The notes: a model not told the origin generated them from the sequence alone. DNA of 64,000 nucleotides from Halobacteriovoraceae bacterium (GCA_002711995.1 PASN01000008.1:62001-126000); one strand, 5' to 3'; counted from the first letter of the stretch, positions 1-64,000 are shown. A program made the numbers and translations.

Positions 1-645
1 TGTGCACAAGCACACGGTGCTCAATTTAAAGGTAGGCCTGTCGGCTCTTTTGGAGATGTTGGCTGCTTTTCATTTTTTGGAAACAAGATTATCACAACAG
101 GAGAAGGTGGCATGTGTGTTACCAATAACTCAGATGTTGATAAAAAGATAAGACTTCTCAGAGACCATGGAATGAATAAGGATAAAAGATATTGGCATGA
201 TGTAGTCGGTTTTAACTATCGACTAACAAACCTTCAGGCTGCTATAGGAGTGGCCCAGTTGGAAAATATTTCTAAAACCTTATATTGCAGAGAAAAAATT
301 GAACAAAAATATAAGTCAGTTCTAGATAAATTTAATTTTTTAAAACTGCAGGCTCCCCCCTCCAGAAATTGTGACAAGGTTACTTGGCTTGTATGCGCTC
401 TTGCTCAGGACAATAAAACAAGGAACCTTGTAGTTCAAACTCTATCACGAAATGGAATTGATACTAGGCCTTTCTTTTATGCTCTAAGTGAAATGCCTCT
501 TTATAAAAAGTATGTTTGCTCTAATGAGGTCAGCGTGCAAGTCTCTCAAAGAGGTATTAGCTTTCCAACAGTTTTAAACTTAGAACCAAGTTATTTTGAG
601 AAGTTCAAGTTAATAATGGAAGAAGAGATTGCAAAATCTCTGTAA
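1..645 (+). CDS. DegT/DnrJ/EryC1/StrS sugar aminotransferase, GDP-perosamine synthase-like (5' partial)
   Basis: This is the C-terminal part of a PLP-dependent nucleotide-sugar aminotransferase. The reading frame is open from base 1, so the N-terminus lies outside the window. The PLP-lysine motif FFGNKIITTGEGG is visible, with Lys at about visible residue 29, followed by the family's RDHGM and GFNYRLTNLQAAIG motifs. The family transfers an amino group from glutamate to a 4-keto-6-deoxy sugar nucleotide. The FGNK form of the lysine motif is typical of GDP-perosamine synthases, and Gmd, which makes the GDP-4-keto-6-deoxymannose substrate, lies nearby at 11365-12477. This gene reads toward the minus-strand polysaccharide operon, so the two converge. 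The exact sugar substrate is inferred. Confidence 0.88.
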   Translation, partial: CAQAHGAQFKGRPVGSFGDVGCFSFFGNKIITTGEGGMCVTNNSDVDKKIRLLRDHGMNKDKRYWHDVVGFNYRLTNLQAAIGVAQLENISKTLYCREKIEQKYKSVLDKFNFLKLQAPPSRNCDKVTWLVCALAQDNKTRNLVVQTLSRNGIDTRPFFYALSEMPLYKKYVCSNEVSVQVSQRGISFPTVLNLEPSYFEKFKLIMEEEIAKSL

Positions 646-668
646 TTTAAGGCATGATAGGAATTTGA

Positions 669-1655
669 TTAAGCTTTAAAATTTTTTCTCTGTAAACCAA
701 TGAATGCAGAGAGCCTGTTTCGAGAAAAAAACATAAAGACGTCTAACTTCTGAAGAAAAGAAATTTTATTGTTTAAAAAAAACTTATTTACCAATATATG
801 AAAAAACTTTCTCAAAGAACTTATTTCTTTAATCAAAATCAATTGTTTTATAAACAAAATAGAGTTTTTAGCATTAAGGTTCATTTTTGAATCAACTATG
901 TATTCAGTCCAAGTCAATAAAGAATTCAAGCAAGACAGGTAGACCTCTAAACTGACTTCTCCTAGTTGAAAAAGATTATAAATATAGCCCACTCTTTCAC
1001 CTATACCATAGTCCCCAGGACGTTCGATGCTTTTTTCAGAAATACCAATAGAACTATAATAGTCTACTTCAATAATGTTGTATCCCTTTACAATCAGAAG
1101 ACGCCCTTTTAGAGCACAGTTCATGGCCGTCGCAATTTGGGGGTAAATAGCTCTATCTGTTGGGGGTAAAACTGACAAGTCGATAAGCTTTCTATTATAA
1201 ACGTTACCTCCTAGCGTTCCAGACCTCATAAATACAAGTGCTGCAGAATGTTCAGTTGGTTTAAAACGGTCAATTTCCCATATTTTATGACCTTGCTCAT
1301 AAGAAATGAATGAGTATTCTTCCGTTTCTATAAGATTTATAACCTTCCCCACGTAGTCGTGCGACAATCTGTCATCATCACCAATAAACATAATGTTGTC
1401 TGATTTTGCATACAGAAAACACAAGAAAATGTTTCTACCAGGACCAACATTAGCACTATTTCGAAAGTAACTTATTTGTTGTTTTTCAAGCAATTCTGTA
1501 CAAACTTTTTCAGTGCTATCAGTTGAGTGGTTATCCACCACTAAAATTTCTACCACTGAACGGTTCAGCTTTAAGAGGTCGTTTAAGCACTTTTTTAAAA
1601 TCTCGCCCCGATTAAAAGTAGGAATCGCAATTGTTAACTTTTCACGACCATTCAT
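669..1655 (-). CDS. Glycosyltransferase family 2 protein
   Basis: Predicted cytoplasmic GT-A fold glycosyltransferase of 328 residues. The N-terminus shows the GT2 pattern: TIAIPTFNRGEILKKCL, then VVDNHSTDS, then the acidic metal and nucleotide site FIGDDDRLSHDY near residue 90. It would add one sugar of the repeat unit built by this operon. It is the last gene of the minus-strand run, and its start overlaps the stop of the transketolase-like C-subunit gene by 4 bases, so translation is probably coupled. The C-terminal 100 residues are rich in Lys, Phe and Leu, suggesting peripheral membrane binding. Donor and acceptor cannot be read from the sequence. Confidence 0.85.
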   Translation of the reverse strand: MNGREKLTIAIPTFNRGEILKKCLNDLLKLNRSVVEILVVDNHSTDSTEKVCTELLEKQQISYFRNSANVGPGRNIFLCFLYAKSDNIMFIGDDDRLSHDYVGKVINLIETEEYSFISYEQGHKIWEIDRFKPTEHSAALVFMRSGTLGGNVYNRKLIDLSVLPPTDRAIYPQIATAMNCALKGRLLIVKGYNIIEVDYYSSIGISEKSIERPGDYGIGERVGYIYNLFQLGEVSLEVYLSCLNSLLTWTEYIVDSKMNLNAKNSILFIKQLILIKEISSLRKFFHILVNKFFLNNKISFLQKLDVFMFFSRNRLSAFIGLQRKNFKA

Positions 1656-2530
1656 AACAGGCTATTAACTTTTCTTAAATAATCTTGAGTACCTGCGACA
1701 TTAGTGAACCCATTAAGACTCTTCGAAAAGACTTTAGGTAAACCAATAACTTTTCCATGTGAATACAATTCTATAAGGTTTTCCGATAAGAACGAATATA
1801 ATCCACATTGTTTTTGATGCTCTTCAAAAACAATGATTTCTGATAAACCAGACTGAATAAGCTCTTGAAGTTCCTTAATCGCACAAAGGCTGAGGTTATT
1901 TATGGTTGCAATTGAATAGTCTGAATACTTATTTAAATTTAATACTTTGGAAGATATTGAGCCAGTAGATATTATGATTTTTTTATGGTTGGATTCTCTG
2001 AGGATATTCAGCCCAAGCTTATAATCATATTTTTTAATTAGAACCTCTTCTCTAGCTCTCCCAAGCCTTAGGTAGCTGGGGCCTTTATTCTTAAGAATTT
2101 CCTTTACTATAAAAGAAGTTTCTTCTGGGTCTGACGGCATATAGACATTCATATTTGGAATGACTCTTAGCGCTCCAATATCCTCAGTTGCATGATGTGA
2201 GCCACCTAAGGCACCATAGGCAAACCCCGCACCTACAGATACGATTGTAACATCCAGATTATGATAACATATGTCATATCGAATTTGCTCTAAGCATCGG
2301 AATGTTGGAAAGTTAGCAATAGAGTATACAAATACTTTAAAACCTTCCCTAGCTAAGCCTGCTGCCACTCCCGCCATATTTTGTTCGGCAACTCCTACAT
2401 TTAAAAACCTTTCACTAAACTGTTCTTTAAAATCCTCAACAACAGAAAACCCTAAATCCCCAACCAACAAGAAAATCTTCTCGTCTTTTAGTGCCTCCTG
2501 ATAGAGAGTTTCAATAAAGGCAGTTCTCAT
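1652..2530 (-). CDS. Transketolase-like C-terminal subunit (pyrimidine-binding and C domains)
   Basis: This 292-residue protein is the second half of a split transketolase. It has the TPP pyrimidine-binding domain, with NVGVAEQNMAGVAAGLA containing the expected catalytic Glu, then the GGSHHATEDIGALR loop, followed by a C-terminal regulatory-type domain. Split transketolase pairs are known in carbohydrate clusters, where they can act on ketol transfer to or from unusual sugars. This one sits in a dideoxy-sugar operon rather than beside pentose-phosphate genes. Its start overlaps the N-subunit gene by 4 bases. That partner carries an internal stop, so this half may have lost its mate. The role in sugar branching is inferred. 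Confidence 0.87.
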   Translation of the reverse strand: MRTAFIETLYQEALKDEKIFLLVGDLGFSVVEDFKEQFSERFLNVGVAEQNMAGVAAGLAREGFKVFVYSIANFPTFRCLEQIRYDICYHNLDVTIVSVGAGFAYGALGGSHHATEDIGALRVIPNMNVYMPSDPEETSFIVKEILKNKGPSYLRLGRAREEVLIKKYDYKLGLNILRESNHKKIIISTGSISSKVLNLNKYSDYSIATINNLSLCAIKELQELIQSGLSEIIVFEEHQKQCGLYSFLSENLIELYSHGKVIGLPKVFSKSLNGFTNVAGTQDYLRKVNSLL

Positions 2531-3321
2531 GACAACTCCTCCATCGCTTTTATGTATTCATCCTCATCCGGAGATTTATAGTGCCACAAAAGTTCATTTT
2601 CCATAAATGAGACACCCTTTCCCTTTATCGTATTTGCCACTATAGCCAAAGGTTTTTCATAGTTGTGACTAAGTAAAGTTTTTTCAATTTGATTCACATC
2701 ATGTCCATCAATTTCTGTAGCTTTCCACCCAAAACTATTTAATTTTATATCTAAGCTAGATAGATCAATCACATCTTTGGTATTTCCTAGACTTTGAATT
2801 TTATTAGCATCAATTAAAACCACCAAATTATTCAGTTTATGCTGGCCAGCCAACATAATTGCCTACCAATTAGAACCTTCGTTTAATTCGCCATCACTTA
2901 AAATAACATACGATTTCCAGTTCTGTTTTTTCACTCTGGCAGCAAGAGCACTACCAACAGCAAATGAAAGTGCATGGCCTAAACTTCCAGTCGACAGCTC
3001 AACTCCAGCGACATGATGACTGGCATGAGAAGTAAAAATTGAGCCATTCTTAGCATATTGTCTTAAAAGCTCTTCTCTAGGAAAGAAACCTTTCAAAGCA
3101 AGTGCTGCATAGAGAGAGGAACAAGCATGCCCTTTTGAGAGAAATATTCTGTCCCGACCAGGACTTAAAGGACTCTTAGAATCAATATTTGCTACAGAGT
3201 TATAGAGAACAGCGATAAGCTCCACCATTGAGAACGCCCCCCCAATGTGTGATGACTTGGACTGGAAAATCAATTCTAAAGTGAGCTTTCTTATTTCTTT
3301 TGCAAAATCTTCATTATTCAT
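2527..3321 (-). pseudogene. Transketolase-like N-terminal subunit interrupted by an in-frame TAG
   Basis: Read through one stop, this would be a 264-residue thiamine-diphosphate-binding N-subunit, a normal length for split transketolases. Residues 1-152 run up to SDGELNEGSNW. A TAG codon (plus-strand bases 2863-2865) follows, and the same frame continues as AIMLAGQHKLNN with the TPP-binding LIDANKIQSLG. The interruption falls inside the TPP/Mg motif, where homologues usually have Glu after NW, so a single G-to-T change from GAG would explain it. No frame change is needed. The downstream piece begins at an internal ATG (2856) and lacks half of the cofactor site, so it is unlikely to work alone. 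A sequencing error or natural decay are both possible. Confidence 0.82.
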
Positions 3322-4430
3322 AAGGGCTCCAGATGGTACTTAATTCTTTCACAAACATAATCAATTTCTTTAGTAGTAAGGTTGTGTCCACTTGGTAGAT
3401 TTATAGCGTTATCTCCAATATTAATCGCAAAGGGACTAGGTTGTGTTTCCCACATTGGATACTGACTAATTGCAGGAAAAACTGCCCTTGTGTCAATTCC
3501 ATCATTACGCAATTTAACTATAAGTTCGTCACGCCCTACTCTCAGTTTTTGATCTAAGCAAATTGATGTCATCCAATAAATACTTTTTGCCCACTTAGCC
3601 TCTTTATTTAATCTTAGGCCAGAAACGTCCTTCAAACGATCCTCATAAAGATCAAATATCTCTCGTTTCCGCCTTATTAGTTCATCAACTCTTTCAAGCT
3701 GTCCTAAACCAAAAGCTGCCTGTAGGTTTGACATCCTATACTTATAACCAACTTCATCTATCCAAAAGGCACGATCTGTATCTGTTGCCCTTCCATGGTT
3801 GTTAAGTTTTAGAACACGGTCGAAGGCTGCTTTATTATTCGCAACGACCATTCCCCCTTCGCCCGTGACCATCAACTTTGCACCTTGGAAACTAAAAACT
3901 CCAAGATCGCCAAATGATCCGGCCCTCTTTCCAAAACACTCTGCCCCCACAGCTGGAGCAGCGTCCTCAACTACATAAATATTGTGATGCTGTGCAAACG
4001 CCATAATCTCATCCATTTTGGCAGGGTGACCGTAAAGGTGTACTGGCATTATCGCCTTTGTTTTTGGTGAAAGCTTCTTTTCCAGTTGAGCGGGATCTAA
4101 TGTCCAGGTTTCTGGGTCCACATCAATAAACACAGGTTTTGCACCAGTATAGGCAACCGCAGAGGCTGTTGCCACCCAAGTTAACTCAGGTACAATAACT
4201 TCGTCTCCTGGACCGACGCCAAGGGCCATAAGAGCAAGATGAAGTCCACCGGTACAGCTAGATGTAGCATGGGAAAACGGGACGCCTACATATTCTGCCA
4301 TAGTAGATTCAAACTTATTTATATATTTTGACCATTGGCTATTCCATCCATTTTCCGCAGCATCAGCAATGTACTCTAATTCTCGTGATGTGATCGAGGG
4401 TCCTGCAGTTAAAATCATCTCTCTTTTCAT
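3318..4430 (-). CDS. DegT/DnrJ/EryC1/StrS family sugar aminotransferase
   Basis: Full-length 370-residue PLP-dependent nucleotide-sugar aminotransferase. Visible landmarks are the cofactor pocket (ATSSCTGGLHLALMALG), VEDAAPAVGA with the PLP-ring Asp, and the catalytic lysine in FSFQGAKLMVTGEGGM. These are followed by LNNHGRATD and GYKYRMSNLQAAFGLGQL. It probably installs an amino group at C-4 (or C-3) of the keto-deoxy sugar made by the CDP- or GDP-linked enzymes of the same operon. It lies 2 bases downstream of a formyltransferase gene. That pairing suggests the new amine is N-formylated, as in known 4-formamido-4,6-dideoxy sugars. The specific sugar is inferred. Confidence 0.9.
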   Translation of the reverse strand: MKREMILTAGPSITSRELEYIADAAENGWNSQWSKYINKFESTMAEYVGVPFSHATSSCTGGLHLALMALGVGPGDEVIVPELTWVATASAVAYTGAKPVFIDVDPETWTLDPAQLEKKLSPKTKAIMPVHLYGHPAKMDEIMAFAQHHNIYVVEDAAPAVGAECFGKRAGSFGDLGVFSFQGAKLMVTGEGGMVVANNKAAFDRVLKLNNHGRATDTDRAFWIDEVGYKYRMSNLQAAFGLGQLERVDELIRRKREIFDLYEDRLKDVSGLRLNKEAKWAKSIYWMTSICLDQKLRVGRDELIVKLRNDGIDTRAVFPAISQYPMWETQPSPFAINIGDNAINLPSGHNLTTKEIDYVCERIKYHLEPL

Positions 4431-4432
4431 GT

Positions 4433-5212
4433 TCAGTCCATTTCTTCAATTAAAAGTTTTACTTTATATTTTTTATTCCCAACCTTGATAAAAGCAAAAC
4501 TTTTTTCCACAAACATTCTTGCCTTTATCTTATTTATTAACTTCTTAAATGTTCCTACCTCGTCTAAATTTATCTCATCATATGAGCTAATTTCTTTTTT
4601 CGAGTGATAAGTAAAACGACTATGATCTTGCTTAATTGGTTTAATTCCCTCAAGCTTAAGTTTTTCCCAAGTTTCGAAAAAGAGAGAGGTAATCTCTTTT
4701 TGAGCATTTAAATATAAGTGCCCAGAATTTTCATGTACCTTTGGGATTATTTCTCTTTGGGCAATGATGGGTCCAGTGTCTGCACCTTCATCAATCAAAT
4801 GAAGAGTGACCCCAAATGGAGACCCATCCAAAAAAGGATAAACTGACGGGTACCAGCCTCTATTGTAGGGCAAGAGTGCCGGATGAAAGTTTAAACAACC
4901 AAATTTTGGAATATTAAAAGCTTCTGGCCTTAAAAGGTGAGCCCAATAACAAGTTATGAAGATGTCAGGTTTATACTCTCTTAAAAGTTCCAATACCTCT
5001 TCTTTTAAAATATCTTTCCCTACAAATATCTGGCTCTGGGAAACTCCAGCGGCTTGTATGATTTGTTCTCCACACTTTCTTAGTTTTTTCTCATGAATAA
5101 ACAAGAAGCCTATTTCATCCTGTTCTTTTATTTTTTTTACAACTTCTAGTCCAACGATATCGTTAACAAAGAGAACGACCTTATTCTTCTTTGCGATCCT
5201 TAAATAATCCAT
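4433..5212 (-). CDS. Formyltransferase family protein, probable sugar N-formyltransferase
   Basis: The N-terminal two-thirds match the GART/Fmt formyltransferase fold. The folate-dependent catalytic triad region is present as LNFHPALLPYNRG (Asn and His) and HLIDEGADTGPI (Asp). At 259 residues it lacks the usual Fmt tRNA-binding C-domain and is not paired with def, so methionyl-tRNA formylation is unlikely. Beside a sugar aminotransferase it fits a 10-formyl-THF-dependent N-formyltransferase acting on an amino-deoxy sugar nucleotide. Its start overlaps the stop of the CDP-glucose dehydratase gene by 13 bases. The C-terminal 60 residues (HSKKEISSYDEINLDE onward) resemble the short tail of this enzyme class. 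Confidence 0.82.
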   Translation of the reverse strand: MDYLRIAKKNKVVLFVNDIVGLEVVKKIKEQDEIGFLFIHEKKLRKCGEQIIQAAGVSQSQIFVGKDILKEEVLELLREYKPDIFITCYWAHLLRPEAFNIPKFGCLNFHPALLPYNRGWYPSVYPFLDGSPFGVTLHLIDEGADTGPIIAQREIIPKVHENSGHLYLNAQKEITSLFFETWEKLKLEGIKPIKQDHSRFTYHSKKEISSYDEINLDEVGTFKKLINKIKARMFVEKSFAFIKVGNKKYKVKLLIEEMD

Positions 5213-6303
5213 CTAGCCTCTCTTATTGTTGCCTCTCTTAAATATTCTTCTATATTCAGGAAAGTTTGTGCTTTTCTATCCCTTACACCGTACCACTTAA
5301 GAGTTTTTTCGATAGCCTTCTTTGAGTTCCATAAATTGGAGAACCCACATAGATCCTTCAACTTAGTAATATCCAACTCAAGTCTTGAAGCCTCATATCT
5401 TTCCGAAGGAGTAAACTCAACCTCGAGGTGGGGAATTACTTTGCAAGCGACATCAACCACATCCTTTACCCTTATACAGTCTGATAACTCAGGCCCAAGG
5501 TTAAAAGGGGTTGAATATGCCTCACTCCCTTCAAGCAACTTACTCGCGATATGGAGATAGCCGAACAAAGGATCTAGAACGTGCTGCCAAGGTCTTGTAG
5601 ACTCAGGACTCCTCAAGGAAAGAACTTTTCCCTCCTCTCCAGCTTTTACTATATCCGGAATCAAACGATTTTTAGAAAAGTCTCCTCCTCCAATAACATT
5701 TCCCGACCTAACAGATGCGATTAGAACTCCTAGCTCCTTGGAAAATGAATCTCTGTACGAGTTGGTTATGATTTCAGAGCAGGCCTTGGAAGCGCTATAC
5801 GGGTCATAGCCACCTAAACAGTCTTCTTCGGAGAAGGCTTTTCCTGAATTGTCATTTTTATAACACTTATCAGAGGTCACAACGACAACACCTTTCACAT
5901 TCTGATTGGGATAGTCGAGAAGAGATTGAAACAAATTAGAAACACCTACAGTATTTACATCAAATGTATAGCTAGGATTGGTATATGAATCGAAAACCAG
6001 GCTTTGAGCCGCCATATGTATAATTAAGTCAGGGTTGGTTAACTCCAACACTCTTTTCCAATCTTTTAGACTTCTAACGTCGCCATAATAGGTATCGTAA
6101 TCTAGATTTAGAGTTTTAAAGTGATTTGTGTTAATGAACTCCTCATTGGAGAAGCCAAAGATATGTGCTTCAAAAAACTCTTTAAGAATGGTTGCGAGCC
6201 ATGACCCCTTAAACCCAGTGTTCCCGGTTATTAAGACCTTCTTACCTTGAAACGTTTCTTTTAGTTTTACCAAGTCTTCCACGGAGCCTGACCTATATTC
6301 CAT
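5200..6303 (-). CDS. rfbG: CDP-glucose 4,6-dehydratase
   Basis: NAD-dependent SDR enzyme that converts CDP-glucose to CDP-4-keto-6-deoxyglucose. The family-specific start KKVLITGNTGFKGSWLA is present, where FKGSWL is diagnostic for this branch of the SDR family. MAAQSLVFDSY, TSDKCYKN and the catalytic YDPYSASKACSE (Tyr-x3-Lys) follow. It lies directly after rfbF and rfbH, the other two enzymes of the CDP-3,6-dideoxyhexose route. The ATG at 6303 overlaps rfbF by 37 bases. A GTG at 6282 would give a more usual short N-terminus, so the start is not certain. Confidence 0.93.
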   Translation of the reverse strand: MEYRSGSVEDLVKLKETFQGKKVLITGNTGFKGSWLATILKEFFEAHIFGFSNEEFINTNHFKTLNLDYDTYYGDVRSLKDWKRVLELTNPDLIIHMAAQSLVFDSYTNPSYTFDVNTVGVSNLFQSLLDYPNQNVKGVVVVTSDKCYKNDNSGKAFSEEDCLGGYDPYSASKACSEIITNSYRDSFSKELGVLIASVRSGNVIGGGDFSKNRLIPDIVKAGEEGKVLSLRSPESTRPWQHVLDPLFGYLHIASKLLEGSEAYSTPFNLGPELSDCIRVKDVVDVACKVIPHLEVEFTPSERYEASRLELDITKLKDLCGFSNLWNSKKAIEKTLKWYGVRDRKAQTFLNIEEYLREATIREARWII

Positions 6304-7043
6304 AAGTTTTCGAGGTAGTTCTTATCCCTTAAGGTATCCATACACTTCCAAAATCCATGGTGTTTGAAGGCTGCAAGACGGCCTTCAGAAACAGCCGTTT
6401 CAAGTGGTTCCCTCTCTAAAACAACGTCATTTTCATTTTTTATTAAATCCAAGAACGATGGATCCACGACAAAGAAACCGCCATTAATCCAATAACCATC
6501 TCCCTTCGGCTTCTCTAGAAAACTGTTTACCGCTCCATTTGAGCCAATATCTAAAGAGCCAAAACGTCCCTCTGGCTGAACAGATGTTAAAGTAATTAAA
6601 GCTTTGCTGGCATTATGAAACTCAATTAAATCTTTTACACAAACGTCCGAAAGTCCATCACCATAGGTCAATAAAAACGGTTCATCCTTAATGTATCTTT
6701 CAGCTCTTTTTATTCTGGAGCCAGTCATTGTGTTTAGCCCGGTTTCCACCAGAGTAACCTTCCAATCTTCATTCTGAGAAGTGTTATGTACCTCAAACTT
6801 ATCTTGTGCAGTGAACAAGGTAACATCAGACTGGTGCAGGAAGTAATTTGAAAAATACTCTTTGATTGAATAGCCTTTGTACCCCAGCAAAATAACAAAC
6901 TCGTTAAAGCCTTGTTGAGCATAACTTTTCATGATGTGCCAGATGATAGGTCGCCCACCAATCTCTACCATTGGCTTTGGCTTAGAATCAGTCTCTTCAG
7001 ATATTCTAGTGCCGTATCCGCCTGCAAGAATTACAACTTTCAT
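6267..7043 (-). CDS. rfbF: Glucose-1-phosphate cytidylyltransferase
   Basis: Transfers CMP from CTP to glucose-1-phosphate, giving CDP-glucose. The nucleotidyltransferase signature MKVVILAGGYGTRISEET is followed by KPKPMVEIGGRPIIWHIMK, with the family's insertion and lysines. LLTYGDGLSDV (metal Asp) and NGGFFVVDPSFLD come later. The length of 258 residues matches the family. Its start overlaps the rfbH stop by 4 bases (minus strand), so rfbH, rfbF and rfbG form a translationally coupled block. This is the committed step into CDP-deoxyhexose synthesis. Confidence 0.95.
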   Translation of the reverse strand: MKVVILAGGYGTRISEETDSKPKPMVEIGGRPIIWHIMKSYAQQGFNEFVILLGYKGYSIKEYFSNYFLHQSDVTLFTAQDKFEVHNTSQNEDWKVTLVETGLNTMTGSRIKRAERYIKDEPFLLTYGDGLSDVCVKDLIEFHNASKALITLTSVQPEGRFGSLDIGSNGAVNSFLEKPKGDGYWINGGFFVVDPSFLDLIKNENDVVLEREPLETAVSEGRLAAFKHHGFWKCMDTLRDKNYLENLWNIGQAPWKTW

Positions 7044-8356
7044 TTAGCTCTCTTTGACAAAAATTCTTTTATTACATCCGCAATATACTTCATATGGCCA
7101 TCGTTCAAACGAGGAAATACTCCCACCCAAAATGTATTATTCATCACAATGTCCGTATTCTCCAAATTTCCTACAATTCGATATTTAACATTTTCATAAA
7201 GCGGCTGTTTGGTAAGGTTTCCAGCAAAAAGCATTCTCGTACCGATTTTTTTTGCTTCAAGATAATCTCTCAGCTCGTTCCTTGAGAAACCTTGGCCGTC
7301 TTTAACTGTTATAGGAAACCCAAACCAACTAGGTTTTGCCTTTTCATGAATTTTGGGAAGGATTAAACAATCATCAAGACCATTAAGATAAGAATGTAAA
7401 AGCTTGAAGTTTTTATTTCGCTTCTCAATAAACTCTTCAACTCGAGTTAACTGAGACAGGCCAAGTGCGGCCTGCATATCTGTCATTTTAAGGTTATAGC
7501 CAATGTGGCTATAAATGTATTTATGGTCATAGCCTCTTGGCAGGTCACCAAGTTGCCAGTTAAATCTTTTTTTACAGCTATTGTCTACTCCTGGCGGACA
7601 CCAACAATCCCTTCCCCAATCTCTAAAAGACTCTGCAAGTTTTTTAAGTTTCGGGCTCGAAGTTAATACCGCCCCTCCCTCTCCAGTAGTAATGTGGTGT
7701 GCAGGATAAAAACTTAAAGTACAAATATCCCCATAAGTACCAACAAGCTTACCATCATACTTAGCCCCTAGAGCATCACAACAATCTTCTATTAGCCAAA
7801 GTTTGTGCTTTTCACAGAATTTTCTCACCTGATCCAATTCGAATACATTTCCTAAAGTATGAGCAATAAAAACAGCTTTCGTTTTTTCAGAAAGAGCCCT
7901 TTCTAAGTAGCTCACATCAAGTTGTAAACTTTCGATATCCACGTCAACAAATACTGGAACAGCTCCAACTTGAACAATAGGGTTAACAGTTGTTGGGAAT
8001 CCGGCTGCGAGAGTGATAACTTCGTCCCCAGGCTGAACTCTTCTGTCACCTAAGGTAGAAGAAGTCAGAGTAGACATTGCTACAAGGTTTGCAGATGAGC
8101 CAGAATTAACCAATAGACAAAACTTTTGATGCATAAACTCAGCGAGTTTTCTCTCAAGATCCTCCGAATATCTCCCAGCTGTGAACCACATATCAAGTGC
8201 GGAGTCGACGACACTTACAACATCATTACTATTAATCAACTTTCCAGAAACAGGTATATAATTTTGACCAGGAACAATCTTATCTCCGGAAGTTGAATTA
8301 AAGAATGCTCTAGTTTGGTCTAAAATATGAGACCGTATTTTATTAAATTCTTCCAT
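7040..8356 (-). CDS. rfbH: CDP-4-dehydro-6-deoxyglucose 3-dehydrase (E1), RfbH
   Basis: PMP-dependent [2Fe-2S] enzyme that removes the 3-hydroxyl of CDP-4-keto-6-deoxyglucose. I place the start at the ATG at 8356, which has AAGGAG nine bases upstream, not at an upstream codon inside wzt. With this start the diagnostic residues fall at His220 (replacing the PLP lysine, in FYPAHHITTGEGG), Cys193, Cys251, Cys253 and Cys261, in a C-x-C-x7-C iron-sulfur pattern. As I recall, these are the positions described for Yersinia E1. The reductase partner E3 is not in this window. The presence of rfbF, rfbG and rfbH predicts a 3,6-dideoxyhexose or a derivative. The gene overlaps the wzt 3' end by 14 bases. 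Confidence 0.95.
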   Translation of the reverse strand: MEEFNKIRSHILDQTRAFFNSTSGDKIVPGQNYIPVSGKLINSNDVVSVVDSALDMWFTAGRYSEDLERKLAEFMHQKFCLLVNSGSSANLVAMSTLTSSTLGDRRVQPGDEVITLAAGFPTTVNPIVQVGAVPVFVDVDIESLQLDVSYLERALSEKTKAVFIAHTLGNVFELDQVRKFCEKHKLWLIEDCCDALGAKYDGKLVGTYGDICTLSFYPAHHITTGEGGAVLTSSPKLKKLAESFRDWGRDCWCPPGVDNSCKKRFNWQLGDLPRGYDHKYIYSHIGYNLKMTDMQAALGLSQLTRVEEFIEKRNKNFKLLHSYLNGLDDCLILPKIHEKAKPSWFGFPITVKDGQGFSRNELRDYLEAKKIGTRMLFAGNLTKQPLYENVKYRIVGNLENTDIVMNNTFWVGVFPRLNDGHMKYIADVIKEFLSKRAK

Positions 8357-9617
8357 TTTTCCATACTCCTTGGTGTATAATAGTACCAGGCCGATCCCTT
8401 CTCCAACCCAGATTTGTAGGGTCAACAGAGCCTTCTAAGACATCAAAACTAATTATGTTACTCAGTCCCTCCAACAACTCGCCTGGCATTCCTAAATTTA
8501 AGGTAAGATAGTACTTACCAGGTTTTAATAGAAGTTTAGGCACCTTATAACAAGACCGATAACGGCCTGCTTGATGATTGAAAATGGGTGCCTCAGCTTC
8601 ATTATTAAAAGTATAAAACAAGGGTCCTGCGTCATTCTCTAAAATTAAAGCCAACACGATGCCTCTAACATCTTCCTGAACTTCATATTCAACTTCAATA
8701 TCTATACCTTCGGAAACATCGAAGTCACAAACACAGCAGTTTTGATTATTTAAAGTTCTAATAGAAGCAATAGAAGCTATCTTGCTTTTGTCCACATCGA
8801 AATACATTTCTCCCCTACTGCTCTCACTCTCTAAATATTGTGAAATCACTTTTTGGGTCTCCCCTACACACACCAATTCTCCATCCTTTAAATATGCGAC
8901 CCTGTCACAAAGAGTTGAAATCGCACCTAAGTTGTGACTGACAAATAAAATAGTTCTACCATCTCCTCTAGAAATATCCTTCATTTTACCTAAGCACTTC
9001 TTCTGAAACTCAATATCGCCTACGGCTAAAACCTCATCAACAATCAGTATTTCAGGCTCAAGGTGTGCAGCTACAGCGAAGCCAAGCCTGACAATCATAC
9101 CACTAGAGTACCTCTTTACAGGTGTATTGATATATTTTTGTATGCCAGCAAACTCAATAATTTCGTTTAGCTTTTCTGATACTTCTCTTTTACTCATCCC
9201 TAAAATCGCACCATTTAGAAAAATGTTCTCCCGACCAGTAAGCTCTGGATGAAATCCTGTTCCAACCTCAAGAAGAGATCCAATTCTTCCTTCATATGAA
9301 ACTTCCCCATACGAAGGAGAGGTTATTCGAGAAAGGATTTTTAAAAGAGTTGACTTTCCAGCACCATTTTTACCAATTATTCCAAGTACTTCTCCTTTAA
9401 ACACCTCAAGATTGATATCTTTCAAAGCCCAGACATAGTTACTATTACCTTTGCTTGTCCTGTCATTGGAGTCTCCAATCAACTTAAAAGGATCTTCCTT
9501 TCCTCTAATTTTAGCCCAAGCCCTCTTAAGGTCATCTCCTAAGGACCCTGTACCTATAAGGCCAAGACGATATTGTTTCGACAGTTTTTTAGTTGTTAAA
9601 GCATAATCTCTCATCAC
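8343..9617 (-). CDS. wzt: Polysaccharide ABC transporter ATP-binding protein Wzt with C-terminal carbohydrate-recognition domain
   Basis: ATPase that powers export of finished O-antigen across the inner membrane. Walker A (IIGKNGAGKST), the ABC signature (RYSSGMIVRLGFAVA) and Walker B (EILIVDEVLAVGD) are present, in the form typical of the LPS/teichoic exporter subfamily. About 170 residues beyond the ATPase core form a Wzt-C-like beta-sandwich, which in O9a-type systems recognises the terminal modification of the glycan. The start overlaps wzm by 4 bases. A second ATG directly follows the first, at 9614. The ABC export route implies chains finished in the cytoplasm on undecaprenyl phosphate. 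Confidence 0.93.
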   Translation of the reverse strand: MMRDYALTTKKLSKQYRLGLIGTGSLGDDLKRAWAKIRGKEDPFKLIGDSNDRTSKGNSNYVWALKDINLEVFKGEVLGIIGKNGAGKSTLLKILSRITSPSYGEVSYEGRIGSLLEVGTGFHPELTGRENIFLNGAILGMSKREVSEKLNEIIEFAGIQKYINTPVKRYSSGMIVRLGFAVAAHLEPEILIVDEVLAVGDIEFQKKCLGKMKDISRGDGRTILFVSHNLGAISTLCDRVAYLKDGELVCVGETQKVISQYLESESSRGEMYFDVDKSKIASIASIRTLNNQNCCVCDFDVSEGIDIEVEYEVQEDVRGIVLALILENDAGPLFYTFNNEAEAPIFNHQAGRYRSCYKVPKLLLKPGKYYLTLNLGMPGELLEGLSNIISFDVLEGSVDPTNLGWRRDRPGTIIHQGVWKNGRI

Positions 9618-10459
9618 ACTGTATCCATAAAATTTTGTTCAACTTTTGTGAATACACAGTACCCTAGAGCCAATATTAAAAAGGAAAAAAAGCCACTGTA
9701 CGCAAACATACTTAAGTCAAAAGTCCCTCGGCCAAGAAATCCATAACGGAGCACTTCTAACAATGGAGCGATTGGATTCCACTTTATCAAAAGTAAGTAC
9801 TTATTAGGAATACTAGACATAGGATAAATCACAGGAGAAACGTACATCCACAACTGAACACCAAATGCTAGCAAAAAGGACAAGTCTTTGTATTTAGTAG
9901 TAAGTGAAGAGAAAAGCATACCGAAACCTAGACTAATCCCTCCAAAAAAAAGAATTACAAGCGGTGTTAGAAAAATTATTTGCCAGTTAGGATTTATCAC
10001 CCCTTCGTTAAGGTAATAAGCCCAAACACCAAGAAACAATAAAAGTTGAACTAGTAGTTTTGCTAAGGCTGATATTACAGTAGAAGCAGGAACAATTGCT
10101 CTTGGGAAATAAACTTTTCCAAAAATAGCTTGATTTAAAACAAAAGTATTCGAGGTTTTATTGAGACAGTCCGCAAAGTAGCTCCAAAAAGTGATTCCTA
10201 GCAAATAAAACAACACATGTGGCAGGCCATCAGTAGATATATTAGCCATCTTTCCAAAAACAAAAGTGAACATGAGTGTAGTTAAAGCTGGTTGAATAAT
10301 ATACCAAAGAGGCCCAAGTATGGTTTGCTTATATACTGTAAGGATATCTCTTTTAATAAATAAAATTAGAAGGTCTCGATATCGCCATAATTCATTAATC
10401 TTATAGTCCAATAAACCTTTATTAGGCTTTATTACCGTCGAGGTCCTAGAAAGACTCAT
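9614..10459 (-). CDS. wzm: Polysaccharide ABC transporter permease Wzm
   Basis: Inner-membrane permease of 281 residues, the usual size for the ABC-2 O-antigen exporter family. It has an amphipathic N-terminus (YRDLLILFIKRDILTVYKQT) and then six predicted membrane segments, for example LTTLMFTFVFGKMA, HVLFYLLGITFWSYFADC and WMYVSPVIYPMSSIP, the family's conserved segment before TM5. It overlaps fcl upstream by 14 bases and wzt downstream by 4 bases, so the transporter halves are made together. Confidence 0.93.
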   Translation of the reverse strand: MSLSRTSTVIKPNKGLLDYKINELWRYRDLLILFIKRDILTVYKQTILGPLWYIIQPALTTLMFTFVFGKMANISTDGLPHVLFYLLGITFWSYFADCLNKTSNTFVLNQAIFGKVYFPRAIVPASTVISALAKLLVQLLLFLGVWAYYLNEGVINPNWQIIFLTPLVILFFGGISLGFGMLFSSLTTKYKDLSFLLAFGVQLWMYVSPVIYPMSSIPNKYLLLIKWNPIAPLLEVLRYGFLGRGTFDLSMFAYSGFFSFLILALGYCVFTKVEQNFMDTV

Positions 10460-11372
10460 AAAGATTCACCACCGTTTCAAGGCCTTGGTGCAAACTCACC
10501 TCTGGTTTCCATCCAAGCTTTCTTATTTTAGATCCATCTAGAGATTTAAGCATTGTTCCATCAGGTTTTGATGAGTCAAATTCAAGATTTCCTTCAAAGC
10601 CAACCGCCTCCTTTATAATTAAAGCCAGTTGACTAATTTCTATATCCTCTCCAGTCCCAATATTAATTATATCTGGTAATTCTCCTTTGTAGTTCATTAG
10701 ATAGATACAGGCTCTAGACATGTCATCAACATACAGAAATTCTCTTCTAGGCCTTCCCGAGCCCCAGACTTTAAAGGTCTTATCACCTCTTTTTTTAGCT
10801 TCAGTCATTCTTGCAATTAGCCCTGGAATAACATGCGAGTTTTCTGGGTGAAAATTGTCGTTTGGTCCATAGAGGTTTGTGGGCATAACAATAAAAAAAG
10901 GGGATCCATACTGGCGCCTAAAGCTCTCGGCTGTTTTTAATCCTGCAATTTTAGCAATGGCATATGGCTCATTTGTTGGCTCAAGGGGACCTGTCAAAAG
11001 ATACTCTTCCTTCATAGGCTGTGGGCATTCTTTTGGGTAAATGCATGAAGAACCCAGGAATAATAATCTCTTTAGAGGATACTTCCATGAAGCCCCAAAG
11101 ATATTGTTCTGAATTGTAAGGTTTTGATAAATAAAGTCCGCACGGTACTCATTATTGGCATAGATCCCACCCACTTTAGCTGCTGCCATAAAAACATATT
11201 CAGGTTTCTTAGATGCAAAGTAAGTCTCAACATCGGCCTGTATCATTAGATCAAGCTCTTCCCGCACTGGAGTTAAAATATTGTAATATCCCTGTGTTTC
11301 AAGCTCTCTTACAAGAGCAGACCCCCCCAAGCCTCTACTACCGAGAACCAGAATTCTACTATCCTTATTCAT
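10446..11372 (-). CDS. fcl: GDP-L-fucose synthase
   Basis: Bifunctional epimerase-reductase turning GDP-4-keto-6-deoxymannose into GDP-L-fucose. It has the SDR nucleotide site [17 protein letters not shown] and the family motifs [14 protein letters not shown] and [17 protein letters not shown]. Catalytic [10 protein letters not shown] contains the Tyr-x3-Lys. [21 protein letters not shown] and [12 protein letters not shown] follow. The length of 308 residues is normal. It follows gmd with an 8-base overlap, so both steps of GDP-fucose supply are co-translated. The GDP-keto intermediate could also feed a perosamine-type aminotransferase. Confidence 0.95.
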
Positions 11373-12477
11373 GATACTCCATTATTCGGTGCCCACCCTC
11401 TACAAGGTACTTATCTCGCTTAAAGAGATTTAAGTCAGAATTCATCATATCTGTCACAAGAGAATCCAAGTCATGCCTTGGAGTCCATTTAAGCTTCTCC
11501 CTAGCCTTAGAGCTATCTCCCAACAACAGGTCCACTTCAGTGGGCCTAAAGTACCTTGGATCAATTTTCATTACAATTTTTCCCTCAGGAACTTGGTACT
11601 CAGGATTGGAGCAGGACACAACTTTGGCGACTTCTTCTATACCTTCACCTTCAAAACTCAGCTTTATACCTACATGATCAAAAGTTTTAATAATAAACTC
11701 TCTTACCGAAGTTGTGACACCTGTTGAGATGACGAAGTCTTCGGGCTCATCTACTTGAAGCATTGCATGCATAGCTTCGACATAGTCCTTTGCATGACCC
11801 CAGTCCCGTTGAGAATCTATATTTCCCATGTAAACGCAGTCTTGAAGGCCAAGTGCAATTTTTGCAACAGCCCTAGTAACTTTTCTGGTAACAAAGGTTT
11901 CTCCTCTTAAAGGAGATTCATGATTAAACAAGATCCCATTACATGCAAACATGCCATAGGCTTCTCTATAGTTTACTGTTATCCAATATGCATATAGTTT
12001 TGCACATGCATAAGGAGACCTTGGATAAAACGGTGTTGTTTCCTTTTGCGGCGTTTCTTGAACTAGCCCATACAACTCCGAGGTGGAGGCTTGATATATT
12101 CTAGTCTTATTTTCCAACCCACATATCCTAATTGCTTCCAAAAGTCTCAATGTTCCCATAGCATCGACATTTGCCGTATATTCAGGACTATCAAAAGAAA
12201 CACCTACATGTGACATGGCACCCAAATTATAGATCTCATCAGGCTGAATCTCTTGAACCAATCTTATTAAATTTGTTGCATCTGTTAAGTCGCCATAATG
12301 CAAGATAAACCTTACATCGTTTTCGTGAAGGTCGTGATAAAGGTGATCAACTCTATCAGTGTTAAATAAAGAGGATCTTCTTTTAATTCCATGAACCTCG
12401 TAACCTTTTTCAAGTAAAAGCTCAGCGAGGTAGGCTCCATCTTGACCAGTAACTCCAGTAATTAGTGCTTTTTTCAT
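11365..12477 (-). CDS. gmd: GDP-mannose 4,6-dehydratase
   Basis: NADP-dependent SDR producing GDP-4-keto-6-deoxymannose from GDP-mannose. It starts with the family hallmark [19 protein letters not shown], followed by [45 protein letters not shown] and the catalytic [15 protein letters not shown]. The C-terminal [11 protein letters not shown] motif, which binds GDP and contributes to tetramer contacts, is present. At 370 residues it is full length. Supply of mannose-6-phosphate is consistent with manA at 61810-62730. Confidence 0.96.
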
Positions 12478-12484
12478 TGTAATC

Positions 12485-13858
12485 CTAGTAAGCGTTCTTA
12501 GAAAAAATTCCCTTGGTAAGTGTCATTGTTAAAATTGTTACATCCAACCAAACTGACCAATTGCGAATGTAGTATAGATCACACTCTATCCGTTTTTCAA
12601 TGGAAGTATCTCCTCTCCAGCCATTTATTTGTGCCCAACCTGTGATTCCAGCCTTCATTTTGTGTCTTAGCATATAAGTAGGGATCTCTTTTTTAAATTG
12701 TTCTACATATTTGGGTCTTTCCGGACGAGGTCCAACAAGACTCATATCGCCAATAAGCACGTTGAAGAACTGAGGAATTTCATCGAGTGATGTTTTTCTA
12801 AGAATTCTTCCTATCTTTGTAACTCTAGGATCATTTTCAACAGTCCAGCCACCATGATTTTCCTCTCCTACCTTCATAGACCTAAACTTCCACATCTTGA
12901 ACCTGTTTCCATCAAGTCCCATTCTCTCTTGGGAGTAAAAAATAGGGCCAGGAGATGACCTTTTTACAAGGATTGAGAGAACTAAAAACACAGGAGAAAG
13001 CACAATCAAAGCAAGAGCAGAGAGAAAAATATCGAATACTCTTTTAAAGATCATTGATCTACTTTTTATGTTTGGCTCATTTACCTGAATAATTGGCAGT
13101 CCATGAAACTCCACAATGCTATACCCCACAAGGGAATAGGTAAGATCCGGAAGAATTAGTGTTTCAGTGGTTGAACTCAGTAGGGAGCGAGAGATGTAAT
13201 CTATTTTGTGGGAATCTTTGTTAGCGTATCCAATTACCACTAAGTCAGGAGTCAGATTTTCCAGGAGACTTGGAGTGAAGCCATCAAAGCTTGGAATACC
13301 CAATTTGTCGGCAAGGCCATCAGAATCTGCCCACCCTTTAATAGCAATACCGGCCTCTTTATGTTGCAAGACCTTTTTGACATAGTCTTGAACCTGCTTT
13401 CCCGAACCCACTAAAAGAGAGTAGCGAATATTTTTTCCTTTCGCTCTCAGGTTTTGCAATAGTTTTCTCATGCTAAGCTTAAAAGTGATGAGAACACTTG
13501 TGCTTAGAACATAATAGGTAATAAGAAATATTCTTGAAGCTTTATGAGGAGTGAAAAAGTAGATCAATAGAACAAAAACAATAAAAGCATAAGTGTTTGC
13601 TCTTGCGACAGTCACCAACTCTCGAAAAATTGATTCCAAACGTTTAGAGGAGTAAAATCCCTCCCTTCTAAAGTAATAGTAACTAAGTCCTAGTAATAAG
13701 GCGTTTGCTTTCAAGTACCATAATTCTAGGCCTGATTGAGCTTGAGGAACTATAGTTTCGAACCGGATCAAGTATGACGCCCACCAACATAACAGGACAA
13801 TTAAAAGATCCACTACTTTATGAAGAATTTCAAATTCTCTATGATGGCTTTTAAGCAT
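12485..13858 (-). CDS. Undecaprenyl-phosphate sugar-1-phosphate transferase (WcaJ/PglC-type initiating enzyme)
   Basis: The 457-residue polytopic protein begins with four hydrophobic segments (residues about 12-120) and a CoA-binding-like central domain. It ends in the bacterial sugar transferase domain: [23 protein letters not shown] re-entrant helix, [19 protein letters not shown] and [32 protein letters not shown] follows. It loads the first sugar phosphate onto undecaprenyl phosphate at the inner membrane. The ATG has GAGGGA just upstream. It is the first gene of the minus-strand operon; the 113 bases to the divergent gene at 13972 hold no recognisable ops/JUMPstart element. Confidence 0.92.
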
Positions 13859-13971
13859 ATTCCCTCAGATATATTGATTAGGCTCATATTTCTACCTCAA
13901 TCCAAAAAAGCTGGCAAACTATTGTTATATAAATACTAAAAAGCTAAATTAAGATTTTAAAAGGTTTAAAT

Positions 13972-15261
13972 TTGACTCTCAGTTTCAGACACTTTCTTAT
14001 GATCATGTTGCCTTGCGCAGCACTCTTAGGTCCAGCAATAAGCGTGGAAAAGGTATATCTATTCCACGTTATATCTATAATTGCCGTGATTCCTTTCTTT
14101 TTGATGCTCAGAGATTCTGAAAAAAGTGAATTGATAAATAGAAATAAAGCTTTCTGGCTTATCGCACCCCTATGGTTTATAACTAGTTTTATTTGGGCTG
14201 AAAATACCTCTCAAGCGTTGAGGTTTGAGTTGCAACTGCTCACAGGTCTCTTCTGTTTGTTTAGTCTCCAAGTTTTTATTAGGAATATAGGTGATTTCAA
14301 TAAAGTTCTAAAAGCTTTGGGAGTCTTATTTGTAATTCATCTCGTTATATCTCTTTTAGAGGCATACACCTCCTTTAGGCTTCCAGTTTCACCAATATCT
14401 CCACTGGTAAAGTCCATAAGAAGCGACCAGTGGGTGCAGAACCTTAATTACCCCAGCTTTTATGAAAACTATCCAACAAGCTTTTTTTGGCATCCTAATA
14501 ACTTAGCTCTTGTTACAGTATGTTCACTTCCTCTCATCTTCTCTTCAAAAATACATTACCTGTTCAAGGTGTTAGCGTGGCTAACTTCTCTGATAGTCAT
14601 TATTAAGGCCGGTGCCAAGGCAATGCTTGTTCTATTTTCAGTCTATAGTCTGGCCATGCTTTACAAGTGTATTTCAACAAGTGGCAAAGTCAGAAGAGCC
14701 TTTCTTCCAATAGCTTTAGTATTCGCCATAGTAGGGACCCTTTTTTGGACATCCCTAGAAAAAGAGCAGAAGCATGAGTTAAAGCAAAGCTTTGTAACCT
14801 TTAGCCGGTACGCTGCAATTCTCCCTAAATTTGTGGCCAACCAATTTTTTGATCAGGACTATAAGCTTGAGTTTCATGGAAATACTCGTGAGAGGTTTCT
14901 CTTCATGGAAGCGGCAATTGCGGAGTACAAGAAATCTCCACTTCTTGGAATTGGTGCAGGACAACTTTACAGCAAGAAAGTCTCCCTTCATGGTAGAGAG
15001 GTCAACCTCACCTCCATTCATAACTATTGGCTAGAAATGTTCGTTATAGGCGGTCCATTTTTCTTTCTAGGGTATATTGCTTGGTTTGTATGGATATCTT
15101 TTAAATTAATCGCTTCAAATGATGTGCGTGACCGATCTTTTGGAGAAAGTATGATTTTGTTCTTTTTTGCGGCGCCGGTAATGTCTAGTGTATTTTACTT
15201 CCTACCAAAGTGGCTTTTGTATGGCCTGGCAATTAAGAGACTTCAACTTTCTAAGCAATAA
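13972..15261 (+). CDS. O-antigen ligase-like membrane protein (Wzy_C/WaaL family)
   Basis: Inner-membrane protein of about 429 residues with around twelve hydrophobic segments and a large periplasmic loop (about residues 250-360). That loop contains KSPLLGIGAGQ and SIHNYWLEMFVIGG, the short motifs shared by O-antigen ligases and Wzy polymerases. The family joins undecaprenyl-linked glycan to lipid A-core or polymerises repeat units. The frame begins with TTG at 13972 after a weak AAGG; an ATG at 13999 is an alternative. It diverges from the priming transferase and converges with the GT4-like gene, overlapping it by 11 bases. Ligase and polymerase cannot be told apart here. Confidence 0.8.
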   Translation: MTLSFRHFLMIMLPCAALLGPAISVEKVYLFHVISIIAVIPFFLMLRDSEKSELINRNKAFWLIAPLWFITSFIWAENTSQALRFELQLLTGLFCLFSLQVFIRNIGDFNKVLKALGVLFVIHLVISLLEAYTSFRLPVSPISPLVKSIRSDQWVQNLNYPSFYENYPTSFFWHPNNLALVTVCSLPLIFSSKIHYLFKVLAWLTSLIVIIKAGAKAMLVLFSVYSLAMLYKCISTSGKVRRAFLPIALVFAIVGTLFWTSLEKEQKHELKQSFVTFSRYAAILPKFVANQFFDQDYKLEFHGNTRERFLFMEAAIAEYKKSPLLGIGAGQLYSKKVSLHGREVNLTSIHNYWLEMFVIGGPFFFLGYIAWFVWISFKLIASNDVRDRSFGESMILFFFAAPVMSSVFYFLPKWLLYGLAIKRLQLSKQ

Positions 15262-16294
15262 AGTAGCCATCTTCATAAATTGTTTGGAGGTTCTTGGCAT
15301 TGACTCTTGCATCATGATATTTTCTAGCAAATTCTAAACCTCTCTCACCGATCTTACCAAGATCAGTACTCGAACAGAGCTCCTCAAGAACTTCATAGAG
15401 ATTGTGTCTATCAGCATTAACTATCGGGAAGTCTTCATAGTGTTCTTTATAATATGCTTCTACTTTTGGTCGAATGAAGCATACTACGGGCTTACCCAGT
15501 GCCATTGCTTCAATTGCAAAAACACCATAATCCCCAGCGACCACCTGGTCTATTACAATGTCTGCTTTATTAAGATATTCAAGAAGTTCTGCATGAGGCA
15601 TGTTTTGCAATAGTTTATAATCAGCTTTTCCTTCAGCTTTAAGGCGGTCTAAAGCATCAATCACATACTTGGTGCCTTTCACCTTGGGATTGCTGGGGCC
15701 ATGAACTATTAGTGGTACTTTATTGGTACTCTTTGGATCAGGGTTTAACTTTTCTAAATCAACTGATCTCGAAATGAGATGAAACTTTGGGTTTATTTCA
15801 GAATTAACATATTCTACCAACTCAGGATAACTAACCATTGCGACAAATCCAGCCTTCTTAAACCTTCTCTGAGTTGCAAGGGACTTATTTAAAAGCCCTA
15901 GAGACTCAAGTCCCTCATCAATAAATTGTTGAACAGTGTATCCAGGGACATCATCGCAAAGCATTTCTAAGCTTCTGATATCAGACCCACAATATTCCAC
16001 GAATTTCTTCTTTTTCATTGGTGCAACTAGAGCTAACAACAGCTTTGTAGACAAAGATTGCCCACCATACATCCAATGAATTACATCTGAAGATAGAAGG
16101 TCCTTTAAAAAGGAATAAAAGAAGTGAACTTTCCTGCCTAGACCTTTTGTGGGCATAGACTTTATTGAGTCCAGGGAAGTTTGTTTTTTAGGAGTAAGAT
16201 TGTACCCTACCGCATCAACACCCAATTTTCTAAGTTCTTTAATATGCACACTGGCCAAAGAAGCAGTGTTATTGGGCATAAAGATTACTTTCAT
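15251..16294 (-). CDS. Glycosyltransferase, GT-B fold, GT4-like
   Basis: This 347-residue protein has a GT-B two-domain layout. The N-domain begins MKVIFMPNNTASLASVHIKE. The C-domain contains VPLIVHGPSNPKVKGTKYVI, a nucleotide-binding-type strand. It ends in ADIVIDQVVAGDYGVFAIEAMALGKPVVC, equivalent to the GT4 E-x7-E region (E in FAIEAMALGKPV). It likely adds a sugar to a lipid-linked intermediate on the cytoplasmic face. It lies 1 base downstream of the LpxA-like acyltransferase gene, probably in the same transcript as the flippase further upstream. Confidence 0.8.
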   Translation of the reverse strand: MKVIFMPNNTASLASVHIKELRKLGVDAVGYNLTPKKQTSLDSIKSMPTKGLGRKVHFFYSFLKDLLSSDVIHWMYGGQSLSTKLLLALVAPMKKKKFVEYCGSDIRSLEMLCDDVPGYTVQQFIDEGLESLGLLNKSLATQRRFKKAGFVAMVSYPELVEYVNSEINPKFHLISRSVDLEKLNPDPKSTNKVPLIVHGPSNPKVKGTKYVIDALDRLKAEGKADYKLLQNMPHAELLEYLNKADIVIDQVVAGDYGVFAIEAMALGKPVVCFIRPKVEAYYKEHYEDFPIVNADRHNLYEVLEELCSSTDLGKIGERGLEFARKYHDARVNAKNLQTIYEDGYFIA

Positions 16295-16295
16295 A

Positions 16296-16991
16296 TTAGG
16301 AGTACTTCTTTTTCATTGAGTTATAATATTTGATATACTTGTCAAATTCGGTTCCAAGAAGTGATGGTTCGGCCTGTTCCTGTCCCTTAACATTGAAGAA
16401 CCAATCATCAATTTGGCTAACCTCTTCTACACTTAGACCAAATCGAGTTAATCCGATTTTATTAATTTTATGAGACTCAGCAGGGCTTCCAAAAGAGATT
16501 GTGAAAGGAAGAATACTTCTTGTTACAGTGGAATTCATTCCAATCATTGCGAAAGCTCCTATGACTCTATGCTGGTGAACGGTGGATGATAAACCTAGAT
16601 TTGCGAACTCATCAATAATTGTATGCCCGCCTACCATAACATTACATGACAGGTTCACCTTGTTCCCAATTACCGCATCATGACCAATATGAGAGCCTCT
16701 AAGCATTACAACATCATTCATTAGAGTTGTGACCTCTTCAGTTCCGCCGTTAACTGTAACAAATTCCCTAAGGACATTATTATTCCCAATCTTTACTTTA
16801 CCTGGTTCAGCATGAAAAAAGTCTCTATGTTCAGCTGCGGTTCCTATGCATACGTTTGCTTCAAATCTATTATTGTCGCCAATTTCCACATTAGGACCAA
16901 TAATGCAAAAAGGGCCAATATAGTTGCCTTGGCCAAGCTTTGCATTATCGTCAACGACGGCAGTAGGATGGATGGTATTTGCATCACTCAT
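16296..16991 (-). CDS. LpxA-like left-handed beta-helix acyltransferase
   Basis: Hexapeptide-repeat protein of 231 residues resembling UDP-GlcNAc O-acyltransferase. It shows repeated [LIV]-G-x4 coils (IHPTAVVDDNAKLGQGNYIG, GPFCIIGPNVEIGDNN), the TAAEHRDFFHAEPGKVKIG segment of LpxA, and SHIGHDAVIGNKV, whose second His matches the LpxA catalytic His. The C-terminal helical domain is shorter than in E. coli LpxA. The gene is not beside lpxD, fabZ or lpxB but between a GT4-like gene and a flippase. It may therefore be a second LpxA acting on an amino-sugar of the surface polymer. True LpxA function cannot be excluded. Confidence 0.83.
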   Translation of the reverse strand: MSDANTIHPTAVVDDNAKLGQGNYIGPFCIIGPNVEIGDNNRFEANVCIGTAAEHRDFFHAEPGKVKIGNNNVLREFVTVNGGTEEVTTLMNDVVMLRGSHIGHDAVIGNKVNLSCNVMVGGHTIIDEFANLGLSSTVHQHRVIGAFAMIGMNSTVTRSILPFTISFGSPAESHKINKIGLTRFGLSVEEVSQIDDWFFNVKGQEQAEPSLLGTEFDKYIKYYNSMKKKYS

Positions 16992-17085
16992 AATTTGATC
17001 TCGCTTGTTTTATTTTATTTAAAAAAGATTATATGTGGATAATCCAAAATTGTAAGGTGAAATTTTTATCAACGAAACAACTCGG

Positions 17086-18342
17086 CTAATCATTCTTTTT
17101 AGCCGTCCACGCAAGGCCGAAAAAATAAAATATAACAGAAATAAGGACCTCTCCACCAACAAGAAAAGTAAGAATGTTATCCAGTCCCTCTGCTAGCATG
17201 AATACAGAAACAACTAATACAATATTAAATGTCTTTTTAAGTGCAAGGTACTGAACCTTATCAATTGTTAAAAAAAGGTTATAGGTCAGTGCAGACAGAA
17301 CCTTGAAAGGAACTAAAAGAACAAAATACTTTGCAAAGTTTCCGGAGCTTTCCCAGCTTTTTCCTAAAAGCCAAACGGCCACGTCTTCCGCAATTAAGGC
17401 AGAAAGTAAGCAGACTGGAAGCAAGAGCAGCATAACTTTTTTTGTAACCCTAAAAAAGTATCTCCTTAAGGCTCCAGTCACCGCATCAACCTCATTCATC
17501 TTTCTAAAAACAGCTCCGGCCAAGGAACTTCCCAAGATCAGTGAGGGCTGCAGTATTATTTTGTAAGAAACCAAGAATGCTCCCATTAGCTCAATTGAAA
17601 ACATTGCTCCCACAAACACCATTGGCAAGTCTATTATCAGCTGATTTAAGGTTGCTGAGTATGTTGAAAAGATTCCTCGTTTAAAATATTTTTTTATAAA
17701 GGAAAAATCGATTCTCGGGCGGGTGAGATCTGCAGAAGAGTTCCTCTTATAAATACCAGCGGACAACATTAAACCTGCAATGTCACCTAGTACAAGTCCC
17801 ACACTTTTCAAGCTGAAGGACAATGCGACTTTTATCAAATTAGCGAATACTCTATTTACGTTTGTGGCCTTGGCATTAATATAAAAGTGCTTATTTCTGA
17901 TATTATTTGCCTTGAATATTTCATTTAGACCCACGAGAAAAGAGTAGATTGGCAAAAAGAAAAGAATCCCTTTAATGTCGTAACCCTTCACTATTATTTT
18001 AAGATCTAAAAAGTAAATGGAAGAAACAGCAACAACCAAAAAAGCGGTTGATAATGTAAGAAGGCCTAAGGAGTTTTGAAACAGATGCTTAGCCTCATCT
18101 TTTGAACTAGGTATTGGCAAGAATGCGTGTAGCTGAAGCGAGCTAATTATAGATGTAAATGCCATTACCACCATAAATGAAGCAAAGACACCAAACTCTC
18201 CGGGGCTATAGAGTCGTGTTAGTACAGGATAAAAAACTAGCGATATAAAACTAACCATAATGTTGCCAGTAAGGAGGGTGGCAAATCCTTTGGTCTCTAC
18301 CGTTTTAAGAATTTTTTTTGAACTAATTTTCATTGAGGTCAT
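17086..18342 (-). CDS. Wzx-like polysaccharide flippase (MOP superfamily)
   Basis: Polytopic 418-residue protein with about twelve membrane segments. It has the MOP/Wzx N-terminal layout: GFATLLTGNIMVSFISLVFY, PVLTRLYSPGEFGVFASFM, with the YSPGEFG motif common in this family. It would flip undecaprenyl-linked oligosaccharide to the periplasm. Coexistence with a complete Wzm/Wzt ABC exporter less than 10 kb away implies two glycan export routes or a composite locus. It precedes the LpxA-like gene by about 94 bases. The start has a modest upstream region and is the first Met in frame. Confidence 0.85.
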   Translation of the reverse strand: MTSMKISSKKILKTVETKGFATLLTGNIMVSFISLVFYPVLTRLYSPGEFGVFASFMVVMAFTSIISSLQLHAFLPIPSSKDEAKHLFQNSLGLLTLSTAFLVVAVSSIYFLDLKIIVKGYDIKGILFFLPIYSFLVGLNEIFKANNIRNKHFYINAKATNVNRVFANLIKVALSFSLKSVGLVLGDIAGLMLSAGIYKRNSSADLTRPRIDFSFIKKYFKRGIFSTYSATLNQLIIDLPMVFVGAMFSIELMGAFLVSYKIILQPSLILGSSLAGAVFRKMNEVDAVTGALRRYFFRVTKKVMLLLLPVCLLSALIAEDVAVWLLGKSWESSGNFAKYFVLLVPFKVLSALTYNLFLTIDKVQYLALKKTFNIVLVVSVFMLAEGLDNILTFLVGGEVLISVIFYFFGLAWTAKKND

Positions 18343-18471
18343 TTTAGTTATGACACTACGAAATAGGAAGTTTTATTCTTCCCGATCAACTTCTAAAAGC
18401 ATGTTTTAATTGATAGGGTAATGATTAATTTTTGTTGCCTCAAAACTATTACAATAAAACTAGGAGAATCC

Positions 18472-20064
18472 TTGAAAAGCTTTCTTAAGGTAAAACTGCA
18501 AGATATATTTCAGGTCATAAGGCCACACAGCCTAAAGCTATTAATTACTTTAGGTTTTATGGCCATTCTCTCTCAGTTTACCACCGTCAATCATTATTTG
18601 GAGCAATTTTCAGCACCGCGAGAAATAATCAACACAGTGAGTAATGATTCATCCAGAGCTGTAGGCACCATAATGAACACAAGATGGTATAAGTCCAATG
18701 GATTTTACCCTTATGGAAATGTGTACTTTAGAGTAGCTCACACAATTCACGCATTTTCCAATAAGACTTTTCCAGAAGTTGATATGGATAAAATTGAAAA
18801 GGTGGAGCAATCGCATTACTACGCATTAGTGCTTGCAAGTACTTTGGCGCTTTATGCTTTGGCATTTCTTCTAGCAAGCTTTATTGTAAAAGGTTTAATC
18901 TTTAGACTTGCAATGACTTATACATTTGCCAGCACTTTCTTGCATTCAGAAACCTGGACAGAGTACCTTTTACTGGCACACCCTGATCATACTCTAGCTT
19001 TAGTCACAGCGCTTGCCGCTCTTCTAAGCTTTAAACTGATTCAATATCCAAAAAGCTCACTCTACTTCACAGCATCTGCAATGGCATGGGGAGTGGCGAC
19101 TGCAACCAAGATGAGCACCCTTCTTTTTTATCCTGCAATTCTCTTCTTAGTGATGTTTCCCTATGAGAAGAAAAATTGGAAACGGTTCTTCAATTATGTT
19201 GTCATTATGTTTTTGGCGTACCAGATTATTGGTTTCCCTCAAAACCTTTCTATGCATAGGCACATTGCCTTCATGCTTAAACAGTCTTACCACTCTGTTA
19301 GTCCAGACTGGGGTTCATTTACAGAGTGGCTTGCACTTACTTTGGACCAAATAAAATACCCAGGTCTTTTTGTTATTATTTTTTCCATTTTATTTAAAAA
19401 GAGAGATCAACAATTAAAGATTTGGAAGGTTGCAGTATTCTTTTTGATTCCTTTCTGTGTTTTACTCTCTAGAAAGATCACCTCAGTTCATCACTATTAT
19501 CCGATGCCATTTGTTGCAATGCTATTAGTAGGGTTTATTCCTTTAATTGGTCAAATGGACTTGCAACGTTTCTTCTCCAAAAAAGTTAAGTTTGCTGGTT
19601 TGGCCATAATATTTGTAGTTTCTATGACTAAGCTTAATTCAGGCATGCAGGAGTCCTTAGCAAGCTCTTACTTAATGCATACTAAATGTCGTAAACAGTC
19701 TCTTAAGGCCAAGTCCATCCTTAGAAATTACCAAAAAGAAGGCTTCAGAGTACTAGTTGATCCTTACTTCCCTATCGGAACAAGAGAAGTTGATTACGAT
19801 AGAACTTGGGGCTACAAATTAAAGGATCTAAAAAAGAATTCTCAAATTAGTGTCCTAGGACTTAGAGAGACTTTCTATGAGAGGTTTCTCTCTCCAGCTC
19901 CCATGTCTCAACAACCAGATATTAGAGTTAATTGGGATGAATTTGGTTTGTTTTACAAAACGTTCCACAATCAAAAACAGGTTGAAGCTGTTAGTGCCAC
20001 TTGGAATAGAGTATACACGGACAAGTGTGGACACCACATATTCAAAAAGGAAAGTGCTCAGTGA
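18472..20064 (+). CDS. Polytopic membrane protein, GT-C glycosyltransferase-like
   Basis: About 530 residues. The first membrane segment is LLITLGFMAILSQFTTV, followed by a periplasmic loop with acidic residues (NDSSRAVGTIMNTRWYKSNG), then roughly ten more membrane helices and a soluble C-domain. This is the layout of lipid-phosphosugar-dependent GT-C enzymes (PMT/ArnT type). No specific family is recognised with certainty. I prefer the TTG at 18472 because AGGAG sits five bases upstream; the in-frame ATG at 18421 has no good ribosome site. The stop overlaps the GTG of the next gene (GTGA), a DPM1-like GT2 that could make the polyprenyl-P-sugar donor. Confidence 0.68.
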   Translation: MKSFLKVKLQDIFQVIRPHSLKLLITLGFMAILSQFTTVNHYLEQFSAPREIINTVSNDSSRAVGTIMNTRWYKSNGFYPYGNVYFRVAHTIHAFSNKTFPEVDMDKIEKVEQSHYYALVLASTLALYALAFLLASFIVKGLIFRLAMTYTFASTFLHSETWTEYLLLAHPDHTLALVTALAALLSFKLIQYPKSSLYFTASAMAWGVATATKMSTLLFYPAILFLVMFPYEKKNWKRFFNYVVIMFLAYQIIGFPQNLSMHRHIAFMLKQSYHSVSPDWGSFTEWLALTLDQIKYPGLFVIIFSILFKKRDQQLKIWKVAVFFLIPFCVLLSRKITSVHHYYPMPFVAMLLVGFIPLIGQMDLQRFFSKKVKFAGLAIIFVVSMTKLNSGMQESLASSYLMHTKCRKQSLKAKSILRNYQKEGFRVLVDPYFPIGTREVDYDRTWGYKLKDLKKNSQISVLGLRETFYERFLSPAPMSQQPDIRVNWDEFGLFYKTFHNQKQVEAVSATWNRVYTDKCGHHIFKKESAQ

Positions 20065-20786
20065 GTTGCTATTTAATTATCCCTTGTTTTAATGAAGAAG
20101 ATAGACTTGATGGATCTGCATTCACTTCCTACGCTAAAAAGAACAAGGATGTGAGGTTTATCTTTGCAAACGACGGCTCAAAAGATGATACAGCGAAGGT
20201 GTTGGAAACTCTCTCCTCTTTAGCTCCTAAAACCATGTATGTTTACAACGCCCCTCACAATAAGGGCAAAGCAGCCGTGATTCGAGACGCATTCTTAACA
20301 TTCGACAAGGAAGAACTCTTCAATTCCAATGACTGGATTGGTTATTGGGATGCGGATCTCGCCACCCCACTTTGGGAAGTGGACAACATGTATAAATATT
20401 CGAGGCTCTACGAGGATCAGATTGACTCAATCTGGGGATCAAGACTGCTAAGACTTGGCTCTGATATTAGACGCTCTGCCAAGAGACACTATCTAGGAAG
20501 AATATTTGCAACTGTCGTTGGCGTGGTTCTAAACGTTAAATCCTACGATTCCCAATGTGGGGCCAAGCTATTTAACTACGAATCAGCAAAAATCGCATTC
20601 TCGGCTCCATTCATTAGCAAATGGATCTTTGATGTTGAGATTCTACTAAGACTTCAAGACAAGAGGATTATTGAGTATCCTCTTCGTAAATGGGAAGACG
20701 TGCCAGGAAGCAAAGTGAATATTAGCAAAGATATCTTTAGAGTTCTTAAGGACCTGTTTCAGATCTGGAAACTGCACAATAAGTAA
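20061..20786 (+). CDS. GT2 glycosyltransferase, dolichyl-phosphate-mannose synthase (DPM1)-like
   Basis: GT-A enzyme of 241 residues from the GTG at 20061, which has AAGGA nine bases upstream. Upstream in-frame codons inside the previous gene are not needed. Motifs are YLIIPCFNEEDRL, FANDGSKDDTAKVL, NKGKAAVIRDAFL and the metal site YWDADLATPLWEV. RRSAKRHYLGRIFATVVG and YDSQCGAKLF are typical of polyprenyl-phosphate hexose synthases. It would transfer a sugar from a nucleotide donor to polyprenyl phosphate. The GTGA overlap couples it with the GT-C-like gene, suggesting donor synthesis and periplasmic transfer form one module. Confidence 0.86.
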   Translation: MSCYLIIPCFNEEDRLDGSAFTSYAKKNKDVRFIFANDGSKDDTAKVLETLSSLAPKTMYVYNAPHNKGKAAVIRDAFLTFDKEELFNSNDWIGYWDADLATPLWEVDNMYKYSRLYEDQIDSIWGSRLLRLGSDIRRSAKRHYLGRIFATVVGVVLNVKSYDSQCGAKLFNYESAKIAFSAPFISKWIFDVEILLRLQDKRIIEYPLRKWEDVPGSKVNISKDIFRVLKDLFQIWKLHNK

Positions 20787-20895
20787 TCAAAGAATAGATT
20801 TTTTTTAAACTCCAAGTCGTAGAGGCCGGATACAGTTCGGTTAATTGAGAAGAAGAACACTTTCCTATTTAATCTTTACTTGAATAGGAGAGGCC

Positions 20896-21054
20896 ATGAA
20901 GACATTAAGCACATCCCTTTTTTGGAGTACTTTTTTATTAATCATTCCGGTACTTGGAGTATTTGCTTTTTTATGGTCAGGGTTTGAGGAGATACTGCCT
21001 AAACGAGCCGTTGGGCCTGACAACTCAGAGCTGGAGTACGCCTTTAAGAATTAG
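20896..21054 (+). CDS. Small single-pass membrane protein, 52 residues
   Basis: This short frame starts at ATG 20896 with AGGAG five bases upstream, an excellent ribosome site. It has a short polar N-terminus, one strong hydrophobic stretch (WSTFLLIIPVLGVFAFLWSG, residues 10-29) and a charged tail ending ELEYAFKN. It is probably an inner-membrane peptide with its C-terminus outside or in the periplasm. It resembles the small FixS/CcoS-like or TIGR-type membrane microproteins only in shape; I recognise no family. Its last 30 bases overlap the 3' end of the convergent SGNH-like gene. Confidence 0.6.
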   Translation: MKTLSTSLFWSTFLLIIPVLGVFAFLWSGFEEILPKRAVGPDNSELEYAFKN

Positions 21055-22041
21055 TTCTGACTTGAGGCTAATATTTCTTCCAATATGAAGGGATTTATTC
21101 GCTTCAAAAATCTCACTTAAGATTAACTTCCCAAGCTTGGGCGCAAGATGGGAGCTGTCCATGAAGTATTCGCTTGTGGAGTACGGTTTGAGTCCTTCGT
21201 TAGTAAAGTCGTAAACTTCGGAGAAGGTATTTGCTAGGATGTTTTTAAACTGGTTTAGCTCTTTCTCTAGCCCCTGACTCTTTATGCTCTGGACGTGCTC
21301 GTAAGTGTGAGGGGCGGTTATTGCAATGAGCCTTATATTGTTTTGCTTTGCCAGTTCTTGAAGCTCTTTGAGCTGGTTGACTCTTTTTTGATCAAACTCG
21401 TACTTGCCGTATTCGTGCTGAGATAGCTTAACCTTGCCAGTGTTTAGCTTTTCTTTTGGGTAGTCTCCATGCTCAAGATAGATATGTCTTGGTTCTGAGA
21501 ACAGGTTTACTCCTATAACTCTAATGCTGTCTCTAAGCGCATCCATTGTTAGGTATGTATTGGAAATTGCTTTAGAGTCGAAGTAGTTGTTTTGAGATTT
21601 TTTTAAATACTTCCTTAGCGGTGAATTATAGAGCCTTGGATCTGTTTCAAAGTTTTTATTGAGCGTGTAGAAGTCAAACTGCACAATAATTAGCTTAGGG
21701 CTTTGTTTTTCAATAATGTGCCTTGTGATTGCCAGATAATCTTCTGTGGTGCTGTGTTGCACAGAGTAATTGAAGCTCTTAAGTCCTGTGATCTCATTCA
21801 TGTCACTTGTTTTGTATCTATGGGCGGCACTTGAGCCTAGAAGAAATGCTTCGTACTTGTTGGTTGTGTTATCAAGCATTCTAAACTTCACTTCTCTACC
21901 AAACATTACTGCTTTGGTTTTAAAGCCAAAAACATTAATCCCATACTTCTCATAAGGATCAACACTAATGATCAGTCCCATGCAAAGAGTGAATATAGTT
22001 ATTGTGGAGATTGTGAATGTCTTTAGAAATTTATTAGGCAT
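21025..22041 (-). CDS. Membrane-anchored SGNH/DltD-like hydrolase-fold protein
   Basis: A 338-residue protein with an N-terminal signal anchor (FTISTITIFTLCMGLIISV), followed by a periplasmic domain. It shows the SGNH block I (AFLLGSSAAHRYKT, nucleophile Ser), a central LIIVQFDFYTLN strand, and block V (MDSSHLAPKLGKLIL, Asp-x2-His). Proteins of this kind partner MBOAT acyltransferases (DltD, AlgX/AlgJ, PatB types) in moving acyl or aminoacyl groups onto envelope polymers. An MBOAT gene lies 6.5 kb away at 28502-29953, with toxin-antitoxin genes in between. The partnership is inferred; the fold call rests on the two blocks and the membrane anchor. Confidence 0.7.
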   Translation of the reverse strand: MPNKFLKTFTISTITIFTLCMGLIISVDPYEKYGINVFGFKTKAVMFGREVKFRMLDNTTNKYEAFLLGSSAAHRYKTSDMNEITGLKSFNYSVQHSTTEDYLAITRHIIEKQSPKLIIVQFDFYTLNKNFETDPRLYNSPLRKYLKKSQNNYFDSKAISNTYLTMDALRDSIRVIGVNLFSEPRHIYLEHGDYPKEKLNTGKVKLSQHEYGKYEFDQKRVNQLKELQELAKQNNIRLIAITAPHTYEHVQSIKSQGLEKELNQFKNILANTFSEVYDFTNEGLKPYSTSEYFMDSSHLAPKLGKLILSEIFEANKSLHIGRNISLKSELILKGVLQL

Positions 22042-22187
22042 GGATGGATACTACAAAAAATGAAGGGAAAACTCCAAAACTTTTAGCTCCTATTCTCAAT
22101 AGGCTCCACACAACGGTTTAACAAATTCAACAAGTTACACAGTTCAGTAAAGTTGTTATTGATTTATTCATGAGGTAAAATTAAAAA

Positions 22188-22706
22188 ATGGACCTTCGTA
22201 AAACACTCAAATTTGTTCACAACCTATTGTCTTCTAATGACGTGGACCACGCATTAATTGGTGGTTTAGGCCTTGCATGTTATGGATCCACAAGGGCAAC
22301 TGTCGACTTGGATCTTCTTATCTATGAAGAAGATAAAGAGAAAACAAGTGAGCTGTTAGTTAAAAACGGGTTTGCTCTTCAGAACCAATCTGAGGAGGTG
22401 CTCCAGTTCGGAGGGTTGGGATATGTTGATTTGCTCATCGCCCGAAGACCTATTTCAAGAGACATATTAAAACTGTCCAATTCAGGCGGCCCAAATGGAA
22501 TAAACTTTGTTAGGGCCGAAGACCTTATTGGACTTAAAATTCAAGCTTATAAGAATGATCCTAAGAGAGAGTTTCAGGACAAGGCAGATATTCAATATTT
22601 AATTGAGTCTCAAGCTGATCTTGATTGGGACCTTATAAAAAGTTATGCAAACTTATTCGAGGAGTGGGAGATTATTGATGAAATCAGACAAAAACTTAAA
22701 TCTTGA
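22188..22706 (+). CDS. Nucleotidyltransferase-fold protein (DUF6036/AbiEii-like)
   Basis: A 172-residue minimal nucleotidyltransferase. It has GGLGLACYGSTRATVDLDLL, matching the GG...G(S)xR.T.D.D metal and nucleotide motif. A later acidic strand (GLGYVDLLIARRP) and a conserved RAEDLIGLKIQAYKNDPKRE helix follow. Proteins with this layout are found in AbiE-type and MNT-type toxin-antitoxin or defence modules, where they transfer NMP to RNA or protein targets. A 40-residue frame starts inside its 3' end with a strong ribosome site and may be its partner. Neighbouring higBA fits an addiction cluster. The biological target is unknown. Confidence 0.75.
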   Translation: MDLRKTLKFVHNLLSSNDVDHALIGGLGLACYGSTRATVDLDLLIYEEDKEKTSELLVKNGFALQNQSEEVLQFGGLGYVDLLIARRPISRDILKLSNSGGPNGINFVRAEDLIGLKIQAYKNDPKREFQDKADIQYLIESQADLDWDLIKSYANLFEEWEIIDEIRQKLKS

Positions 22707-22800
22707 TTCCTACTTTAATTTTTTGGCAGAATACTTTGCCACCTTTGACTTTTCCAAGCTTAAAAGAAAAAAGGTCACTGGAAAGAACTTTAAACTTTAA
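22678..22800 (+). CDS. Small basic protein, 40 residues, overlapping the nucleotidyltransferase gene
   Basis: This frame runs from ATG 22678 to TAA 22800, with GGGAG seven bases upstream. It overlaps the preceding gene by 29 bases in another frame. The product is aromatic in the middle (SYFNFLAEYFATFDF) and basic at the end (KLKRKKVTGKNFKL). The ribosome site and overlap point to translational coupling with the nucleotidyltransferase, so it could be a small antitoxin or accessory peptide. I recognise no family. A chance frame remains possible given the short length. Confidence 0.45.
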   Translation: MKSDKNLNLDSYFNFLAEYFATFDFSKLKRKKVTGKNFKL

Positions 22801-22826
22801 TACCTACCTAACACTAATGAAGGCTC

Positions 22827-23114
22827 CTAAGCAGAAATAGGACGTGGCAGTTCAATATCTGAATTCTTTAGCTCCCAAAGGTCATTCGCTATTTGTAAGT
22901 TCATCCAGAACTCTGGAGTTGTGCCAAGGGCAGACGCTATTTTCAAGGCCATAATAGGACTAATTGATGTTTTATTGTTAACAAGTCGATTAATGGCCTT
23001 TACTTCAAGACCTAAATGCTCAGCAAACTCTCTTTGAGTTAATCCTAATGGCAGCAAGAATTCCTCTTTTAACATTTCTCCGACAGAGGTCGGTCTTCTA
23101 TCTCTAGTTTTCAT
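22827..23114 (-). CDS. higA: HigA-family antitoxin, XRE/VapI type
   Basis: A 95-residue DNA-binding antitoxin. It has the HigA signature order: TSVGEMLKEEFLLPLGLTQ, the helix-turn-helix REFAEHLGLEVKAINRLVN, and TTPEFWMNLQIANDLWEL at the end of the domain. It should neutralise the HigB RNase encoded 2 bases upstream and bind the operon promoter as a dimer. The gene order, toxin first and antitoxin second, is the reversed order characteristic of higBA. Confidence 0.93.
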   Translation of the reverse strand: MKTRDRRPTSVGEMLKEEFLLPLGLTQREFAEHLGLEVKAINRLVNNKTSISPIMALKIASALGTTPEFWMNLQIANDLWELKNSDIELPRPISA

Positions 23115-23116
23115 AA

Positions 23117-23416
23117 TTAACCTCGATGGTAATCAGTTATTTCCACTTTCTCTAGCTGATTTCTTTTATTGACCTGAAAAATGATTCTCCACTGATCATT
23201 AATTCTAATCGATGCAAATCCTCTCAAGTCCCCTTTTAGCCATTCAAACCTGTTTCTAGGAGGGACTTTAAAGTCTTCAATAGTCACACCGTGAATAAGA
23301 ATATCAAGCTTTCTTCTAGCAACCCTCTCAATGTTGGCCCATTTGCAGCCTTTACTTATCTTTCCCTTTAGGTCAAAGCACTCTGTTTCTTTATTCCCGT
23401 AGCTTATTATTTCCAC
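23117..23416 (-). CDS. higB: HigB-family RelE-like mRNA interferase toxin
   Basis: A 99-residue RelE-fold toxin that cleaves mRNA on the ribosome. Characteristic segments are CKWANIERVARRKLDIL, VPPRNRFEWLKGDLRGFASI and RINDQWRIIFQV, with the conserved Arg residues used in catalysis. The gene starts at GTG 23416 with AGGGA five bases upstream. It heads the operon with higA, and a strong promoter with an internal operator-like palindrome lies 25-53 bases upstream (23441-23469). Confidence 0.92.
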   Translation of the reverse strand: MEIISYGNKETECFDLKGKISKGCKWANIERVARRKLDILIHGVTIEDFKVPPRNRFEWLKGDLRGFASIRINDQWRIIFQVNKRNQLEKVEITDYHRG

Positions 23417-23440
23417 AAGCTTCCCTTTTCACCTAAAGCC

Positions 23441-23469
23441 AATATACCGCAAAAAGGTATCCCAGTCAA
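23441..23469 (-). promoter_or_regulatory. higBA promoter with overlapping HigA operator-like palindrome
   Basis: On the minus strand, TTGACT (plus-strand 23464-23469) and TATATT (23441-23446) are separated by exactly 17 bases, a near-consensus sigma-70 promoter. An inverted repeat ATACC-N7-GGTAT (23444-23460) covers the spacer and touches the -10 element. A second, looser repeat GTAT-N7-ATAC follows at 23472-23486. This placement is what autoregulation by the HigA antitoxin would need. Seen directly; regulation is inferred. Confidence 0.65.
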
Positions 23470-23532
23470 AGGTATGCAAGTTATACAAAAATCAATAATT
23501 TAAGTTATTGAGGTTTCATTAGTCCGAATAGA

Positions 23533-23935
23533 TTAAAAGCGTGAAGAACTAAAATTATACTTTGTTACTTTGCTCTTTTTGTTGAAGTAAATAGTTAGAG
23601 TTGTGGTCTGTGTGCTTGTGCTTGATGAATAATTGGCAGTGGATACATCAAGGCCTGTAAGTGTCGTTCCCATCACACCAAGCATAGTGGTTCCAATCCC
23701 TCCGTATCCAGCGTCATGCTCTGATGAGCCTTTTGCGTACACCCACTGCTCATCGCCATCAGATGATGAGTTTACCATTTCTGGATGACCTAAAAGTTCA
23801 ATAACTTGTGCTTTGGTTGTGAGGTTATTTTTTAATACTTCGCTCAACAAATGCCTTATTGAGTTTTGAGTTTGATTTGTTTTGAGAGGCACAGCCAGTA
23901 AGTAATAGAATAGATGCGATAATTAATGTTTTCAT
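23533..23935 (-). pseudogene. Lipoprotein with SmpA/BamE-like domain, frame-broken after the signal peptide
   Basis: A good start (ATG 23935, AAGGA four bases upstream) opens a lipoprotein signal peptide, MKTLIIASILLLTGCASQ. That frame stops at 23825 after 36 codons. The rest of the protein lies in the +1 frame and continues to 23533: LTTKAQVIELLGHPEMV, DEQWVYAKG, then a Ser/Thr-rich strand region. The LxxLGxP turn and the following WVY resemble SmpA/BamE-like small lipoproteins. Neither frame alone gives a sensible protein, so a one-base indel in the N-terminal third is likely. A similar frame disconnect in the repeated leader at 25705-25824 hints that the break may be old or that the repeat was copied after it. 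Confidence 0.62.
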
Positions 23936-23971
23936 ATGATCCTTCTGTTTAAGTTGAGAAGGACAAACTAC
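23884..23971. repeat. Leader repeat copy A
   Basis: About 88 bases covering the 5' untranslated region, ribosome site and lipoprotein signal codons on the minus strand. It is similar, at roughly four of five bases by eye, to 25773-25860. Shared blocks include CTTCTCAACTTAAACAG, AAGACATTAATTAT/AAAACATTAATTAT and TCTATTCTA..ACTGGCTG. Same orientation as copy B. Confidence 0.8.
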
Positions 23972-24122
23972 AGCAAATGAGGGCCTTTTCCAGACTGTAT
24001 GGGATCTAGTTTTTTCAAAATTGAAAATGAGCTAGGGCCATGTAAAAGTTTCAGTGTTTGTTGTTAGGTTGTTACATACGGAGTAGCCTCCAGAGGAAAA
24101 ACTAACCGACGAAGTATTCCAT

Positions 24123-24617
24123 ATGAAATTTCTATTTTTTATTTCTGCATTTGTTTTATCCTCTGCGGCAGTTGCTAATGACGTTATTGCCGAATTTAAA
24201 CCAGTAAGCCCAGCAAGCTGCAAGCAAAGAGGCGTAGAGTTCCTTAACATTACTTCCAACATTATTACGATCGAAGAAGGGAATCTAGTTGAGATTAACT
24301 TCAGCTCTGTTTATGGAAAATGTAACTTCAACAATAAGCTTGAGCTAATGAAGTTCTCTCCATTCGCAGGGGTTGGAGTTATGAAGACTGGCATCTCTTT
24401 GCCAGGAGAATACGAGCCAATCGCGAGTGTTGGAATTGTGAACGAAAAGCTTGCTAGAGTGAAGGTTGAAATTGATAAAGACATCATCTTTGCCAACACA
24501 AACTTTGCCACAATGAAAATGAAAGTTGTGCCAGTTAGAGGATTAAACTTTTACTGGTGGATCAATCTAACTTACGATCCTGTAAAAGACATAACGACTG
24601 TTAAATTTGTTAAATAG
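24123..24617 (+). CDS. Secreted protein of unknown function, 164 residues
   Basis: It begins with a classical Sec signal peptide (MKFLFFISAFVLSSAAVAND), probably cleaved after AVA. The mature part of about 145 residues is predicted to be all-beta, with two conserved-looking cysteines (PASCKQRG and YGKCNFNN) that could form a disulfide. It ends with a strand-rich segment (FYWWINLTYDP). I recognise no family. It converges with the formylglycine-enzyme-like lipoprotein gene, and a strong hairpin lies between the two stops. A periplasmic or secreted location is inferred from the signal peptide only. Confidence 0.72.
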   Translation: MKFLFFISAFVLSSAAVANDVIAEFKPVSPASCKQRGVEFLNITSNIITIEEGNLVEINFSSVYGKCNFNNKLELMKFSPFAGVGVMKTGISLPGEYEPIASVGIVNEKLARVKVEIDKDIIFANTNFATMKMKVVPVRGLNFYWWINLTYDPVKDITTVKFVK

Positions 24618-24623
24618 CTTCCG

Positions 24624-24645
24624 ATCGCCCCTTTCTAGGGGCGAT
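24624..24645. terminator. Convergent-gene hairpin, likely bidirectional terminator
   Basis: A perfect 8-base inverted repeat, ATCGCCCC and GGGGCGAT, around a 6-base loop, placed 7 bases after the plus-strand stop at 24617. It overlaps the stop codon of the minus-strand gene ending at 24635. Neither side has a long T-run, so it may work as a weak or protein-assisted terminator or a 3' end stabiliser. Confidence 0.5.
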
Positions 24646-25522
24646 ATACACACCTAAAGCCAAAGTGATTTGAAGTTGTTGAACTACTCACTACGAGAAG
24701 AAGAGTATACACACCTGCTTCGGCGTTCTTGTCACTTGTCCCCCCTCTAAGGGTAGCTCCACCGCCACCGCCTAGCCATTGTCCAAAACTATTGGCCGTG
24801 CCGTAACTGTCGTTAACTGGTTTATAATCATCCAATGAAAGTGATGCACTTGGATTGACTGAAAGCTCCTTCCAGGAAGCCCCTTCATCTTGAGGCCCTA
24901 AAGTAAACCCGACATCATCAGCATCCCAATCCACCCACTCGTAAGAGTTTCCAGAAAAGTCCCAAATAACTGAACCATTTGAAAGTGTGTGTGTTCTCTT
25001 TTGTTCCCAGCCACTTCCCGCCAGCTCAGAAGAATTATTACCTGTTCCAGAATAAGGATCTAGAGGATTAGTGACCTCAATTGGATCAGCTGGACTAGCA
25101 TCACTATGTCCTCTTGGTATATGGCCTGAGCCTACCACCCCACCGGACCAATTGGATGCAGTGACCTCAATATCTCTAGCAATAGTCATCCATTCGGGAT
25201 TTGATATAAGAGAAAAGGTGCCGTCAAAACCAGACTCACTCATTGACTCGCATGCCGCCTGAGCATCAGTTGCATTGATATTGCCCCAAGGAATACCAGA
25301 GGCAACAGAAGCTGGGGTGCCAGAATTATTTTTAGCTTCAAACTGCATGACACAAAAATCATTGGTGCCAAGAGTTCCATTGCCTTCCACTTCCACGAAG
25401 CCGCTGGGACAGTCGTTGCCTGCTACTTCAGCTTGAGATGAGCTACTTTCTTTTTTTAAACATGAAGAACTTAGGCCAAAAACGCATAACAAAAATAGGC
25501 CTGATAATTTTGAACTTCTCAC
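24635..25522 (-). CDS. Lipoprotein with formylglycine-generating-enzyme/SUMF1-like fold
   Basis: A 295-residue lipoprotein. The signal peptide MRSSKLSGLFLLCVFGLSSS is followed by the lipobox Cys and a Ser-rich linker. The globular part follows the FGE-sulfatase layout: GTNDFCVMQFEAK, SLISNPEWMTIARDIE, SGNSYEWVDWD (compare GNVWEW), a Gly-rich RGG segment and NHFGFRCVYRP at the end. Catalytic cysteines of true FGE are not evident, so a binding or structural role at the cell surface is more likely than sulfatase activation. It is sometimes seen in many copies in related predatory bacteria (general recollection). Confidence 0.75.
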   Translation of the reverse strand: MRSSKLSGLFLLCVFGLSSSCLKKESSSSQAEVAGNDCPSGFVEVEGNGTLGTNDFCVMQFEAKNNSGTPASVASGIPWGNINATDAQAACESMSESGFDGTFSLISNPEWMTIARDIEVTASNWSGGVVGSGHIPRGHSDASPADPIEVTNPLDPYSGTGNNSSELAGSGWEQKRTHTLSNGSVIWDFSGNSYEWVDWDADDVGFTLGPQDEGASWKELSVNPSASLSLDDYKPVNDSYGTANSFGQWLGGGGGATLRGGTSDKNAEAGVYTLLLVVSSSTTSNHFGFRCVYRP

Positions 25523-25704
25523 TCTGACTCCTAGATTGTTTTCTAAAAAAAGTATACGCCTATCAATCGGAGGTCAGAGCCCAAACATTAAGTTTTCCTT
25601 AAACTCCAAATAATCTTAAGGGGTTAGAGACAGAAAATATAGAGTTTCCTAAGCGGCGATCAAAGTTCAGCTCACTCTCTAATTGCCAACAATATGTGGT
25701 GGGT

Positions 25705-25824
25705 TTAGTTAATGGATTTCTTCTCAAATATTTTTTCACTAGGATTATAATGATTTGGAGTTGATTTGCCCTGAGAAGCGCAGCCAGTAAGGAGTAGAAT
25801 AGATGCAATAATTAATGTCTTCAT
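25705..25824 (-). CDS. Small lipoprotein, 39 residues, or remnant of a duplicated gene
   Basis: ATG 25824 follows AAGG with a five-base gap and opens a near-copy of the signal peptide at 23935: MKTLIIASILLLTGCASQ. A short hydrophilic tail, NHYNPSEKIFEKKSIN, precedes a TAA at 25705. As it stands it encodes a complete tiny lipoprotein. The +1 frame continues with RRNPLTK, echoing the N-terminus of the domain in the other copy, then becomes unlike it. It is therefore either a genuine micro-lipoprotein or a decayed duplicate. Confidence 0.5.
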   Translation of the reverse strand: MKTLIIASILLLTGCASQGKSTPNHYNPSEKIFEKKSIN

Positions 25825-25860
25825 AAGAACCTTCCTGTTTAAGTTGAGAAGGCAAATTAC
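25773..25860. repeat. Leader repeat copy B
   Basis: Same-orientation partner of the repeat at 23884-23971, about 1.9 kb away. It covers the ribosome site and the first 18 codons of the small lipoprotein. Similarity extends into the 5' untranslated region, so regulatory signals were duplicated together with the signal peptide. Confidence 0.8.
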
Positions 25861-25929
25861 AAACATCTTAAGTGAATTGCACTAATCTTGGGAGGGTACC
25901 CAAAACGTTTTTCAAAACTAAAACATGGG

Positions 25930-27222
25930 CTATTTCAGAATAAGTTTTGCTCTTTTTTGCATTCCTTCCAAAATAATTTCAAGTGTTTCCCTATTCAGCA
26001 AGGGATCTAACTCACTCTCATCTATTTGAAGGTTTTCAAATTTAAGTTTTAAATCAGAAATAATCTCTTCAAACATCTTTTCGCTAATGCCGCACTCTTT
26101 TGCAGTCTCCTTATAATGTCTTTTTGAAATTCGTTTAAATGAGTAATGTCCAGAGTTTCCAACCTTCATTGCAAGCTTTAGCTTTCCTAATTGCTGCTTT
26201 TCTCTTTTATGAAGGAAGTATCCACTCATGACATCATAAAATGGCGTCATTCTAAATCCGTCTTCTTCCAAGAAGATGCTAAAATTCTTTCCATGCCCAT
26301 CAGTGGCATAAAGTAGATCAAAAACCACTATGGCCTTAAAAAAGTTAATTCGATCCTCAGGCTCTTTTGAGGCCATCAGAAAGTTGGCAATGTCAACGAT
26401 TCCTGGCCCTCCCTCCGATTGATACTTTCTATACGGAGAAATACTCAGTGCCTGACACATATCCTCTTTGGGAATACGAAGAAGAATCCTTTGACCTTTG
26501 TACTCTCTCCACTTTCGATCAAATCGATCCACAATTAGAACTCTTTTTCCATCAAAGTCTCCAATTGAAGCATTGCAAACAGGCAGTCCCATCTTCTTCA
26601 TAAGAAATAACGAGGCCCACTCATTATCTATGCTGTCTTCAAAATTGATATCGACACCTAAAGCACCAATAGAGGTTTTAATGATATGAGTAGTGGGAGT
26701 AAGACCATGAGGCTCTTTCCAAGTGCCGTTCAACTTTAGAAGGGCCGTCTTTTCCTGAGCTCCTGCTATGGAGATTCTAAAATCTCCTTCTTTCATTCCC
26801 AAGGGACTTGTGCTGCCAAGAGATTTCAATCTTCTGCCAATTTCTTTGTCTCTAATAGGAGAATGATTAAGCTCAAAATCAACGGGGTGTTCGAAACCTT
26901 CTGGCAGAAAGGACAACGCCCCCACGCAATCTCTTCCAATAGCAGTCAGAAGATCAAAAGACCTTGTACTCTCCGCTCCAAATTTGGTTGCAACTAAGGC
27001 CTTTATTTCCTCATTATCAGGCAGCAAGTTGTCAAAGTATCTTGATACTACCTCTCCTTTATAAGCTTGCTCTTGCAAGGGTAATGACCTAGAAATTTCA
27101 AAGCCATTTACGATCCAGTCGTTGTCATACCTAAACGAGATTTCTCCATTTGAGGCTTTAGTGAGTTTTCCAACCAATATGGTATTTAGAAAGATATTCA
27201 GTGTATTTGTTTTCTTTTTCAT
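25930..27222 (-). CDS. hipA: HipA-family serine/threonine kinase toxin
   Basis: A full-length 430-residue HipA. The N-terminal subdomain (LNIFLNTILVGKLTKA, FEISRSLPLQEQAY) is followed by the ATP and activation region: ISIAGAQEKTALL, THIIKTS, NEWASLFLMKKMGLPV and RFDRKW. The catalytic loop YATDGHGKNFSIFL (Asp and Asn) and MTPFYDVMSGYF (metal Asp) follow. In E. coli the homologue phosphorylates GltX, causing growth arrest and persistence. It lies 12 bases downstream of hipB, in the classic antitoxin-first order. No catalytic residue appears to be missing, so it should be active. Confidence 0.93.
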   Translation of the reverse strand: MKKKTNTLNIFLNTILVGKLTKASNGEISFRYDNDWIVNGFEISRSLPLQEQAYKGEVVSRYFDNLLPDNEEIKALVATKFGAESTRSFDLLTAIGRDCVGALSFLPEGFEHPVDFELNHSPIRDKEIGRRLKSLGSTSPLGMKEGDFRISIAGAQEKTALLKLNGTWKEPHGLTPTTHIIKTSIGALGVDINFEDSIDNEWASLFLMKKMGLPVCNASIGDFDGKRVLIVDRFDRKWREYKGQRILLRIPKEDMCQALSISPYRKYQSEGGPGIVDIANFLMASKEPEDRINFFKAIVVFDLLYATDGHGKNFSIFLEEDGFRMTPFYDVMSGYFLHKREKQQLGKLKLAMKVGNSGHYSFKRISKRHYKETAKECGISEKMFEEIISDLKLKFENLQIDESELDPLLNRETLEIILEGMQKRAKLILK

Positions 27223-27234
27223 TTACAGTCCGGC

Positions 27235-27522
27235 TTAATCCTTTAGAAGGTTTAAAACTTCATTTGTCCTAGTTTTCTCTTTATCAGAGTTAAGGGCAGT
27301 CTTGTTTGAAATGGCCAAGTTTAACTTAAGGGCCTGGATGACTTTAAAAAGAGAATCTAAAGTACCACGGCCATTTTCAAGATCGCTTATTGTTGCCTGT
27401 CGAATGTTTACCAGCTCTGCAACCTGCAGTTGACTTAACCCAGCTCTTTTCCTGAGCCTCCTAACTGCCACTCCCATCACCTTCGGAGTGTTTATGTTTT
27501 CTATGATGAGTTCTTCAGACAT
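27235..27522 (-). CDS. hipB: HipB-family XRE antitoxin
   Basis: A 95-residue helix-turn-helix antitoxin: GVAVRRLRKRAGLSQLQVAE then LVNIRQATISDLENGRGTLDSLFKVIQALK, matching HipB in length and layout. It should bind HipA and repress the operon. The ATG has AGGA four bases upstream. Three evenly spaced palindromes lie just upstream (27544-27617), and their TATAC-N8-GTATA form parallels the TATCC-N8-GGATA operators of E. coli HipB. Confidence 0.92.
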   Translation of the reverse strand: MSEELIIENINTPKVMGVAVRRLRKRAGLSQLQVAELVNIRQATISDLENGRGTLDSLFKVIQALKLNLAISNKTALNSDKEKTRTNEVLNLLKD

Positions 27523-27543
27523 GTATTCCTCGCAGACAAGTTA

Positions 27544-27617
27544 TTATACGCTTTTCAGTATAACACAAGAATATACTATATTCCGTATTTTTCTTAATTA
27601 TACTAATTAGCGTATAA
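27544..27617 (-). promoter_or_regulatory. Three HipB-type operators at 27-base intervals
   Basis: Three inverted repeats with 8-base spacers: TTATAC-N8-GTATAA at 27544-27563, ATATAC-N8-GTATTT at 27571-27590, and TTATAC-N8-GTATAA at 27598-27617. Start-to-start distance is exactly 27 bases both times. The outer two have perfect arms and the middle one is degenerate. A TATAAT on the minus strand overlaps the operator nearest hipB, so binding would block transcription. Confidence 0.82.
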
Positions 27618-27744
27618 AAACCTACACGGTAGAGATTTTAAATTCAGACTCTCCATCGTACTTTTAAACTTTGAAACCGAAAGGTTACAAAATTATCCAT
27701 TAAAAGGATTTTTGGTTAATTGAGAGCGTTCAGTTACAGACAAG

Positions 27745-28035
27745 TTAAGCGGCATCTTTGACTTTAATAGAAAGGCTCTTCCCCATAGAAATCAAAATTC
27801 TTATGAGTCTATCCAAAGTTACCTTTTGCAAGCTCCCATTCAAGATTCCTGTAACAGAGGATCTTGGCACACCTGATAGCTCTGAAACCTCTTTGTGGGT
27901 AAGGCCCTTCTTCTGGATAGTATTTTGGATCTCCAAAGTAAGTTCTGCTTTGAGCACTGCCAATTCACCAAGTTTGGGATCAAGGCCTAAATCTTTTGCA
28001 ATTTCTTTGACGGAGTTATATTTTTTGGACTTCAT
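27745..28035 (-). CDS. HigA-like XRE antitoxin (second module)
   Basis: A 96-residue helix-turn-helix protein. It has a short N-terminal tag region (KYNSVKEIAKDLGLDPKLGE) followed by the helix-turn-helix THKEVSELSGVPRSSVTGIL and LDRLIRILISMGKSLSIKV, as in antitoxins paired with Gp49/HigB2-type toxins. Its ATG overlaps the toxin stop by 4 bases. It should bind the toxin and repress the pair. Confidence 0.88.
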   Translation of the reverse strand: MKSKKYNSVKEIAKDLGLDPKLGELAVLKAELTLEIQNTIQKKGLTHKEVSELSGVPRSSVTGILNGSLQKVTLDRLIRILISMGKSLSIKVKDAA

Positions 28036-28349
28036 TTAAACCTCTTTATTCTTTTTAAGGCCAACTTAATATTCTTCTGTGGTGTCTTTTGACTTTTTTT
28101 AGTGAAAGCATGAACCATATAAAAAGCTTCCTTTTTCTTCATAAAGTAAATCACCCTGAAGATGCCTGATTTCCCCTTAAGTCTCAGTTCATGTACGCCA
28201 GCCCCAAGAGAAGGAAGTGATCTCGAGAGTGGCATACTAAGGATCAACCCCGTTTCAAGTTTAGCAGTGGCATCTAAGAAATCTCTTAAAACTTCTTTCG
28301 GAAAGCTCCGGAGCTCTTTCAAGCACGCATCTAGTATCTCAACTCTCAA
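28032..28349 (-). CDS. RelE/Gp49-like (HigB2-type) toxin
   Basis: Ribosome-dependent RNase-type toxin of about 105 residues. The diagnostic stretch is SLGAGVHELRLKGKSGIFRV followed by YFMKKKEAFYMVHAFTKKSQ and KTPQKNIKLALKRIKRF, with the conserved Arg and Lys residues. I place the start at TTG 28349 because GGAGGAG is just upstream. A TTG 30 bases earlier adds residues without a ribosome site. Toxin-first order with the antitoxin behind it matches this family. Confidence 0.88.
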   Translation of the reverse strand: MRVEILDACLKELRSFPKEVLRDFLDATAKLETGLILSMPLSRSLPSLGAGVHELRLKGKSGIFRVIYFMKKKEAFYMVHAFTKKSQKTPQKNIKLALKRIKRFK

Positions 28350-28501
28350 TACTCCTCCCACAAAATGTCTCACAAACAAGACACAAAATCAATTAACGAA
28401 ATTGGGTGATTGCAATACAAGGATTTCAAAATCTCATAAATGATAAGTGGCTGATTCTATGTTAGTTGAAAAGTGACCTGGAAAAGAAATTACATTCAAA
28501 G

Positions 28502-29953
28502 CTAGAAATTAAAGTAGATAAACTCGCTTAGCTTGTTAAGACCAAAGATGCATAGAACGAACATGAATGAAGCCTTGAAAGCAAGCTTTGGCGTTGGTTC
28601 AAAGTCTTTCATGATTTGCATGGAGTTTTTGGACTTTAAGCAAATTATGATCCCTACAATAATTAGAAGAAGGTTCATGTTCTCATCATTGGTCATATAA
28701 TGACTTACTTCCATGCCCATGGATTTGATCTTATCAATGGAAAGAATGCCTTTTGGAAAGCTTATGCCATTTAATCCCAGCATCCCCTTATACATATTGA
28801 TCGCATGACTTACTTCGGTTGCCCTGAACATAATGAAGCTTAAATTTACAAAATTGAAAGTTACAAACCAAGAAAACCAATAAGGCAGCTTGATCTTTTT
28901 TCTTTTAATATTGTGAGTGCATACAATCCCAGCACCATGCCACATTCCGTAAATGACAAAAGTCCAACCCGCTCCGTGCCAGATGCCTGCAACAGTCATG
29001 GCAAGAAAGCTTGAAAGCATCATAAATCCAAAGCTCATCTTTGGCATAATTCTCACAAGTGGAGTGAATACGTAAGTTGTAATGAAGTTAGTAAGTGTAA
29101 TGTGCCACCTGGACCAGAAGTCCACGATGTTTCTGGCCTTAAATGGAGAATTGAAATTCTCTGGAAGCTTTATGTTCATCATGTGCCCAAGGCCTATGGC
29201 CATGTCGGAGTAGCCGCTAAAGTCGAAATATAGTTGAAACATATAGCTTAGACTTGTTCCCCAAGCGTGAAAGAAGTGAAGATCTGCGTCTGGAGCAAAT
29301 CCAAAGTTTGCCCACTCAGAAAATGTGTCCGCCAGAATGACCTTTTTAAAAAGGCCTACAATAAAGATATAGATGCCTAAGGAGAAGCTTTTTGAGCTAA
29401 AACGCTTGTTCTCCTTGGACTCAAACTGAGGCATCATTTCTGAATAATGAACAATAGGTCCTGCAATGAGTTGAGGGAAAAATGACACAAACAAAGCGTA
29501 ATCAATAAACTTAGACTTTGAAGCGATCTTCTCATACACATCAACAAGGTATGCCACTTGCTGCAGGGTAAAAAAGCTAATTCCAAGCGGCAGCAAGAAT
29601 CTAAGGTATTGAAGATCTGTAGAGAAGATGAAGTTTACGTTATAGAAAAAGAAATCAGCGTATTTAAAAAATCCCAGTAGTCCTAAATTAAAACCAATCC
29701 CAGTCCAGAATAGTAGCTTTCTTGTACTGTCCTTTTCTTTAACCTGTAAGAGGTTTGATAGATAAAAGTTCACAAAAATGGACAGCAAAATCAGTGGAAG
29801 ATAGTTAATGTTCCAAAAGCTGTAAAAGAATAATGAACAAGCAAAAAGCCAAAGCTTTGAAATATTGGCATTGGCGGCCTTGTTTAGGGCAAAGTACCCT
29901 ATTAGCACCACTGGCAAGAATGCGAATATAAATACGTAGGAATTAAAGAGCAT
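28502..29953 (-). CDS. MBOAT-family O-acyltransferase (DltB/AlgI-like)
   Basis: A 483-residue polytopic inner-membrane enzyme. It opens with MLFNSYVFIFAFLPVVLIGY, the usual AlgI/DltB start. It contains the MBOAT core: YFDFSGYSDMAIGLGHMMNI, the conserved IVDFWSRWHITLTNF, and the catalytic His in AGIWHGAGWTFVIYGMWHG. The family takes an acyl or aminoacyl group from a cytoplasmic thioester carrier and passes it across the membrane. The carrier protein gene is 4 bases upstream, so this pair is the DltC-DltB equivalent. The final acceptor is not known. Confidence 0.93.
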   Translation of the reverse strand: MLFNSYVFIFAFLPVVLIGYFALNKAANANISKLWLFACSLFFYSFWNINYLPLILLSIFVNFYLSNLLQVKEKDSTRKLLFWTGIGFNLGLLGFFKYADFFFYNVNFIFSTDLQYLRFLLPLGISFFTLQQVAYLVDVYEKIASKSKFIDYALFVSFFPQLIAGPIVHYSEMMPQFESKENKRFSSKSFSLGIYIFIVGLFKKVILADTFSEWANFGFAPDADLHFFHAWGTSLSYMFQLYFDFSGYSDMAIGLGHMMNIKLPENFNSPFKARNIVDFWSRWHITLTNFITTYVFTPLVRIMPKMSFGFMMLSSFLAMTVAGIWHGAGWTFVIYGMWHGAGIVCTHNIKRKKIKLPYWFSWFVTFNFVNLSFIMFRATEVSHAINMYKGMLGLNGISFPKGILSIDKIKSMGMEVSHYMTNDENMNLLLIIVGIIICLKSKNSMQIMKDFEPTPKLAFKASFMFVLCIFGLNKLSEFIYFNF

Positions 29954-29957
29954 GGAT

Positions 29958-30197
29958 TTAGATCTTCTTTAGGATAAGACTCGCCATCTCTCCAACGTTT
30001 TTAAGGGATTGCAACTCTCCAAGAGCGAATCTGATTTTAAATTCTTTCTCTAAAGTGGCAATAACCTGCATGTGAGTAATAGAGTCCCAACCATCCACAT
30101 CATTGGCGGAAGTCTCTTCAGTCACCTCCAGCTCTGGGCTGTCAAAGATGTCTCTTAAAATTTGGGTTTGTTTTTCCATTACTTGAGCTTTATCCAC
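29958..30197 (-). CDS. Acyl/aminoacyl carrier protein (DltC-like)
   Basis: A 79-residue carrier with the phosphopantetheine serine in DVDGWDSITHMQVI, about residue 39, and the usual acidic four-helix layout. The GTG start at 30197 has GGAG eight bases upstream. It is placed between a PLP decarboxylase and an MBOAT, with an adenylation enzyme divergently encoded. It probably carries the amino acid or amine product as a thioester for membrane transfer. It is not near fatty-acid synthesis genes. Confidence 0.9.
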   Translation of the reverse strand: MDKAQVMEKQTQILRDIFDSPELEVTEETSANDVDGWDSITHMQVIATLEKEFKIRFALGELQSLKNVGEMASLILKKI

Positions 30198-30211
30198 GTT
30201 TTACTCTCCAA

Positions 30212-31630
30212 TTACATTGTTTTAGATAAGGATACAATTTCGTCAACTAGCTTGTTTAGGTCTTCTTTTTGGGTGACATTATTGGCAAACACATGTCTAA
30301 AAAAGACTGTTCCATCTTCCCAAGAAGAAAAGTTCACAAGGTACTTGCCCTCTTTAACCAGTTTAAATCTAAGATCGAAGTTGTATTTATTGATGTCCAC
30401 GTTTTCCTCTTCGGGAAGAACTTGGAAGCATGCATTTAAAAATTGAGGTTCATGAAGCATCTTCAATCTTGGATGCTCATTAATCAGGTTTACCAAGTGT
30501 TCTCTTTTAGCCACTTGGTTATCCACAAACTCTTGAAGTCCCTTATGGCCTAATGCTTTCCAGGTAAGCCAAAACTTTAAAGAGTCCACCTTTCTTCCAC
30601 ACTGCAGAGAGTAGGCCCCGGTGTCATATTCAGAGTTCTCATACTCGTGGAAAAGGTAGCTTCCTCCCCCGCCAGAGTTTGTTTCTCGGATGATGTTCTT
30701 ATCTTTAGTTAAGAAAAAAGATGTAATAAGCCCTGTTCCCAAGAGTTTGTGAGCGTCAAAAGTGAATGAGTCCGCCTCTTCACAGCCTTTAATTCTATGT
30801 CTTAGTTTTTCAGAGAAAAGTGCCGCTCCACCCCAAGCACCGTCAATATGATGCCAAAGGTTGTATTTTTTAGCGATTTCCTGGTTCTTTGCCACAGGAT
30901 CAAATGCTCCCATAACTGTCGTTCCAGCTGTTGAAGCTACAAGAAGAGGAGTTTTTCCATCCTCGATGCATTTTTTGATCTTGTTTTCTAGGTCTTCAGA
31001 GTCCATCTCACCTTGAACTGTGGATTTAACTTTAATTAGGTTGTTAAGTCCAAGCCCCAAAAGAGACACTGCTTTTTGAAATGAGTAGTGAGCTTCCTGT
31101 GAAACAAAAACGCATAGTTCTTTATTAGGGTTTCCTTCATGCTTGGCATTTGGAAACATTCTGTTTCTTGCGCAGTGGATGGCCATAAGGTTTGCATTAG
31201 ATCCACCAGTGACCATGATTCCATGTCCATTCTCATAGCCAATACTTTTATTGAGCTCTTCCACAAGCTTGTTTTCTAAGAGAGTCGCCACAGGAGCAAT
31301 CTCAAAGGTTGCCATTGAAGTGTTGGCAATGAAAGAGACAATCTCTCCCATGAGAGCGTTAAAGTTAAAGCCAGCGTTTAATTGGTTATTAAATTGAGGG
31401 TGGGTGGTTCTGACGCTATATTCTAAATATTTAGAGATCTCACTAAATACTTCATTAGAGTCGGCCCCAGCTTCACCTATTTTAAGTTCAAGTTCTTCTT
31501 TAAGATCTTGTGCAGATCGGTACTTAACCACTGGTGTTTCAGGGTCTTGGTTTTGTTCGAGGTAGCTCTCAATAATGTCGACAAGTTTTTGCCAAGCATC
31601 AACGCGTTGGTCTTTAGTGGATATGCTCAC
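30212..31630 (-). CDS. PLP-dependent group II amino-acid decarboxylase
   Basis: A 472-residue fold-type I decarboxylase of the glutamate/diaminobutyrate/aspartate group. Motifs are the cofactor-stacking His in VFVSQEAHYSFQKAV, HIDGAWGGAALFSE with the PLP-nitrogen Asp, and the Schiff-base lysine in SFTFDAHKLLGTGL. It would make a decarboxylated amino acid such as beta-alanine, GABA or a diamine. It starts at GTG with AGGA seven bases upstream. It is the first gene of the ACP-MBOAT operon, which suggests it supplies the substrate that the adenylation enzyme loads. The exact substrate cannot be read. Confidence 0.88.
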   Translation of the reverse strand: MSISTKDQRVDAWQKLVDIIESYLEQNQDPETPVVKYRSAQDLKEELELKIGEAGADSNEVFSEISKYLEYSVRTTHPQFNNQLNAGFNFNALMGEIVSFIANTSMATFEIAPVATLLENKLVEELNKSIGYENGHGIMVTGGSNANLMAIHCARNRMFPNAKHEGNPNKELCVFVSQEAHYSFQKAVSLLGLGLNNLIKVKSTVQGEMDSEDLENKIKKCIEDGKTPLLVASTAGTTVMGAFDPVAKNQEIAKKYNLWHHIDGAWGGAALFSEKLRHRIKGCEEADSFTFDAHKLLGTGLITSFFLTKDKNIIRETNSGGGGSYLFHEYENSEYDTGAYSLQCGRKVDSLKFWLTWKALGHKGLQEFVDNQVAKREHLVNLINEHPRLKMLHEPQFLNACFQVLPEEENVDINKYNFDLRFKLVKEGKYLVNFSSWEDGTVFFRHVFANNVTQKEDLNKLVDEIVSLSKTM

Positions 31631-31730
31631 AATATATTCCTAGTTCTTTCGGATTTTCGTATCACGATTTTACCCTCATGTCCCAAATTTTCAAATTGAA
31701 ACTCCCGAGAGCTTCAAGTAATCTCGATTC

Positions 31731-33173
31731 ATGAAAATACGACAAATAATACAAGACAGACTATTTAACAAAGACTTCGCAATATATGACACAAACAATA
31801 ATAAAGTTGATTGTGAACAATTTCGAAGCAATTACCTTAAGACAAGAGCTTATCTTTTAAATCAAATAGGAAGAGACGGCTCTGTGGCAATAAAGCTTAA
31901 AAAAGATCATGAATACCTAATGATTATGCTTGCTTGCATGGATTCAGGTGTTCCCTATGTGCCTGTTAAAGAGAACTATCCAGAAGATAGAATAGAGCAA
32001 ATAAAAGAGGAATCTGAATTTTCCGAGCTTATTGATAATGAAAAGCTAAAAGAAATACTTTCTAAAGACTGGGGAGATTACTCAGAAGTGGAACTTGCTC
32101 CCATGGATACTTTGTACACAATATGTACTTCCGGAAGCACGGGAAGGCCAAAGGCCGTGGTTGTATCTAGAACAAGCATTACTGACTTTTGGAATTGGCT
32201 TGATTCTTATTTTCCAAAAATTGCCGAGGGTGACCAAATCCTTCAGGTGGCGGACTTCACTTTTGATATCTCACTAATTGATGTTGGGCTTTTTCTCTTT
32301 AAGGGAGCTTCACTGCACTTTTCAAACTTCACTGGCAACATATTCACTCTGGCCTATGAAATTGAAATCAAAAGAATTAGCTTCTTAAACACAGTGGTTA
32401 ATAATTTTAACATGCTTTTAGAGGACTCAATTTTTGATCGCGGAGACTTTGGCTCTTTGAAGTCAGTTGTAATGGGCGGCGGAAGGTTTACTTACGGCCT
32501 TTATGAAAAGTGTAAAAAGCATTTAAAAACGATCGATGTTAACAACTTCTATGGTGTGACAGAGGTGCCGGTTTATTCTCACGCAAAAAGAATGAGCTTT
32601 AATGAAACAGACCTTCATGATCACACAGTCTCAGTTGGTTCGACTCTTGGATCCACCACTTGTGTTGTAGTAAAGGATAATAGGCGTGTTTCTACTGGTG
32701 AGAAAGGAGAGCTGTATCTTGGTGGTGGACAGCTTATGAAGGGCTACGCCAACAATCCAGAAAAGACTGCTGAAGTGCTTGTTGAGTTTGAAGGCAAGAC
32801 TTACTACCGAACAGGAGACATTGGATTTGAAGATGAGTCTGGACAGTTCTTTGTGACAGGAAGAATGGATGACACCATCAAATACAGAGGATTTAGAATC
32901 AACCTTACAGACATCGACTCTTACGTTCACTCATTGGAATATATTCAAGACTGCGTGACAGTTGCTGTGGAAAACGAGCTTACCCAAAACACAACAGTTG
33001 CGTATGTGATTAGCAAGGAAGATATTGAGGTTGAAGAGTTTAGAAAGGACTTGGCAAAAATTCTATTAGAGTATCAAATTCCTGAGAAGATTTTCTTTGT
33101 GGACAACTATCCCACGAACAACAATGGAAAGGTGTGTAAGAAAACATTGAGATCTCAGTATCTTTCTAAATAA
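31731..33173 (+). CDS. AMP-forming amino-acid adenylation enzyme (DltA-like)
   Basis: A 480-residue stand-alone adenylation domain. It has the P-loop-like A3 motif TICTSGSTGRPKAVVV, A5-like NNFYGVTEVP, A7 YYRTGDIGF, A8 GRMDDTIKYRGFRINL and the A10 lysine in NNGKVCKKTLR. This matches the DltA/NRPS A-domain group: it activates an amino acid as AMP ester and loads it on a carrier protein. It diverges from the decarboxylase, ACP and MBOAT operon. There is no Shine-Dalgarno upstream, and a promoter-like TTGAAA-N17-TAATCT ends seven bases before the ATG, so a leaderless transcript is possible. Confidence 0.9.
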   Translation: MKIRQIIQDRLFNKDFAIYDTNNNKVDCEQFRSNYLKTRAYLLNQIGRDGSVAIKLKKDHEYLMIMLACMDSGVPYVPVKENYPEDRIEQIKEESEFSELIDNEKLKEILSKDWGDYSEVELAPMDTLYTICTSGSTGRPKAVVVSRTSITDFWNWLDSYFPKIAEGDQILQVADFTFDISLIDVGLFLFKGASLHFSNFTGNIFTLAYEIEIKRISFLNTVVNNFNMLLEDSIFDRGDFGSLKSVVMGGGRFTYGLYEKCKKHLKTIDVNNFYGVTEVPVYSHAKRMSFNETDLHDHTVSVGSTLGSTTCVVVKDNRRVSTGEKGELYLGGGQLMKGYANNPEKTAEVLVEFEGKTYYRTGDIGFEDESGQFFVTGRMDDTIKYRGFRINLTDIDSYVHSLEYIQDCVTVAVENELTQNTTVAYVISKEDIEVEEFRKDLAKILLEYQIPEKIFFVDNYPTNNNGKVCKKTLRSQYLSK

Positions 33174-33235
33174 TACTACCAGACAGGAATATCCGTAACA
33201 TATTCAAAACTATCTTTTGGATGTTTTTCGGATGA

Positions 33236-34003
33236 TCAAAGCTTGGGTCTAGTAACTTCAAAGTTTGGATTCAGAACATTTTCCTTATTATAGACTAAAG
33301 GTTGGTCTGTTCCGTACTGGAGAACCTCTCCCCCACTCGCTTTAACGACAGCATGTGCCGCGGCAGTATCCCATTCAGATGTAGGCCCTAGTCTTGGATA
33401 AGAGTCAGCAACCCCCTCGGCCACAAGACAAAGCTTTAAAGAACTTCCCATATTTACGAGCTCAACGTTTTCAAACTTGCATTGCAGCTCTTCTAGAAAG
33501 TCTTTTGTTTCTTTATTCATATGAGAGCGGCTTGCCACCATCACAAAAGAGTCTTTGTCGGTTTGCTTGATGGGAAGCTCTGACTTTTCTCCGTTCACTT
33601 CTTTATAAGCATGGGTTGAGTCAGTGTTGTAATAGAGAAGATCTTTATCTGGAGCATAAACAACTCCTAAGACTGGAGAACCGTCTCTAATTAATGCGAT
33701 GTTGACGGTAAACTCTCCATTTCTTTTTATAAATTCTTTAGTGCCGTCGAGTGGATCAATTAAGAAGTATTCTTTCCAATTCCTTCTATCTTCATAAGTG
33801 ATGTTTTCAGATTCCTCAGAGAATGCGGGAATATTTGGAAATTTCTTTTTAAGCTCAGAAATGATGACATCGTTTGCAGCAAAATCAGCAGCAGTAACAG
33901 GACTCTGATCCACCTTTATTTGTTTTTCAAAGTCATCTTTTTTATAAACCTCCATGATGGCCTTGCCAGCCATTTTAGAGATTTCAATCAATTCATTAAT
34001 CAT
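33236..34003 (-). CDS. cysQ: 3'(2'),5'-bisphosphate nucleotidase CysQ
   Basis: A 255-residue member of the inositol-monophosphatase superfamily that hydrolyses PAP/PAPS 3'-phosphate. Li-sensitive phosphatase motifs are clear: QSPVTAADFAAND, AFSEESEN, the metal site FLIDPLDGTKEFIKRNGEF, and SEWDTAAAHAVVKASGGEV. The ATG follows AGGA by five bases. It converges with the adenylation gene and is transcribed away from the MNIO cassette. Recycling PAP would fit with phosphopantetheinylation (which releases PAP) of the nearby carrier protein, although cysQ is a common housekeeping gene. Confidence 0.94.
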   Translation of the reverse strand: MINELIEISKMAGKAIMEVYKKDDFEKQIKVDQSPVTAADFAANDVIISELKKKFPNIPAFSEESENITYEDRRNWKEYFLIDPLDGTKEFIKRNGEFTVNIALIRDGSPVLGVVYAPDKDLLYYNTDSTHAYKEVNGEKSELPIKQTDKDSFVMVASRSHMNKETKDFLEELQCKFENVELVNMGSSLKLCLVAEGVADSYPRLGPTSEWDTAAAHAVVKASGGEVLQYGTDQPLVYNKENVLNPNFEVTRPKL

Positions 34004-34198
34004 ATTATTCCTAAGTTTAAGATCACCTCTTATGATTTTAAGACCTTCTCCTCCCTTCAGACAAGAATTTAAAAAAGCATCAAAAAATCATCTAACCGTA
34101 TAAACCTTAAGCGCTATTAAGAAATCTTAAAAAGATTACACACACTCATTGATGTGCGCAGCAACATAGGCAAGAATCCATTTACCAGGAGATACATT

Positions 34199-35329
34199 AT
34201 GCTAAACAGCCTTCTAGAAAGGGAATTCGGAGTTTCGACATTTGGTTTGGAATACAATAATAATTTGAATATTGAGCAATTAAATTCATTAGACTCACTT
34301 TCGCATATCCAGCTAACATTCCCGTGCCTGACAAGCTGGTTACCTTTAGAGAGCCTTTCGGCCTCTAAGGAAATCCACCTACACTCCCAAGGACTCATGA
34401 GTGGAAATAATTTAAACTACGTTTTAAAACAATTTGAATTCTTTAAGAGTCTCTCAAAGTCCAATCTTACATTAATTGAGCACTTTCAGCCTGAGAGAGG
34501 CTTCGGTAGCTCTAATAAAGAAGACCTGAAAGTATTAAAAGAACATACTCAAAAGCTTTTCATTGAGAACCTTCCAATAACTGAAGAGGCTGAAGAGTAT
34601 CTTGAGGAACTCATAAATTTTTCAAAAACGTATTCAATCCCTATCGCATTAGATTTACCTCACTTAATAATTTCAGCAAAAGCTGCAAATAAAGGTTTGA
34701 ATTGGGTGCACTCTAGAATTAAGGCCATGGATATAAAAGTGCTACACGTTGCGGGACTCTCCCTGAAAGGGAAGACCATTGGGGACTCACATAAGGATTT
34801 GAACTTATCTTATTTGAACAGCTTCAGATACCTAATCGATAAACACCCTATCACAATTGAAAGCAATTCAAGCTATAACCTCAATGCAATTTGTAAAGCT
34901 ATAAAGAGTGACGACCAAATAAACCTAGACCATTTATACAATGCTCAAGACTTCGCAACCTTAATAGATAATCTAAAAAAAGAATCAGACAAAATATTTT
35001 CTGGAACTTCGAAACTAAAGTCCCCCATAGAAAGTAAGTGCACAGGTTTATTTTGTGAAATAAACCAAATTTATCCTTTCACAAATAATATATGCAAAAT
35101 TGAAAAATCTATTCTGAATGACAAGAAGATTCTGTTTAGAACAATTGGACGTAACTTGAGACTTATCAAGAATAGCTTTCTTACTCTTACAGACAGCCTA
35201 CACTTCGAAGTTTCAGTAACAAAAAAAACAGCCATATTGGAACACCAAAAAAAAGACAGAGAAATTTTGGGAACTTGGACCTTAAATTTAACAAATAAAA
35301 CTCAACTAAACATTTTAGCTTTAAACTAG
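34199..35329 (+). CDS. Divergent DUF692/MNIO-type (multinuclear iron oxidase) enzyme, putative RiPP maturase
   Basis: I place the start at ATG 34199 (AGGAG seven bases upstream), giving 376 residues. The first 240 residues look like the DUF692 TIM barrel, with the metal-ligand order kept: His60/His62 (HLHSQG), His95 (LIEHFQPERG), Glu123-Asn124 (LFIENLPIT), and Asp152 with His155 where family members have Asn (IALDLPHLIISA). His183 (VLHVAG), Asp196-x-His198 (GDSHKDLN) and Glu221 (HPITIESNSS) follow. MNIO enzymes use two or three irons and O2 to modify ribosomal peptides. The last 110 residues, with three Cys (ESKCTGLFCEI, NNICK), may stand in for the usual separate partner protein. A short peptide gene follows after 9 bases. 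Substrate chemistry is unknown. Confidence 0.72.
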   Translation: MLNSLLEREFGVSTFGLEYNNNLNIEQLNSLDSLSHIQLTFPCLTSWLPLESLSASKEIHLHSQGLMSGNNLNYVLKQFEFFKSLSKSNLTLIEHFQPERGFGSSNKEDLKVLKEHTQKLFIENLPITEEAEEYLEELINFSKTYSIPIALDLPHLIISAKAANKGLNWVHSRIKAMDIKVLHVAGLSLKGKTIGDSHKDLNLSYLNSFRYLIDKHPITIESNSSYNLNAICKAIKSDDQINLDHLYNAQDFATLIDNLKKESDKIFSGTSKLKSPIESKCTGLFCEINQIYPFTNNICKIEKSILNDKKILFRTIGRNLRLIKNSFLTLTDSLHFEVSVTKKTAILEHQKKDREILGTWTLNLTNKTQLNILALN

Positions 35330-35338
35330 GAGAAACAA

Positions 35339-35452
35339 ATGAAAGAAGAGGATCAGAACCAATTAGACTTAGAGATTGATGCCAATTTGGAGGAATTCTT
35401 AGAGGAACTTGAAAAAGAGCTAGAGGCTACTGGCGGGAGTCCGGGGCTATGA
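35339..35452 (+). CDS. 37-residue acidic peptide, candidate RiPP precursor
   Basis: This short frame has AGGAG six bases before ATG 35339, overlapping the stop of the MNIO-like gene. Its TGA overlaps the ATG of the transporter gene (ATGA). The product is very acidic and helical (NLEEFLEELEKELEA, residues 16-30), then switches abruptly to a Gly/Pro-containing tail, TGGSPGL, at the C-terminus. That is the leader-plus-core shape of a RiPP precursor. There is no Cys or C-terminal Asp, the usual MNIO targets. It does not quite match a double-glycine leader, because the E-L pair is one residue off. The precursor role is inferred from position and shape. Confidence 0.72.
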   Translation: MKEEDQNQLDLEIDANLEEFLEELEKELEATGGSPGL

Positions 35453-37959
35453 ATAACCTTCAAAAAGCTTTTCTATTTACATCATGTGTCTCCGCCTTTG
35501 GAGATGCACTTCTCTACCTAGCACTACCCGTAGGTCTCGGTCTCACCACAGGGAAAGTTGAAGATGCAATCACTCTCTTCTTGATCCCGGCAATTTTTAT
35601 GTTTGCTTCGAGTTATGTGAGTGAAAGGTTTGTACGACCAAAGCGTTTAAACCTAGACTATGGCTACGTTCTAATTTCTCTAGCTTTGATTGAGTTAATT
35701 ATCTCAGTGCTTTGTATTCTTGCTGAGGGAATAACTGAAAAAAAGTACTTAATGTACCTCTTCGTAGCCATATATTCTTTTGGTAAGGAGGGTCTACCTA
35801 AGATCTATTATAATTTTGAGGTTTATAAATTCTTTTTCTCAGAAGATCACTACAGCAAAGTTGTGGCCAAAACAAAATCACTAGTGATTCTAGGGGGGTT
35901 ACTTGGGATGTGCTCCTCTGCTGTTCTTATAGAACTTCGGTTGTGGGAATATTCTTTATTAGTAGACTCGTTTACATTTTTAGCTTTAGGCTTGATTATT
36001 CTGAGAGGTTCATTACCTAAAGAACAAGAAAAAAGTGAAGAGTCAGAATTAAACGGAGTTAATAATCTATCAACTGAACATAAATATATTAACTTTATTG
36101 TTCCATTCTATATTTTTATCAGCTCTCTCTTCTGGCCATTTCTCCCGTTAATAAACCAAAGGCTGGGAGTCGCTTCAATAAGTCATTCAATATTATTATT
36201 GGCAGCTTTCAAGCTACCAGGAATTATTGCGGGTTTCAAATTTGAGTATTTAAAGGAGAAGCTAGGGATGCTTAAGCTCCTCTACATTACTCCTTGGTTA
36301 GCATTATTCGCAACTCTGACTTATATGCTTTCACCCAGCTTGATCTCATACTTAGTTGTTATCTTAACTTTTTCTTTAGTAGAGTCTGTGTATTGGCCAG
36401 CTGATTACTCAGTGAGGGATCAACTCAACACATCTTTAAAAATAAAATTCAACAAACTAAATCTTAGACTATTTGCCCTTTTCCAGGGACTTGGCTGCCT
36501 AATTGGATATGCAATATTCCATTTTGGAAACTTTCAAACCAATATGCTATATGTGTTTTACATTTCCTTTACTTTTGCACTCCTTTATCTAGGGATAACT
36601 AGGATAAAATTTCTAAGCCTATTATTGGTATCAATTCTATCGGCATGTAATCCTGCATCTACTATTAATATAGTTGTACCAAACATTAATGATGAGATAA
36701 GGCTGTCAAACACTCTAACTTACTCTGAAACTATAATCACTAATGTTACTTCAGCTCACCTACTCAGAATTGATAAAAAGCTTAACCTTGCTAAGGAGGT
36801 CCTGGGAAGTGTTGAAAAGGTTTCTAGCTCTAAATTCATTTTAAATCTAAACGAGGACTATAGAACATTTCGAGGAGAGGAAATTAACGCTTCCGATGTG
36901 GTCGCAACGTTCAAGTATTATATTCAAAACCTTCCAGATACCATGAGGGTATTAAATAGTATAAAAGGTTCTGTTGAGTGTAATAAGAAGAACTGCAAAA
37001 ACTTTGGAGTTAAAAAAATTGGAAAATTTAAAGTACAAGTTGAACTTAAAGAGCCAAACCCCAACTTTTTAAATGATCTAATTTCACCTGTATTTGTGAT
37101 TATTAAAGAAGGAAAGCCTCTTTACGAGAAGGTTGGCGAATGTACCCTTCCCTATCAGACAGGTAGAGGCCATGTAAGCAAGTGCACCAAAAAATTTATC
37201 GAGATCACGCACCATGGTAAGAAATATAAGTTATCAAAGGAATCATCAAAGAATGGCTTTACGATAACACCGGTCGGAAAAGGCAACTCAAATGTGCCTT
37301 CATTAACTTCTATGTTTTTTATTAAAAATCCCACTGCTAACGCGCAGGTATCAACATTTATGAGGGCTCTTAGCTCTGATAGAGAAGCTCTTGCGAATCA
37401 CCTCAAGGTTGCACCGTCAAAAACATTAACTTCATCATGGCTAGGTTTTGACACCACGATTTTAAAAGATAAGCAGAACACAATTGAGGTCCCGGCACAG
37501 AGTCTGAATATTGTAATAGCTAAAAGTATTCCAGAGCATCAAAAAGTAACTTCATACCTTGAAAGTAGATACCCACAAATAGACTTTAAGTTTAACATTG
37601 TTCCGTCACAAAACTTCTTTCAAGAGGCCTCAAAAGCGGACTTGAGTCTACTATGGCTTACTCCTGGGTATTTTGATTTCTATGACTTAATTTCCATCTT
37701 TGATTGCGACCCCAATAGACTGTGTTGGTACAATTTTGAGGATATTGAGCTACAAAAACAAATTAGAACATTAAGACGTCCTGAGAACCGTTATACAGAT
37801 CAAGCAACACTTCTTAAAGTTGAAAAACTCCTACAGGAGAAGGGTTATTTAGCTCCCATAGGACTTCTGAACTGGTGGCTTAAAAGAGGTGACAAATTCA
37901 TTTCCACCCACCCAGCTGGCCTCTTTATGATTGATATTACTGAGCTTGACTATGACTAA
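35449..37959 (+). CDS. MFS transporter fused to a family 5 (OppA-like) solute-binding domain
   Basis: 836 residues. Residues 1-390 form twelve hydrophobic helices of an MFS-type transporter (FGDALLYLALPVGLGL at the start). A thirteenth hydrophobic segment reads FLSLLLVSILSAC and looks exactly like a lipoprotein signal ending at a lipobox Cys400. The remaining 436 residues resemble peptide-binding SBP_bac_5 proteins: RTFRGEEINASDVVATFKYY near residue 475, YQTGRG, and a C-lobe ending PIGLLNWWLKRG. If the MFS part has its N-terminus inside, the binding domain is periplasmic. Signal peptidase II could even release it as a lipoprotein. With a candidate peptide gene upstream, export plus capture or sensing of the peptide is suggested. 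Confidence 0.75.
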   Translation: MNNLQKAFLFTSCVSAFGDALLYLALPVGLGLTTGKVEDAITLFLIPAIFMFASSYVSERFVRPKRLNLDYGYVLISLALIELIISVLCILAEGITEKKYLMYLFVAIYSFGKEGLPKIYYNFEVYKFFFSEDHYSKVVAKTKSLVILGGLLGMCSSAVLIELRLWEYSLLVDSFTFLALGLIILRGSLPKEQEKSEESELNGVNNLSTEHKYINFIVPFYIFISSLFWPFLPLINQRLGVASISHSILLLAAFKLPGIIAGFKFEYLKEKLGMLKLLYITPWLALFATLTYMLSPSLISYLVVILTFSLVESVYWPADYSVRDQLNTSLKIKFNKLNLRLFALFQGLGCLIGYAIFHFGNFQTNMLYVFYISFTFALLYLGITRIKFLSLLLVSILSACNPASTINIVVPNINDEIRLSNTLTYSETIITNVTSAHLLRIDKKLNLAKEVLGSVEKVSSSKFILNLNEDYRTFRGEEINASDVVATFKYYIQNLPDTMRVLNSIKGSVECNKKNCKNFGVKKIGKFKVQVELKEPNPNFLNDLISPVFVIIKEGKPLYEKVGECTLPYQTGRGHVSKCTKKFIEITHHGKKYKLSKESSKNGFTITPVGKGNSNVPSLTSMFFIKNPTANAQVSTFMRALSSDREALANHLKVAPSKTLTSSWLGFDTTILKDKQNTIEVPAQSLNIVIAKSIPEHQKVTSYLESRYPQIDFKFNIVPSQNFFQEASKADLSLLWLTPGYFDFYDLISIFDCDPNRLCWYNFEDIELQKQIRTLRRPENRYTDQATLLKVEKLLQEKGYLAPIGLLNWWLKRGDKFISTHPAGLFMIDITELDYD

Positions 37960-39235
37960 GCTGATTAGTGAACTAGAAAGAATTGAGAAGTATCATCTAA
38001 AGCTAGCGTTTCCTATCCTATGCTTTTGCATATTGTGCTTCTCAATTTACTCTACACTAAAAGAGGATCAAAAAGTAAGAGAGGAAACTCACCAATCTTT
38101 ATCGATTCTACTAGAGCCGTTGTTAATATCCGGAGATTTAATTTCAATTTACAGAACTATTCATTCTTTTGAAGCAACTGTTGAAAATTTAAACGTGTGT
38201 CTTAAAGACCATGATGGGGTTCTCTTGTATGGTCAGTCTTGTAAAAGCGATGCTAAAAGGCTTGATTTTAAATTCTTTGAGGGTGCATATTACTTAGGAA
38301 TTGGCACTAAACCGCTAAAAGGAGTTTTTCCACAAATCATATTTATCCTTCTTACAATGGTAATAATAATTTTAGCTTGGAAGAGAATTAGGTTCTTGAT
38401 CGAAACCTTAAAAAATGATTTGGCCAACGTTAGTCTGTTAAATGAAGACAACATAATCTCTAGCGAATTTCTCAGACTCAACCAGAGGGTTCGTGAAAAT
38501 CAAGATTTGAAGGAGAAACTCATTAATACAGAAAAAGAGCGTAAACACGCCAATGAGTTGAGAAAGATCGCACATGATTTACGCTCCCCAGTCTCAGTCC
38601 TTGAGTATCTTGTAGAAGAGGCCAAGATGAGTTCCGAAAAGAAGGATTTAATGAAAAATGCTTCGAGCAGCATTATGAGTATTTGCTCGACTCTTTTAAC
38701 AAAAAGTAGGCAGCGATCGAGCATTTTCTACCCAGACCTGCTAAATAACGTTGTTAGGTCTAAGTTGATTGAGCACAGAGACTACGACCTTAAACTCCTA
38801 ACAACAGCAATGCCCGAAGTCTCTTTGGAGGACAAGATTGCATCCAACCTAGAGCGAATACTATCTAATATAGTAAATAATTCAGTGGAGGCCAGAAAGT
38901 CTACAGTTTCTCCAGTGGTTACCATAGGCACGACTGTCACTAGTCAATATTTTGAAATATCTATTTCTGACAATGGGAAAGGTCTATCCAAAGCGGCCCA
39001 GACTAAAGTTTTCTCTCCAAACTTCACAACTAAAAAGGATGGAAATGGAATTGGTTTATACGAAGCTAGAGATTATCTACATTCAATTGGTGGAGATATT
39101 CAAATTGACTCTACAGATAAAGGTGTACAAGTCTCCATCTCCCTGCCCGTAAGTTTCATTAGTTTAGAGAAACCTTGCTCTGAATTTCAAAATTATTCTT
39201 ATAACTCTCAACACAGAGTCGAAGTCCTTCATTGA
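37952..39235 (+). CDS. Membrane sensor histidine kinase
   Basis: 427 residues from ATG 37952, which overlaps the transporter stop by 8 bases; a TTG 21 bases earlier is an alternative. Layout: TM1 (LAFPILCFCILCFSIY), a small periplasmic sensor (about 37-122) with two Cys (VCLKDHD, GQSCKS), TM2 (QIIFILLTMVIIILAW), and a linker. The H-box IAHDLRSPVSVL carries His208, and the HATPase follows with ERILSNIVNNSVEA (N-box), ISDNGKGLS (G1) and GNGIGLYEARDYL (G2). It has no receiver or DNA-binding domain. Its 3' end overlaps the convergent epimerase by 77 bases. The nearest receiver is the stand-alone protein at 40167-40481. Confidence 0.9.
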   Translation: MTKLISELERIEKYHLKLAFPILCFCILCFSIYSTLKEDQKVREETHQSLSILLEPLLISGDLISIYRTIHSFEATVENLNVCLKDHDGVLLYGQSCKSDAKRLDFKFFEGAYYLGIGTKPLKGVFPQIIFILLTMVIIILAWKRIRFLIETLKNDLANVSLLNEDNIISSEFLRLNQRVRENQDLKEKLINTEKERKHANELRKIAHDLRSPVSVLEYLVEEAKMSSEKKDLMKNASSSIMSICSTLLTKSRQRSSIFYPDLLNNVVRSKLIEHRDYDLKLLTTAMPEVSLEDKIASNLERILSNIVNNSVEARKSTVSPVVTIGTTVTSQYFEISISDNGKGLSKAAQTKVFSPNFTTKKDGNGIGLYEARDYLHSIGGDIQIDSTDKGVQVSISLPVSFISLEKPCSEFQNYSYNSQHRVEVLH

Positions 39236-40130
39236 GATTGATCGTAGGCTCCCACCCAAGGAGGGTTTTGGCCTTCGTGATGTCGGCCCATGTTTCTTTC
39301 ATATCGGCTTTATTAAATGGCAGGTTTTCCACTTTTGCGTCTTTGCCTAGCTCGTTTTCAAGAATAGAGATCATCTCATTAACCGTGATTGGATTTTTTC
39401 CTCCTCCAAGGTTGATGATCTCATAGCCTAGTGGCTTCATGGCAAGAATTGTTCCTCTGGCAATGTCATCCACATAAGTAAAGTCTCTTGCTTGAGTCCC
39501 GTCTCCGTAAAGCTGAATCGGACTTCCCTCATCAATCCATCTCATAAAACGAAACTGTGCCATGTCAGGTCTTGATGCAGGTCCATAGACTGTGAAGTAC
39601 CTTACAATTGAGACATCAATTCCAAAGAGATGGTGGTATGTGTACGCCATCGATTCCGCGGCTTTTTTAGTGGCGGCGTATGGAGAGATTGGAGTGTTTA
39701 CAGGAAGGTCCTCTTTAAAAGGCATAGGAAGGCCAGCATAAAGGGAGCTGGTGGAAGCAAGAACATACTTCTTTACATCATGCTTTTTCATAAGCTCAAG
39801 AATATTTAAAGATCCTTGAGCATTGGTGCTCATGTAAACATGTGGGTTTTCTATAGAGTATCTGACTCCCGCTCTTGCGGCGAGATTTAAAACAGCGTCA
39901 AATTTGTGCTTCGAAAAGATCTTTTCAAGTTCGCCAAAGTTTTCAATGTCCACTTCATGAAACTGAAAGTTTTCTTTATCTTTGAAAAACTCTAAACGAT
40001 GCTCTTTAAGTGAAACATCATAATAGTCATTCATGTTGTCAAGGCCTACAACCTCATGGCCATCCTCGAGCAACAACTCTGCAGTTTTAGAAGCAATAAA
40101 TCCAGCGACACCTGTAAGAAGAATTTTCAT
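39159..40130 (-). CDS. NAD-dependent sugar epimerase, UDP-glucuronate 4-epimerase-like
   Basis: A 323-residue extended SDR. It has LLTGVAGFIASKTAELLL (NAD site), AARAGVRYSIENPHVYMSTN, STSSLYAG and catalytic SPYAATKKAAE. The run FTVYGPASRPDMAQFRFMRW is the hallmark of the UDP-GlcA 4-epimerase group. It would provide UDP-galacturonate for surface polysaccharide. The gene converges with the histidine kinase and overlaps it by 77 bases in antisense, so one of the two 3' ends may have been joined by rearrangement. Confidence 0.9.
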   Translation of the reverse strand: MKILLTGVAGFIASKTAELLLEDGHEVVGLDNMNDYYDVSLKEHRLEFFKDKENFQFHEVDIENFGELEKIFSKHKFDAVLNLAARAGVRYSIENPHVYMSTNAQGSLNILELMKKHDVKKYVLASTSSLYAGLPMPFKEDLPVNTPISPYAATKKAAESMAYTYHHLFGIDVSIVRYFTVYGPASRPDMAQFRFMRWIDEGSPIQLYGDGTQARDFTYVDDIARGTILAMKPLGYEIINLGGGKNPITVNEMISILENELGKDAKVENLPFNKADMKETWADITKAKTLLGWEPTINLNEGLRLCVESYKNNFEIQSKVSLN

Positions 40131-40166
40131 GGGATAAATTTAGCATCAAGCTCAGGGATTCACAAT

Positions 40167-40481
40167 TTAGAATTGTGGCCTTTTTCCGACTACTTTCACT
40201 ATAAAATCAGGCACATCGATGTCATCTTCATCGTATCCTGTGGTTATGTATATATTTTCAAACCCTGCTTCTTTTATCCTCCAGGCCTCTTCTTCGCCTC
40301 TAACATCACCTCGAAGGTGTGAGTCTATATACACTTCACTGTCCTTTGAGATCTTCCTGGCCTTTTTCAAGAACTCTGGAATCGTCTCAAAGCAGTCAAT
40401 CTCGATCTTGGAGTCAGCGGCGGCAAAGCGCCATAGCTGGTGAATTAAGGTGTCATCGTCTATTAAAACTATTTTTCGCAT
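40167..40481 (-). CDS. Stand-alone receiver (REC) domain protein
   Basis: A 104-residue single-domain response regulator. It has the acidic pocket (VLIDDDTLI), phospho-acceptor Asp in SEVYIDSHLRG, switch Thr in NIYITTGYDED and the conserved Lys in DFIVKVVGKRP. With no output domain it must act by protein contact, for example as a phosphorelay shuttle. It is 0.9 kb from the kinase at 37952-39235 but on the opposite strand, with the epimerase between. Pairing with that kinase is plausible and unproven. Confidence 0.85.
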   Translation of the reverse strand: MRKIVLIDDDTLIHQLWRFAAADSKIEIDCFETIPEFLKKARKISKDSEVYIDSHLRGDVRGEEEAWRIKEAGFENIYITTGYDEDDIDVPDFIVKVVGKRPQF

Positions 40482-40602
40482 AGCGACTATAATAAATTAA
40501 TGCCCCCTGCCTCACAACTGGCAAAGTGCGCCCAATCCGATTAACTCGGTTTTGCACAATCTCCCTTTTGTTTCCTTTATATAGGCATTATTATCTAAAC
40601 CT

Positions 40603-42204
40603 ATGAACAAGTTTAAATTTAATATTTTGATGGCATTTATATTCCTAGCAGGCACAGTCTTAAATCAAGAGTTGTACTACCTCATAGAGTCAGGGAACTT
40701 CTCTTTTGTCAGGGGAGACAAATATATAATTACGTTTTTTATATTTCTGATTTTTACGTTCATAAAAAACGACCTACTTCGCTATATTTCACTCTCCTTC
40801 ATTGTCTTTTTAAACTTGTTCCAAATGGTTCACATTGGATACTTTGGCACCCCGGTTCAGGCCAGTGAAGTGTATTTGTTGTTTGCTGAGGTGGGCGAAG
40901 TGTATGGCTCGCTTAAAGAAGAGCTACCTTTAATGGCCTTACCTATTCTTTTGACTTTAGTACCTATGGGCCTATTTTGGTTTATTAATAAGAAACTATC
41001 CTCAAAGATTAAAAAAGCTCCACTAGTCGGCGCATTCTTCATTTTCTACCTTGTGTACAATCCCACTAGAACATATGTGACAGGAAACACATGGGGAAGA
41101 CAGCCCTCCAGCGAAGAATTGGGGGGAATGAATATCTATCTCTCTTCCTCATATTTCTTGGGAAGAATTCTACCTGCAAAAATTGCGGGAGCAAAAGAGC
41201 ACTCCGCTAGAACGATCAGCCTTGAAAAAGTTAAGTCCTTTGATGGTGATGTATTTTTGGTTCTTGGAGAGAGTCTCACCCCAAATCACATGTCTCTTTA
41301 TGGCTATGATAGGCCTACAACCCCTTTTTTGGAACAGTTGAAGTCGGATCCAAACTTCTATTTTACAAAGGCCTTGTCCTCGTGTGTATCCACTGATATT
41401 GCGTTGGCCTTCCTTATGAACATCACTTATGGATTAGGCGCAGGCAATATTGTCTACAGTGGCAAACAATGCTTAAACAAGCTTGCTAAGGAGGCAGGCT
41501 ATAAAACATACTTCCTATCCTCTCAATCCCAACAACAACTTAGGTATATAGCAAATTCAATTTGTCCAAAGTACATTGATACATACCGAAGCTTGGACGA
41601 CTTGGACCCAGAGATCGAAGACTCCAACGCAGCTGACGACTTAATTCTCCTAAACCAATTTGAACTAATAGATTCAGAAAGAAACTTTGTAATTCTGCAT
41701 CAAAGAGGCTCCCACAGTCCTTACAACCTTCGCTATCCAAAAGATCAGGCAGTTTTTCCAATTGGAGATGATCACACACAAAACAGGATTAATCACTATG
41801 ACAACAGTGTTGTGCAGTTGGACATATTCATGAATAACCTTATCCAAAAGATTAAAAAGAGAGATCGCCCTGCAATTGTAGTATACGTTTCAGATCATGG
41901 AGAAGGCCTGGGCGAAGGTGGCAATTGGGGACATGGAAGACTGGTTAGAACTTCATATGAGGTTCCAGTATTAATGTATGAGCACAAAGTAAAAAGACTT
42001 AGCAAGCTTAAGCGGCCAGCAACTCACTTTAACATTTCTTTGATGTTGGCCAATATATTGGGATTTAAGAGCAAAACAGATTATTCAAATCACTTAAAAG
42101 ATTATACAATTTTGGGCAATGATATTGATGGATTCGCCGGCAGGGTAAAACTTGAATTTGAAAATGGCGAAATAAAAACAGAGAGATTAATACAAGAGCT
42201 GTGA
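40603..42204 (+). CDS. Phosphoethanolamine transferase-like (EptA/CptA) membrane sulfatase-fold protein
   Basis: 533 residues: about five N-terminal membrane segments (to residue 155), then an alkaline-phosphatase-superfamily domain in the periplasm. Landmarks are FLVLGESLTPNHMSLYGYDR, which is the Ept metal-binding Glu and substrate region, a Thr nucleophile candidate in SSCVSTDIALAFL, HQRGSHSPYNLRY, and YVSDHGEGLGEGG with GHGR (metal Asp, His). It should move phosphoethanolamine or a similar headgroup onto lipid A, core or glycan. GTGA overlap with a GT4 gene suggests joint core/LPS modification. Confidence 0.87.
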   Translation: MNKFKFNILMAFIFLAGTVLNQELYYLIESGNFSFVRGDKYIITFFIFLIFTFIKNDLLRYISLSFIVFLNLFQMVHIGYFGTPVQASEVYLLFAEVGEVYGSLKEELPLMALPILLTLVPMGLFWFINKKLSSKIKKAPLVGAFFIFYLVYNPTRTYVTGNTWGRQPSSEELGGMNIYLSSSYFLGRILPAKIAGAKEHSARTISLEKVKSFDGDVFLVLGESLTPNHMSLYGYDRPTTPFLEQLKSDPNFYFTKALSSCVSTDIALAFLMNITYGLGAGNIVYSGKQCLNKLAKEAGYKTYFLSSQSQQQLRYIANSICPKYIDTYRSLDDLDPEIEDSNAADDLILLNQFELIDSERNFVILHQRGSHSPYNLRYPKDQAVFPIGDDHTQNRINHYDNSVVQLDIFMNNLIQKIKKRDRPAIVVYVSDHGEGLGEGGNWGHGRLVRTSYEVPVLMYEHKVKRLSKLKRPATHFNISLMLANILGFKSKTDYSNHLKDYTILGNDIDGFAGRVKLEFENGEIKTERLIQEL

Positions 42205-43259
42205 AAAAAGTAATTCTACTTAACACAAACATGGAGTGGGGCGGAGGTGAGAAATGGCACCTTGAGGCGGCCTACTACCTTAAGAAGCACGACTTTGAAG
42301 TGGAATTCATCTGCAACCCTCATTCAAAACTCTCTCACGAGGCCAAGCAGGCCAGATACAAAACCCATGAAATCAATGTGGGAAAGCTAAGCTTTATCAA
42401 TCCTTTAAAGCAGAAAGAGCTATCCTACCTTATGCGTGGAGCTCATGCTGTAATCATGAACCTGCCCCAAGATTTTAAAGTGGGAACTCTTGCCGCGGAG
42501 TCTGCGGGAGTAAAGAGAATTATTTACAGAAGAGGCATGCCCCACCCTATTAAAGACAAGGGAATAAATAAGAAGCTTTTCAACAAAATTTCCCACGTTA
42601 TCGCCAATTCCAAAGAAGTTGCAGACAGTTTGATCATGCACACTGAGGACTGGTTTCCACAAGAAAAGATCGTGGTTATCTACAATGGCATTGAACTCGA
42701 GAAACTTAACCACTCTCACCAAACTTACTACCGTAAAAAAGAAGATGAAATCGTCCTTGGAAACGCTGGCCGTCTTGTGGCGCAAAAAGGCCAGAAAGAA
42801 CTACTCCAGGTTGCAAAGATATTAAAACAAGACGGTTTTAAGTTTCATCTTCTCATTGCTGGGTATGGTGAGCTTGAAAACGAACTAAAAGAGCTTTGTG
42901 CCAAGTATGAACTTCAAGAAGAAGTAACTTTTCTTGGACACGTAAAAGACATGCCAAAATTCTTCAACAGTATTGACTACTTTATCTTTCCTTCCCACTT
43001 CGAAGGTTGCCCCAACACTTTAATAGAGGCAATGGCGTACAAAAAGGTGTGTTTTGCTTATGACGTAAGCTCTATGCCAGAGGTTATCAACTACACCAAT
43101 GGACACCTAAGTCCATTCAAAGATGTAAATGACATGGCCTACAAGATTAAAAACCACAACGATCCAAACATTGCTCAAAATGCCTACAATACTGTCGATG
43201 AGAAGTTCGATTACGAACGGAACATGGGTAAGCTATTGAGCATTCTCAAAGAACAGTAA
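42201..43259 (+). CDS. Glycosyltransferase family 4 protein
   Basis: 352-residue GT-B enzyme. The N-domain starts KKVILLNTNMEWGGGEKWH with the Gly-rich acceptor loop. The C-domain has VLGNAGRLVAQKGQKELL and FIFPSHFEGCPNTLIEAMAY, which carries the GT4 E-x7-E catalytic region, then GKLLSILKEQ at the end. The GTG start overlaps the preceding stop. It probably adds a core or O-chain sugar in the cytoplasm, co-expressed with the Ept-like transferase. Confidence 0.9.
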   Translation: MKKVILLNTNMEWGGGEKWHLEAAYYLKKHDFEVEFICNPHSKLSHEAKQARYKTHEINVGKLSFINPLKQKELSYLMRGAHAVIMNLPQDFKVGTLAAESAGVKRIIYRRGMPHPIKDKGINKKLFNKISHVIANSKEVADSLIMHTEDWFPQEKIVVIYNGIELEKLNHSHQTYYRKKEDEIVLGNAGRLVAQKGQKELLQVAKILKQDGFKFHLLIAGYGELENELKELCAKYELQEEVTFLGHVKDMPKFFNSIDYFIFPSHFEGCPNTLIEAMAYKKVCFAYDVSSMPEVINYTNGHLSPFKDVNDMAYKIKNHNDPNIAQNAYNTVDEKFDYERNMGKLLSILKEQ

Positions 43260-43319
43260 TTACAACAACTTAACAAGTATCCATCAAGAATAATCAGGGT
43301 TATTCCGAAAAGGTTCTTG

Positions 43320-45797
43320 ATGAGGGTATTAATTTTCTCACTACTTATTTTTGGCCAAGTTTTTGCCAAGACACTTACTGTGGACTGGCATTGTCCCTCT
43401 ATATATGAAGGCAGCTCCTCTGTGCGACAAATTCCAGAAATGGTAAGGGTAAAGGTAAAGTTGAAAGGCGCTAGCTTTGAACTAAGCCCTGATATTTTTG
43501 AAGAAAAAAAAATAAACTTTAAAAGCTTATTTGGAAGTAAGCCTAAATTTGTCCCAGATCTAAGTTCATGCGTTGAAAAGTTCAATGAGCGATTTGTTCA
43601 GAGCTTATCTAATTCTTCCACTTGCTCATCTAAAAACTGCATCGATTCTATGGAAAAGAAATTTAAACTCTTTATAAATAACAAAGAGCTGATTTCTCCC
43701 TCAAGTGATTTAAAAAAATTACCCAGGTTCTACACAGGCCATAACTTTATAAAAGAAAGTGATTCCCACTACAAAAAATCAATAAAAAGCTTTTGCAAAG
43801 GTAATAGAGATGATCTTAAAACGCTCACCTCAAGAGGCTTTATTGAGTATGCTAAAAATATCGCAGCAAACCCTCTGGCCAGGCCAGATACGGCCTGCGT
43901 TGATGACCTTAAAAGCTTTTTCACGAAACAAAAATTTGTTGGAGAATGCTCAAGGGGATCCATCTGCAATCAAATAAAGTCAGATACGGCCTTTTTTGAA
44001 AATCATCTCTCCAACTTGGATGATCAAAGGATCTTATTCATTTCCAATAAATCCGGGATGCAAAATAAAACAGCATTCAGAGAAGCAAAAAGCGACGTTC
44101 AGGCCAAGGAGGGAAGGTTTTTTGCTAATTTGGAACATTATAATAATGGAGACTGCACCCTTAAAAAGTCTGAAGATGGTTTTGGCGGTCTCTACTTCTA
44201 CGATAACGCAGTAACAGAGGCCTTGCCATACATCCGAGACAACTTAAGCAAAAGATGTACTTCGAAATTCTTGGAACAATACTTAATTCACAAATATATT
44301 AATGATGATCCCACCACATCCTACTACTGCCGTAATACTTCTTGTCGGGACATCTATAGGGCCAAGGCGCTCTTTAATGAGAACGTTCAAGCACTTTTAG
44401 GTTTTATATATGATGGAGATTTTAATATAAATGCATGTATCAATAGACTTGGAATCACAAAGAGCAACGCCAGAGAAAAGCTTGAAGACCTACTCGAAAG
44501 CATTGAGGATGCCAATGCTTGCTCCCCCCTAGAAAAGGGGAAAACTAAAGTCGTAACTTCCAGAAACAGAATTGGCGGCAGCTTCGCTTTGAAAAGATTG
44601 GACGACAAAAAATTAGAGGCAACAGTGGCCATAGACTTCCAGGGCGGCAAGGCGTATCACCCCAACCTGGCAATGGAGCTTTTCGATAAGACCAAATCTT
44701 GCATGGAACAAGTAAGTCCTTATTTGAAATCTCCAACTGGAGAAAGTTTAAAAGTAAAAATTATAGACAAGTTTCAAAATAGTGAAAGACCGCAATCTGA
44801 GCGAACCCAATTGCAAACGATCAGAATTGAGCCTGAAAACTTTAGATCCAACTCAGGTGCTTATGCAAAAGGAATTGATTGTGAAACAATAGCTCATGAA
44901 GTTCTTCACATCCTAGGCCTAGTGGACGAGTATCATGAAAAATCCAAGGTAATATATGTAAATACTGAGACAGGTGAAGTAATTAAAGCAGATGAGGACT
45001 TGGATGGCCTAAAAGCAAGAGGTATTGCTAAAGAATATACAAGGTATCAATGCAGGGCAATTGTGGACAGTCCGAGTATAATGTCTTCCCACTGGGAACA
45101 GTTTTCAGAAGTTGCCGCCAAACAGAATAAATGCCAGTGCACCAGCGACGATTGTAGATATATTCTATCGCTAAACAACAAAGAAGTGACAAAGCTATAC
45201 ACTCAAAACCTATGGCATAACTTAAATAAACGCAAAGACCTCTGCAGCTACAAGGCCCTGGAAGGTTATGGACGTGAAAGTTTAGGACGCTTGGACCAAG
45301 CTCCACAGTTTAAAGTTATTTCAAGTGATTCAACAAAAATAGTTTTTCAGCATACAGATCTGTTTAAACAGGGCAACGACCTTTTTGCCAACACGTATCA
45401 ATTTGAGTGCGGCGGTTGCGCATCTGAAAAGGAATGCAAAGAACTTGAAAAGATTCGAACAAGAGTTGAAAACAAAAAAGCTCCAAAACTTAAAGGGTGT
45501 CCGGCCGGAAGCTCCATTGCAGAATCAAATTACTTACCTCCAGATGCGCCTATAGAAGAAAGAGCTGACAAGTTAGATACCAATACCTTCATGTTTACTT
45601 CCACTCCTATGAATCATGGGGGGTCACTTTTACACCCCGCACACTTCGCTAGGATTAAACATGGCTCCTGTGGCTCAAAAGTTAAAAAGTATAATGAATG
45701 CGCTAAATACGCCTACAAGGACAGAAACCCACAGGATTGCCCTGATAGACCAGCATTCTGCTCGGATCCCTCAAAATGGTTGTTCATTGATGAATAA
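43320..45797 (+). CDS. Large secreted zinc-metalloprotease-like protein, paralogue 1
   Basis: 825 residues from ATG 43320 (AAGG six bases upstream). The signal peptide MRVLIFSLLIFGQVFAKT is followed by a Cys-rich region (DWHCPSIYEGSS, KNCIDSM, TSCRDIYRAK). A zincin motif CETIAHEVLHILGLVDEYHE has His526 and the third-ligand or Tyr-like DEY. This HExxH...GLxDEY form is seen in M64-like and related zincins. After it come further Cys pairs (KCQCTSDDC) and a conserved tail ending in WLFIDE. The protein at 45840 is a full-length paralogue. The remaining regions match no family I know. Secretion and protease activity are inferred; substrates could be host or prey proteins. Confidence 0.75.
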   Translation: MRVLIFSLLIFGQVFAKTLTVDWHCPSIYEGSSSVRQIPEMVRVKVKLKGASFELSPDIFEEKKINFKSLFGSKPKFVPDLSSCVEKFNERFVQSLSNSSTCSSKNCIDSMEKKFKLFINNKELISPSSDLKKLPRFYTGHNFIKESDSHYKKSIKSFCKGNRDDLKTLTSRGFIEYAKNIAANPLARPDTACVDDLKSFFTKQKFVGECSRGSICNQIKSDTAFFENHLSNLDDQRILFISNKSGMQNKTAFREAKSDVQAKEGRFFANLEHYNNGDCTLKKSEDGFGGLYFYDNAVTEALPYIRDNLSKRCTSKFLEQYLIHKYINDDPTTSYYCRNTSCRDIYRAKALFNENVQALLGFIYDGDFNINACINRLGITKSNAREKLEDLLESIEDANACSPLEKGKTKVVTSRNRIGGSFALKRLDDKKLEATVAIDFQGGKAYHPNLAMELFDKTKSCMEQVSPYLKSPTGESLKVKIIDKFQNSERPQSERTQLQTIRIEPENFRSNSGAYAKGIDCETIAHEVLHILGLVDEYHEKSKVIYVNTETGEVIKADEDLDGLKARGIAKEYTRYQCRAIVDSPSIMSSHWEQFSEVAAKQNKCQCTSDDCRYILSLNNKEVTKLYTQNLWHNLNKRKDLCSYKALEGYGRESLGRLDQAPQFKVISSDSTKIVFQHTDLFKQGNDLFANTYQFECGGCASEKECKELEKIRTRVENKKAPKLKGCPAGSSIAESNYLPPDAPIEERADKLDTNTFMFTSTPMNHGGSLLHPAHFARIKHGSCGSKVKKYNECAKYAYKDRNPQDCPDRPAFCSDPSKWLFIDE

Positions 45798-45839
45798 TTC
45801 CAATAAAGATTATCAAGCTTTGTACCGAAAAGCTCTAAG

Positions 45840-48266
45840 ATGAAGTTTTTAATTATATCCATTTTCTTAACTACTATTACTCACGCTAATGAACTAGACG
45901 TTACATGGTTTTGTCCAACGGTTCATGGAGGGAACTCCCCCGTTCAGCTTGTACCTCAATACAAAAAAGTAAAGGTTAGCTGGGATGAAAGAGGTGTAAA
46001 GTTTGACCCTGATATATTTGAAAAGAAACCTGTAAAATCCTTTTTTTCATCCCTATTTAGCAAAAGTAATAAATTTAGGCCTGAATTAAGCACATGTGTG
46101 GAAAAGTTCAAGAAGCAATTCGCCTATCAACTTTCAAAGTCTGAGCTTTGTGATGAGAAAGATTGTGCAGACGAAGCGAAAAACAAGATCTCCAAAGAGC
46201 TTTCTAAAAAGGATCTAGTTGCAAATCCAGACAAGGTTCCAGAGCTTCCTAGGTTTTATACAGGCCATACATTTTCCAATGACAGTGAAGAAACATTTAA
46301 ACAGTCTTTAGGGTTCTTTTGCGATGGATACAAAACCAATCCTGTGGTGTTCACCTCCCAGGGATTCATTCAGTATGTTAAAAACTTGATTGCAAACCCT
46401 TTGGTGAAACTGGACCCAGCTTGTGTATCTGACTTTGAGGACTATCTCGAAGAACATACCTTTAAGGGCAGCTGTAGTGGTGACAAGATCTGTAAACGCA
46501 TTCAAAAAGACACCGACATATATAAAGAGAAATATTCAAACTTAAGAGATGGCAACGTAAAGAAGGCTACAACTAAAGTCTCCCCCAACAAATCCGCTTA
46601 CCGCGAGGCTACCAGTGATTACAAAGCAAAAGCGGCCAAAGCGATCTCAGAACTTGAAAACTTCCCCAGTGGACGTGGGTGCTATTTTTGGAAGTCCCTC
46701 TACAGCAATGGTGTGGAGGATTTGTTTTACCATGACAACGCAGTGAAGGAAGTCATTCCCTTTTTAGAACAAAACGGAAACCCTGAGTGCATAAAGACGT
46801 TTCTTGAGAACTACTTGATTGAAAAGTACAGAAACAATAAACCCAATGAAAGCTTACACTGCAAAAAGAGAGACTGTAGTGATGCCCTAAGAGCTGAAAG
46901 ACTATTTCATCAAAACGCTCAGAGGTTAACTGACGCGCTATATGGAAAAGATAAATACAATCTACAGGCCTGTATAAACACGCAGGCCATCACAAAAGAC
47001 AATGCGGCAACAAAGCTAAAAGCACTTTTAGAAGATATTAAAACCGCCAATACCTGCTCTGAGTTAAAAATTGGGGACAGCAAGGTGTTTGATGGCACAG
47101 GTTTTCCAACCGGAGGAAACTATTCAATCAAACGTTTAGACGACAATACATTGGAGGCCACTGTAGCAGTAAAATTCGTTAAAGGCTCACATGAAAATTT
47201 TTCACCCCAAGTTGCTGAGAAACTTCACGCAAAAGCTAGATCTTGCCTAGATAAGGTTAGCTCCTACTTCAAATCCCCATCTGGTGAGCAATTAAAGGTA
47301 AATATAATTAGCGAAGAAGAAAATAAAACAAGATACCCTAGTGAAAGACCTAATTTAAATAAGATTCAGGTTATGCCTCCCGGCTTCAGATCAAAAGTTT
47401 TTATGTACGAGGAAGACATAAACTGCGAAACAATAACCCACGAAGCTTTACACCTTTTTGGTCTTGTTGATGAGTATCAGGAAATGGTGATAAAAGATGG
47501 TAAAAAAGTCCCTAAGTATAAGTGTAGATCAACTCACAATATGAAAAGCATAATGGGGAGCCATTGGAAGATGTTTCCTGAGGTCGCCGCAGTCAAGAAC
47601 ACCTGTGTTTGCGAGGATGATTTTTGTAGGGAAGTCATATCTTCAGGGAATCAAAAGGCAATAGATCTTCTAACGGAGGACAGCTGGGCAATTCTCGAAA
47701 ACAGAAGGGACATGTGTGAATACGAACGCGTCTCCAAAACGCCTTTAAGCTTAAGCAACACAGACTTACTCCCCTTTTATGAGGTAGAAAAGAATAATAA
47801 AGATGAATTGGTAATTCTTCACACAGACACTTACAAAAGTGCTAGCGGTGATTACTTTGGAAGCATCTATAAATTTACTTGTCGTGCTTGTCAGACGCCA
47901 GAAGAGTGTGAATCTATGAATAAACTCAAAAAAAGAGTTATTAACAAAGCACCTAAACGAAATAGATACTGTCCACGGGGATCAAAATCAGTTTCTTCTG
48001 AATTCGTTCCAATGGAGGACTCACACAAAGATGAAATTAGACTTTTAGGCCCAGGCGCGTTTGAGCTCCAATCTTCACCTAAGAGTCCAGGAAAGTCTCT
48101 ACTTCACCCAGCACACTTCGCCAAGATCAAGAATGGCGGCTGTCAAAGCAAGGTTAAGAAGTACAATAAATGCTCAAGGTTTGCGGCCAGTGAAGACAAA
48201 GCTCGCTGTGAAGACCTCCCAGACTACTGCAAGGATCCAAAACAATGGCTACTATCAGAAGAGTAA
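45840..48266 (+). CDS. Large secreted zinc-metalloprotease-like protein, paralogue 2
   Basis: 808 residues with a short signal peptide (MKFLIISIFLTTITHANEL). It aligns end to end with the gene just upstream: VTWFCPTVHGG vs VDWHCPSIYEG, ELPRFYTGHTF vs KLPRFYTGHNF, the zincin CETITHEALHLFGLVDEYQE (His534), and CVCEDDFC vs CQCTSDDC. GKSLLHPAHFAKI matches GGSLLHPAHFARI near the end. The Cys pattern is kept, pointing to a disulfide-stabilised extracellular protein. Forty-two bases separate the two genes. They are diverged tandem duplicates, both with intact HExxH. Confidence 0.75.
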   Translation: MKFLIISIFLTTITHANELDVTWFCPTVHGGNSPVQLVPQYKKVKVSWDERGVKFDPDIFEKKPVKSFFSSLFSKSNKFRPELSTCVEKFKKQFAYQLSKSELCDEKDCADEAKNKISKELSKKDLVANPDKVPELPRFYTGHTFSNDSEETFKQSLGFFCDGYKTNPVVFTSQGFIQYVKNLIANPLVKLDPACVSDFEDYLEEHTFKGSCSGDKICKRIQKDTDIYKEKYSNLRDGNVKKATTKVSPNKSAYREATSDYKAKAAKAISELENFPSGRGCYFWKSLYSNGVEDLFYHDNAVKEVIPFLEQNGNPECIKTFLENYLIEKYRNNKPNESLHCKKRDCSDALRAERLFHQNAQRLTDALYGKDKYNLQACINTQAITKDNAATKLKALLEDIKTANTCSELKIGDSKVFDGTGFPTGGNYSIKRLDDNTLEATVAVKFVKGSHENFSPQVAEKLHAKARSCLDKVSSYFKSPSGEQLKVNIISEEENKTRYPSERPNLNKIQVMPPGFRSKVFMYEEDINCETITHEALHLFGLVDEYQEMVIKDGKKVPKYKCRSTHNMKSIMGSHWKMFPEVAAVKNTCVCEDDFCREVISSGNQKAIDLLTEDSWAILENRRDMCEYERVSKTPLSLSNTDLLPFYEVEKNNKDELVILHTDTYKSASGDYFGSIYKFTCRACQTPEECESMNKLKKRVINKAPKRNRYCPRGSKSVSSEFVPMEDSHKDEIRLLGPGAFELQSSPKSPGKSLLHPAHFAKIKNGGCQSKVKKYNKCSRFAASEDKARCEDLPDYCKDPKQWLLSEE

Positions 48267-48835
48267 TTTTATTATCCCTTTTAATAAGCAATTGCTTTGC
48301 GGCTTCAGCAATCTCCATAGAAAAATCAACTTCTGATGGGTTGTTGCAAAACGCATTCACAAAGAATGGTGACACTTGGATATTTGTTAAAAACACGAAC
48401 TTTTTTGATAAAAAAGACACCACTGTGGGAACGTTTAAAATTGGCAATCAAAAGGCGCTAAGCAATGCTGTTAAAGAGTTGGAAAACATCGAAAACACAA
48501 TAAACAAAGCGATTGCCAAATTTCCAGATTTTGGAAAGAGTCAGGAAGGCGTCAGACACGAAACCTATTACAAAATAGGCAAACATCAGATAGGACCTAA
48601 GCATCCATTATTTAGCAAAACCAAGCAAGTATATGAGGCTATGGTATTCAACTCCTCTATTAAACAGGTCACAGGTATTAAAGTGGATCTCTCTAAAGCC
48701 CCAACCCTTTTGACGCTAAAAGGAGGGAAAGTGATTCAAAAAAAAGAAATACCTTTAAGTTTTGAGTGTGATCAAAGACCGAATTACAGATTTTGTGACT
48801 TCTCCCCTCATGGACTTATTTATCTAGAAAAATAA
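48245..48835 (+). CDS. Secreted protein of unknown function, 196 residues
   Basis: The ATG at 48245 lies 22 bases inside the 3' end of the preceding protease-like gene, so it is probably translationally coupled. A signal peptide (RRVILLSLLISNCFAASA) leads to a Lys-rich alpha/beta domain of about 175 residues. Two Cys near the C-terminus (SFECDQRPNYRFCDFS) could form a disulfide. No family recognised. The coupling suggests a role with the tandem metalloproteases, for example inhibitor, chaperone or substrate adaptor. Confidence 0.68.
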   Translation: MATIRRVILLSLLISNCFAASAISIEKSTSDGLLQNAFTKNGDTWIFVKNTNFFDKKDTTVGTFKIGNQKALSNAVKELENIENTINKAIAKFPDFGKSQEGVRHETYYKIGKHQIGPKHPLFSKTKQVYEAMVFNSSIKQVTGIKVDLSKAPTLLTLKGGKVIQKKEIPLSFECDQRPNYRFCDFSPHGLIYLEK

Positions 48836-48886
48836 ATCTAACATTCGTCCATTCTCAAAGAGCTTATATTGGCCTATTATGGTTCA

Positions 48887-49783
48887 ATGAATTTATTACT
48901 GCTAATTCTCTTTGCTTTCCCCGCATATGGGCAACTATATAGACTCAACGCATTTCCAGAAAAGAACCACTTTTCCAGTATCGGATTAGGCTATGAAGAC
49001 GCTGAAATTGAGGCCGACACTCTAAACTTTGCCTCATATGCTAAAAACGACAAAAACCTAATTGCAAAGGCCATCTACGGAAGAAAGGTTAATAAAAAGA
49101 CTTATTTTTATATATCACTTCCATATATCTACAGCGAGGAAAGCTCACTACGCTATGGGGATAACACAGGCGACACCTTCACCTCACAGGGGTTCAGAGA
49201 GCCAACCCTTGGAATAGCGAGAAGACTTAGAAACAAAGAAGACTCAGGTCAATATTTTACCGATATATTTTTCTCCTACATCCCAAAGATTTTTGAAAAA
49301 GAAGTGGGCGGACATGACGCCAATAAATTTAATGGAAAGCACGTACTTACAGGTAAACTCACAACAGGCGCCCTTTACGACAAATATGAATCCATTATAG
49401 GGGTTCAGGCAACCTTTAACTCAGAAGCAAGAGAGGACAATCTCAAAAGCAATGAGGATTATGTCTTTGAATCGTATTTCTCATCCAGGGCCTACATAAG
49501 TGCTCAAATGGAATACAGGGATGATCTGTTTTTCTTCATCACCTCTGGAATTACATTTGTTGAAGATTATGATGTTGAAGGAGTCAACGGTGAATCCACA
49601 ATTCAACAAGGAACAGGAACCTTTGCCGAGCTTGGGCTCAAGAAGCTTCTAAAGAGCGGCTTTATCAACCTGCGATTAAGTTACACTAGCAATGACTACT
49701 TTACAGAAAGTCGAGATTTGGGAAATTTTAGGGGTGAGTATTATATGTTAGGAGCGCAAACCTCCTACACATTTGAATTTTAA
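48887..49783 (+). CDS. Outer-membrane beta-barrel protein of unknown function
   Basis: 298 residues from ATG 48887 (a TTG 18 bases earlier adds six residues and no clear benefit). The signal peptide MNLLLLILFAFPAYGQ is followed by about 280 residues of alternating hydrophobic/polar strands ending in aromatic residues, with C-terminal SYTFEF typical of barrel closure. No plug domain or porin motif is evident. It lies downstream of the protease-like genes and could transport or anchor their products. It converges with the 178-residue barrel gene, overlapping it by 4 bases. Confidence 0.68.
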   Translation: MNLLLLILFAFPAYGQLYRLNAFPEKNHFSSIGLGYEDAEIEADTLNFASYAKNDKNLIAKAIYGRKVNKKTYFYISLPYIYSEESSLRYGDNTGDTFTSQGFREPTLGIARRLRNKEDSGQYFTDIFFSYIPKIFEKEVGGHDANKFNGKHVLTGKLTTGALYDKYESIIGVQATFNSEAREDNLKSNEDYVFESYFSSRAYISAQMEYRDDLFFFITSGITFVEDYDVEGVNGESTIQQGTGTFAELGLKKLLKSGFINLRLSYTSNDYFTESRDLGNFRGEYYMLGAQTSYTFEF

Positions 49784-50316
49784 AAGATAAAAGAATAGCC
49801 CAAAGCTAAAGACACATAGCCAAACAGATTTACAGTATCTGGATTATTCACATAGTTCTCAATCCAAACATCATTAATTCCGGCCTCAAAGTACCCCTCA
49901 TGTTTCGTGGCCTCTTCCAAAGCTCCTTTTAGGCCAAGGTAGAAAAGCCCCCTAATAGATCCAATCCTATAATAACTCTCAGGGTAATTATTATTTCGAG
50001 ATGCTTGGTATTTAAGTCCGGTCACATGATAGGCAGCAAGCCCGGTGTATACGTCAAGATAGCTAAAAATATGAGAGAATCTATAAAGTTGAAAATTGTT
50101 TTTTAAAGCAATTGTTTCAATAGTGGTGCCGCCCCTCTCCTCTCGAACCAGGCCATGCATATAATCAAGACTATAAATTCGGTTAAATTTTTTGCCCACA
50201 CCAAGTGCGATCTCTCCAATCTCCCCCGCATGCTGAACTTTTAAATAATCTAAAAAGTATGCATTTGCTGAAAAAGTGAAACAAATAGGAATAAGAAGGA
50301 GCTTAAAATTCAACAA
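49780..50316 (-). CDS. Small outer-membrane beta-barrel protein
   Basis: 178 residues: signal peptide MLNFKLLLIPICFTFSANA, then strand-like segments (EIGEIALGVGKKF, GLFYLGLKGAL, YFEAGINDVWIEN) and a barrel-type C-terminus SLALGYSFIF. The size suggests an eight-stranded barrel such as the OmpX/PagP/LpxR-like classes, but no catalytic motif is clear. The start overlaps the metallophosphoesterase gene by 14 bases, so it belongs to the SCO-PCuAC-phosphoesterase operon. Confidence 0.65.
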   Translation of the reverse strand: MLNFKLLLIPICFTFSANAYFLDYLKVQHAGEIGEIALGVGKKFNRIYSLDYMHGLVREERGGTTIETIALKNNFQLYRFSHIFSYLDVYTGLAAYHVTGLKYQASRNNNYPESYYRIGSIRGLFYLGLKGALEEATKHEGYFEAGINDVWIENYVNNPDTVNLFGYVSLALGYSFIF

Positions 50317-51082
50317 ACTGATGACTTACTCCTGAGTTAGATAGATTTAGCTCTAAAATTTTTCCTTTTACTGGAGCTCCCACAGTGCATCTGGTGGCGC
50401 CAGAGAAATCAGAGCAAGTTGGGTTGTGATCGTGTCCATTTAAGTAATAATCCACACCATATGAAGATACAAGGTTTCGAACCTCATTCACTTGGGCCTC
50501 ATCCCACCTGTCGCTATCCTCAGGGGAGACGTGAGATATAATAATATTGTTTGAAGAGCTAGAACTTGCAAGCTGGCCCTCAACAAATCCAAGATCTGGG
50601 ATTCTGCCAGTGGCCTCCCAGTTGTTATTGTTATAGACGATGAACTTTGTCTGTTTGTAGGTAAACGCAAAATTGCTGGAGCCAAACATCTGGTCATAAA
50701 TAGACTCTCCATTGGAAAGTAAATCGTGATTTCCAGCTGCGACGACATAAGGAATAGAAAGCTTTTCAAGAAGCCTCTTAGTCATTTCATATTCTCTAAG
50801 AAGTCCTAGGTTGGTAATGTCCCCAGAGACAATTACAAACTCGTACTCATTTTTTCTCGCATTTATGTACTCAACCTGATCTTCCAACTCTTTATAATAG
50901 TTATGGGTATCTGAAAGGACTGCAATTTTATAACTCGTTCCGGCCGTGGACTCATTTTGAGATATTAGCGAGAGTTGCTTTGTGTTTGTTTTGGAGTCGG
51001 CCGTTTTGGAAATATAAGGGCTAACGTTAAACTCTCCACACGACTGTGTTAAAAGGAGAAATAAAAGGCAGCCCCTAAACAT
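50303..51082 (-). CDS. Exported calcineurin-like metallophosphoesterase
   Basis: 259 residues. The N-terminus MFRGCLLFLLLTQSCGE looks like a lipoprotein signal with an imperfect lipobox. The two-metal phosphoesterase motifs follow in order: AVLSDTHNYY (D-x-H), VIVSGDITNL (GD), VAAGNHDLLS (GNHD), IIISHVSPED (H) and YLNGHDHNPT (GHxH). It is probably periplasmic or surface-anchored and dimetal-dependent. The substrate (nucleotide, phospholipid or protein phosphate) is unknown. It lies 1 base downstream of the PCuAC gene, an unusual neighbour for copper-delivery proteins. Confidence 0.86.
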   Translation of the reverse strand: MFRGCLLFLLLTQSCGEFNVSPYISKTADSKTNTKQLSLISQNESTAGTSYKIAVLSDTHNYYKELEDQVEYINARKNEYEFVIVSGDITNLGLLREYEMTKRLLEKLSIPYVVAAGNHDLLSNGESIYDQMFGSSNFAFTYKQTKFIVYNNNNWEATGRIPDLGFVEGQLASSSSSNNIIISHVSPEDSDRWDEAQVNEVRNLVSSYGVDYYLNGHDHNPTCSDFSGATRCTVGAPVKGKILELNLSNSGVSHQFVEF

Positions 51083-51083
51083 C

Positions 51084-51506
51084 TTAATGTTTGCTCTTCA
51101 GATCTCTGGCCATAAATGTGGCATCAAGAGTTTCATCATTCGATAGCTTAAACTTGATCTGAACCTTATCATTTGGTTTTAGATTCTTTTTAAGATCAAA
51201 AAACATGAGGTGTTTTCCATGTGGTTTGAGCACAAGCTTTCCTTTGGCAGGAACAGTCATGCTTTCAACTTTTCTCATTTGCATGATGCCTTCTTTAATT
51301 TCATGGGTGTGAAGCTCGGTTGTTCCAGCAAAGTCAGTATTGGCACCAATAATTTTTATATCTTTGTCAGAGCTATTTTCAAACACAACAAAACCAGCGC
51401 TTGCGCTGGCCCCTGGGGGCATAACTCTAACGTATGGGTCTTTAGCAGTGATAGCGCCAGCAAAAAGCGTCGCTGACATTAAAAATGTTGATATAATTGT
51501 CTTCAT
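51084..51506 (-). CDS. Periplasmic copper chaperone PCu(A)C
   Basis: 140 residues: signal peptide KTIISTFLMSATLFAGAITA, then the DUF461 cupredoxin-like domain. The Cu(I) ligands are in ELHTHEIKEGIMQMRKV and KPHGKHLMFFDLK (His and Met residues of the H(M)x10Mx21HxM-type site). PYVRVMPPGASASAGFVVFEN is the usual start of the mature domain. It hands Cu(I) to SCO and to the CuA/CuB sites of cytochrome oxidase. It lies 10 bases downstream of the SCO gene. Confidence 0.93.
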   Translation of the reverse strand: MKTIISTFLMSATLFAGAITAKDPYVRVMPPGASASAGFVVFENSSDKDIKIIGANTDFAGTTELHTHEIKEGIMQMRKVESMTVPAKGKLVLKPHGKHLMFFDLKKNLKPNDKVQIKFKLSNDETLDATFMARDLKSKH

Positions 51507-51516
51507 AGTAATTCTC

Positions 51517-52101
51517 CTAATTCATTACAGACTTTAATTCTTTTTTGAAAACTTTTGGATCTTCATCTGATCTTATTGCCTTTTGAACAACTCCATTTTC
51601 ATCAATGATATAAAAACGGGATGTGTGATCTACGGTGTATCCTATCTTAGAGTTTTCCAGAGGAATAAATTTATAAAAGACATTAAACTTCTTCGTGACT
51701 TCATCAATCTGATCTTTAGTGCCAGTGACTCCGACATAAGATTCGTCGAAGTATTTAGCGTACATATCCACACTTTTTGGATCGTCACGTTTATGATCAA
51801 CGCTTACAAACAGCACTTGAACCTTCTCTTCATCAACTCCTTTAAGCGCACTGTTGAGATAGCTCAAGGACATTGGACAAACATCCGGACAAGTGGTGAA
51901 ACCAAAATAAAGGATTACGACCTTCCCTTTAAAATCAGATAAAGAAACTTCTCCTTTTTCTGACTGAAGAGTGAAGTCACCGCCATTAATCCCCATGGAA
52001 CGGGCACTATAAACCTGCTCAACGCCTTCGTAGTTCATTTTATATATGACAGCAAAAGCCAGTACTGAGAGAGCAAAAATATTTAATACGATTTTCCACA
52101 T
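51517..52101 (-). CDS. SCO1/SenC-family copper metallochaperone
   Basis: 194-residue membrane-anchored thioredoxin-fold protein. It has an N-terminal anchor (IVLNIFALSVLAFAVIY), copper and redox motif FTTCPDVCPMSLSYL (C-x3-C), and the third ligand His in TVDHTSRFYIID. It assembles the CuA centre of cytochrome c oxidase with PCuAC. It heads the minus-strand operon of four genes and diverges from patatin, with 71 bases between the starts. Confidence 0.95.
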   Translation of the reverse strand: MWKIVLNIFALSVLAFAVIYKMNYEGVEQVYSARSMGINGGDFTLQSEKGEVSLSDFKGKVVILYFGFTTCPDVCPMSLSYLNSALKGVDEEKVQVLFVSVDHKRDDPKSVDMYAKYFDESYVGVTGTKDQIDEVTKKFNVFYKFIPLENSKIGYTVDHTSRFYIIDENGVVQKAIRSDEDPKVFKKELKSVMN

Positions 52102-52172
52102 ACGACTTATATACTAAAGAAAAACTGAAATTTATATGACACAAAACAGAAATTCACTTAAAATCTAGCCAT

Positions 52173-53060
52173 ATGAAACTAAATCCCTTCAATACTAAAA
52201 TCGGTCTTGCCCTTGGTGGGGGTGCCGCAAAAGGCATTGCTCACATTGGTGTTCTTAAAGCGTTTGAGGAAGAAAAAATAGAAATAACCTGCATCAGCGG
52301 CACGAGCATAGGGGCCTTGGTTGCTGCCTATCACGCATTTGGGAAGTCTAGCGATGAGATCATGGACATGGGCAAAGAGCTCTCTTTTTCCAAGGTCGCA
52401 AACTTTACTTTGAGAAAAAGAGGTTTTTTCACGACCGACTCAATTCGAAATATGATTCTCAGAGACCTGGGAGACGTAAACATTGAGGATTCCAAAGTCC
52501 CCCTGGCCATCATTGCAACAGATATTAGCACCGGGGAAAAGATCGTTTTCAAGCACGGAAGCCTTGTTCAGGCCGTTTGCGCAAGTGTCGCAGTTCCAGG
52601 AGCGTACGTTCCAATAGAACACGAAGGGCGCCTTCTTGTTGATGGCGGCATCACGGAAAATGTCCCTGTGTCAGTTTTGCCAGACATGGGAGCGGGAATC
52701 GTGATTGGCATCGACTTAAATGGTGTGCATAAATACCCAGACCCACAAGACTTCATGGGAGTTCTTGGAAACGCATTTGATATTGCTATTGATCTAAGAA
52801 CAAGAGATCAATTAAAGAAGGCCGACATTGTCGTTTCATTGGATTTAAGTGACTATTCTAGACTTGGCAATGTTGAGAACGCGCATGATCTATACATGGA
52901 AGGCTACATGCCTATGAAGAATAAGATCGCCAAAGTGCTATGGTACAAAAGAACCAACCTCTTTCAGTACGCAATCAAAGTGGTTAAAGAATTGATTCCA
53001 CTTAAAGTTCCTCAAATCATTAAAGACTATAAAGAGAAAATACCTAAAATTGAGATATAA
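52173..53060 (+). CDS. Patatin-like phospholipase (RssA/NTE type)
   Basis: 295 residues. It has the oxyanion GGGAAKGIAHIGVLKAF, nucleophile elbow GTSIGALVAAY (G-x-S-x-G) and the catalytic Asp in LVDGGITENVPVSVL (DGG). There is no signal peptide and no membrane helix, so it is cytoplasmic or peripheral. Patatins hydrolyse lysophospholipids or phospholipids. It is single-gene, ended by a clear bidirectional terminator at 53066-53085. Confidence 0.93.
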   Translation: MKLNPFNTKIGLALGGGAAKGIAHIGVLKAFEEEKIEITCISGTSIGALVAAYHAFGKSSDEIMDMGKELSFSKVANFTLRKRGFFTTDSIRNMILRDLGDVNIEDSKVPLAIIATDISTGEKIVFKHGSLVQAVCASVAVPGAYVPIEHEGRLLVDGGITENVPVSVLPDMGAGIVIGIDLNGVHKYPDPQDFMGVLGNAFDIAIDLRTRDQLKKADIVVSLDLSDYSRLGNVENAHDLYMEGYMPMKNKIAKVLWYKRTNLFQYAIKVVKELIPLKVPQIIKDYKEKIPKIEI

Positions 53061-53065
53061 AAAAA

Positions 53066-53085
53066 AAGGCCTCATCCGAGGCCTT
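53066..53085. terminator. Bidirectional intrinsic terminator
   Basis: Perfect stem AAGGCCTC / GAGGCCTT with a 4-base loop ATCC, followed by a T-rich run on the plus strand. On the minus strand it is followed by a run of T (complement of the A-run at 53059-53067). It serves both patatin and the convergent RRM protein gene. Confidence 0.9.
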
Positions 53086-53124
53086 GCTTTTTCTTTTTAA
53101 AAAAGTTGAATATTTAATCAACCG

Positions 53125-53430
53125 TTATCGGTTGAAATTTCTTTCTCTTGGTCCGCGATTAAAACCGCCACCACCATTTCTAGGCGGCCTGTCTTTTGCG
53201 ATATCTACTTTTAGTGTTCTTCCATGGAAGTCCTTGCCATTCATTTCATCCACAACGGCCTGAGCTTGCTCAGCGCTTTCCATTTCCACAAAACCAAACC
53301 CTTTTTTTCTGCCAGTGTCTCTGTCAGTAATAAGTTTTACAGATGTAGTTGTTCCGAACTCGTTAAAAGCTTCAGAAACTTCATCTTCAGTGATTTCATA
53401 GGGTAGATTTCCCACATACAATTTTTTCAT
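53125..53430 (-). CDS. RRM-family RNA-binding protein
   Basis: 101 residues from ATG 53430, chosen because GGAG lies six bases upstream; a TTG four codons earlier overlaps that ribosome site. It is a single RRM with RNP2 (LYVGNLPYE) and RNP1 (KKGFGFVEM), then a Gly/Arg/Asn tail (PPRNGGGGFNRGPRERN). Bacterial RRM proteins of this kind are often cold-induced and bind RNA without strong specificity. Single gene with a long AT-rich upstream region (53431-53605) in which I see no other gene. Confidence 0.93.
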   Translation of the reverse strand: MKKLYVGNLPYEITEDEVSEAFNEFGTTTSVKLITDRDTGRKKGFGFVEMESAEQAQAVVDEMNGKDFHGRTLKVDIAKDRPPRNGGGGFNRGPRERNFNR

Positions 53431-53605
53431 TTCATTCTCCAAAAAACGCTCATGCGAGCAATAAAAATAGTATCTTTCGAGGCCTAAATTTTGTGGAATT
53501 TCAAAACCGAGGATCTTCGAACACTTTAACTATAGCGCCAAATCAAACTTCATAATACTTAATTTTAATTGCATTTACCTTAAACAGAGAAAGATTAAGA
53601 AAAGC

Positions 53606-54193
53606 TCACACTGCATAAAAAGCATCGATCAAAGACACATCACGGTATTTATACTTACACTCCAATATGAGTCTTCCTTCTTGTTTGGAAGCAAGGCCAA
53701 CGCCTTGTGAAAGCTTTAGATCATCCGTGAAAAACTTCTGATTAACATCCAAATTGGTGATATCTACTTTAATATAATCAGGCATTTGAGACCTTAATCC
53801 TCTTAAAACAACGATGTTCCTGGCCTGGTAAACATGGGCTCCTTTCATTTCTCCCAATGCAGTTCCACTGGTGATAATGGGGACTCTTTTCTCGGAAAAA
53901 TCACTGTCTTTTAGAATATCAAATTGAAACTCTTTCCAACGAGTGCCATCTGAAGACTTTGGTTCAATATTTCTTAATTGAGCATGAAAAACTTCTCCAT
54001 TGTATTCCACGTCAAAAATTAAACCGGTCATTAAGTTTTGTTGATATAGCTCTCTGGAGAGCAAAAAGCCAAAAAGGTCTTTTCCACCTTCAACCCTAAA
54101 AACAACCGGTATAAGGCCTGCTTGGTACTTTTCAACGATTTCCTTATGTCCCATATTCTTAAGTCTTGGCACGACTGTAAGGCTGTCTTTCAT
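53606..54193 (-). CDS. Divergent L25/CTC-family protein (second copy)
   Basis: 195 residues. The C-terminal part resembles the L25 C-domain of the second protein at 55464: MPDYIKVDITNLDVNQKFFTDDLKL aligns with LPEELEVDVTNLDVNEHIEVKDLNL. The N-terminal part resembles the 5S-rRNA-binding fold (GLIPVVFRVEGGKDLFGFLLSREL vs NQIPAAIYGKSVESKSIFIKAPL) but lacks most basic residues. It may be a stress or non-ribosomal paralogue like CTC/TL5 relatives. Start at ATG 54193 has AGGAGC nearby. Function outside the ribosome is inferred. Confidence 0.68.
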   Translation of the reverse strand: MKDSLTVVPRLKNMGHKEIVEKYQAGLIPVVFRVEGGKDLFGFLLSRELYQQNLMTGLIFDVEYNGEVFHAQLRNIEPKSSDGTRWKEFQFDILKDSDFSEKRVPIITSGTALGEMKGAHVYQARNIVVLRGLRSQMPDYIKVDITNLDVNQKFFTDDLKLSQGVGLASKQEGRLILECKYKYRDVSLIDAFYAV

Positions 54194-54353
54194 GATAATT
54201 GCTCCTTGCTCATTAATGCTTCACATTAATTTGTCTGGCCTATTTCTACAGGCCTATAAAGATAATTTATCCCATCATAGACACATAAGATTCGATTTTA
54301 ATTTAAATGCCAGTTAAGATTTATTTACTAGTTAATCACTCAAGGAGAAAATT

Positions 54354-54785
54354 ATGGAAAACACGATTCAACTTTTAAATCAGATTCAAGCAGACGCCTT
54401 GGTAATGTACACTAAACTACACAACTACCACTGGAATATTAAGGGTCTCCAATTTTATAATATTCATCAAAAAACTGAAGAGTTTTACACCTACTTTGGT
54501 ACTATGTATGACGATGTGGCGGAAAGATTGCTTCAATTAAACGTTAAGCCTATCGTTACTCTAAAAGGCGCATTGGAAAAGACGAAAATTGAGGAAGAGA
54601 CAAAAGACGACTTTACCATTGAGTTCGCAGTGGAAAGTATCATCAAAGACTTTAATTACTTTCTTGGAGCATTTAAGGAGCTTTCTTCGGCCTCTGAAGA
54701 CGATGCTCCGACTCAGGCGTATGCTGATGACCAAATCGGACATTTTCAAAAAGAAATTTGGATGCTTAGATCGCTTGTTGAATAA
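54354..54785 (+). CDS. dps: Dps-family ferritin-like protein
   Basis: 143 residues forming a four-helix bundle: KLHNYHWNIKGLQFYNIHQKTEEFY carries the dinuclear-site His and Glu (His in YHWNIKG and the Asp/Glu that follow), and TMYDDVAERLLQLN the second set. This is Dps-like in sequence and length, though without a basic DNA-binding tail. It stores iron and detoxifies peroxide. The ATG has AAGGAG six bases upstream. A hairpin follows the stop at 54797-54826. Confidence 0.9.
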   Translation: MENTIQLLNQIQADALVMYTKLHNYHWNIKGLQFYNIHQKTEEFYTYFGTMYDDVAERLLQLNVKPIVTLKGALEKTKIEEETKDDFTIEFAVESIIKDFNYFLGAFKELSSASEDDAPTQAYADDQIGHFQKEIWMLRSLVE

Positions 54786-54796
54786 ATTTAATCACT

Positions 54797-54826
54797 TAGG
54801 GGGGCTGCCACCATTGCGGCCCCTTA
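54797..54826 (+). terminator. Hairpin downstream of dps
   Basis: G-rich TTAGGGGGGCTGC pairs with GCGGCCCCTTA, with one bulged G and wobble pairs, and is followed by TATATAATTTT. A terminator of moderate quality for dps; no long T-run. Confidence 0.5.
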
Positions 54827-54899
54827 TATAATTTTCAGGCCTTATTGAATCATTTTCGCGCTTAGTTAATATATCTTCATAATTTTTAAAGGACGCGAA

Positions 54900-55439
54900 A
54901 TGAAAGGCATTGCCTCATTAAATATTTTCTTAATTTTACTTCTATCCTCATTTAAGGCCATGGCCAGCAAGCACTCCTCTGTGTCCAAGGAATTCGTTAA
55001 ACTGACTTGCACCTACACATATGAAACGGTTGAAGATCTTGAAGTTCGCTATGACGAGTTCACAGTCTTTGGGATTAAATCAAATCAATCTATAAACTTC
55101 TTTGCTCATGAAAAAAACATACCTTCTTTTTTCTTTAAGCTCGAAGGCAGCTACCCTGAAGGATCATGGCATGAAGATGCAGAGTTTATTTTTAAGGCAA
55201 AGCTTAATGACAACAAACTCTCTTATTCATTCAGCTACTTAAACTACAAAAACGATAAATCAGAACTTCATGTTTTAAAGCGAGAAGACAGAACCATAAC
55301 TCTTGAAGGTCTTCATGACGATAACCATGCAAGCTTTGAGTATGAAGAGGGAGAAGCTTTCTTCTACTTTGAAGATGAAACTGAATGGATCCAAGAAGAT
55401 CTCACCAAAATTAAAGACTGCGAGATTCAAAAGTTTTAA
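54900..55439 (+). CDS. Secreted acidic protein of unknown function
   Basis: 179 residues: signal peptide MKGIASLNIFLILLLSSFKAMAS, probably cleaved at AMA. The mature domain is beta-rich and acidic, with two Cys (VKLTCTYTYE and KIKDCEIQKF) positioned near each end, likely a disulfide. No family recognised. It is transcribed alone, with a strong terminator directly after its stop. A periplasmic or extracellular location is inferred from the signal peptide. Confidence 0.7.
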   Translation: MKGIASLNIFLILLLSSFKAMASKHSSVSKEFVKLTCTYTYETVEDLEVRYDEFTVFGIKSNQSINFFAHEKNIPSFFFKLEGSYPEGSWHEDAEFIFKAKLNDNKLSYSFSYLNYKNDKSELHVLKREDRTITLEGLHDDNHASFEYEEGEAFFYFEDETEWIQEDLTKIKDCEIQKF

Positions 55440-55462
55440 GGGCCATATTCAGGCCCTTTTTT
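55440..55462 (+). terminator. Intrinsic terminator
   Basis: GGGCC / GGCCC stem with 7-base loop (ATATTCA), then six T on the plus strand. It directly follows the stop of the gene ending at 55439. It also lies just past the minus-strand L25 gene and may serve both. Confidence 0.8.
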
Positions 55463-55463
55463 A

Positions 55464-56090
55464 TTAAGATGCTATTTCATCCGCTGCAGTTCCAGTTGTT
55501 TCCGTCTCTTCAGGCATAACCTGCTCTGTATCTGTTTCAAGTGAAACATTTGAGAAGGAGCAAACAATCACATTTTGATTTGGATTGTCCTCCAATGTCT
55601 CCACGCCGTTTGGAAGATTTAGATCTTTAACTTCGATGTGTTCGTTTACATCTAGGTTGGTGACATCCACTTCCAGCTCTTCTGGCAAGTCTTTAAATTG
55701 TCCCTTCAATAAAATGAATTTTTTAGTCTGAGTCGTAACCCCGCCCTGCTTGTGGCCCTTGGCCTCACCTTTAAGTGTGATAGGTACCTCAACTTTCATT
55801 TCCTCATTTGCGGAAACAGCATGAAGACTCACATGGACAGGAGTTCTCTTTACTGGATCTCTTTGCACTTCATCAACTGTGGCCCTCATAGTTTGACCAT
55901 CAATTTTTACTTTAAAATGCTTTCCTCTCTTCCAAGATTCAACGTGCTTTAGTGGCGCTTTTATAAATATTGATTTGGACTCGACAGACTTTCCATAGAT
56001 TGCCGCTGGGATTTGATTTTTACCCCTCGCCGCTCTCAGGTCTCTAGGCGTAAGAGTTGTTTCCCTTTCTGTAACATTAATAGTGTCCAT
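55464..56090 (-). CDS. rplY: Ribosomal protein L25/general stress protein CTC
   Basis: 208 residues from ATG 56090, which has AAGGAGG five bases upstream. An ATG 30 bases earlier lies upstream of this ribosome site. The N-domain binds 5S rRNA (TPRDLRAARGKNQIPAAIYG, DEVQRDPVKRTPVHV). The C-domain is the CTC/TL5 type (EVPITLKGEAKGHKQGGV, LEVDVTNLDVNEHI). An extended-minus-10 promoter lies at 56120-56128. A divergent paralogue lies 1.3 kb away at 53606. Confidence 0.92.
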   Translation of the reverse strand: MDTINVTERETTLTPRDLRAARGKNQIPAAIYGKSVESKSIFIKAPLKHVESWKRGKHFKVKIDGQTMRATVDEVQRDPVKRTPVHVSLHAVSANEEMKVEVPITLKGEAKGHKQGGVTTQTKKFILLKGQFKDLPEELEVDVTNLDVNEHIEVKDLNLPNGVETLEDNPNQNVIVCSFSNVSLETDTEQVMPEETETTGTAADEIAS

Positions 56091-56119
56091 TAATACCTCC
56101 TTAGTATTCCATACTTTCA

Positions 56120-56128
56120 ATTATACCA
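56120..56128 (-). promoter_or_regulatory. Extended -10 promoter upstream of the L25 gene
   Basis: On the minus strand TGGTATAAT reads as an extended -10 (TGN-TATAAT), about 30 bases before the start codon. The -35 region is poor, as is common for extended -10 promoters. Confidence 0.5.
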
Positions 56129-56202
56129 AGGTTAATGGTCTATAAAACTGAACTAAGGCCTGACTTGGCCAGGTAGAGCTAGATAAATCTTAGACAAAAG
56201 CA

Positions 56203-56967
56203 TCACTCAGAAAAGACATCCAAAAACACTTCTCTTACATTCAAGGGCACATTCAGATTTTCAAGGTTCATATAGAGCCCTACGAGGTAGATGCCAAGAA
56301 ACATAAAGTCTTTTTCAAGCGCAACCTCATGATCCATAAAGAACTTGAAAAGCTCGTAAAAGGACTCTTTGAAGTGATCCAGATCGAAAACAACTTCCTC
56401 TTGATCACCAGGCCCAAAGTGCTTTCTGAAAAGCTCTTTGAGCTCTTCATCCTCTTTTGAGCTTAAGTTTTTAGTAAGCCCTATGGTTTTGAGCGCTTGC
56501 TCAAACAGCTCATCATCATCAAAGTAAAACCCTCTATATAAGTTCATGAGCCCCACTCTGAACTCTTCTCTAAATGAAAACCAAATGTTGTTTGGAGAAA
56601 ACACAAGCGAGTTTCCTGCAAACTTAAAGTGGCGAGGTCTCAAATCAAGACAAAGCCCCTCTGGATTCTTCAATTGCGCAAAATAGAGTCTTAAGACTGT
56701 CTCTCCAGCTTTAATTCTTTCTGCTTCAGACAATGACTCATAGTTATTCTCACGACTTTTCTGTTTAAGAATTAAATCTTGAACATCCAATTCCTGAAGA
56801 CTTTCAAAGCAGTCTTGGTCTAGAGTTTTACTGCCAACCTTTGTGACCAAGGGACCTAACTCTTTTAACGCCCCTTTCCAGTCCATAGACTTAAGCGCCA
56901 ATGTGGGAATGTGTGTTAGAACTTCTTTAATGAATTTGGGCATAAATGCTGTAGATAAACTTTTCAT
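56203..56967 (-). CDS. Conserved-looking cytoplasmic protein of unknown function
   Basis: 254 residues, no signal peptide. The sequence is helical and acidic at the C-terminus (DLDHFKESFYELFKFFMDHE). The middle part (NPEGLCLDLRPRHFKFAGNS then RVGLMNLYRGFYFDDDELFE) faintly recalls the C-terminal region of AarF/ABC1 proteins, but the kinase core is absent and I do not assign it. It is divergently transcribed from the NAD(P)-binding gene at 57046, with 78 bases between the starts. Function unknown. Confidence 0.7.
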   Translation of the reverse strand: MKSLSTAFMPKFIKEVLTHIPTLALKSMDWKGALKELGPLVTKVGSKTLDQDCFESLQELDVQDLILKQKSRENNYESLSEAERIKAGETVLRLYFAQLKNPEGLCLDLRPRHFKFAGNSLVFSPNNIWFSFREEFRVGLMNLYRGFYFDDDELFEQALKTIGLTKNLSSKEDEELKELFRKHFGPGDQEEVVFDLDHFKESFYELFKFFMDHEVALEKDFMFLGIYLVGLYMNLENLNVPLNVREVFLDVFSE

Positions 56968-57045
56968 TGATAAAATGCTAGGTGAATTTAGAGGTGTTGT
57001 CTATTTCGTTCAGGACTTGTTAAACTACCGCCAAAGGATGACGCA

Positions 57046-58437
57046 ATGAAAACAGTTACAATCGCAGGCGCTTCCGGCTTTGTTGGTAGTAAAATTCTAG
57101 AATTGCTTCTAGAAAAAACTGATCACAACATTGTCGCACTCTCCAGAAGTGAAAAAGAGTCAAACCATCCAAGACTTAAATGGATGAAGGCGGACCTCTT
57201 CTCACTATTGGATCTGGAAAACGCCCTCAAAGATGCCGACGTTGCCATCTATTTAGTCCACAGCATGCAGCCATCCGCCCATCTGGATCAAGCGAACTTT
57301 GCAAACTATGATCTTATTCTTGCTGACAACTTCGGAAGAGCTTGTTTAAAGTTTGGCATCAAGCAAACACTTTACCTGGGAGGATTAATTCCCAAGCGCG
57401 GCGACCTTTCTCTTCATTTAAAGAGCAGACTGGAGGTTGAGGAAGTGTTGATGGAGTACGCTCCTGACACGACTATATTTCGAGCTGCAATGGTACTGGG
57501 AAAGGAAGGCTCCTACTTTCATATTCTTTTAAATCTTGTAAAAAGATTGCCTGTAATGCTTTGTCCTGCTTGGACAAAGATGCCCACATCCCCAGTTCAT
57601 GTGGATAAGGTCGCTCTTGCGTTCTGTCTTGCAATTGATAATTCAAAGCACTTTGGAAAAGTCTATGATCTTTGCTCATCAAATCAGGTTTCTTATTATT
57701 CACTTTTAGAAACTGCTTCCAGAATTCTTGGAATTAAAAGAAGATTTGTCACAATAAATGTAAACTTCATAAAACTCTCCAAGCTGTGGGTCAGAACAAT
57801 ATCAGGCGCTCCAAAGAGGCTTGTTTACCCTTTGGTGAATTCTCTAAAAAACGAAATGGTCCCTGCTCCTGATATGAAGTTTGAATCGCAAGATTATGAA
57901 TATGAAACAGTAGAACAAGCTTTGGAGAGAGCTCTCAAAGAAAGCAGCCACCATCGATACAAGTTTAAAACAAGAACAGTAGAAAGAAAGACTGTTCGTT
58001 CCGTACAGAGAACCGTATTGCCAAAAGATATGGATGCTAAGGAAGTGGCAAAAGAGTATCTGGCCTGGCTTCCTATCGCTCTAAGGCCATTCCTAATTGT
58101 GACTGTTAATGGGCACTACGCTCATTTTTCTTTGCTTCATAGAGGCTTCAGACTTCTTTCACTTAAGTGGTCTCCAGAGCGAAGCGAAAATTCAAGACAG
58201 CTCTTCTATATCAAGGGCGGAATGCTAGCTGCCCCACAAGATAGAGGGAGACTAGAGTTTAGAGAAGTCCTAAACGGCAAATACATGCTTGCCGCCATCC
58301 ATGACTTCTACCCCGCTTTGCCATGGTATTTCTATATATTTAGTCAGGCCTTGGTGCACTTAATCGTAATGAAATTGTTTGGCCGCCATCTAAGACTCGT
58401 TTCAGAAGGAAAAAGACCATGTCTCCAAAAGTCCTAA
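57046..58437 (+). CDS. NAD(P)-binding atypical SDR with C-terminal DUF2867-like domain
   Basis: 463 residues. The N-terminal Rossmann domain begins TVTIAGASGFVGSKILELLL and contains YLVHSMQPSAHLDQANFAN and LYLGGLIP, as in YbjT-like atypical SDRs (no Tyr-x3-Lys). Residues about 330-455 resemble DUF2867 (NSRQLFYIKGGMLAA, EVLNGKYMLAAIHDFYPALPW then YFYIFSQALVHLI). ATG has AAGGA seven bases upstream. The next gene overlaps by 19 bases and is a related Rossmann protein, so the two may act as a pair in redox or lipid metabolism. Confidence 0.85.
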   Translation: MKTVTIAGASGFVGSKILELLLEKTDHNIVALSRSEKESNHPRLKWMKADLFSLLDLENALKDADVAIYLVHSMQPSAHLDQANFANYDLILADNFGRACLKFGIKQTLYLGGLIPKRGDLSLHLKSRLEVEEVLMEYAPDTTIFRAAMVLGKEGSYFHILLNLVKRLPVMLCPAWTKMPTSPVHVDKVALAFCLAIDNSKHFGKVYDLCSSNQVSYYSLLETASRILGIKRRFVTINVNFIKLSKLWVRTISGAPKRLVYPLVNSLKNEMVPAPDMKFESQDYEYETVEQALERALKESSHHRYKFKTRTVERKTVRSVQRTVLPKDMDAKEVAKEYLAWLPIALRPFLIVTVNGHYAHFSLLHRGFRLLSLKWSPERSENSRQLFYIKGGMLAAPQDRGRLEFREVLNGKYMLAAIHDFYPALPWYFYIFSQALVHLIVMKLFGRHLRLVSEGKRPCLQKS

Positions 58438-59621
58438 TTATCGGAGCTAGTGGCTTCATTGGTTCAAACCTTCTAAAGGAATTTGAGCGACAATCCATAG
58501 AGGTTCGAGCGTGCTCCAGACACCCTCAAGATATATTCTCAGAAGAAGAGACCACAGAACTGAGCTTTTTAGACCTTGAGGATGTGGAATCAATTGAAAG
58601 AAACTTGAATGGAGTAACAACTATTTATTACCTAGCCCACGCAATGGGCTATGGAAAAGACAAGTTCAGTGAAAAAGAAAAAGCGCAAGCTCAAAACTTA
58701 GCTGGGCTTTTAAATGAAGCGCACAAGCTAATATATTTGGGAGGCATCGCTCGCGACGATGAATTGAGCGAACACCTGCAAAGTAGAAAAACTGTTGGGG
58801 AAATTTTTAGAAAAACAAAAGCTAAAACCATTGAGTTTCAAGCATCCATTGTCATTGGTAAGGGCAGCGCCTCCTTTGAAATGATCAGGGCCTTAGTTTA
58901 CAGACTCCCATTCATAGTTAGCGCGGAATGGGCACATGCATTATGCCAGCCCATTGCTCTTAAGGATGTGGTCACTTATTTAACTCTTGCTCAGGAGAAA
59001 AAATTTAGGAAGAAGCATTCAGTCTTTGAGATTGGCGGAAGTGACCAGCTCACTTATCGAGAGCTGCTGGTGGAGTTTTCAAAGCATGAGAAACTTTTTA
59101 GGCCAGAGATTAAGCTTCAAAAGTTTCCTAAAGACTTGGCCATCGAAATAATGAAGATCGTAATTCCCGAATATGTGGAAGTTGGAGCAAAGCTTCTTGG
59201 AAGTATAGAAATTCCCACAACAGTCAAAGACAACACGGCCTTGGAGAAATTCGAGTTTACTCCCATAAGCTTTAGGGAGTCTTTAGAGCTTGCCCAGGAC
59301 ACACCTCTAAAAGAGATCGAGTTTAGTGAAATTCTTAATAGGCTTAAAGGACATCCTGAAATACCCAGCTATCTTGCAGGTCAAACACTTCAACTAAGTT
59401 TTACCTATCGAGAACTTAAAGGCCTTGATAAGATTGCTCAGCGTTTTAAACTGCATGACATTGTAAAAGAGCATTCAATCAAAATTCCATTTGCAGGTGA
59501 GCTTAAAATAACGAACAACGAGGAAAGAGAACTCGTTAATCTGGCCTACAGGCCGAAATACTTCTTTCAAGCACTGGGATGGAGCTTTTTTGAGAGAGTG
59601 GCCAGGGAAATTAAAAAGTAA
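58419..59621 (+). CDS. NAD(P)-binding atypical SDR, paralogue of the upstream gene
   Basis: 400 residues beginning KVLIIGASGFIGSNLLKEFE. YYLAHAMGYGKDKFSEKEK and LIYLGGIARDDELSEHLQSR align with the upstream protein (YLVHSMQPSAHLDQANF, LYLGGLIPKRGDLSLHLKSR). The DUF2867-like C-domain is weaker here (KIPFAGELKI, YFFQALGWSFFERVAREI). ATG has AAGGA eight bases upstream and overlaps the previous gene. Probably a duplication; substrate unknown. Confidence 0.83.
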   Translation: MSPKVLIIGASGFIGSNLLKEFERQSIEVRACSRHPQDIFSEEETTELSFLDLEDVESIERNLNGVTTIYYLAHAMGYGKDKFSEKEKAQAQNLAGLLNEAHKLIYLGGIARDDELSEHLQSRKTVGEIFRKTKAKTIEFQASIVIGKGSASFEMIRALVYRLPFIVSAEWAHALCQPIALKDVVTYLTLAQEKKFRKKHSVFEIGGSDQLTYRELLVEFSKHEKLFRPEIKLQKFPKDLAIEIMKIVIPEYVEVGAKLLGSIEIPTTVKDNTALEKFEFTPISFRESLELAQDTPLKEIEFSEILNRLKGHPEIPSYLAGQTLQLSFTYRELKGLDKIAQRFKLHDIVKEHSIKIPFAGELKITNNEERELVNLAYRPKYFFQALGWSFFERVAREIKK

Positions 59622-59626
59622 TTTTT

Positions 59627-60835
59627 ATGAATTTATGGACATTTGCTAAAAAGCACAAAGGCATGGTGGCCTTTGGATTCTGCACAACCTTCTTCGTTGG
59701 TATTGGCCAAACATTTCTTGTGGCCCAATTCTCTCCTTTTATCCAACAAGGCCTTTCCATTTCAAGAACAGACATTAGTTTTGTCTATTCCTTGGCAACT
59801 TTTATAGCAAGCTTCAACCTCACTTATATTGGTTCCCTACTGGACAGGACCAGCCTGTTGAAATACTTCTTCCTTGTGGCGACCTTAATCTGTGCAGGGC
59901 TAATAACTTTATCCCAGGCCACAAATATTGCGGCACTCTTTGTGGGCTTTTATCTTCTTAGAGGATTTGGCCAAGTCCCTTTGGGACTTATGGCCACAAC
60001 CGTAGCCGCGAGGTGGTTTGGAAAACATAGAGGAAAACTCCTTACACTTATTGGCTTTGGAAGATCTCTTAGCGAGGGAGTCCTTCCTCTTTTATCTATT
60101 GTTTTTATAGAAAGCTTTGGCTGGCGAAACTCATTACTGGGCATCATGGGTGTTTTTCTTTTAGTTATGGTTCCAGTGGCCTTAATTTTTATTCCCAAAA
60201 CTCCAAAGACTGCCTTGTACGAGGAAAATGTTAAGACTGCAGATAAAGAGCAAGCTGTATGGGGGTGGCGAAAAGCGCTTAATCATAAATGGCCAATGCT
60301 TTTAATGATCAACAATGCCCTCATTCCATTTATTTTAACGGCCTTGTTTTTTCAGCAAGACTCCCTCGCCCAGTTCAAGGGATGGAGCATGAAAACAATG
60401 GCACAGTCATTTGTGGCGTTCTCAGCAGTGCACATATGCGGCAATATTTTTTGGGGTCCACTCGTTGATAAAATCACCGCAAAGAAGGTGCTCCCTTTCA
60501 CCTTAATACCATTTCTTTTAGGACTTCTTTCCCTCTACTATATTGATGCAAGCTGGGGGGCATTCATCTATATGGGCCTAGTAGGTTTGAGTGTAGGTGT
60601 TTCTGGCATTGTAAGAAACGCGTTTTGGGCCGAAGTCTATGGAATTTTAGTACTAGGAAAAATGAAAGGCATGGACTCTAACGTCATTGTAGTGGGAACT
60701 TCTCTCGCGCCAATCTTCTATGCAAAGTTTTTAGATTTTGGGGCCGGGGTGGAGGAAATACTTCAGGTCTTTATCGTTTTAACGATCTTAGGCATTGGCA
60801 ACCACTTTTTCATAAGTCGCCACTACAATCGCTAA
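59627..60835 (+). CDS. Major facilitator superfamily transporter
   Basis: 402 residues with twelve predicted membrane helices. It has the family loop between helices 2 and 3 (GSLLDRTSLLKYFF) and helix 4 RGFGQVPLGLMATTVAARWF, as in monocarboxylate/OFA-type MFS. Substrate unknown. It follows the two SDR genes by 5 bases, so one transcript is likely. It converges with kpsF, overlapping by 4 bases. Confidence 0.87.
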   Translation: MNLWTFAKKHKGMVAFGFCTTFFVGIGQTFLVAQFSPFIQQGLSISRTDISFVYSLATFIASFNLTYIGSLLDRTSLLKYFFLVATLICAGLITLSQATNIAALFVGFYLLRGFGQVPLGLMATTVAARWFGKHRGKLLTLIGFGRSLSEGVLPLLSIVFIESFGWRNSLLGIMGVFLLVMVPVALIFIPKTPKTALYEENVKTADKEQAVWGWRKALNHKWPMLLMINNALIPFILTALFFQQDSLAQFKGWSMKTMAQSFVAFSAVHICGNIFWGPLVDKITAKKVLPFTLIPFLLGLLSLYYIDASWGAFIYMGLVGLSVGVSGIVRNAFWAEVYGILVLGKMKGMDSNVIVVGTSLAPIFYAKFLDFGAGVEEILQVFIVLTILGIGNHFFISRHYNR

Positions 60836-61770
60836 AGATCATACAGATGCAGGATACCGCAAAAGTCTCCCTGATCTTCCACAAGAAGGGCGGTGATCTT
60901 CTTTTCTTGCATGATGTCGTCCGCAACAAGAATCTTTTCTTCGCAGTCGATGGTTAAAGGATTTGAAGTAAAAAAGTCGCTTGCGGTTAAATCAAGCGCT
61001 TTGCCTTTCTCGCTTTGAAGAACTCTCCTAATGTCACCGTCAGTGATAACACCCTCTATTTTCTTATCCTTTAACAAGACACCCAATCCTAGGAAGCCAT
61101 TGCTAATAACAGAGATAACTTCATCAAACTTCATTTCGTGAGAAAGAATCGGAAGCTTATCTTTTCGCATCACATCTTTCACACGAACAAGAAGTTTTCT
61201 ACCAAGGCTTCCACCAGGGTGAAATCTTGCAAAGTTCTCTTCTCTAAAATCCCTGGCATTCATTAAGGCCACAGCTAGAGCGTCTCCCAAGGCCATAGTA
61301 ACCGTAGTGGACGTAGTGGGAGCAAGGGCCAGAGGACACGCCTCTTTAGGAACCCCAATATCCAAAAAGTAGTCGCAATGTTTGGCAAGGGTTGACTCTT
61401 TTTTGCCAGTCATGGCTATAGTTGAATTTTTGTTTTCTTTAAAAAAAGATAAAAGTCGAATGACCTCTTCAGTTTCACCTGAATTGCTTATTGCCACAAT
61501 AACATCATCTGAGGCAATCATTCCCAAATCCCCATGATAGGCCTCACCAGGATGCATAAAAAAAGCGGGTGTGCCTGTGGAGGCCAATGTGGCGGCTATT
61601 TTTTTACCAACCAGTCCTGATTTTCCCATTCCCGTCACAACAACCTTTGATTTGCTATTGAGAATAAGCTCCACCACTTTGGAAAATTCACCATCAATTC
61701 GCTCTGAAAGCGATTGAAGTCCTTCAATTTCTGTTTGGATTACTTTTTTGGCGTCGGCTAGATAATTCAT
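60832..61770 (-). CDS. kdsD: Arabinose-5-phosphate isomerase KdsD/KpsF
   Basis: 312 residues: SIS domain (VVTGMGKSGLVGKKIAATLAS, HPGEAYHGDLGMI, SNSGETEEV) followed by a pair of CBS domains (VKDVMRKDKLPILS, GVITDGDIRRVLQ). It interconverts ribulose-5-phosphate and arabinose-5-phosphate, the first step to Kdo for LPS. Conserved LGDALAVALMNARDF and FHPGGSLGRKLLVRV confirm the family. It shares its minus-strand run with manA (39-base gap), combining Kdo and mannose supply. Confidence 0.94.
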   Translation of the reverse strand: MNYLADAKKVIQTEIEGLQSLSERIDGEFSKVVELILNSKSKVVVTGMGKSGLVGKKIAATLASTGTPAFFMHPGEAYHGDLGMIASDDVIVAISNSGETEEVIRLLSFFKENKNSTIAMTGKKESTLAKHCDYFLDIGVPKEACPLALAPTTSTTVTMALGDALAVALMNARDFREENFARFHPGGSLGRKLLVRVKDVMRKDKLPILSHEMKFDEVISVISNGFLGLGVLLKDKKIEGVITDGDIRRVLQSEKGKALDLTASDFFTSNPLTIDCEEKILVADDIMQEKKITALLVEDQGDFCGILHLYDL

Positions 61771-61809
61771 AAACTTAGTTTACAGTTAAACTTCCCACTT
61801 TACCAAGTT

Positions 61810-62730
61810 TTATGAATCTCTGTTTTTGACCAATAGGATTGAACACTCTTCCATGGCCTCTGCGAGCACTATTCCATCACTTGTGGCAATGCCTGAGTCA
61901 AAGGCCTTGTATATTTCACCATCTAGGCCTATTGAGCCTCTAAGAACAGTTAGTCCTTCTTTAGGAGCTAGTCTTATTTCTTTTTTGTCACCTTTGCCAA
62001 GATTAATTAGTTCCGCCTTAAAGTCTGGATGATTATATAAAGACTGAGCCCCAACATCTTTAAAAAGCCCCTCTTTTTTACTCAATTCAAGTTGGCGATT
62101 GAAGCCTTGATCAAATCTTAAACAATCCATTGCTTTGTTTATGTGGAGCTCACGAGGTTTTCCGTCATCACCCACACGTCCCCAGTCCCAAACTCTATAA
62201 GTGACGCCAGAGCTTTGTTGCACTTCAACCAGAGTAACGCCTTTTCCAATTGCATGAACCGCACCGGCGGGAACTACAAAAAAATCTCCAGCAGAAACTT
62301 CATAGAACTTGAGGTAGTTATTCATCGCAAGCCCTGCCTCTAGTGCGGTCTTGAATTCCTTTCTGGTCACCTCAGGTTTAAATCCCATATAGATGCCCGA
62401 TCCCGGCTCAGCGTCAAGAATCAACCAACATTCAGTTTTGCCTTTTTCGTTTTCATGCTCATGTGCGTACTCATCATCTGGATGAACTTGCACAGAAAGA
62501 TTATCTGAGGTGTCGATGTATTTTAAAAGATACGACAACTCAACCAATTCGCTTAAATTTGTTTTATTTACTGATAGCTGGGAAGGACCGCTTGGGTGGG
62601 TGGATATCTCCCAAGTCTCTCCCAAACTTTTTTCAGTCTCAATATTTTTTATAGTTTTTAACTTCTCTCCTCCCCAAATTTTGAAACTTAAAGAGGGCTC
62701 GAGTTTTAACAAAAGGTTCATTGAATTCAT
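61810..62730 (-). CDS. manA: Mannose-6-phosphate isomerase, class I
   Basis: 306 residues, a cupin-type zinc enzyme. Zinc-site segments: VQVHPDDEYAHEHENEKGKT (His and Glu ligands), VPAGAVHAIGKGVTLVEVQQ and SGVTYRVWDWGR. It makes fructose-6-phosphate and mannose-6-phosphate interconvertible and so feeds GDP-mannose for Gmd. The short form of about 300 residues is the Bacillus-type. The start could be ATG 62730 or ATG 62721, which has a better GGA spacing. Confidence 0.93.
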   Translation of the reverse strand: MNSMNLLLKLEPSLSFKIWGGEKLKTIKNIETEKSLGETWEISTHPSGPSQLSVNKTNLSELVELSYLLKYIDTSDNLSVQVHPDDEYAHEHENEKGKTECWLILDAEPGSGIYMGFKPEVTRKEFKTALEAGLAMNNYLKFYEVSAGDFFVVPAGAVHAIGKGVTLVEVQQSSGVTYRVWDWGRVGDDGKPRELHINKAMDCLRFDQGFNRQLELSKKEGLFKDVGAQSLYNHPDFKAELINLGKGDKKEIRLAPKEGLTVLRGSIGLDGEIYKAFDSGIATSDGIVLAEAMEECSILLVKNRDS

Positions 62731-62804
62731 TCCGATAGCTTAATTCAAAATTTATAAAAATAAAAAGCACAAGGCATCAGCACAATTTTCTATTATATTA
62801 ACGC

Positions 62805-62833
62805 TTGGCTAAAAACTAAATAAATAATACACT
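62805..62833 (+). promoter_or_regulatory. Probable metH promoter
   Basis: TTGGCT (62805-62810) and TACACT (62828-62833) with a 17-base AT-rich spacer. Initiation near 62840 leaves only about 30 bases of leader, too short for a cobalamin or SAM riboswitch. Confidence 0.45.
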
Positions 62834-62870
62834 ACAAGGATAATAAATCATTAAATGTAATGGGGTTTCA

Positions 62871-64000
62871 GTGAATAAAATTTTAGTACTTGATGGGGCA
62901 ATGGGCACCATGATTCAAAAGTACGATCTAGGCGAAGAGGATTATCGCGGAGAACGATTTAAGGATTATCCATCTCCACTTAAAGGAAACAATGATCTTC
63001 TTAGCCTCACACGGCCTGATATAATTAAAGAAATTCACAAGAAGTATCTAGCGGCCGGCGCCGATATCATTGAAACCAATACCTTCAGCGCCACGAGCGT
63101 GGCCATGGCCGACTACAATATGGAAGAGCTTGTTTATGAGCTCAACTATGAATCAGCAAAGCTCGCTAAAGAAGCCGCTGATGAATTCACCAAGAAAACA
63201 CCCGATCAACCCAGATACGTCGCTGGCTCCATTGGACCTACCAATAAAACAGCTTCCCTATCTCCTGATGTTAATAATCCAGGATACAGGGCCATAAGCT
63301 TTGACGAACTTTTTGAAACATACAAAGAGCAAATCAAAGCGCTAGATGATGGCGGAGTAGACATCCTTCTAGTTGAGACAGTCTTTGACACCTTAAACGC
63401 GAAAGCAGCTCTATTTGCAATTCAGAGCTATTACGAAGAAATCAAAAAAGACATGCTACCAGTAATGATAAGTGGAACAATCACTGATCAGTCTGGGAGA
63501 ACTTTGTCAGGGCAGACAATCGAAGCGTTTCTTTACTCGGTAAGCCACTTCCCTCTGATGAGTGTTGGTATCAATTGCGCGCTTGGCGCAGACTTGATGC
63601 GTCCATACATAAAAACTTTATCTGAAAAGGCGCCCTTTAAAGTAAGTATGTACCCCAATGCGGGACTTCCAAATGAATTTGGAGAATACTATCAAACTCC
63701 TACTGAAATGGCCGACATTTTAGAAGAGTACCTATCTGAAGGACATATAAATATTGTAGGCGGATGCTGTGGAACCACAGACAAACATATCGCCGAGATC
63801 GCAAAACGCGCTAAAAACTACGCCCCCCACGTGCCGCCCAAGCTTGAAAGAGTGCCTAAGTACAGCGGCCTTGAACCACTATCTATTTTTGAAGGAAGCA
63901 ACTTCATTAATATTGGTGAAAGAACAAATATTGCAGGTTCAATCAAGTTTAAAAAATTAATTCAACAAGAGAAGTATGAAGACGCCATTGAGGTCGCTAA
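62871..64000 (+). CDS. metH: Cobalamin-dependent methionine synthase, N-terminal part (3' partial)
   Basis: The frame opens at GTG 62871 and runs off the window; 376 codons are visible. The homocysteine-binding barrel starts [18 protein letters not shown] and carries [19 protein letters not shown]-type [14 protein letters not shown], and the zinc cysteines in [14 protein letters not shown]. The pterin-binding domain then begins ([20 protein letters not shown]). It methylates homocysteine using 5-methyl-THF and cobalamin. No riboswitch is seen upstream. Confidence 0.95.

Follow-up and report, generated by a model that had tools for sequence, protein, structure and literature searches.

A candidate modified-peptide signalling cassette with a divergent MNIO enzyme in a Bdellovibrio-like bacterium

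What does an operon do that joins an MNIO (DUF692) enzyme, a peptide of 37 residues, a transporter fused to a substrate-binding domain and a sensor kinase? The question is raised by a locus in the 3.7 Mb genome of a Bdellovibrio-like bacterium, from a predatory lineage of the phylum Bdellovibrionota; the window is the whole stretch of 64,000 nucleotides that was analysed. An initial annotation had described the four genes as packed without gaps, and the checked reading frames bear this out. All four lie on the plus strand (34199-35329, 35339-35452, 35449-37959 and 37952-39235); 9 bases separate the enzyme from the peptide gene, the peptide gene overlaps the MFS gene by an ATGA, and the fusion gene overlaps the kinase gene by 8 bases. 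Because of this last overlap the MFS-SBP and kinase genes are probably co-translated. The operon is flanked by an inositol-monophosphatase-like gene and a sugar epimerase gene, both oriented the opposite way, and is therefore a unit by itself; counts of sigma-70 promoters and terminators in the region do not exceed the chance expectation. The packing is more than a chance arrangement, since both the gene order and the short ORF at the same place recur in a second genome, G288. The features of the locus are as follows.

34187-34192, plus strand: AGGAGA ribosome-binding site of the MNIO gene, read from the sequence.
34199-35329, plus strand: divergent MNIO (DUF692) enzyme, 376 aa, with the barrel at about residues 10-230 (profiles, ligand alignment, structure of the homologue).
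34886-35326, plus strand: C-terminal extension of the MNIO enzyme (about residues 230-376), missing from canonical DUF692; candidate built-in partner or leader-binding part.
35328-35333, plus strand: AGGAGA ribosome-binding site of the peptide gene, read from the sequence.
35339-35452, plus strand: acidic 37-aa candidate precursor peptide without Cys, MKEEDQNQLDLEIDANLEEFLEELEKELEATGGSPGL (position, counterpart in G288, profile match).
35429-35449, plus strand: C-terminal tail TGGSPGL, candidate core (loose likeness to the G288 tail NTGSGI and to the Gly/Ser tails of DUF4135 precursors).
35449-36603, plus strand: MFS transporter domain of the fusion (PF07690, 9.4e-9; 33% to the separate MFS protein of G288).
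36604-36648, plus strand: extra hydrophobic segment RIKFLSLLLVSILSAC, lipoprotein-signal-like (hydropathy, sequence).
36646-37956, plus strand: OppA-like domain of the fusion, SBP family 5 (PF00496, 5.3e-5, below the cut-off; 27% identity to the separate SBP of G288).
37952-39235, plus strand: sensor histidine kinase, 427 aa from the ATG (two transmembrane segments, periplasmic sensor, HisKA, HATPase).

The second cassette was located by searching the 369 genomes of the phylum, the set used for the cassette searches, with the fusion protein. On one strand, G288 encodes a 424-aa homologue of the MNIO enzyme, a 24-aa ORF (MNIKNLKKAAQKGSQKIGNTGSGI) preceded by AGGAGG, separate MFS and SBP5 proteins, and a histidine kinase. 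These two MNIO cassettes are the only ones known, and searches of viral contigs, plasmids and 84,980 species genomes yielded no MNIO or MFS relatives past three known MFS relatives. In G286 (L036:1-1600, minus strand), a 25-aa acidic ORF (MSTLDINCILEESGDEILGHNPMQY) with a ribosome-binding site directly precedes a related MFS gene at the end of a contig, with no MNIO gene visible.

The first gene had been described as a divergent MNIO enzyme, and divergent it is: by itself the protein falls below every family threshold. Searches of Pfam and NCBIfam give sub-threshold MNIO signals, with 12.5 bits to PF05114 (cut-off 25) and an E-value of 0.05 to the ApyH model, its only NCBIfam match, and sequence searches of the PDB reach MbnB only at an E-value of about 1. 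The G288 enzyme, which it matches in BLASTP at 1e-11, passes PF05114 (MbnB_TglH_ChrH) with 51.8 bits (8.8e-14) and has weaker matches to the NCBIfam models for BufB, ApyH, HvfB and MbnB. A profile made from the two enzymes matches DUF692 in profile-profile comparison (97.4%, E 9e-12), and its best non-self matches across the 369 genomes are canonical DUF692 proteins, down to an E-value of 5e-10. By way of the G288 homologue, sequence comparison thus places the window enzyme in the DUF692/MNIO family, and the binding of two or three iron ions and peptide oxidation are predicted from this membership. A weak PF05114 score upstream of the window (G000:C5:57433-57885, L032) belongs to a xylose-isomerase-like protein in a sugar cluster; we rejected it as a second MNIO cassette.

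The proposed ligand order, H..H..E..D/H..H..DxH..E, is present in the window enzyme as H62, H95, E123, D152..H155, H183, D196.H198 and E221. In an alignment of the window enzyme, the G288 enzyme and nine canonical members, all of these except H155 are invariant in 11 of 11 proteins, which accounts for eight of the nine ligand positions. The ninth, the site-3 Asn, is replaced by His in both cassette enzymes; in the window enzyme this is His155, the kind of residue that endonuclease IV has at its third metal site. Together with the sub-threshold scores of the window protein, this residue could indicate a xylose-isomerase-like or endonuclease-IV-like barrel without MNIO chemistry. However, the G288 homologue passes PF05114, canonical DUF692 proteins are the best profile matches, and in structural comparison MbnB and TglH rank above other barrels by about 4 to 5 Z units; we therefore consider a barrel of this other kind very improbable. 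The site-3 Asn corresponds to N175 of HvfB, and the role of the third metal site in MNIO enzymes is openly debated (PMC13419390).

The structural comparison used the model of the G288 enzyme, whose barrel has pLDDT values of mostly 70-90 and whose underlying alignment contained two DUF692 rows. Ranks 1-9 of a Foldseek search with this model are all MNIO proteins; Z is 22.3 for MbnB (3.2 A over 243 residues), 20.6 for TglH, 17.6 for a DUF692 structure and 16.7 for the next entries, other barrels of unrelated fold. Because the window enzyme's own predicted structure is poor (pLDDT 46.9), we infer its fold from the homologue; it is predicted to be a TIM barrel most like MbnB and TglH.

The enzyme had also been said to lack a partner protein. 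This holds for a separate gene, but both enzymes carry a C-terminal extension, 100-180 residues long across the two and longer in the G288 homologue, that could serve as a built-in partner. The extension is missing from canonical DUF692 proteins of 280-300 aa, and it has neither a Pfam match nor a confident model (low pLDDT). A partner-free MNIO enzyme with an added winged-helix domain, MovX, likewise exceeds the canonical 260-300 aa, lacks a partner gene and has a non-Cys substrate (PMC12452194). Unlike MovX, the window and G288 enzymes have no detectable winged-helix domain in their extensions, and no Asn is found near the C-terminus of the window peptide.

If the enzyme modifies a peptide, the one encoded right behind it is a candidate substrate. 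The acidic peptide of 37 residues ending in TGGSPGL is present as had been claimed, and a small frame between the MNIO and MFS genes is found in G288 as well. Neither peptide contains Cys, and no signal peptide was found in the window peptide. The tails are conserved only loosely: ATGGSPGL in the window and GNTGSGI in G288 share a TG, an S, a G and an aliphatic end (shuffle p about 0.01). We also searched about 7,300 short ORFs with a profile of 16 precursors linked to the DUF4135 enzymes described below, leaving out the window peptide. At 8.6 bits, a low score, the window peptide comes first among the non-training ORFs (the next non-precursor has 6.0 bits); true members score from 1.9 to 29.9 bits when left out, and 12 of 5,000 shuffled sequences score as well as the window peptide.

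An alternative explanation is that the enzyme has a substrate other than the short ORF. It would then act on another protein, such as the SBP or the kinase, or on a precursor encoded elsewhere, and the MFS-SBP-kinase part would sense and import outside peptides. The G288 peptide, which is basic, fails to match the precursor profile (rank 808), the similarity between the two tails is weak, and full proteins can be MNIO substrates (PMC12452194). However, both MNIO cassettes have a short ORF at the same place, preceded by a good ribosome-binding site, a short ORF also stands just 5' of the enzyme in the DUF4135 cassettes, and no ORF outside the training set fits the profile of their precursors better than the window peptide. 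We consider this alternative unlikely. The case for the peptide is good as regards its position and fair as regards its sequence, and the 37-residue peptide is the probable substrate of the enzyme.

The core had been described as containing neither Cys nor Asp, and indeed the peptide is free of Cys and its tail of Asp. As for the aminopyruvatide enzyme ApyH, modification would take place near the C-terminus of a peptide without a Cys target; ApyH differs in having a partner protein and a P450, and in targeting a C-terminal Asp. The precursors of the bufferin/oxazolin type are Cys-rich, carry a Sec signal peptide and have a DUF2063 partner, whereas the window peptide is acidic and has none of the first two features; no DUF2063 gene was found in the operon or its neighbours. 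A large survey of MNIO enzymes searched chiefly for precursors that contain Cys and precede the enzyme, and in its main text histidine kinases, MFS proteins, substrate-binding proteins and Bdellovibrio go unmentioned (PMC12452194). The window peptide, in contrast to the focus of this survey, is Cys-free and lies behind the enzyme.

The third gene encodes a protein of 836 aa in which, as the initial annotation had it, an MFS protein is fused to an OppA-like domain (MFS_1 at 9e-9; SBP_bac_5 at 5e-5, below the cut-off). Its SBP half has three Cys pairs in common with the G288 SBP. These conserved pairs and the lipoprotein-signal-like segment fit a periplasmic location, and the hydrophobic segment, judged by hydropathy and sequence, would position the SBP half on the periplasmic side. 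MFS-SBP fusions also occur in G005, G180, G209, G317, G257 and G067; in G288 the two are separate genes. An SBP fused to an MFS protein could equally serve uptake, and export is the direction that we consider in the following. The fourth gene is the expected sensor kinase, with a clear HATPase_c match (6.5e-16), a weak HisKA match, the H-box HDLRSP and two transmembrane segments. Its periplasmic sensor is short, about 90 residues, with two Cys in common with the G288 kinase. We found no receiver domain in the window kinase, no response regulator next to the window or the G288 kinase, and neither an outer-membrane exit gene nor a dedicated protease in the window operon.

The most likely function of the window locus is, in our view, the sensing of a modified peptide by the cell that makes it. 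The MNIO enzyme would oxidatively modify the C-terminal part of the 37-residue peptide, and the product, probably trimmed, would leave the cytoplasm through the MFS domain. In the periplasm the membrane-tethered OppA-like domain would capture the product and present it to the sensor kinase, much in the way that LuxP acts for LuxQ; the kinase would then report how much of the product is present to a response regulator encoded elsewhere. In LuxP-LuxQ and similar systems a periplasmic binding protein likewise presents the signal to a histidine kinase; however, the LuxP-LuxQ signal is a sugar-like small molecule and not a ribosomal peptide, and the binding protein found here is of the oligopeptide family and is in some cases joined to an MFS protein.

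The locus had been interpreted as encoding a modified peptide signal or metallophore with its own exporter, binder and sensor, adding export, capture and sensing to the known MNIO clusters. Export and capture are already present in methanobactin systems, where the exporter MbnM and the OppA-like MbnE accompany the MNIO enzyme (PMC7558416); the coupling to a kinase is new. The methanobactin genes (MbnA, MbnB, MbnC, MbnM, MbnT and MbnE) share with the window an MNIO enzyme, a short peptide, an inner-membrane exporter and an OppA-like binding protein, and this union argues for a methanobactin-like metallophore, which would bind a metal outside and be recaptured by the OppA-like domain, as by MbnE, with the kinase reporting metal status. 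However, the candidate precursor lacks Cys, the operon and its neighbours (30.2 to 45.8 kb) contain no gene for an MbnC-like protein or a TonB-dependent receptor, and the same module serves DUF4135, YcaO and methyltransferase enzymes. The window locus also differs from methanobactin systems in that its exporter is of the MFS and not the MATE type and is fused to the binding domain, and in that a sensor kinase is part of the operon. While the proposed exporter, binder and sensor are supported as a reading, nothing that we found favours a metallophore over a signal, and we regard a metallophore as quite unlikely.

The reading of the locus as a system that exports, captures and senses a modified peptide gains independent support from the recurrence of the SBP5-kinase module beside other RiPP-type enzymes that have their own short precursors. 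In the phylum such modules, often with an MFS protein and a sigma-54 regulator, are found next to tandem SAM methyltransferases (G209, G026 and G317), a short DUF4135 enzyme (G005 and G259), and a YcaO enzyme (G034, 2.4e-9); further SBP5-kinase loci contain an alpha/beta hydrolase. No precursor-like motif was found in the methyltransferase loci.

DUF4135, the kinase/dehydratase domain of LanM lanthipeptide synthetases, is present in 20 genomes of the phylum. Among the 20 DUF4135 loci inspected, some of which are close relatives (G211/G213 and G259/G261), an SBP5 gene is found in 19 and a kinase gene in 17 (the contig ends first in two more), as judged by profiles that mark family membership and not orthology; an MFS gene or fusion is present in eight and a sigma-54 response regulator in nine. 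With no more than five SBP5 genes in the 3.7 Mb of the home genome, an SBP5 gene would be a chance neighbour in one or two percent of cases. The proteins keep the KPR, D[LI]HxxN and DxE residues in nearly all instances. Their precursors, 22-31 residues long and conserved, are encoded just upstream of the enzyme and have ribosome-binding sites (e.g., METVFIDLEALEIEAESYEAGASSGG, MTEVILINLDELETAAEAMGTGVSSQ and MENVISVNLEAIEAEAELFEGGTSSY); their leader is acidic, of the form [I/V][D/N]L[E/D]x[L/I]E, and is followed by a short Ser/Thr/Gly tail, and some have longer, signal-peptide-like N-termini. Class II lanthipeptide systems also combine a DUF4135 kinase/dehydratase domain with a precursor and a sensor kinase, but the enzymes of the parallel cassettes have only 333-396 aa, lack the cyclase domain, and are constantly accompanied by the SBP5 protein. 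Earlier mining of DUF4135 kept only sequences of 500 aa or more (PMC10676384), so this length filter would leave out the enzymes described here.

Several further observations concern these parallel loci. The DUF4135 cassettes (L119-L138, L088 and L089) are a second version of the cassette and, within the phylum, the commoner one; in G005 the DUF4135 gene is split over two frames (L089:10929-11971), through a frameshift or sequencing error or as a pseudogene. A leader-binding domain shared between the MNIO extension and the DUF4135 C-termini was considered and rejected, as the two have no similarity. In eight loci (L141, L143, L145, L147, L148, L149, L151 and L155) genes for an alpha/beta hydrolase and a small membrane protein stand behind the SBP5-kinase genes, and in L147 the membrane protein resembles isoprenylcysteine methyltransferase; most loci of this type have a sigma-54 regulator and some a small secreted protein. 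In L153:5315-8005 the SBP5 gene stands beside a YcaO gene and a kinase gene, and a secreted, Cys-containing protein of 127 aa encoded upstream may be the precursor. The place of this YcaO enzyme, between SBP5 and kinase, is taken in L152:11074-11982 and L154:6482-7348 by enzymes of about 290-300 aa. A radical SAM protein and an ABC exporter near a methyltransferase-type cassette (L085:2420-5297) possibly represent a separate RiPP cluster.

In a phylogeny of 41 SBPs, a quick tree with some long branches, the proteins fall into a single group with full support for each of the MNIO, methyltransferase and hydrolase cassette types, and into two groups for the DUF4135 cassettes. The enzyme labels need 8 changes on this tree against 22.7 on shuffled labels (0 of 200 shuffles were as low). 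Such grouping by enzyme class is expected if the SBP recognises the product of the enzyme; co-inheritance of whole cassettes would also predict it.

The parallel cassettes also bear on the possibility that the locus makes an antimicrobial RiPP with self-immunity or autoinduction, in which the MFS protein would export the antibiotic, the SBP sequester it and the kinase induce immunity or production. Nisin-type lantibiotics are sensed by their own kinases, and the LanM-type and YcaO-type enzymes of the parallel cassettes are classical makers of antibiotics. However, the precursors are very short with small and weakly varied tails, protease, ABC exporter and immunity genes are absent, and each cassette has one precursor and a dedicated binding protein. 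An antimicrobial thus has a low probability in our assessment. We consider it slightly more probable than not that the window locus is a self-contained modified-peptide signalling cassette and a member of a modular family. In this family the SBP5-kinase part, often with an MFS protein and often with a sigma-54 regulator, would be kept constant and the peptide-modifying enzyme exchanged.

We found no RiPP-type or peptide autoinducer system for Bdellovibrio-like bacteria, and no such cassettes, in the open-access literature that we searched. The reuse of the catch-and-sense part with different enzymes suggests an undescribed family of modified-peptide signals. For enzymology, the cassettes bring to light short DUF4135 enzymes, a class missed by the length filters of earlier mining, and would extend the MNIO enzymes to short Cys-free peptides, with no partner gene and an altered third metal site; they would also supply sets of enzyme, short precursor and receptor that are ready for testing. 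For the Bdellovibrionota we tentatively propose, at somewhat less than an even chance, a modular form of cell-cell signalling through ribosomal peptides modified by enzymes, in which one receiver module is combined with interchangeable enzymes (MNIO, DUF4135, YcaO, methyltransferase and perhaps hydrolase), each giving a private chemical signal; the window would hold the MNIO version, with the Asn-to-His change at site 3 and a Cys-free substrate. If true, such a conserved receiver module with exchangeable peptide-modifying enzymes would represent a signalling logic of a new kind.
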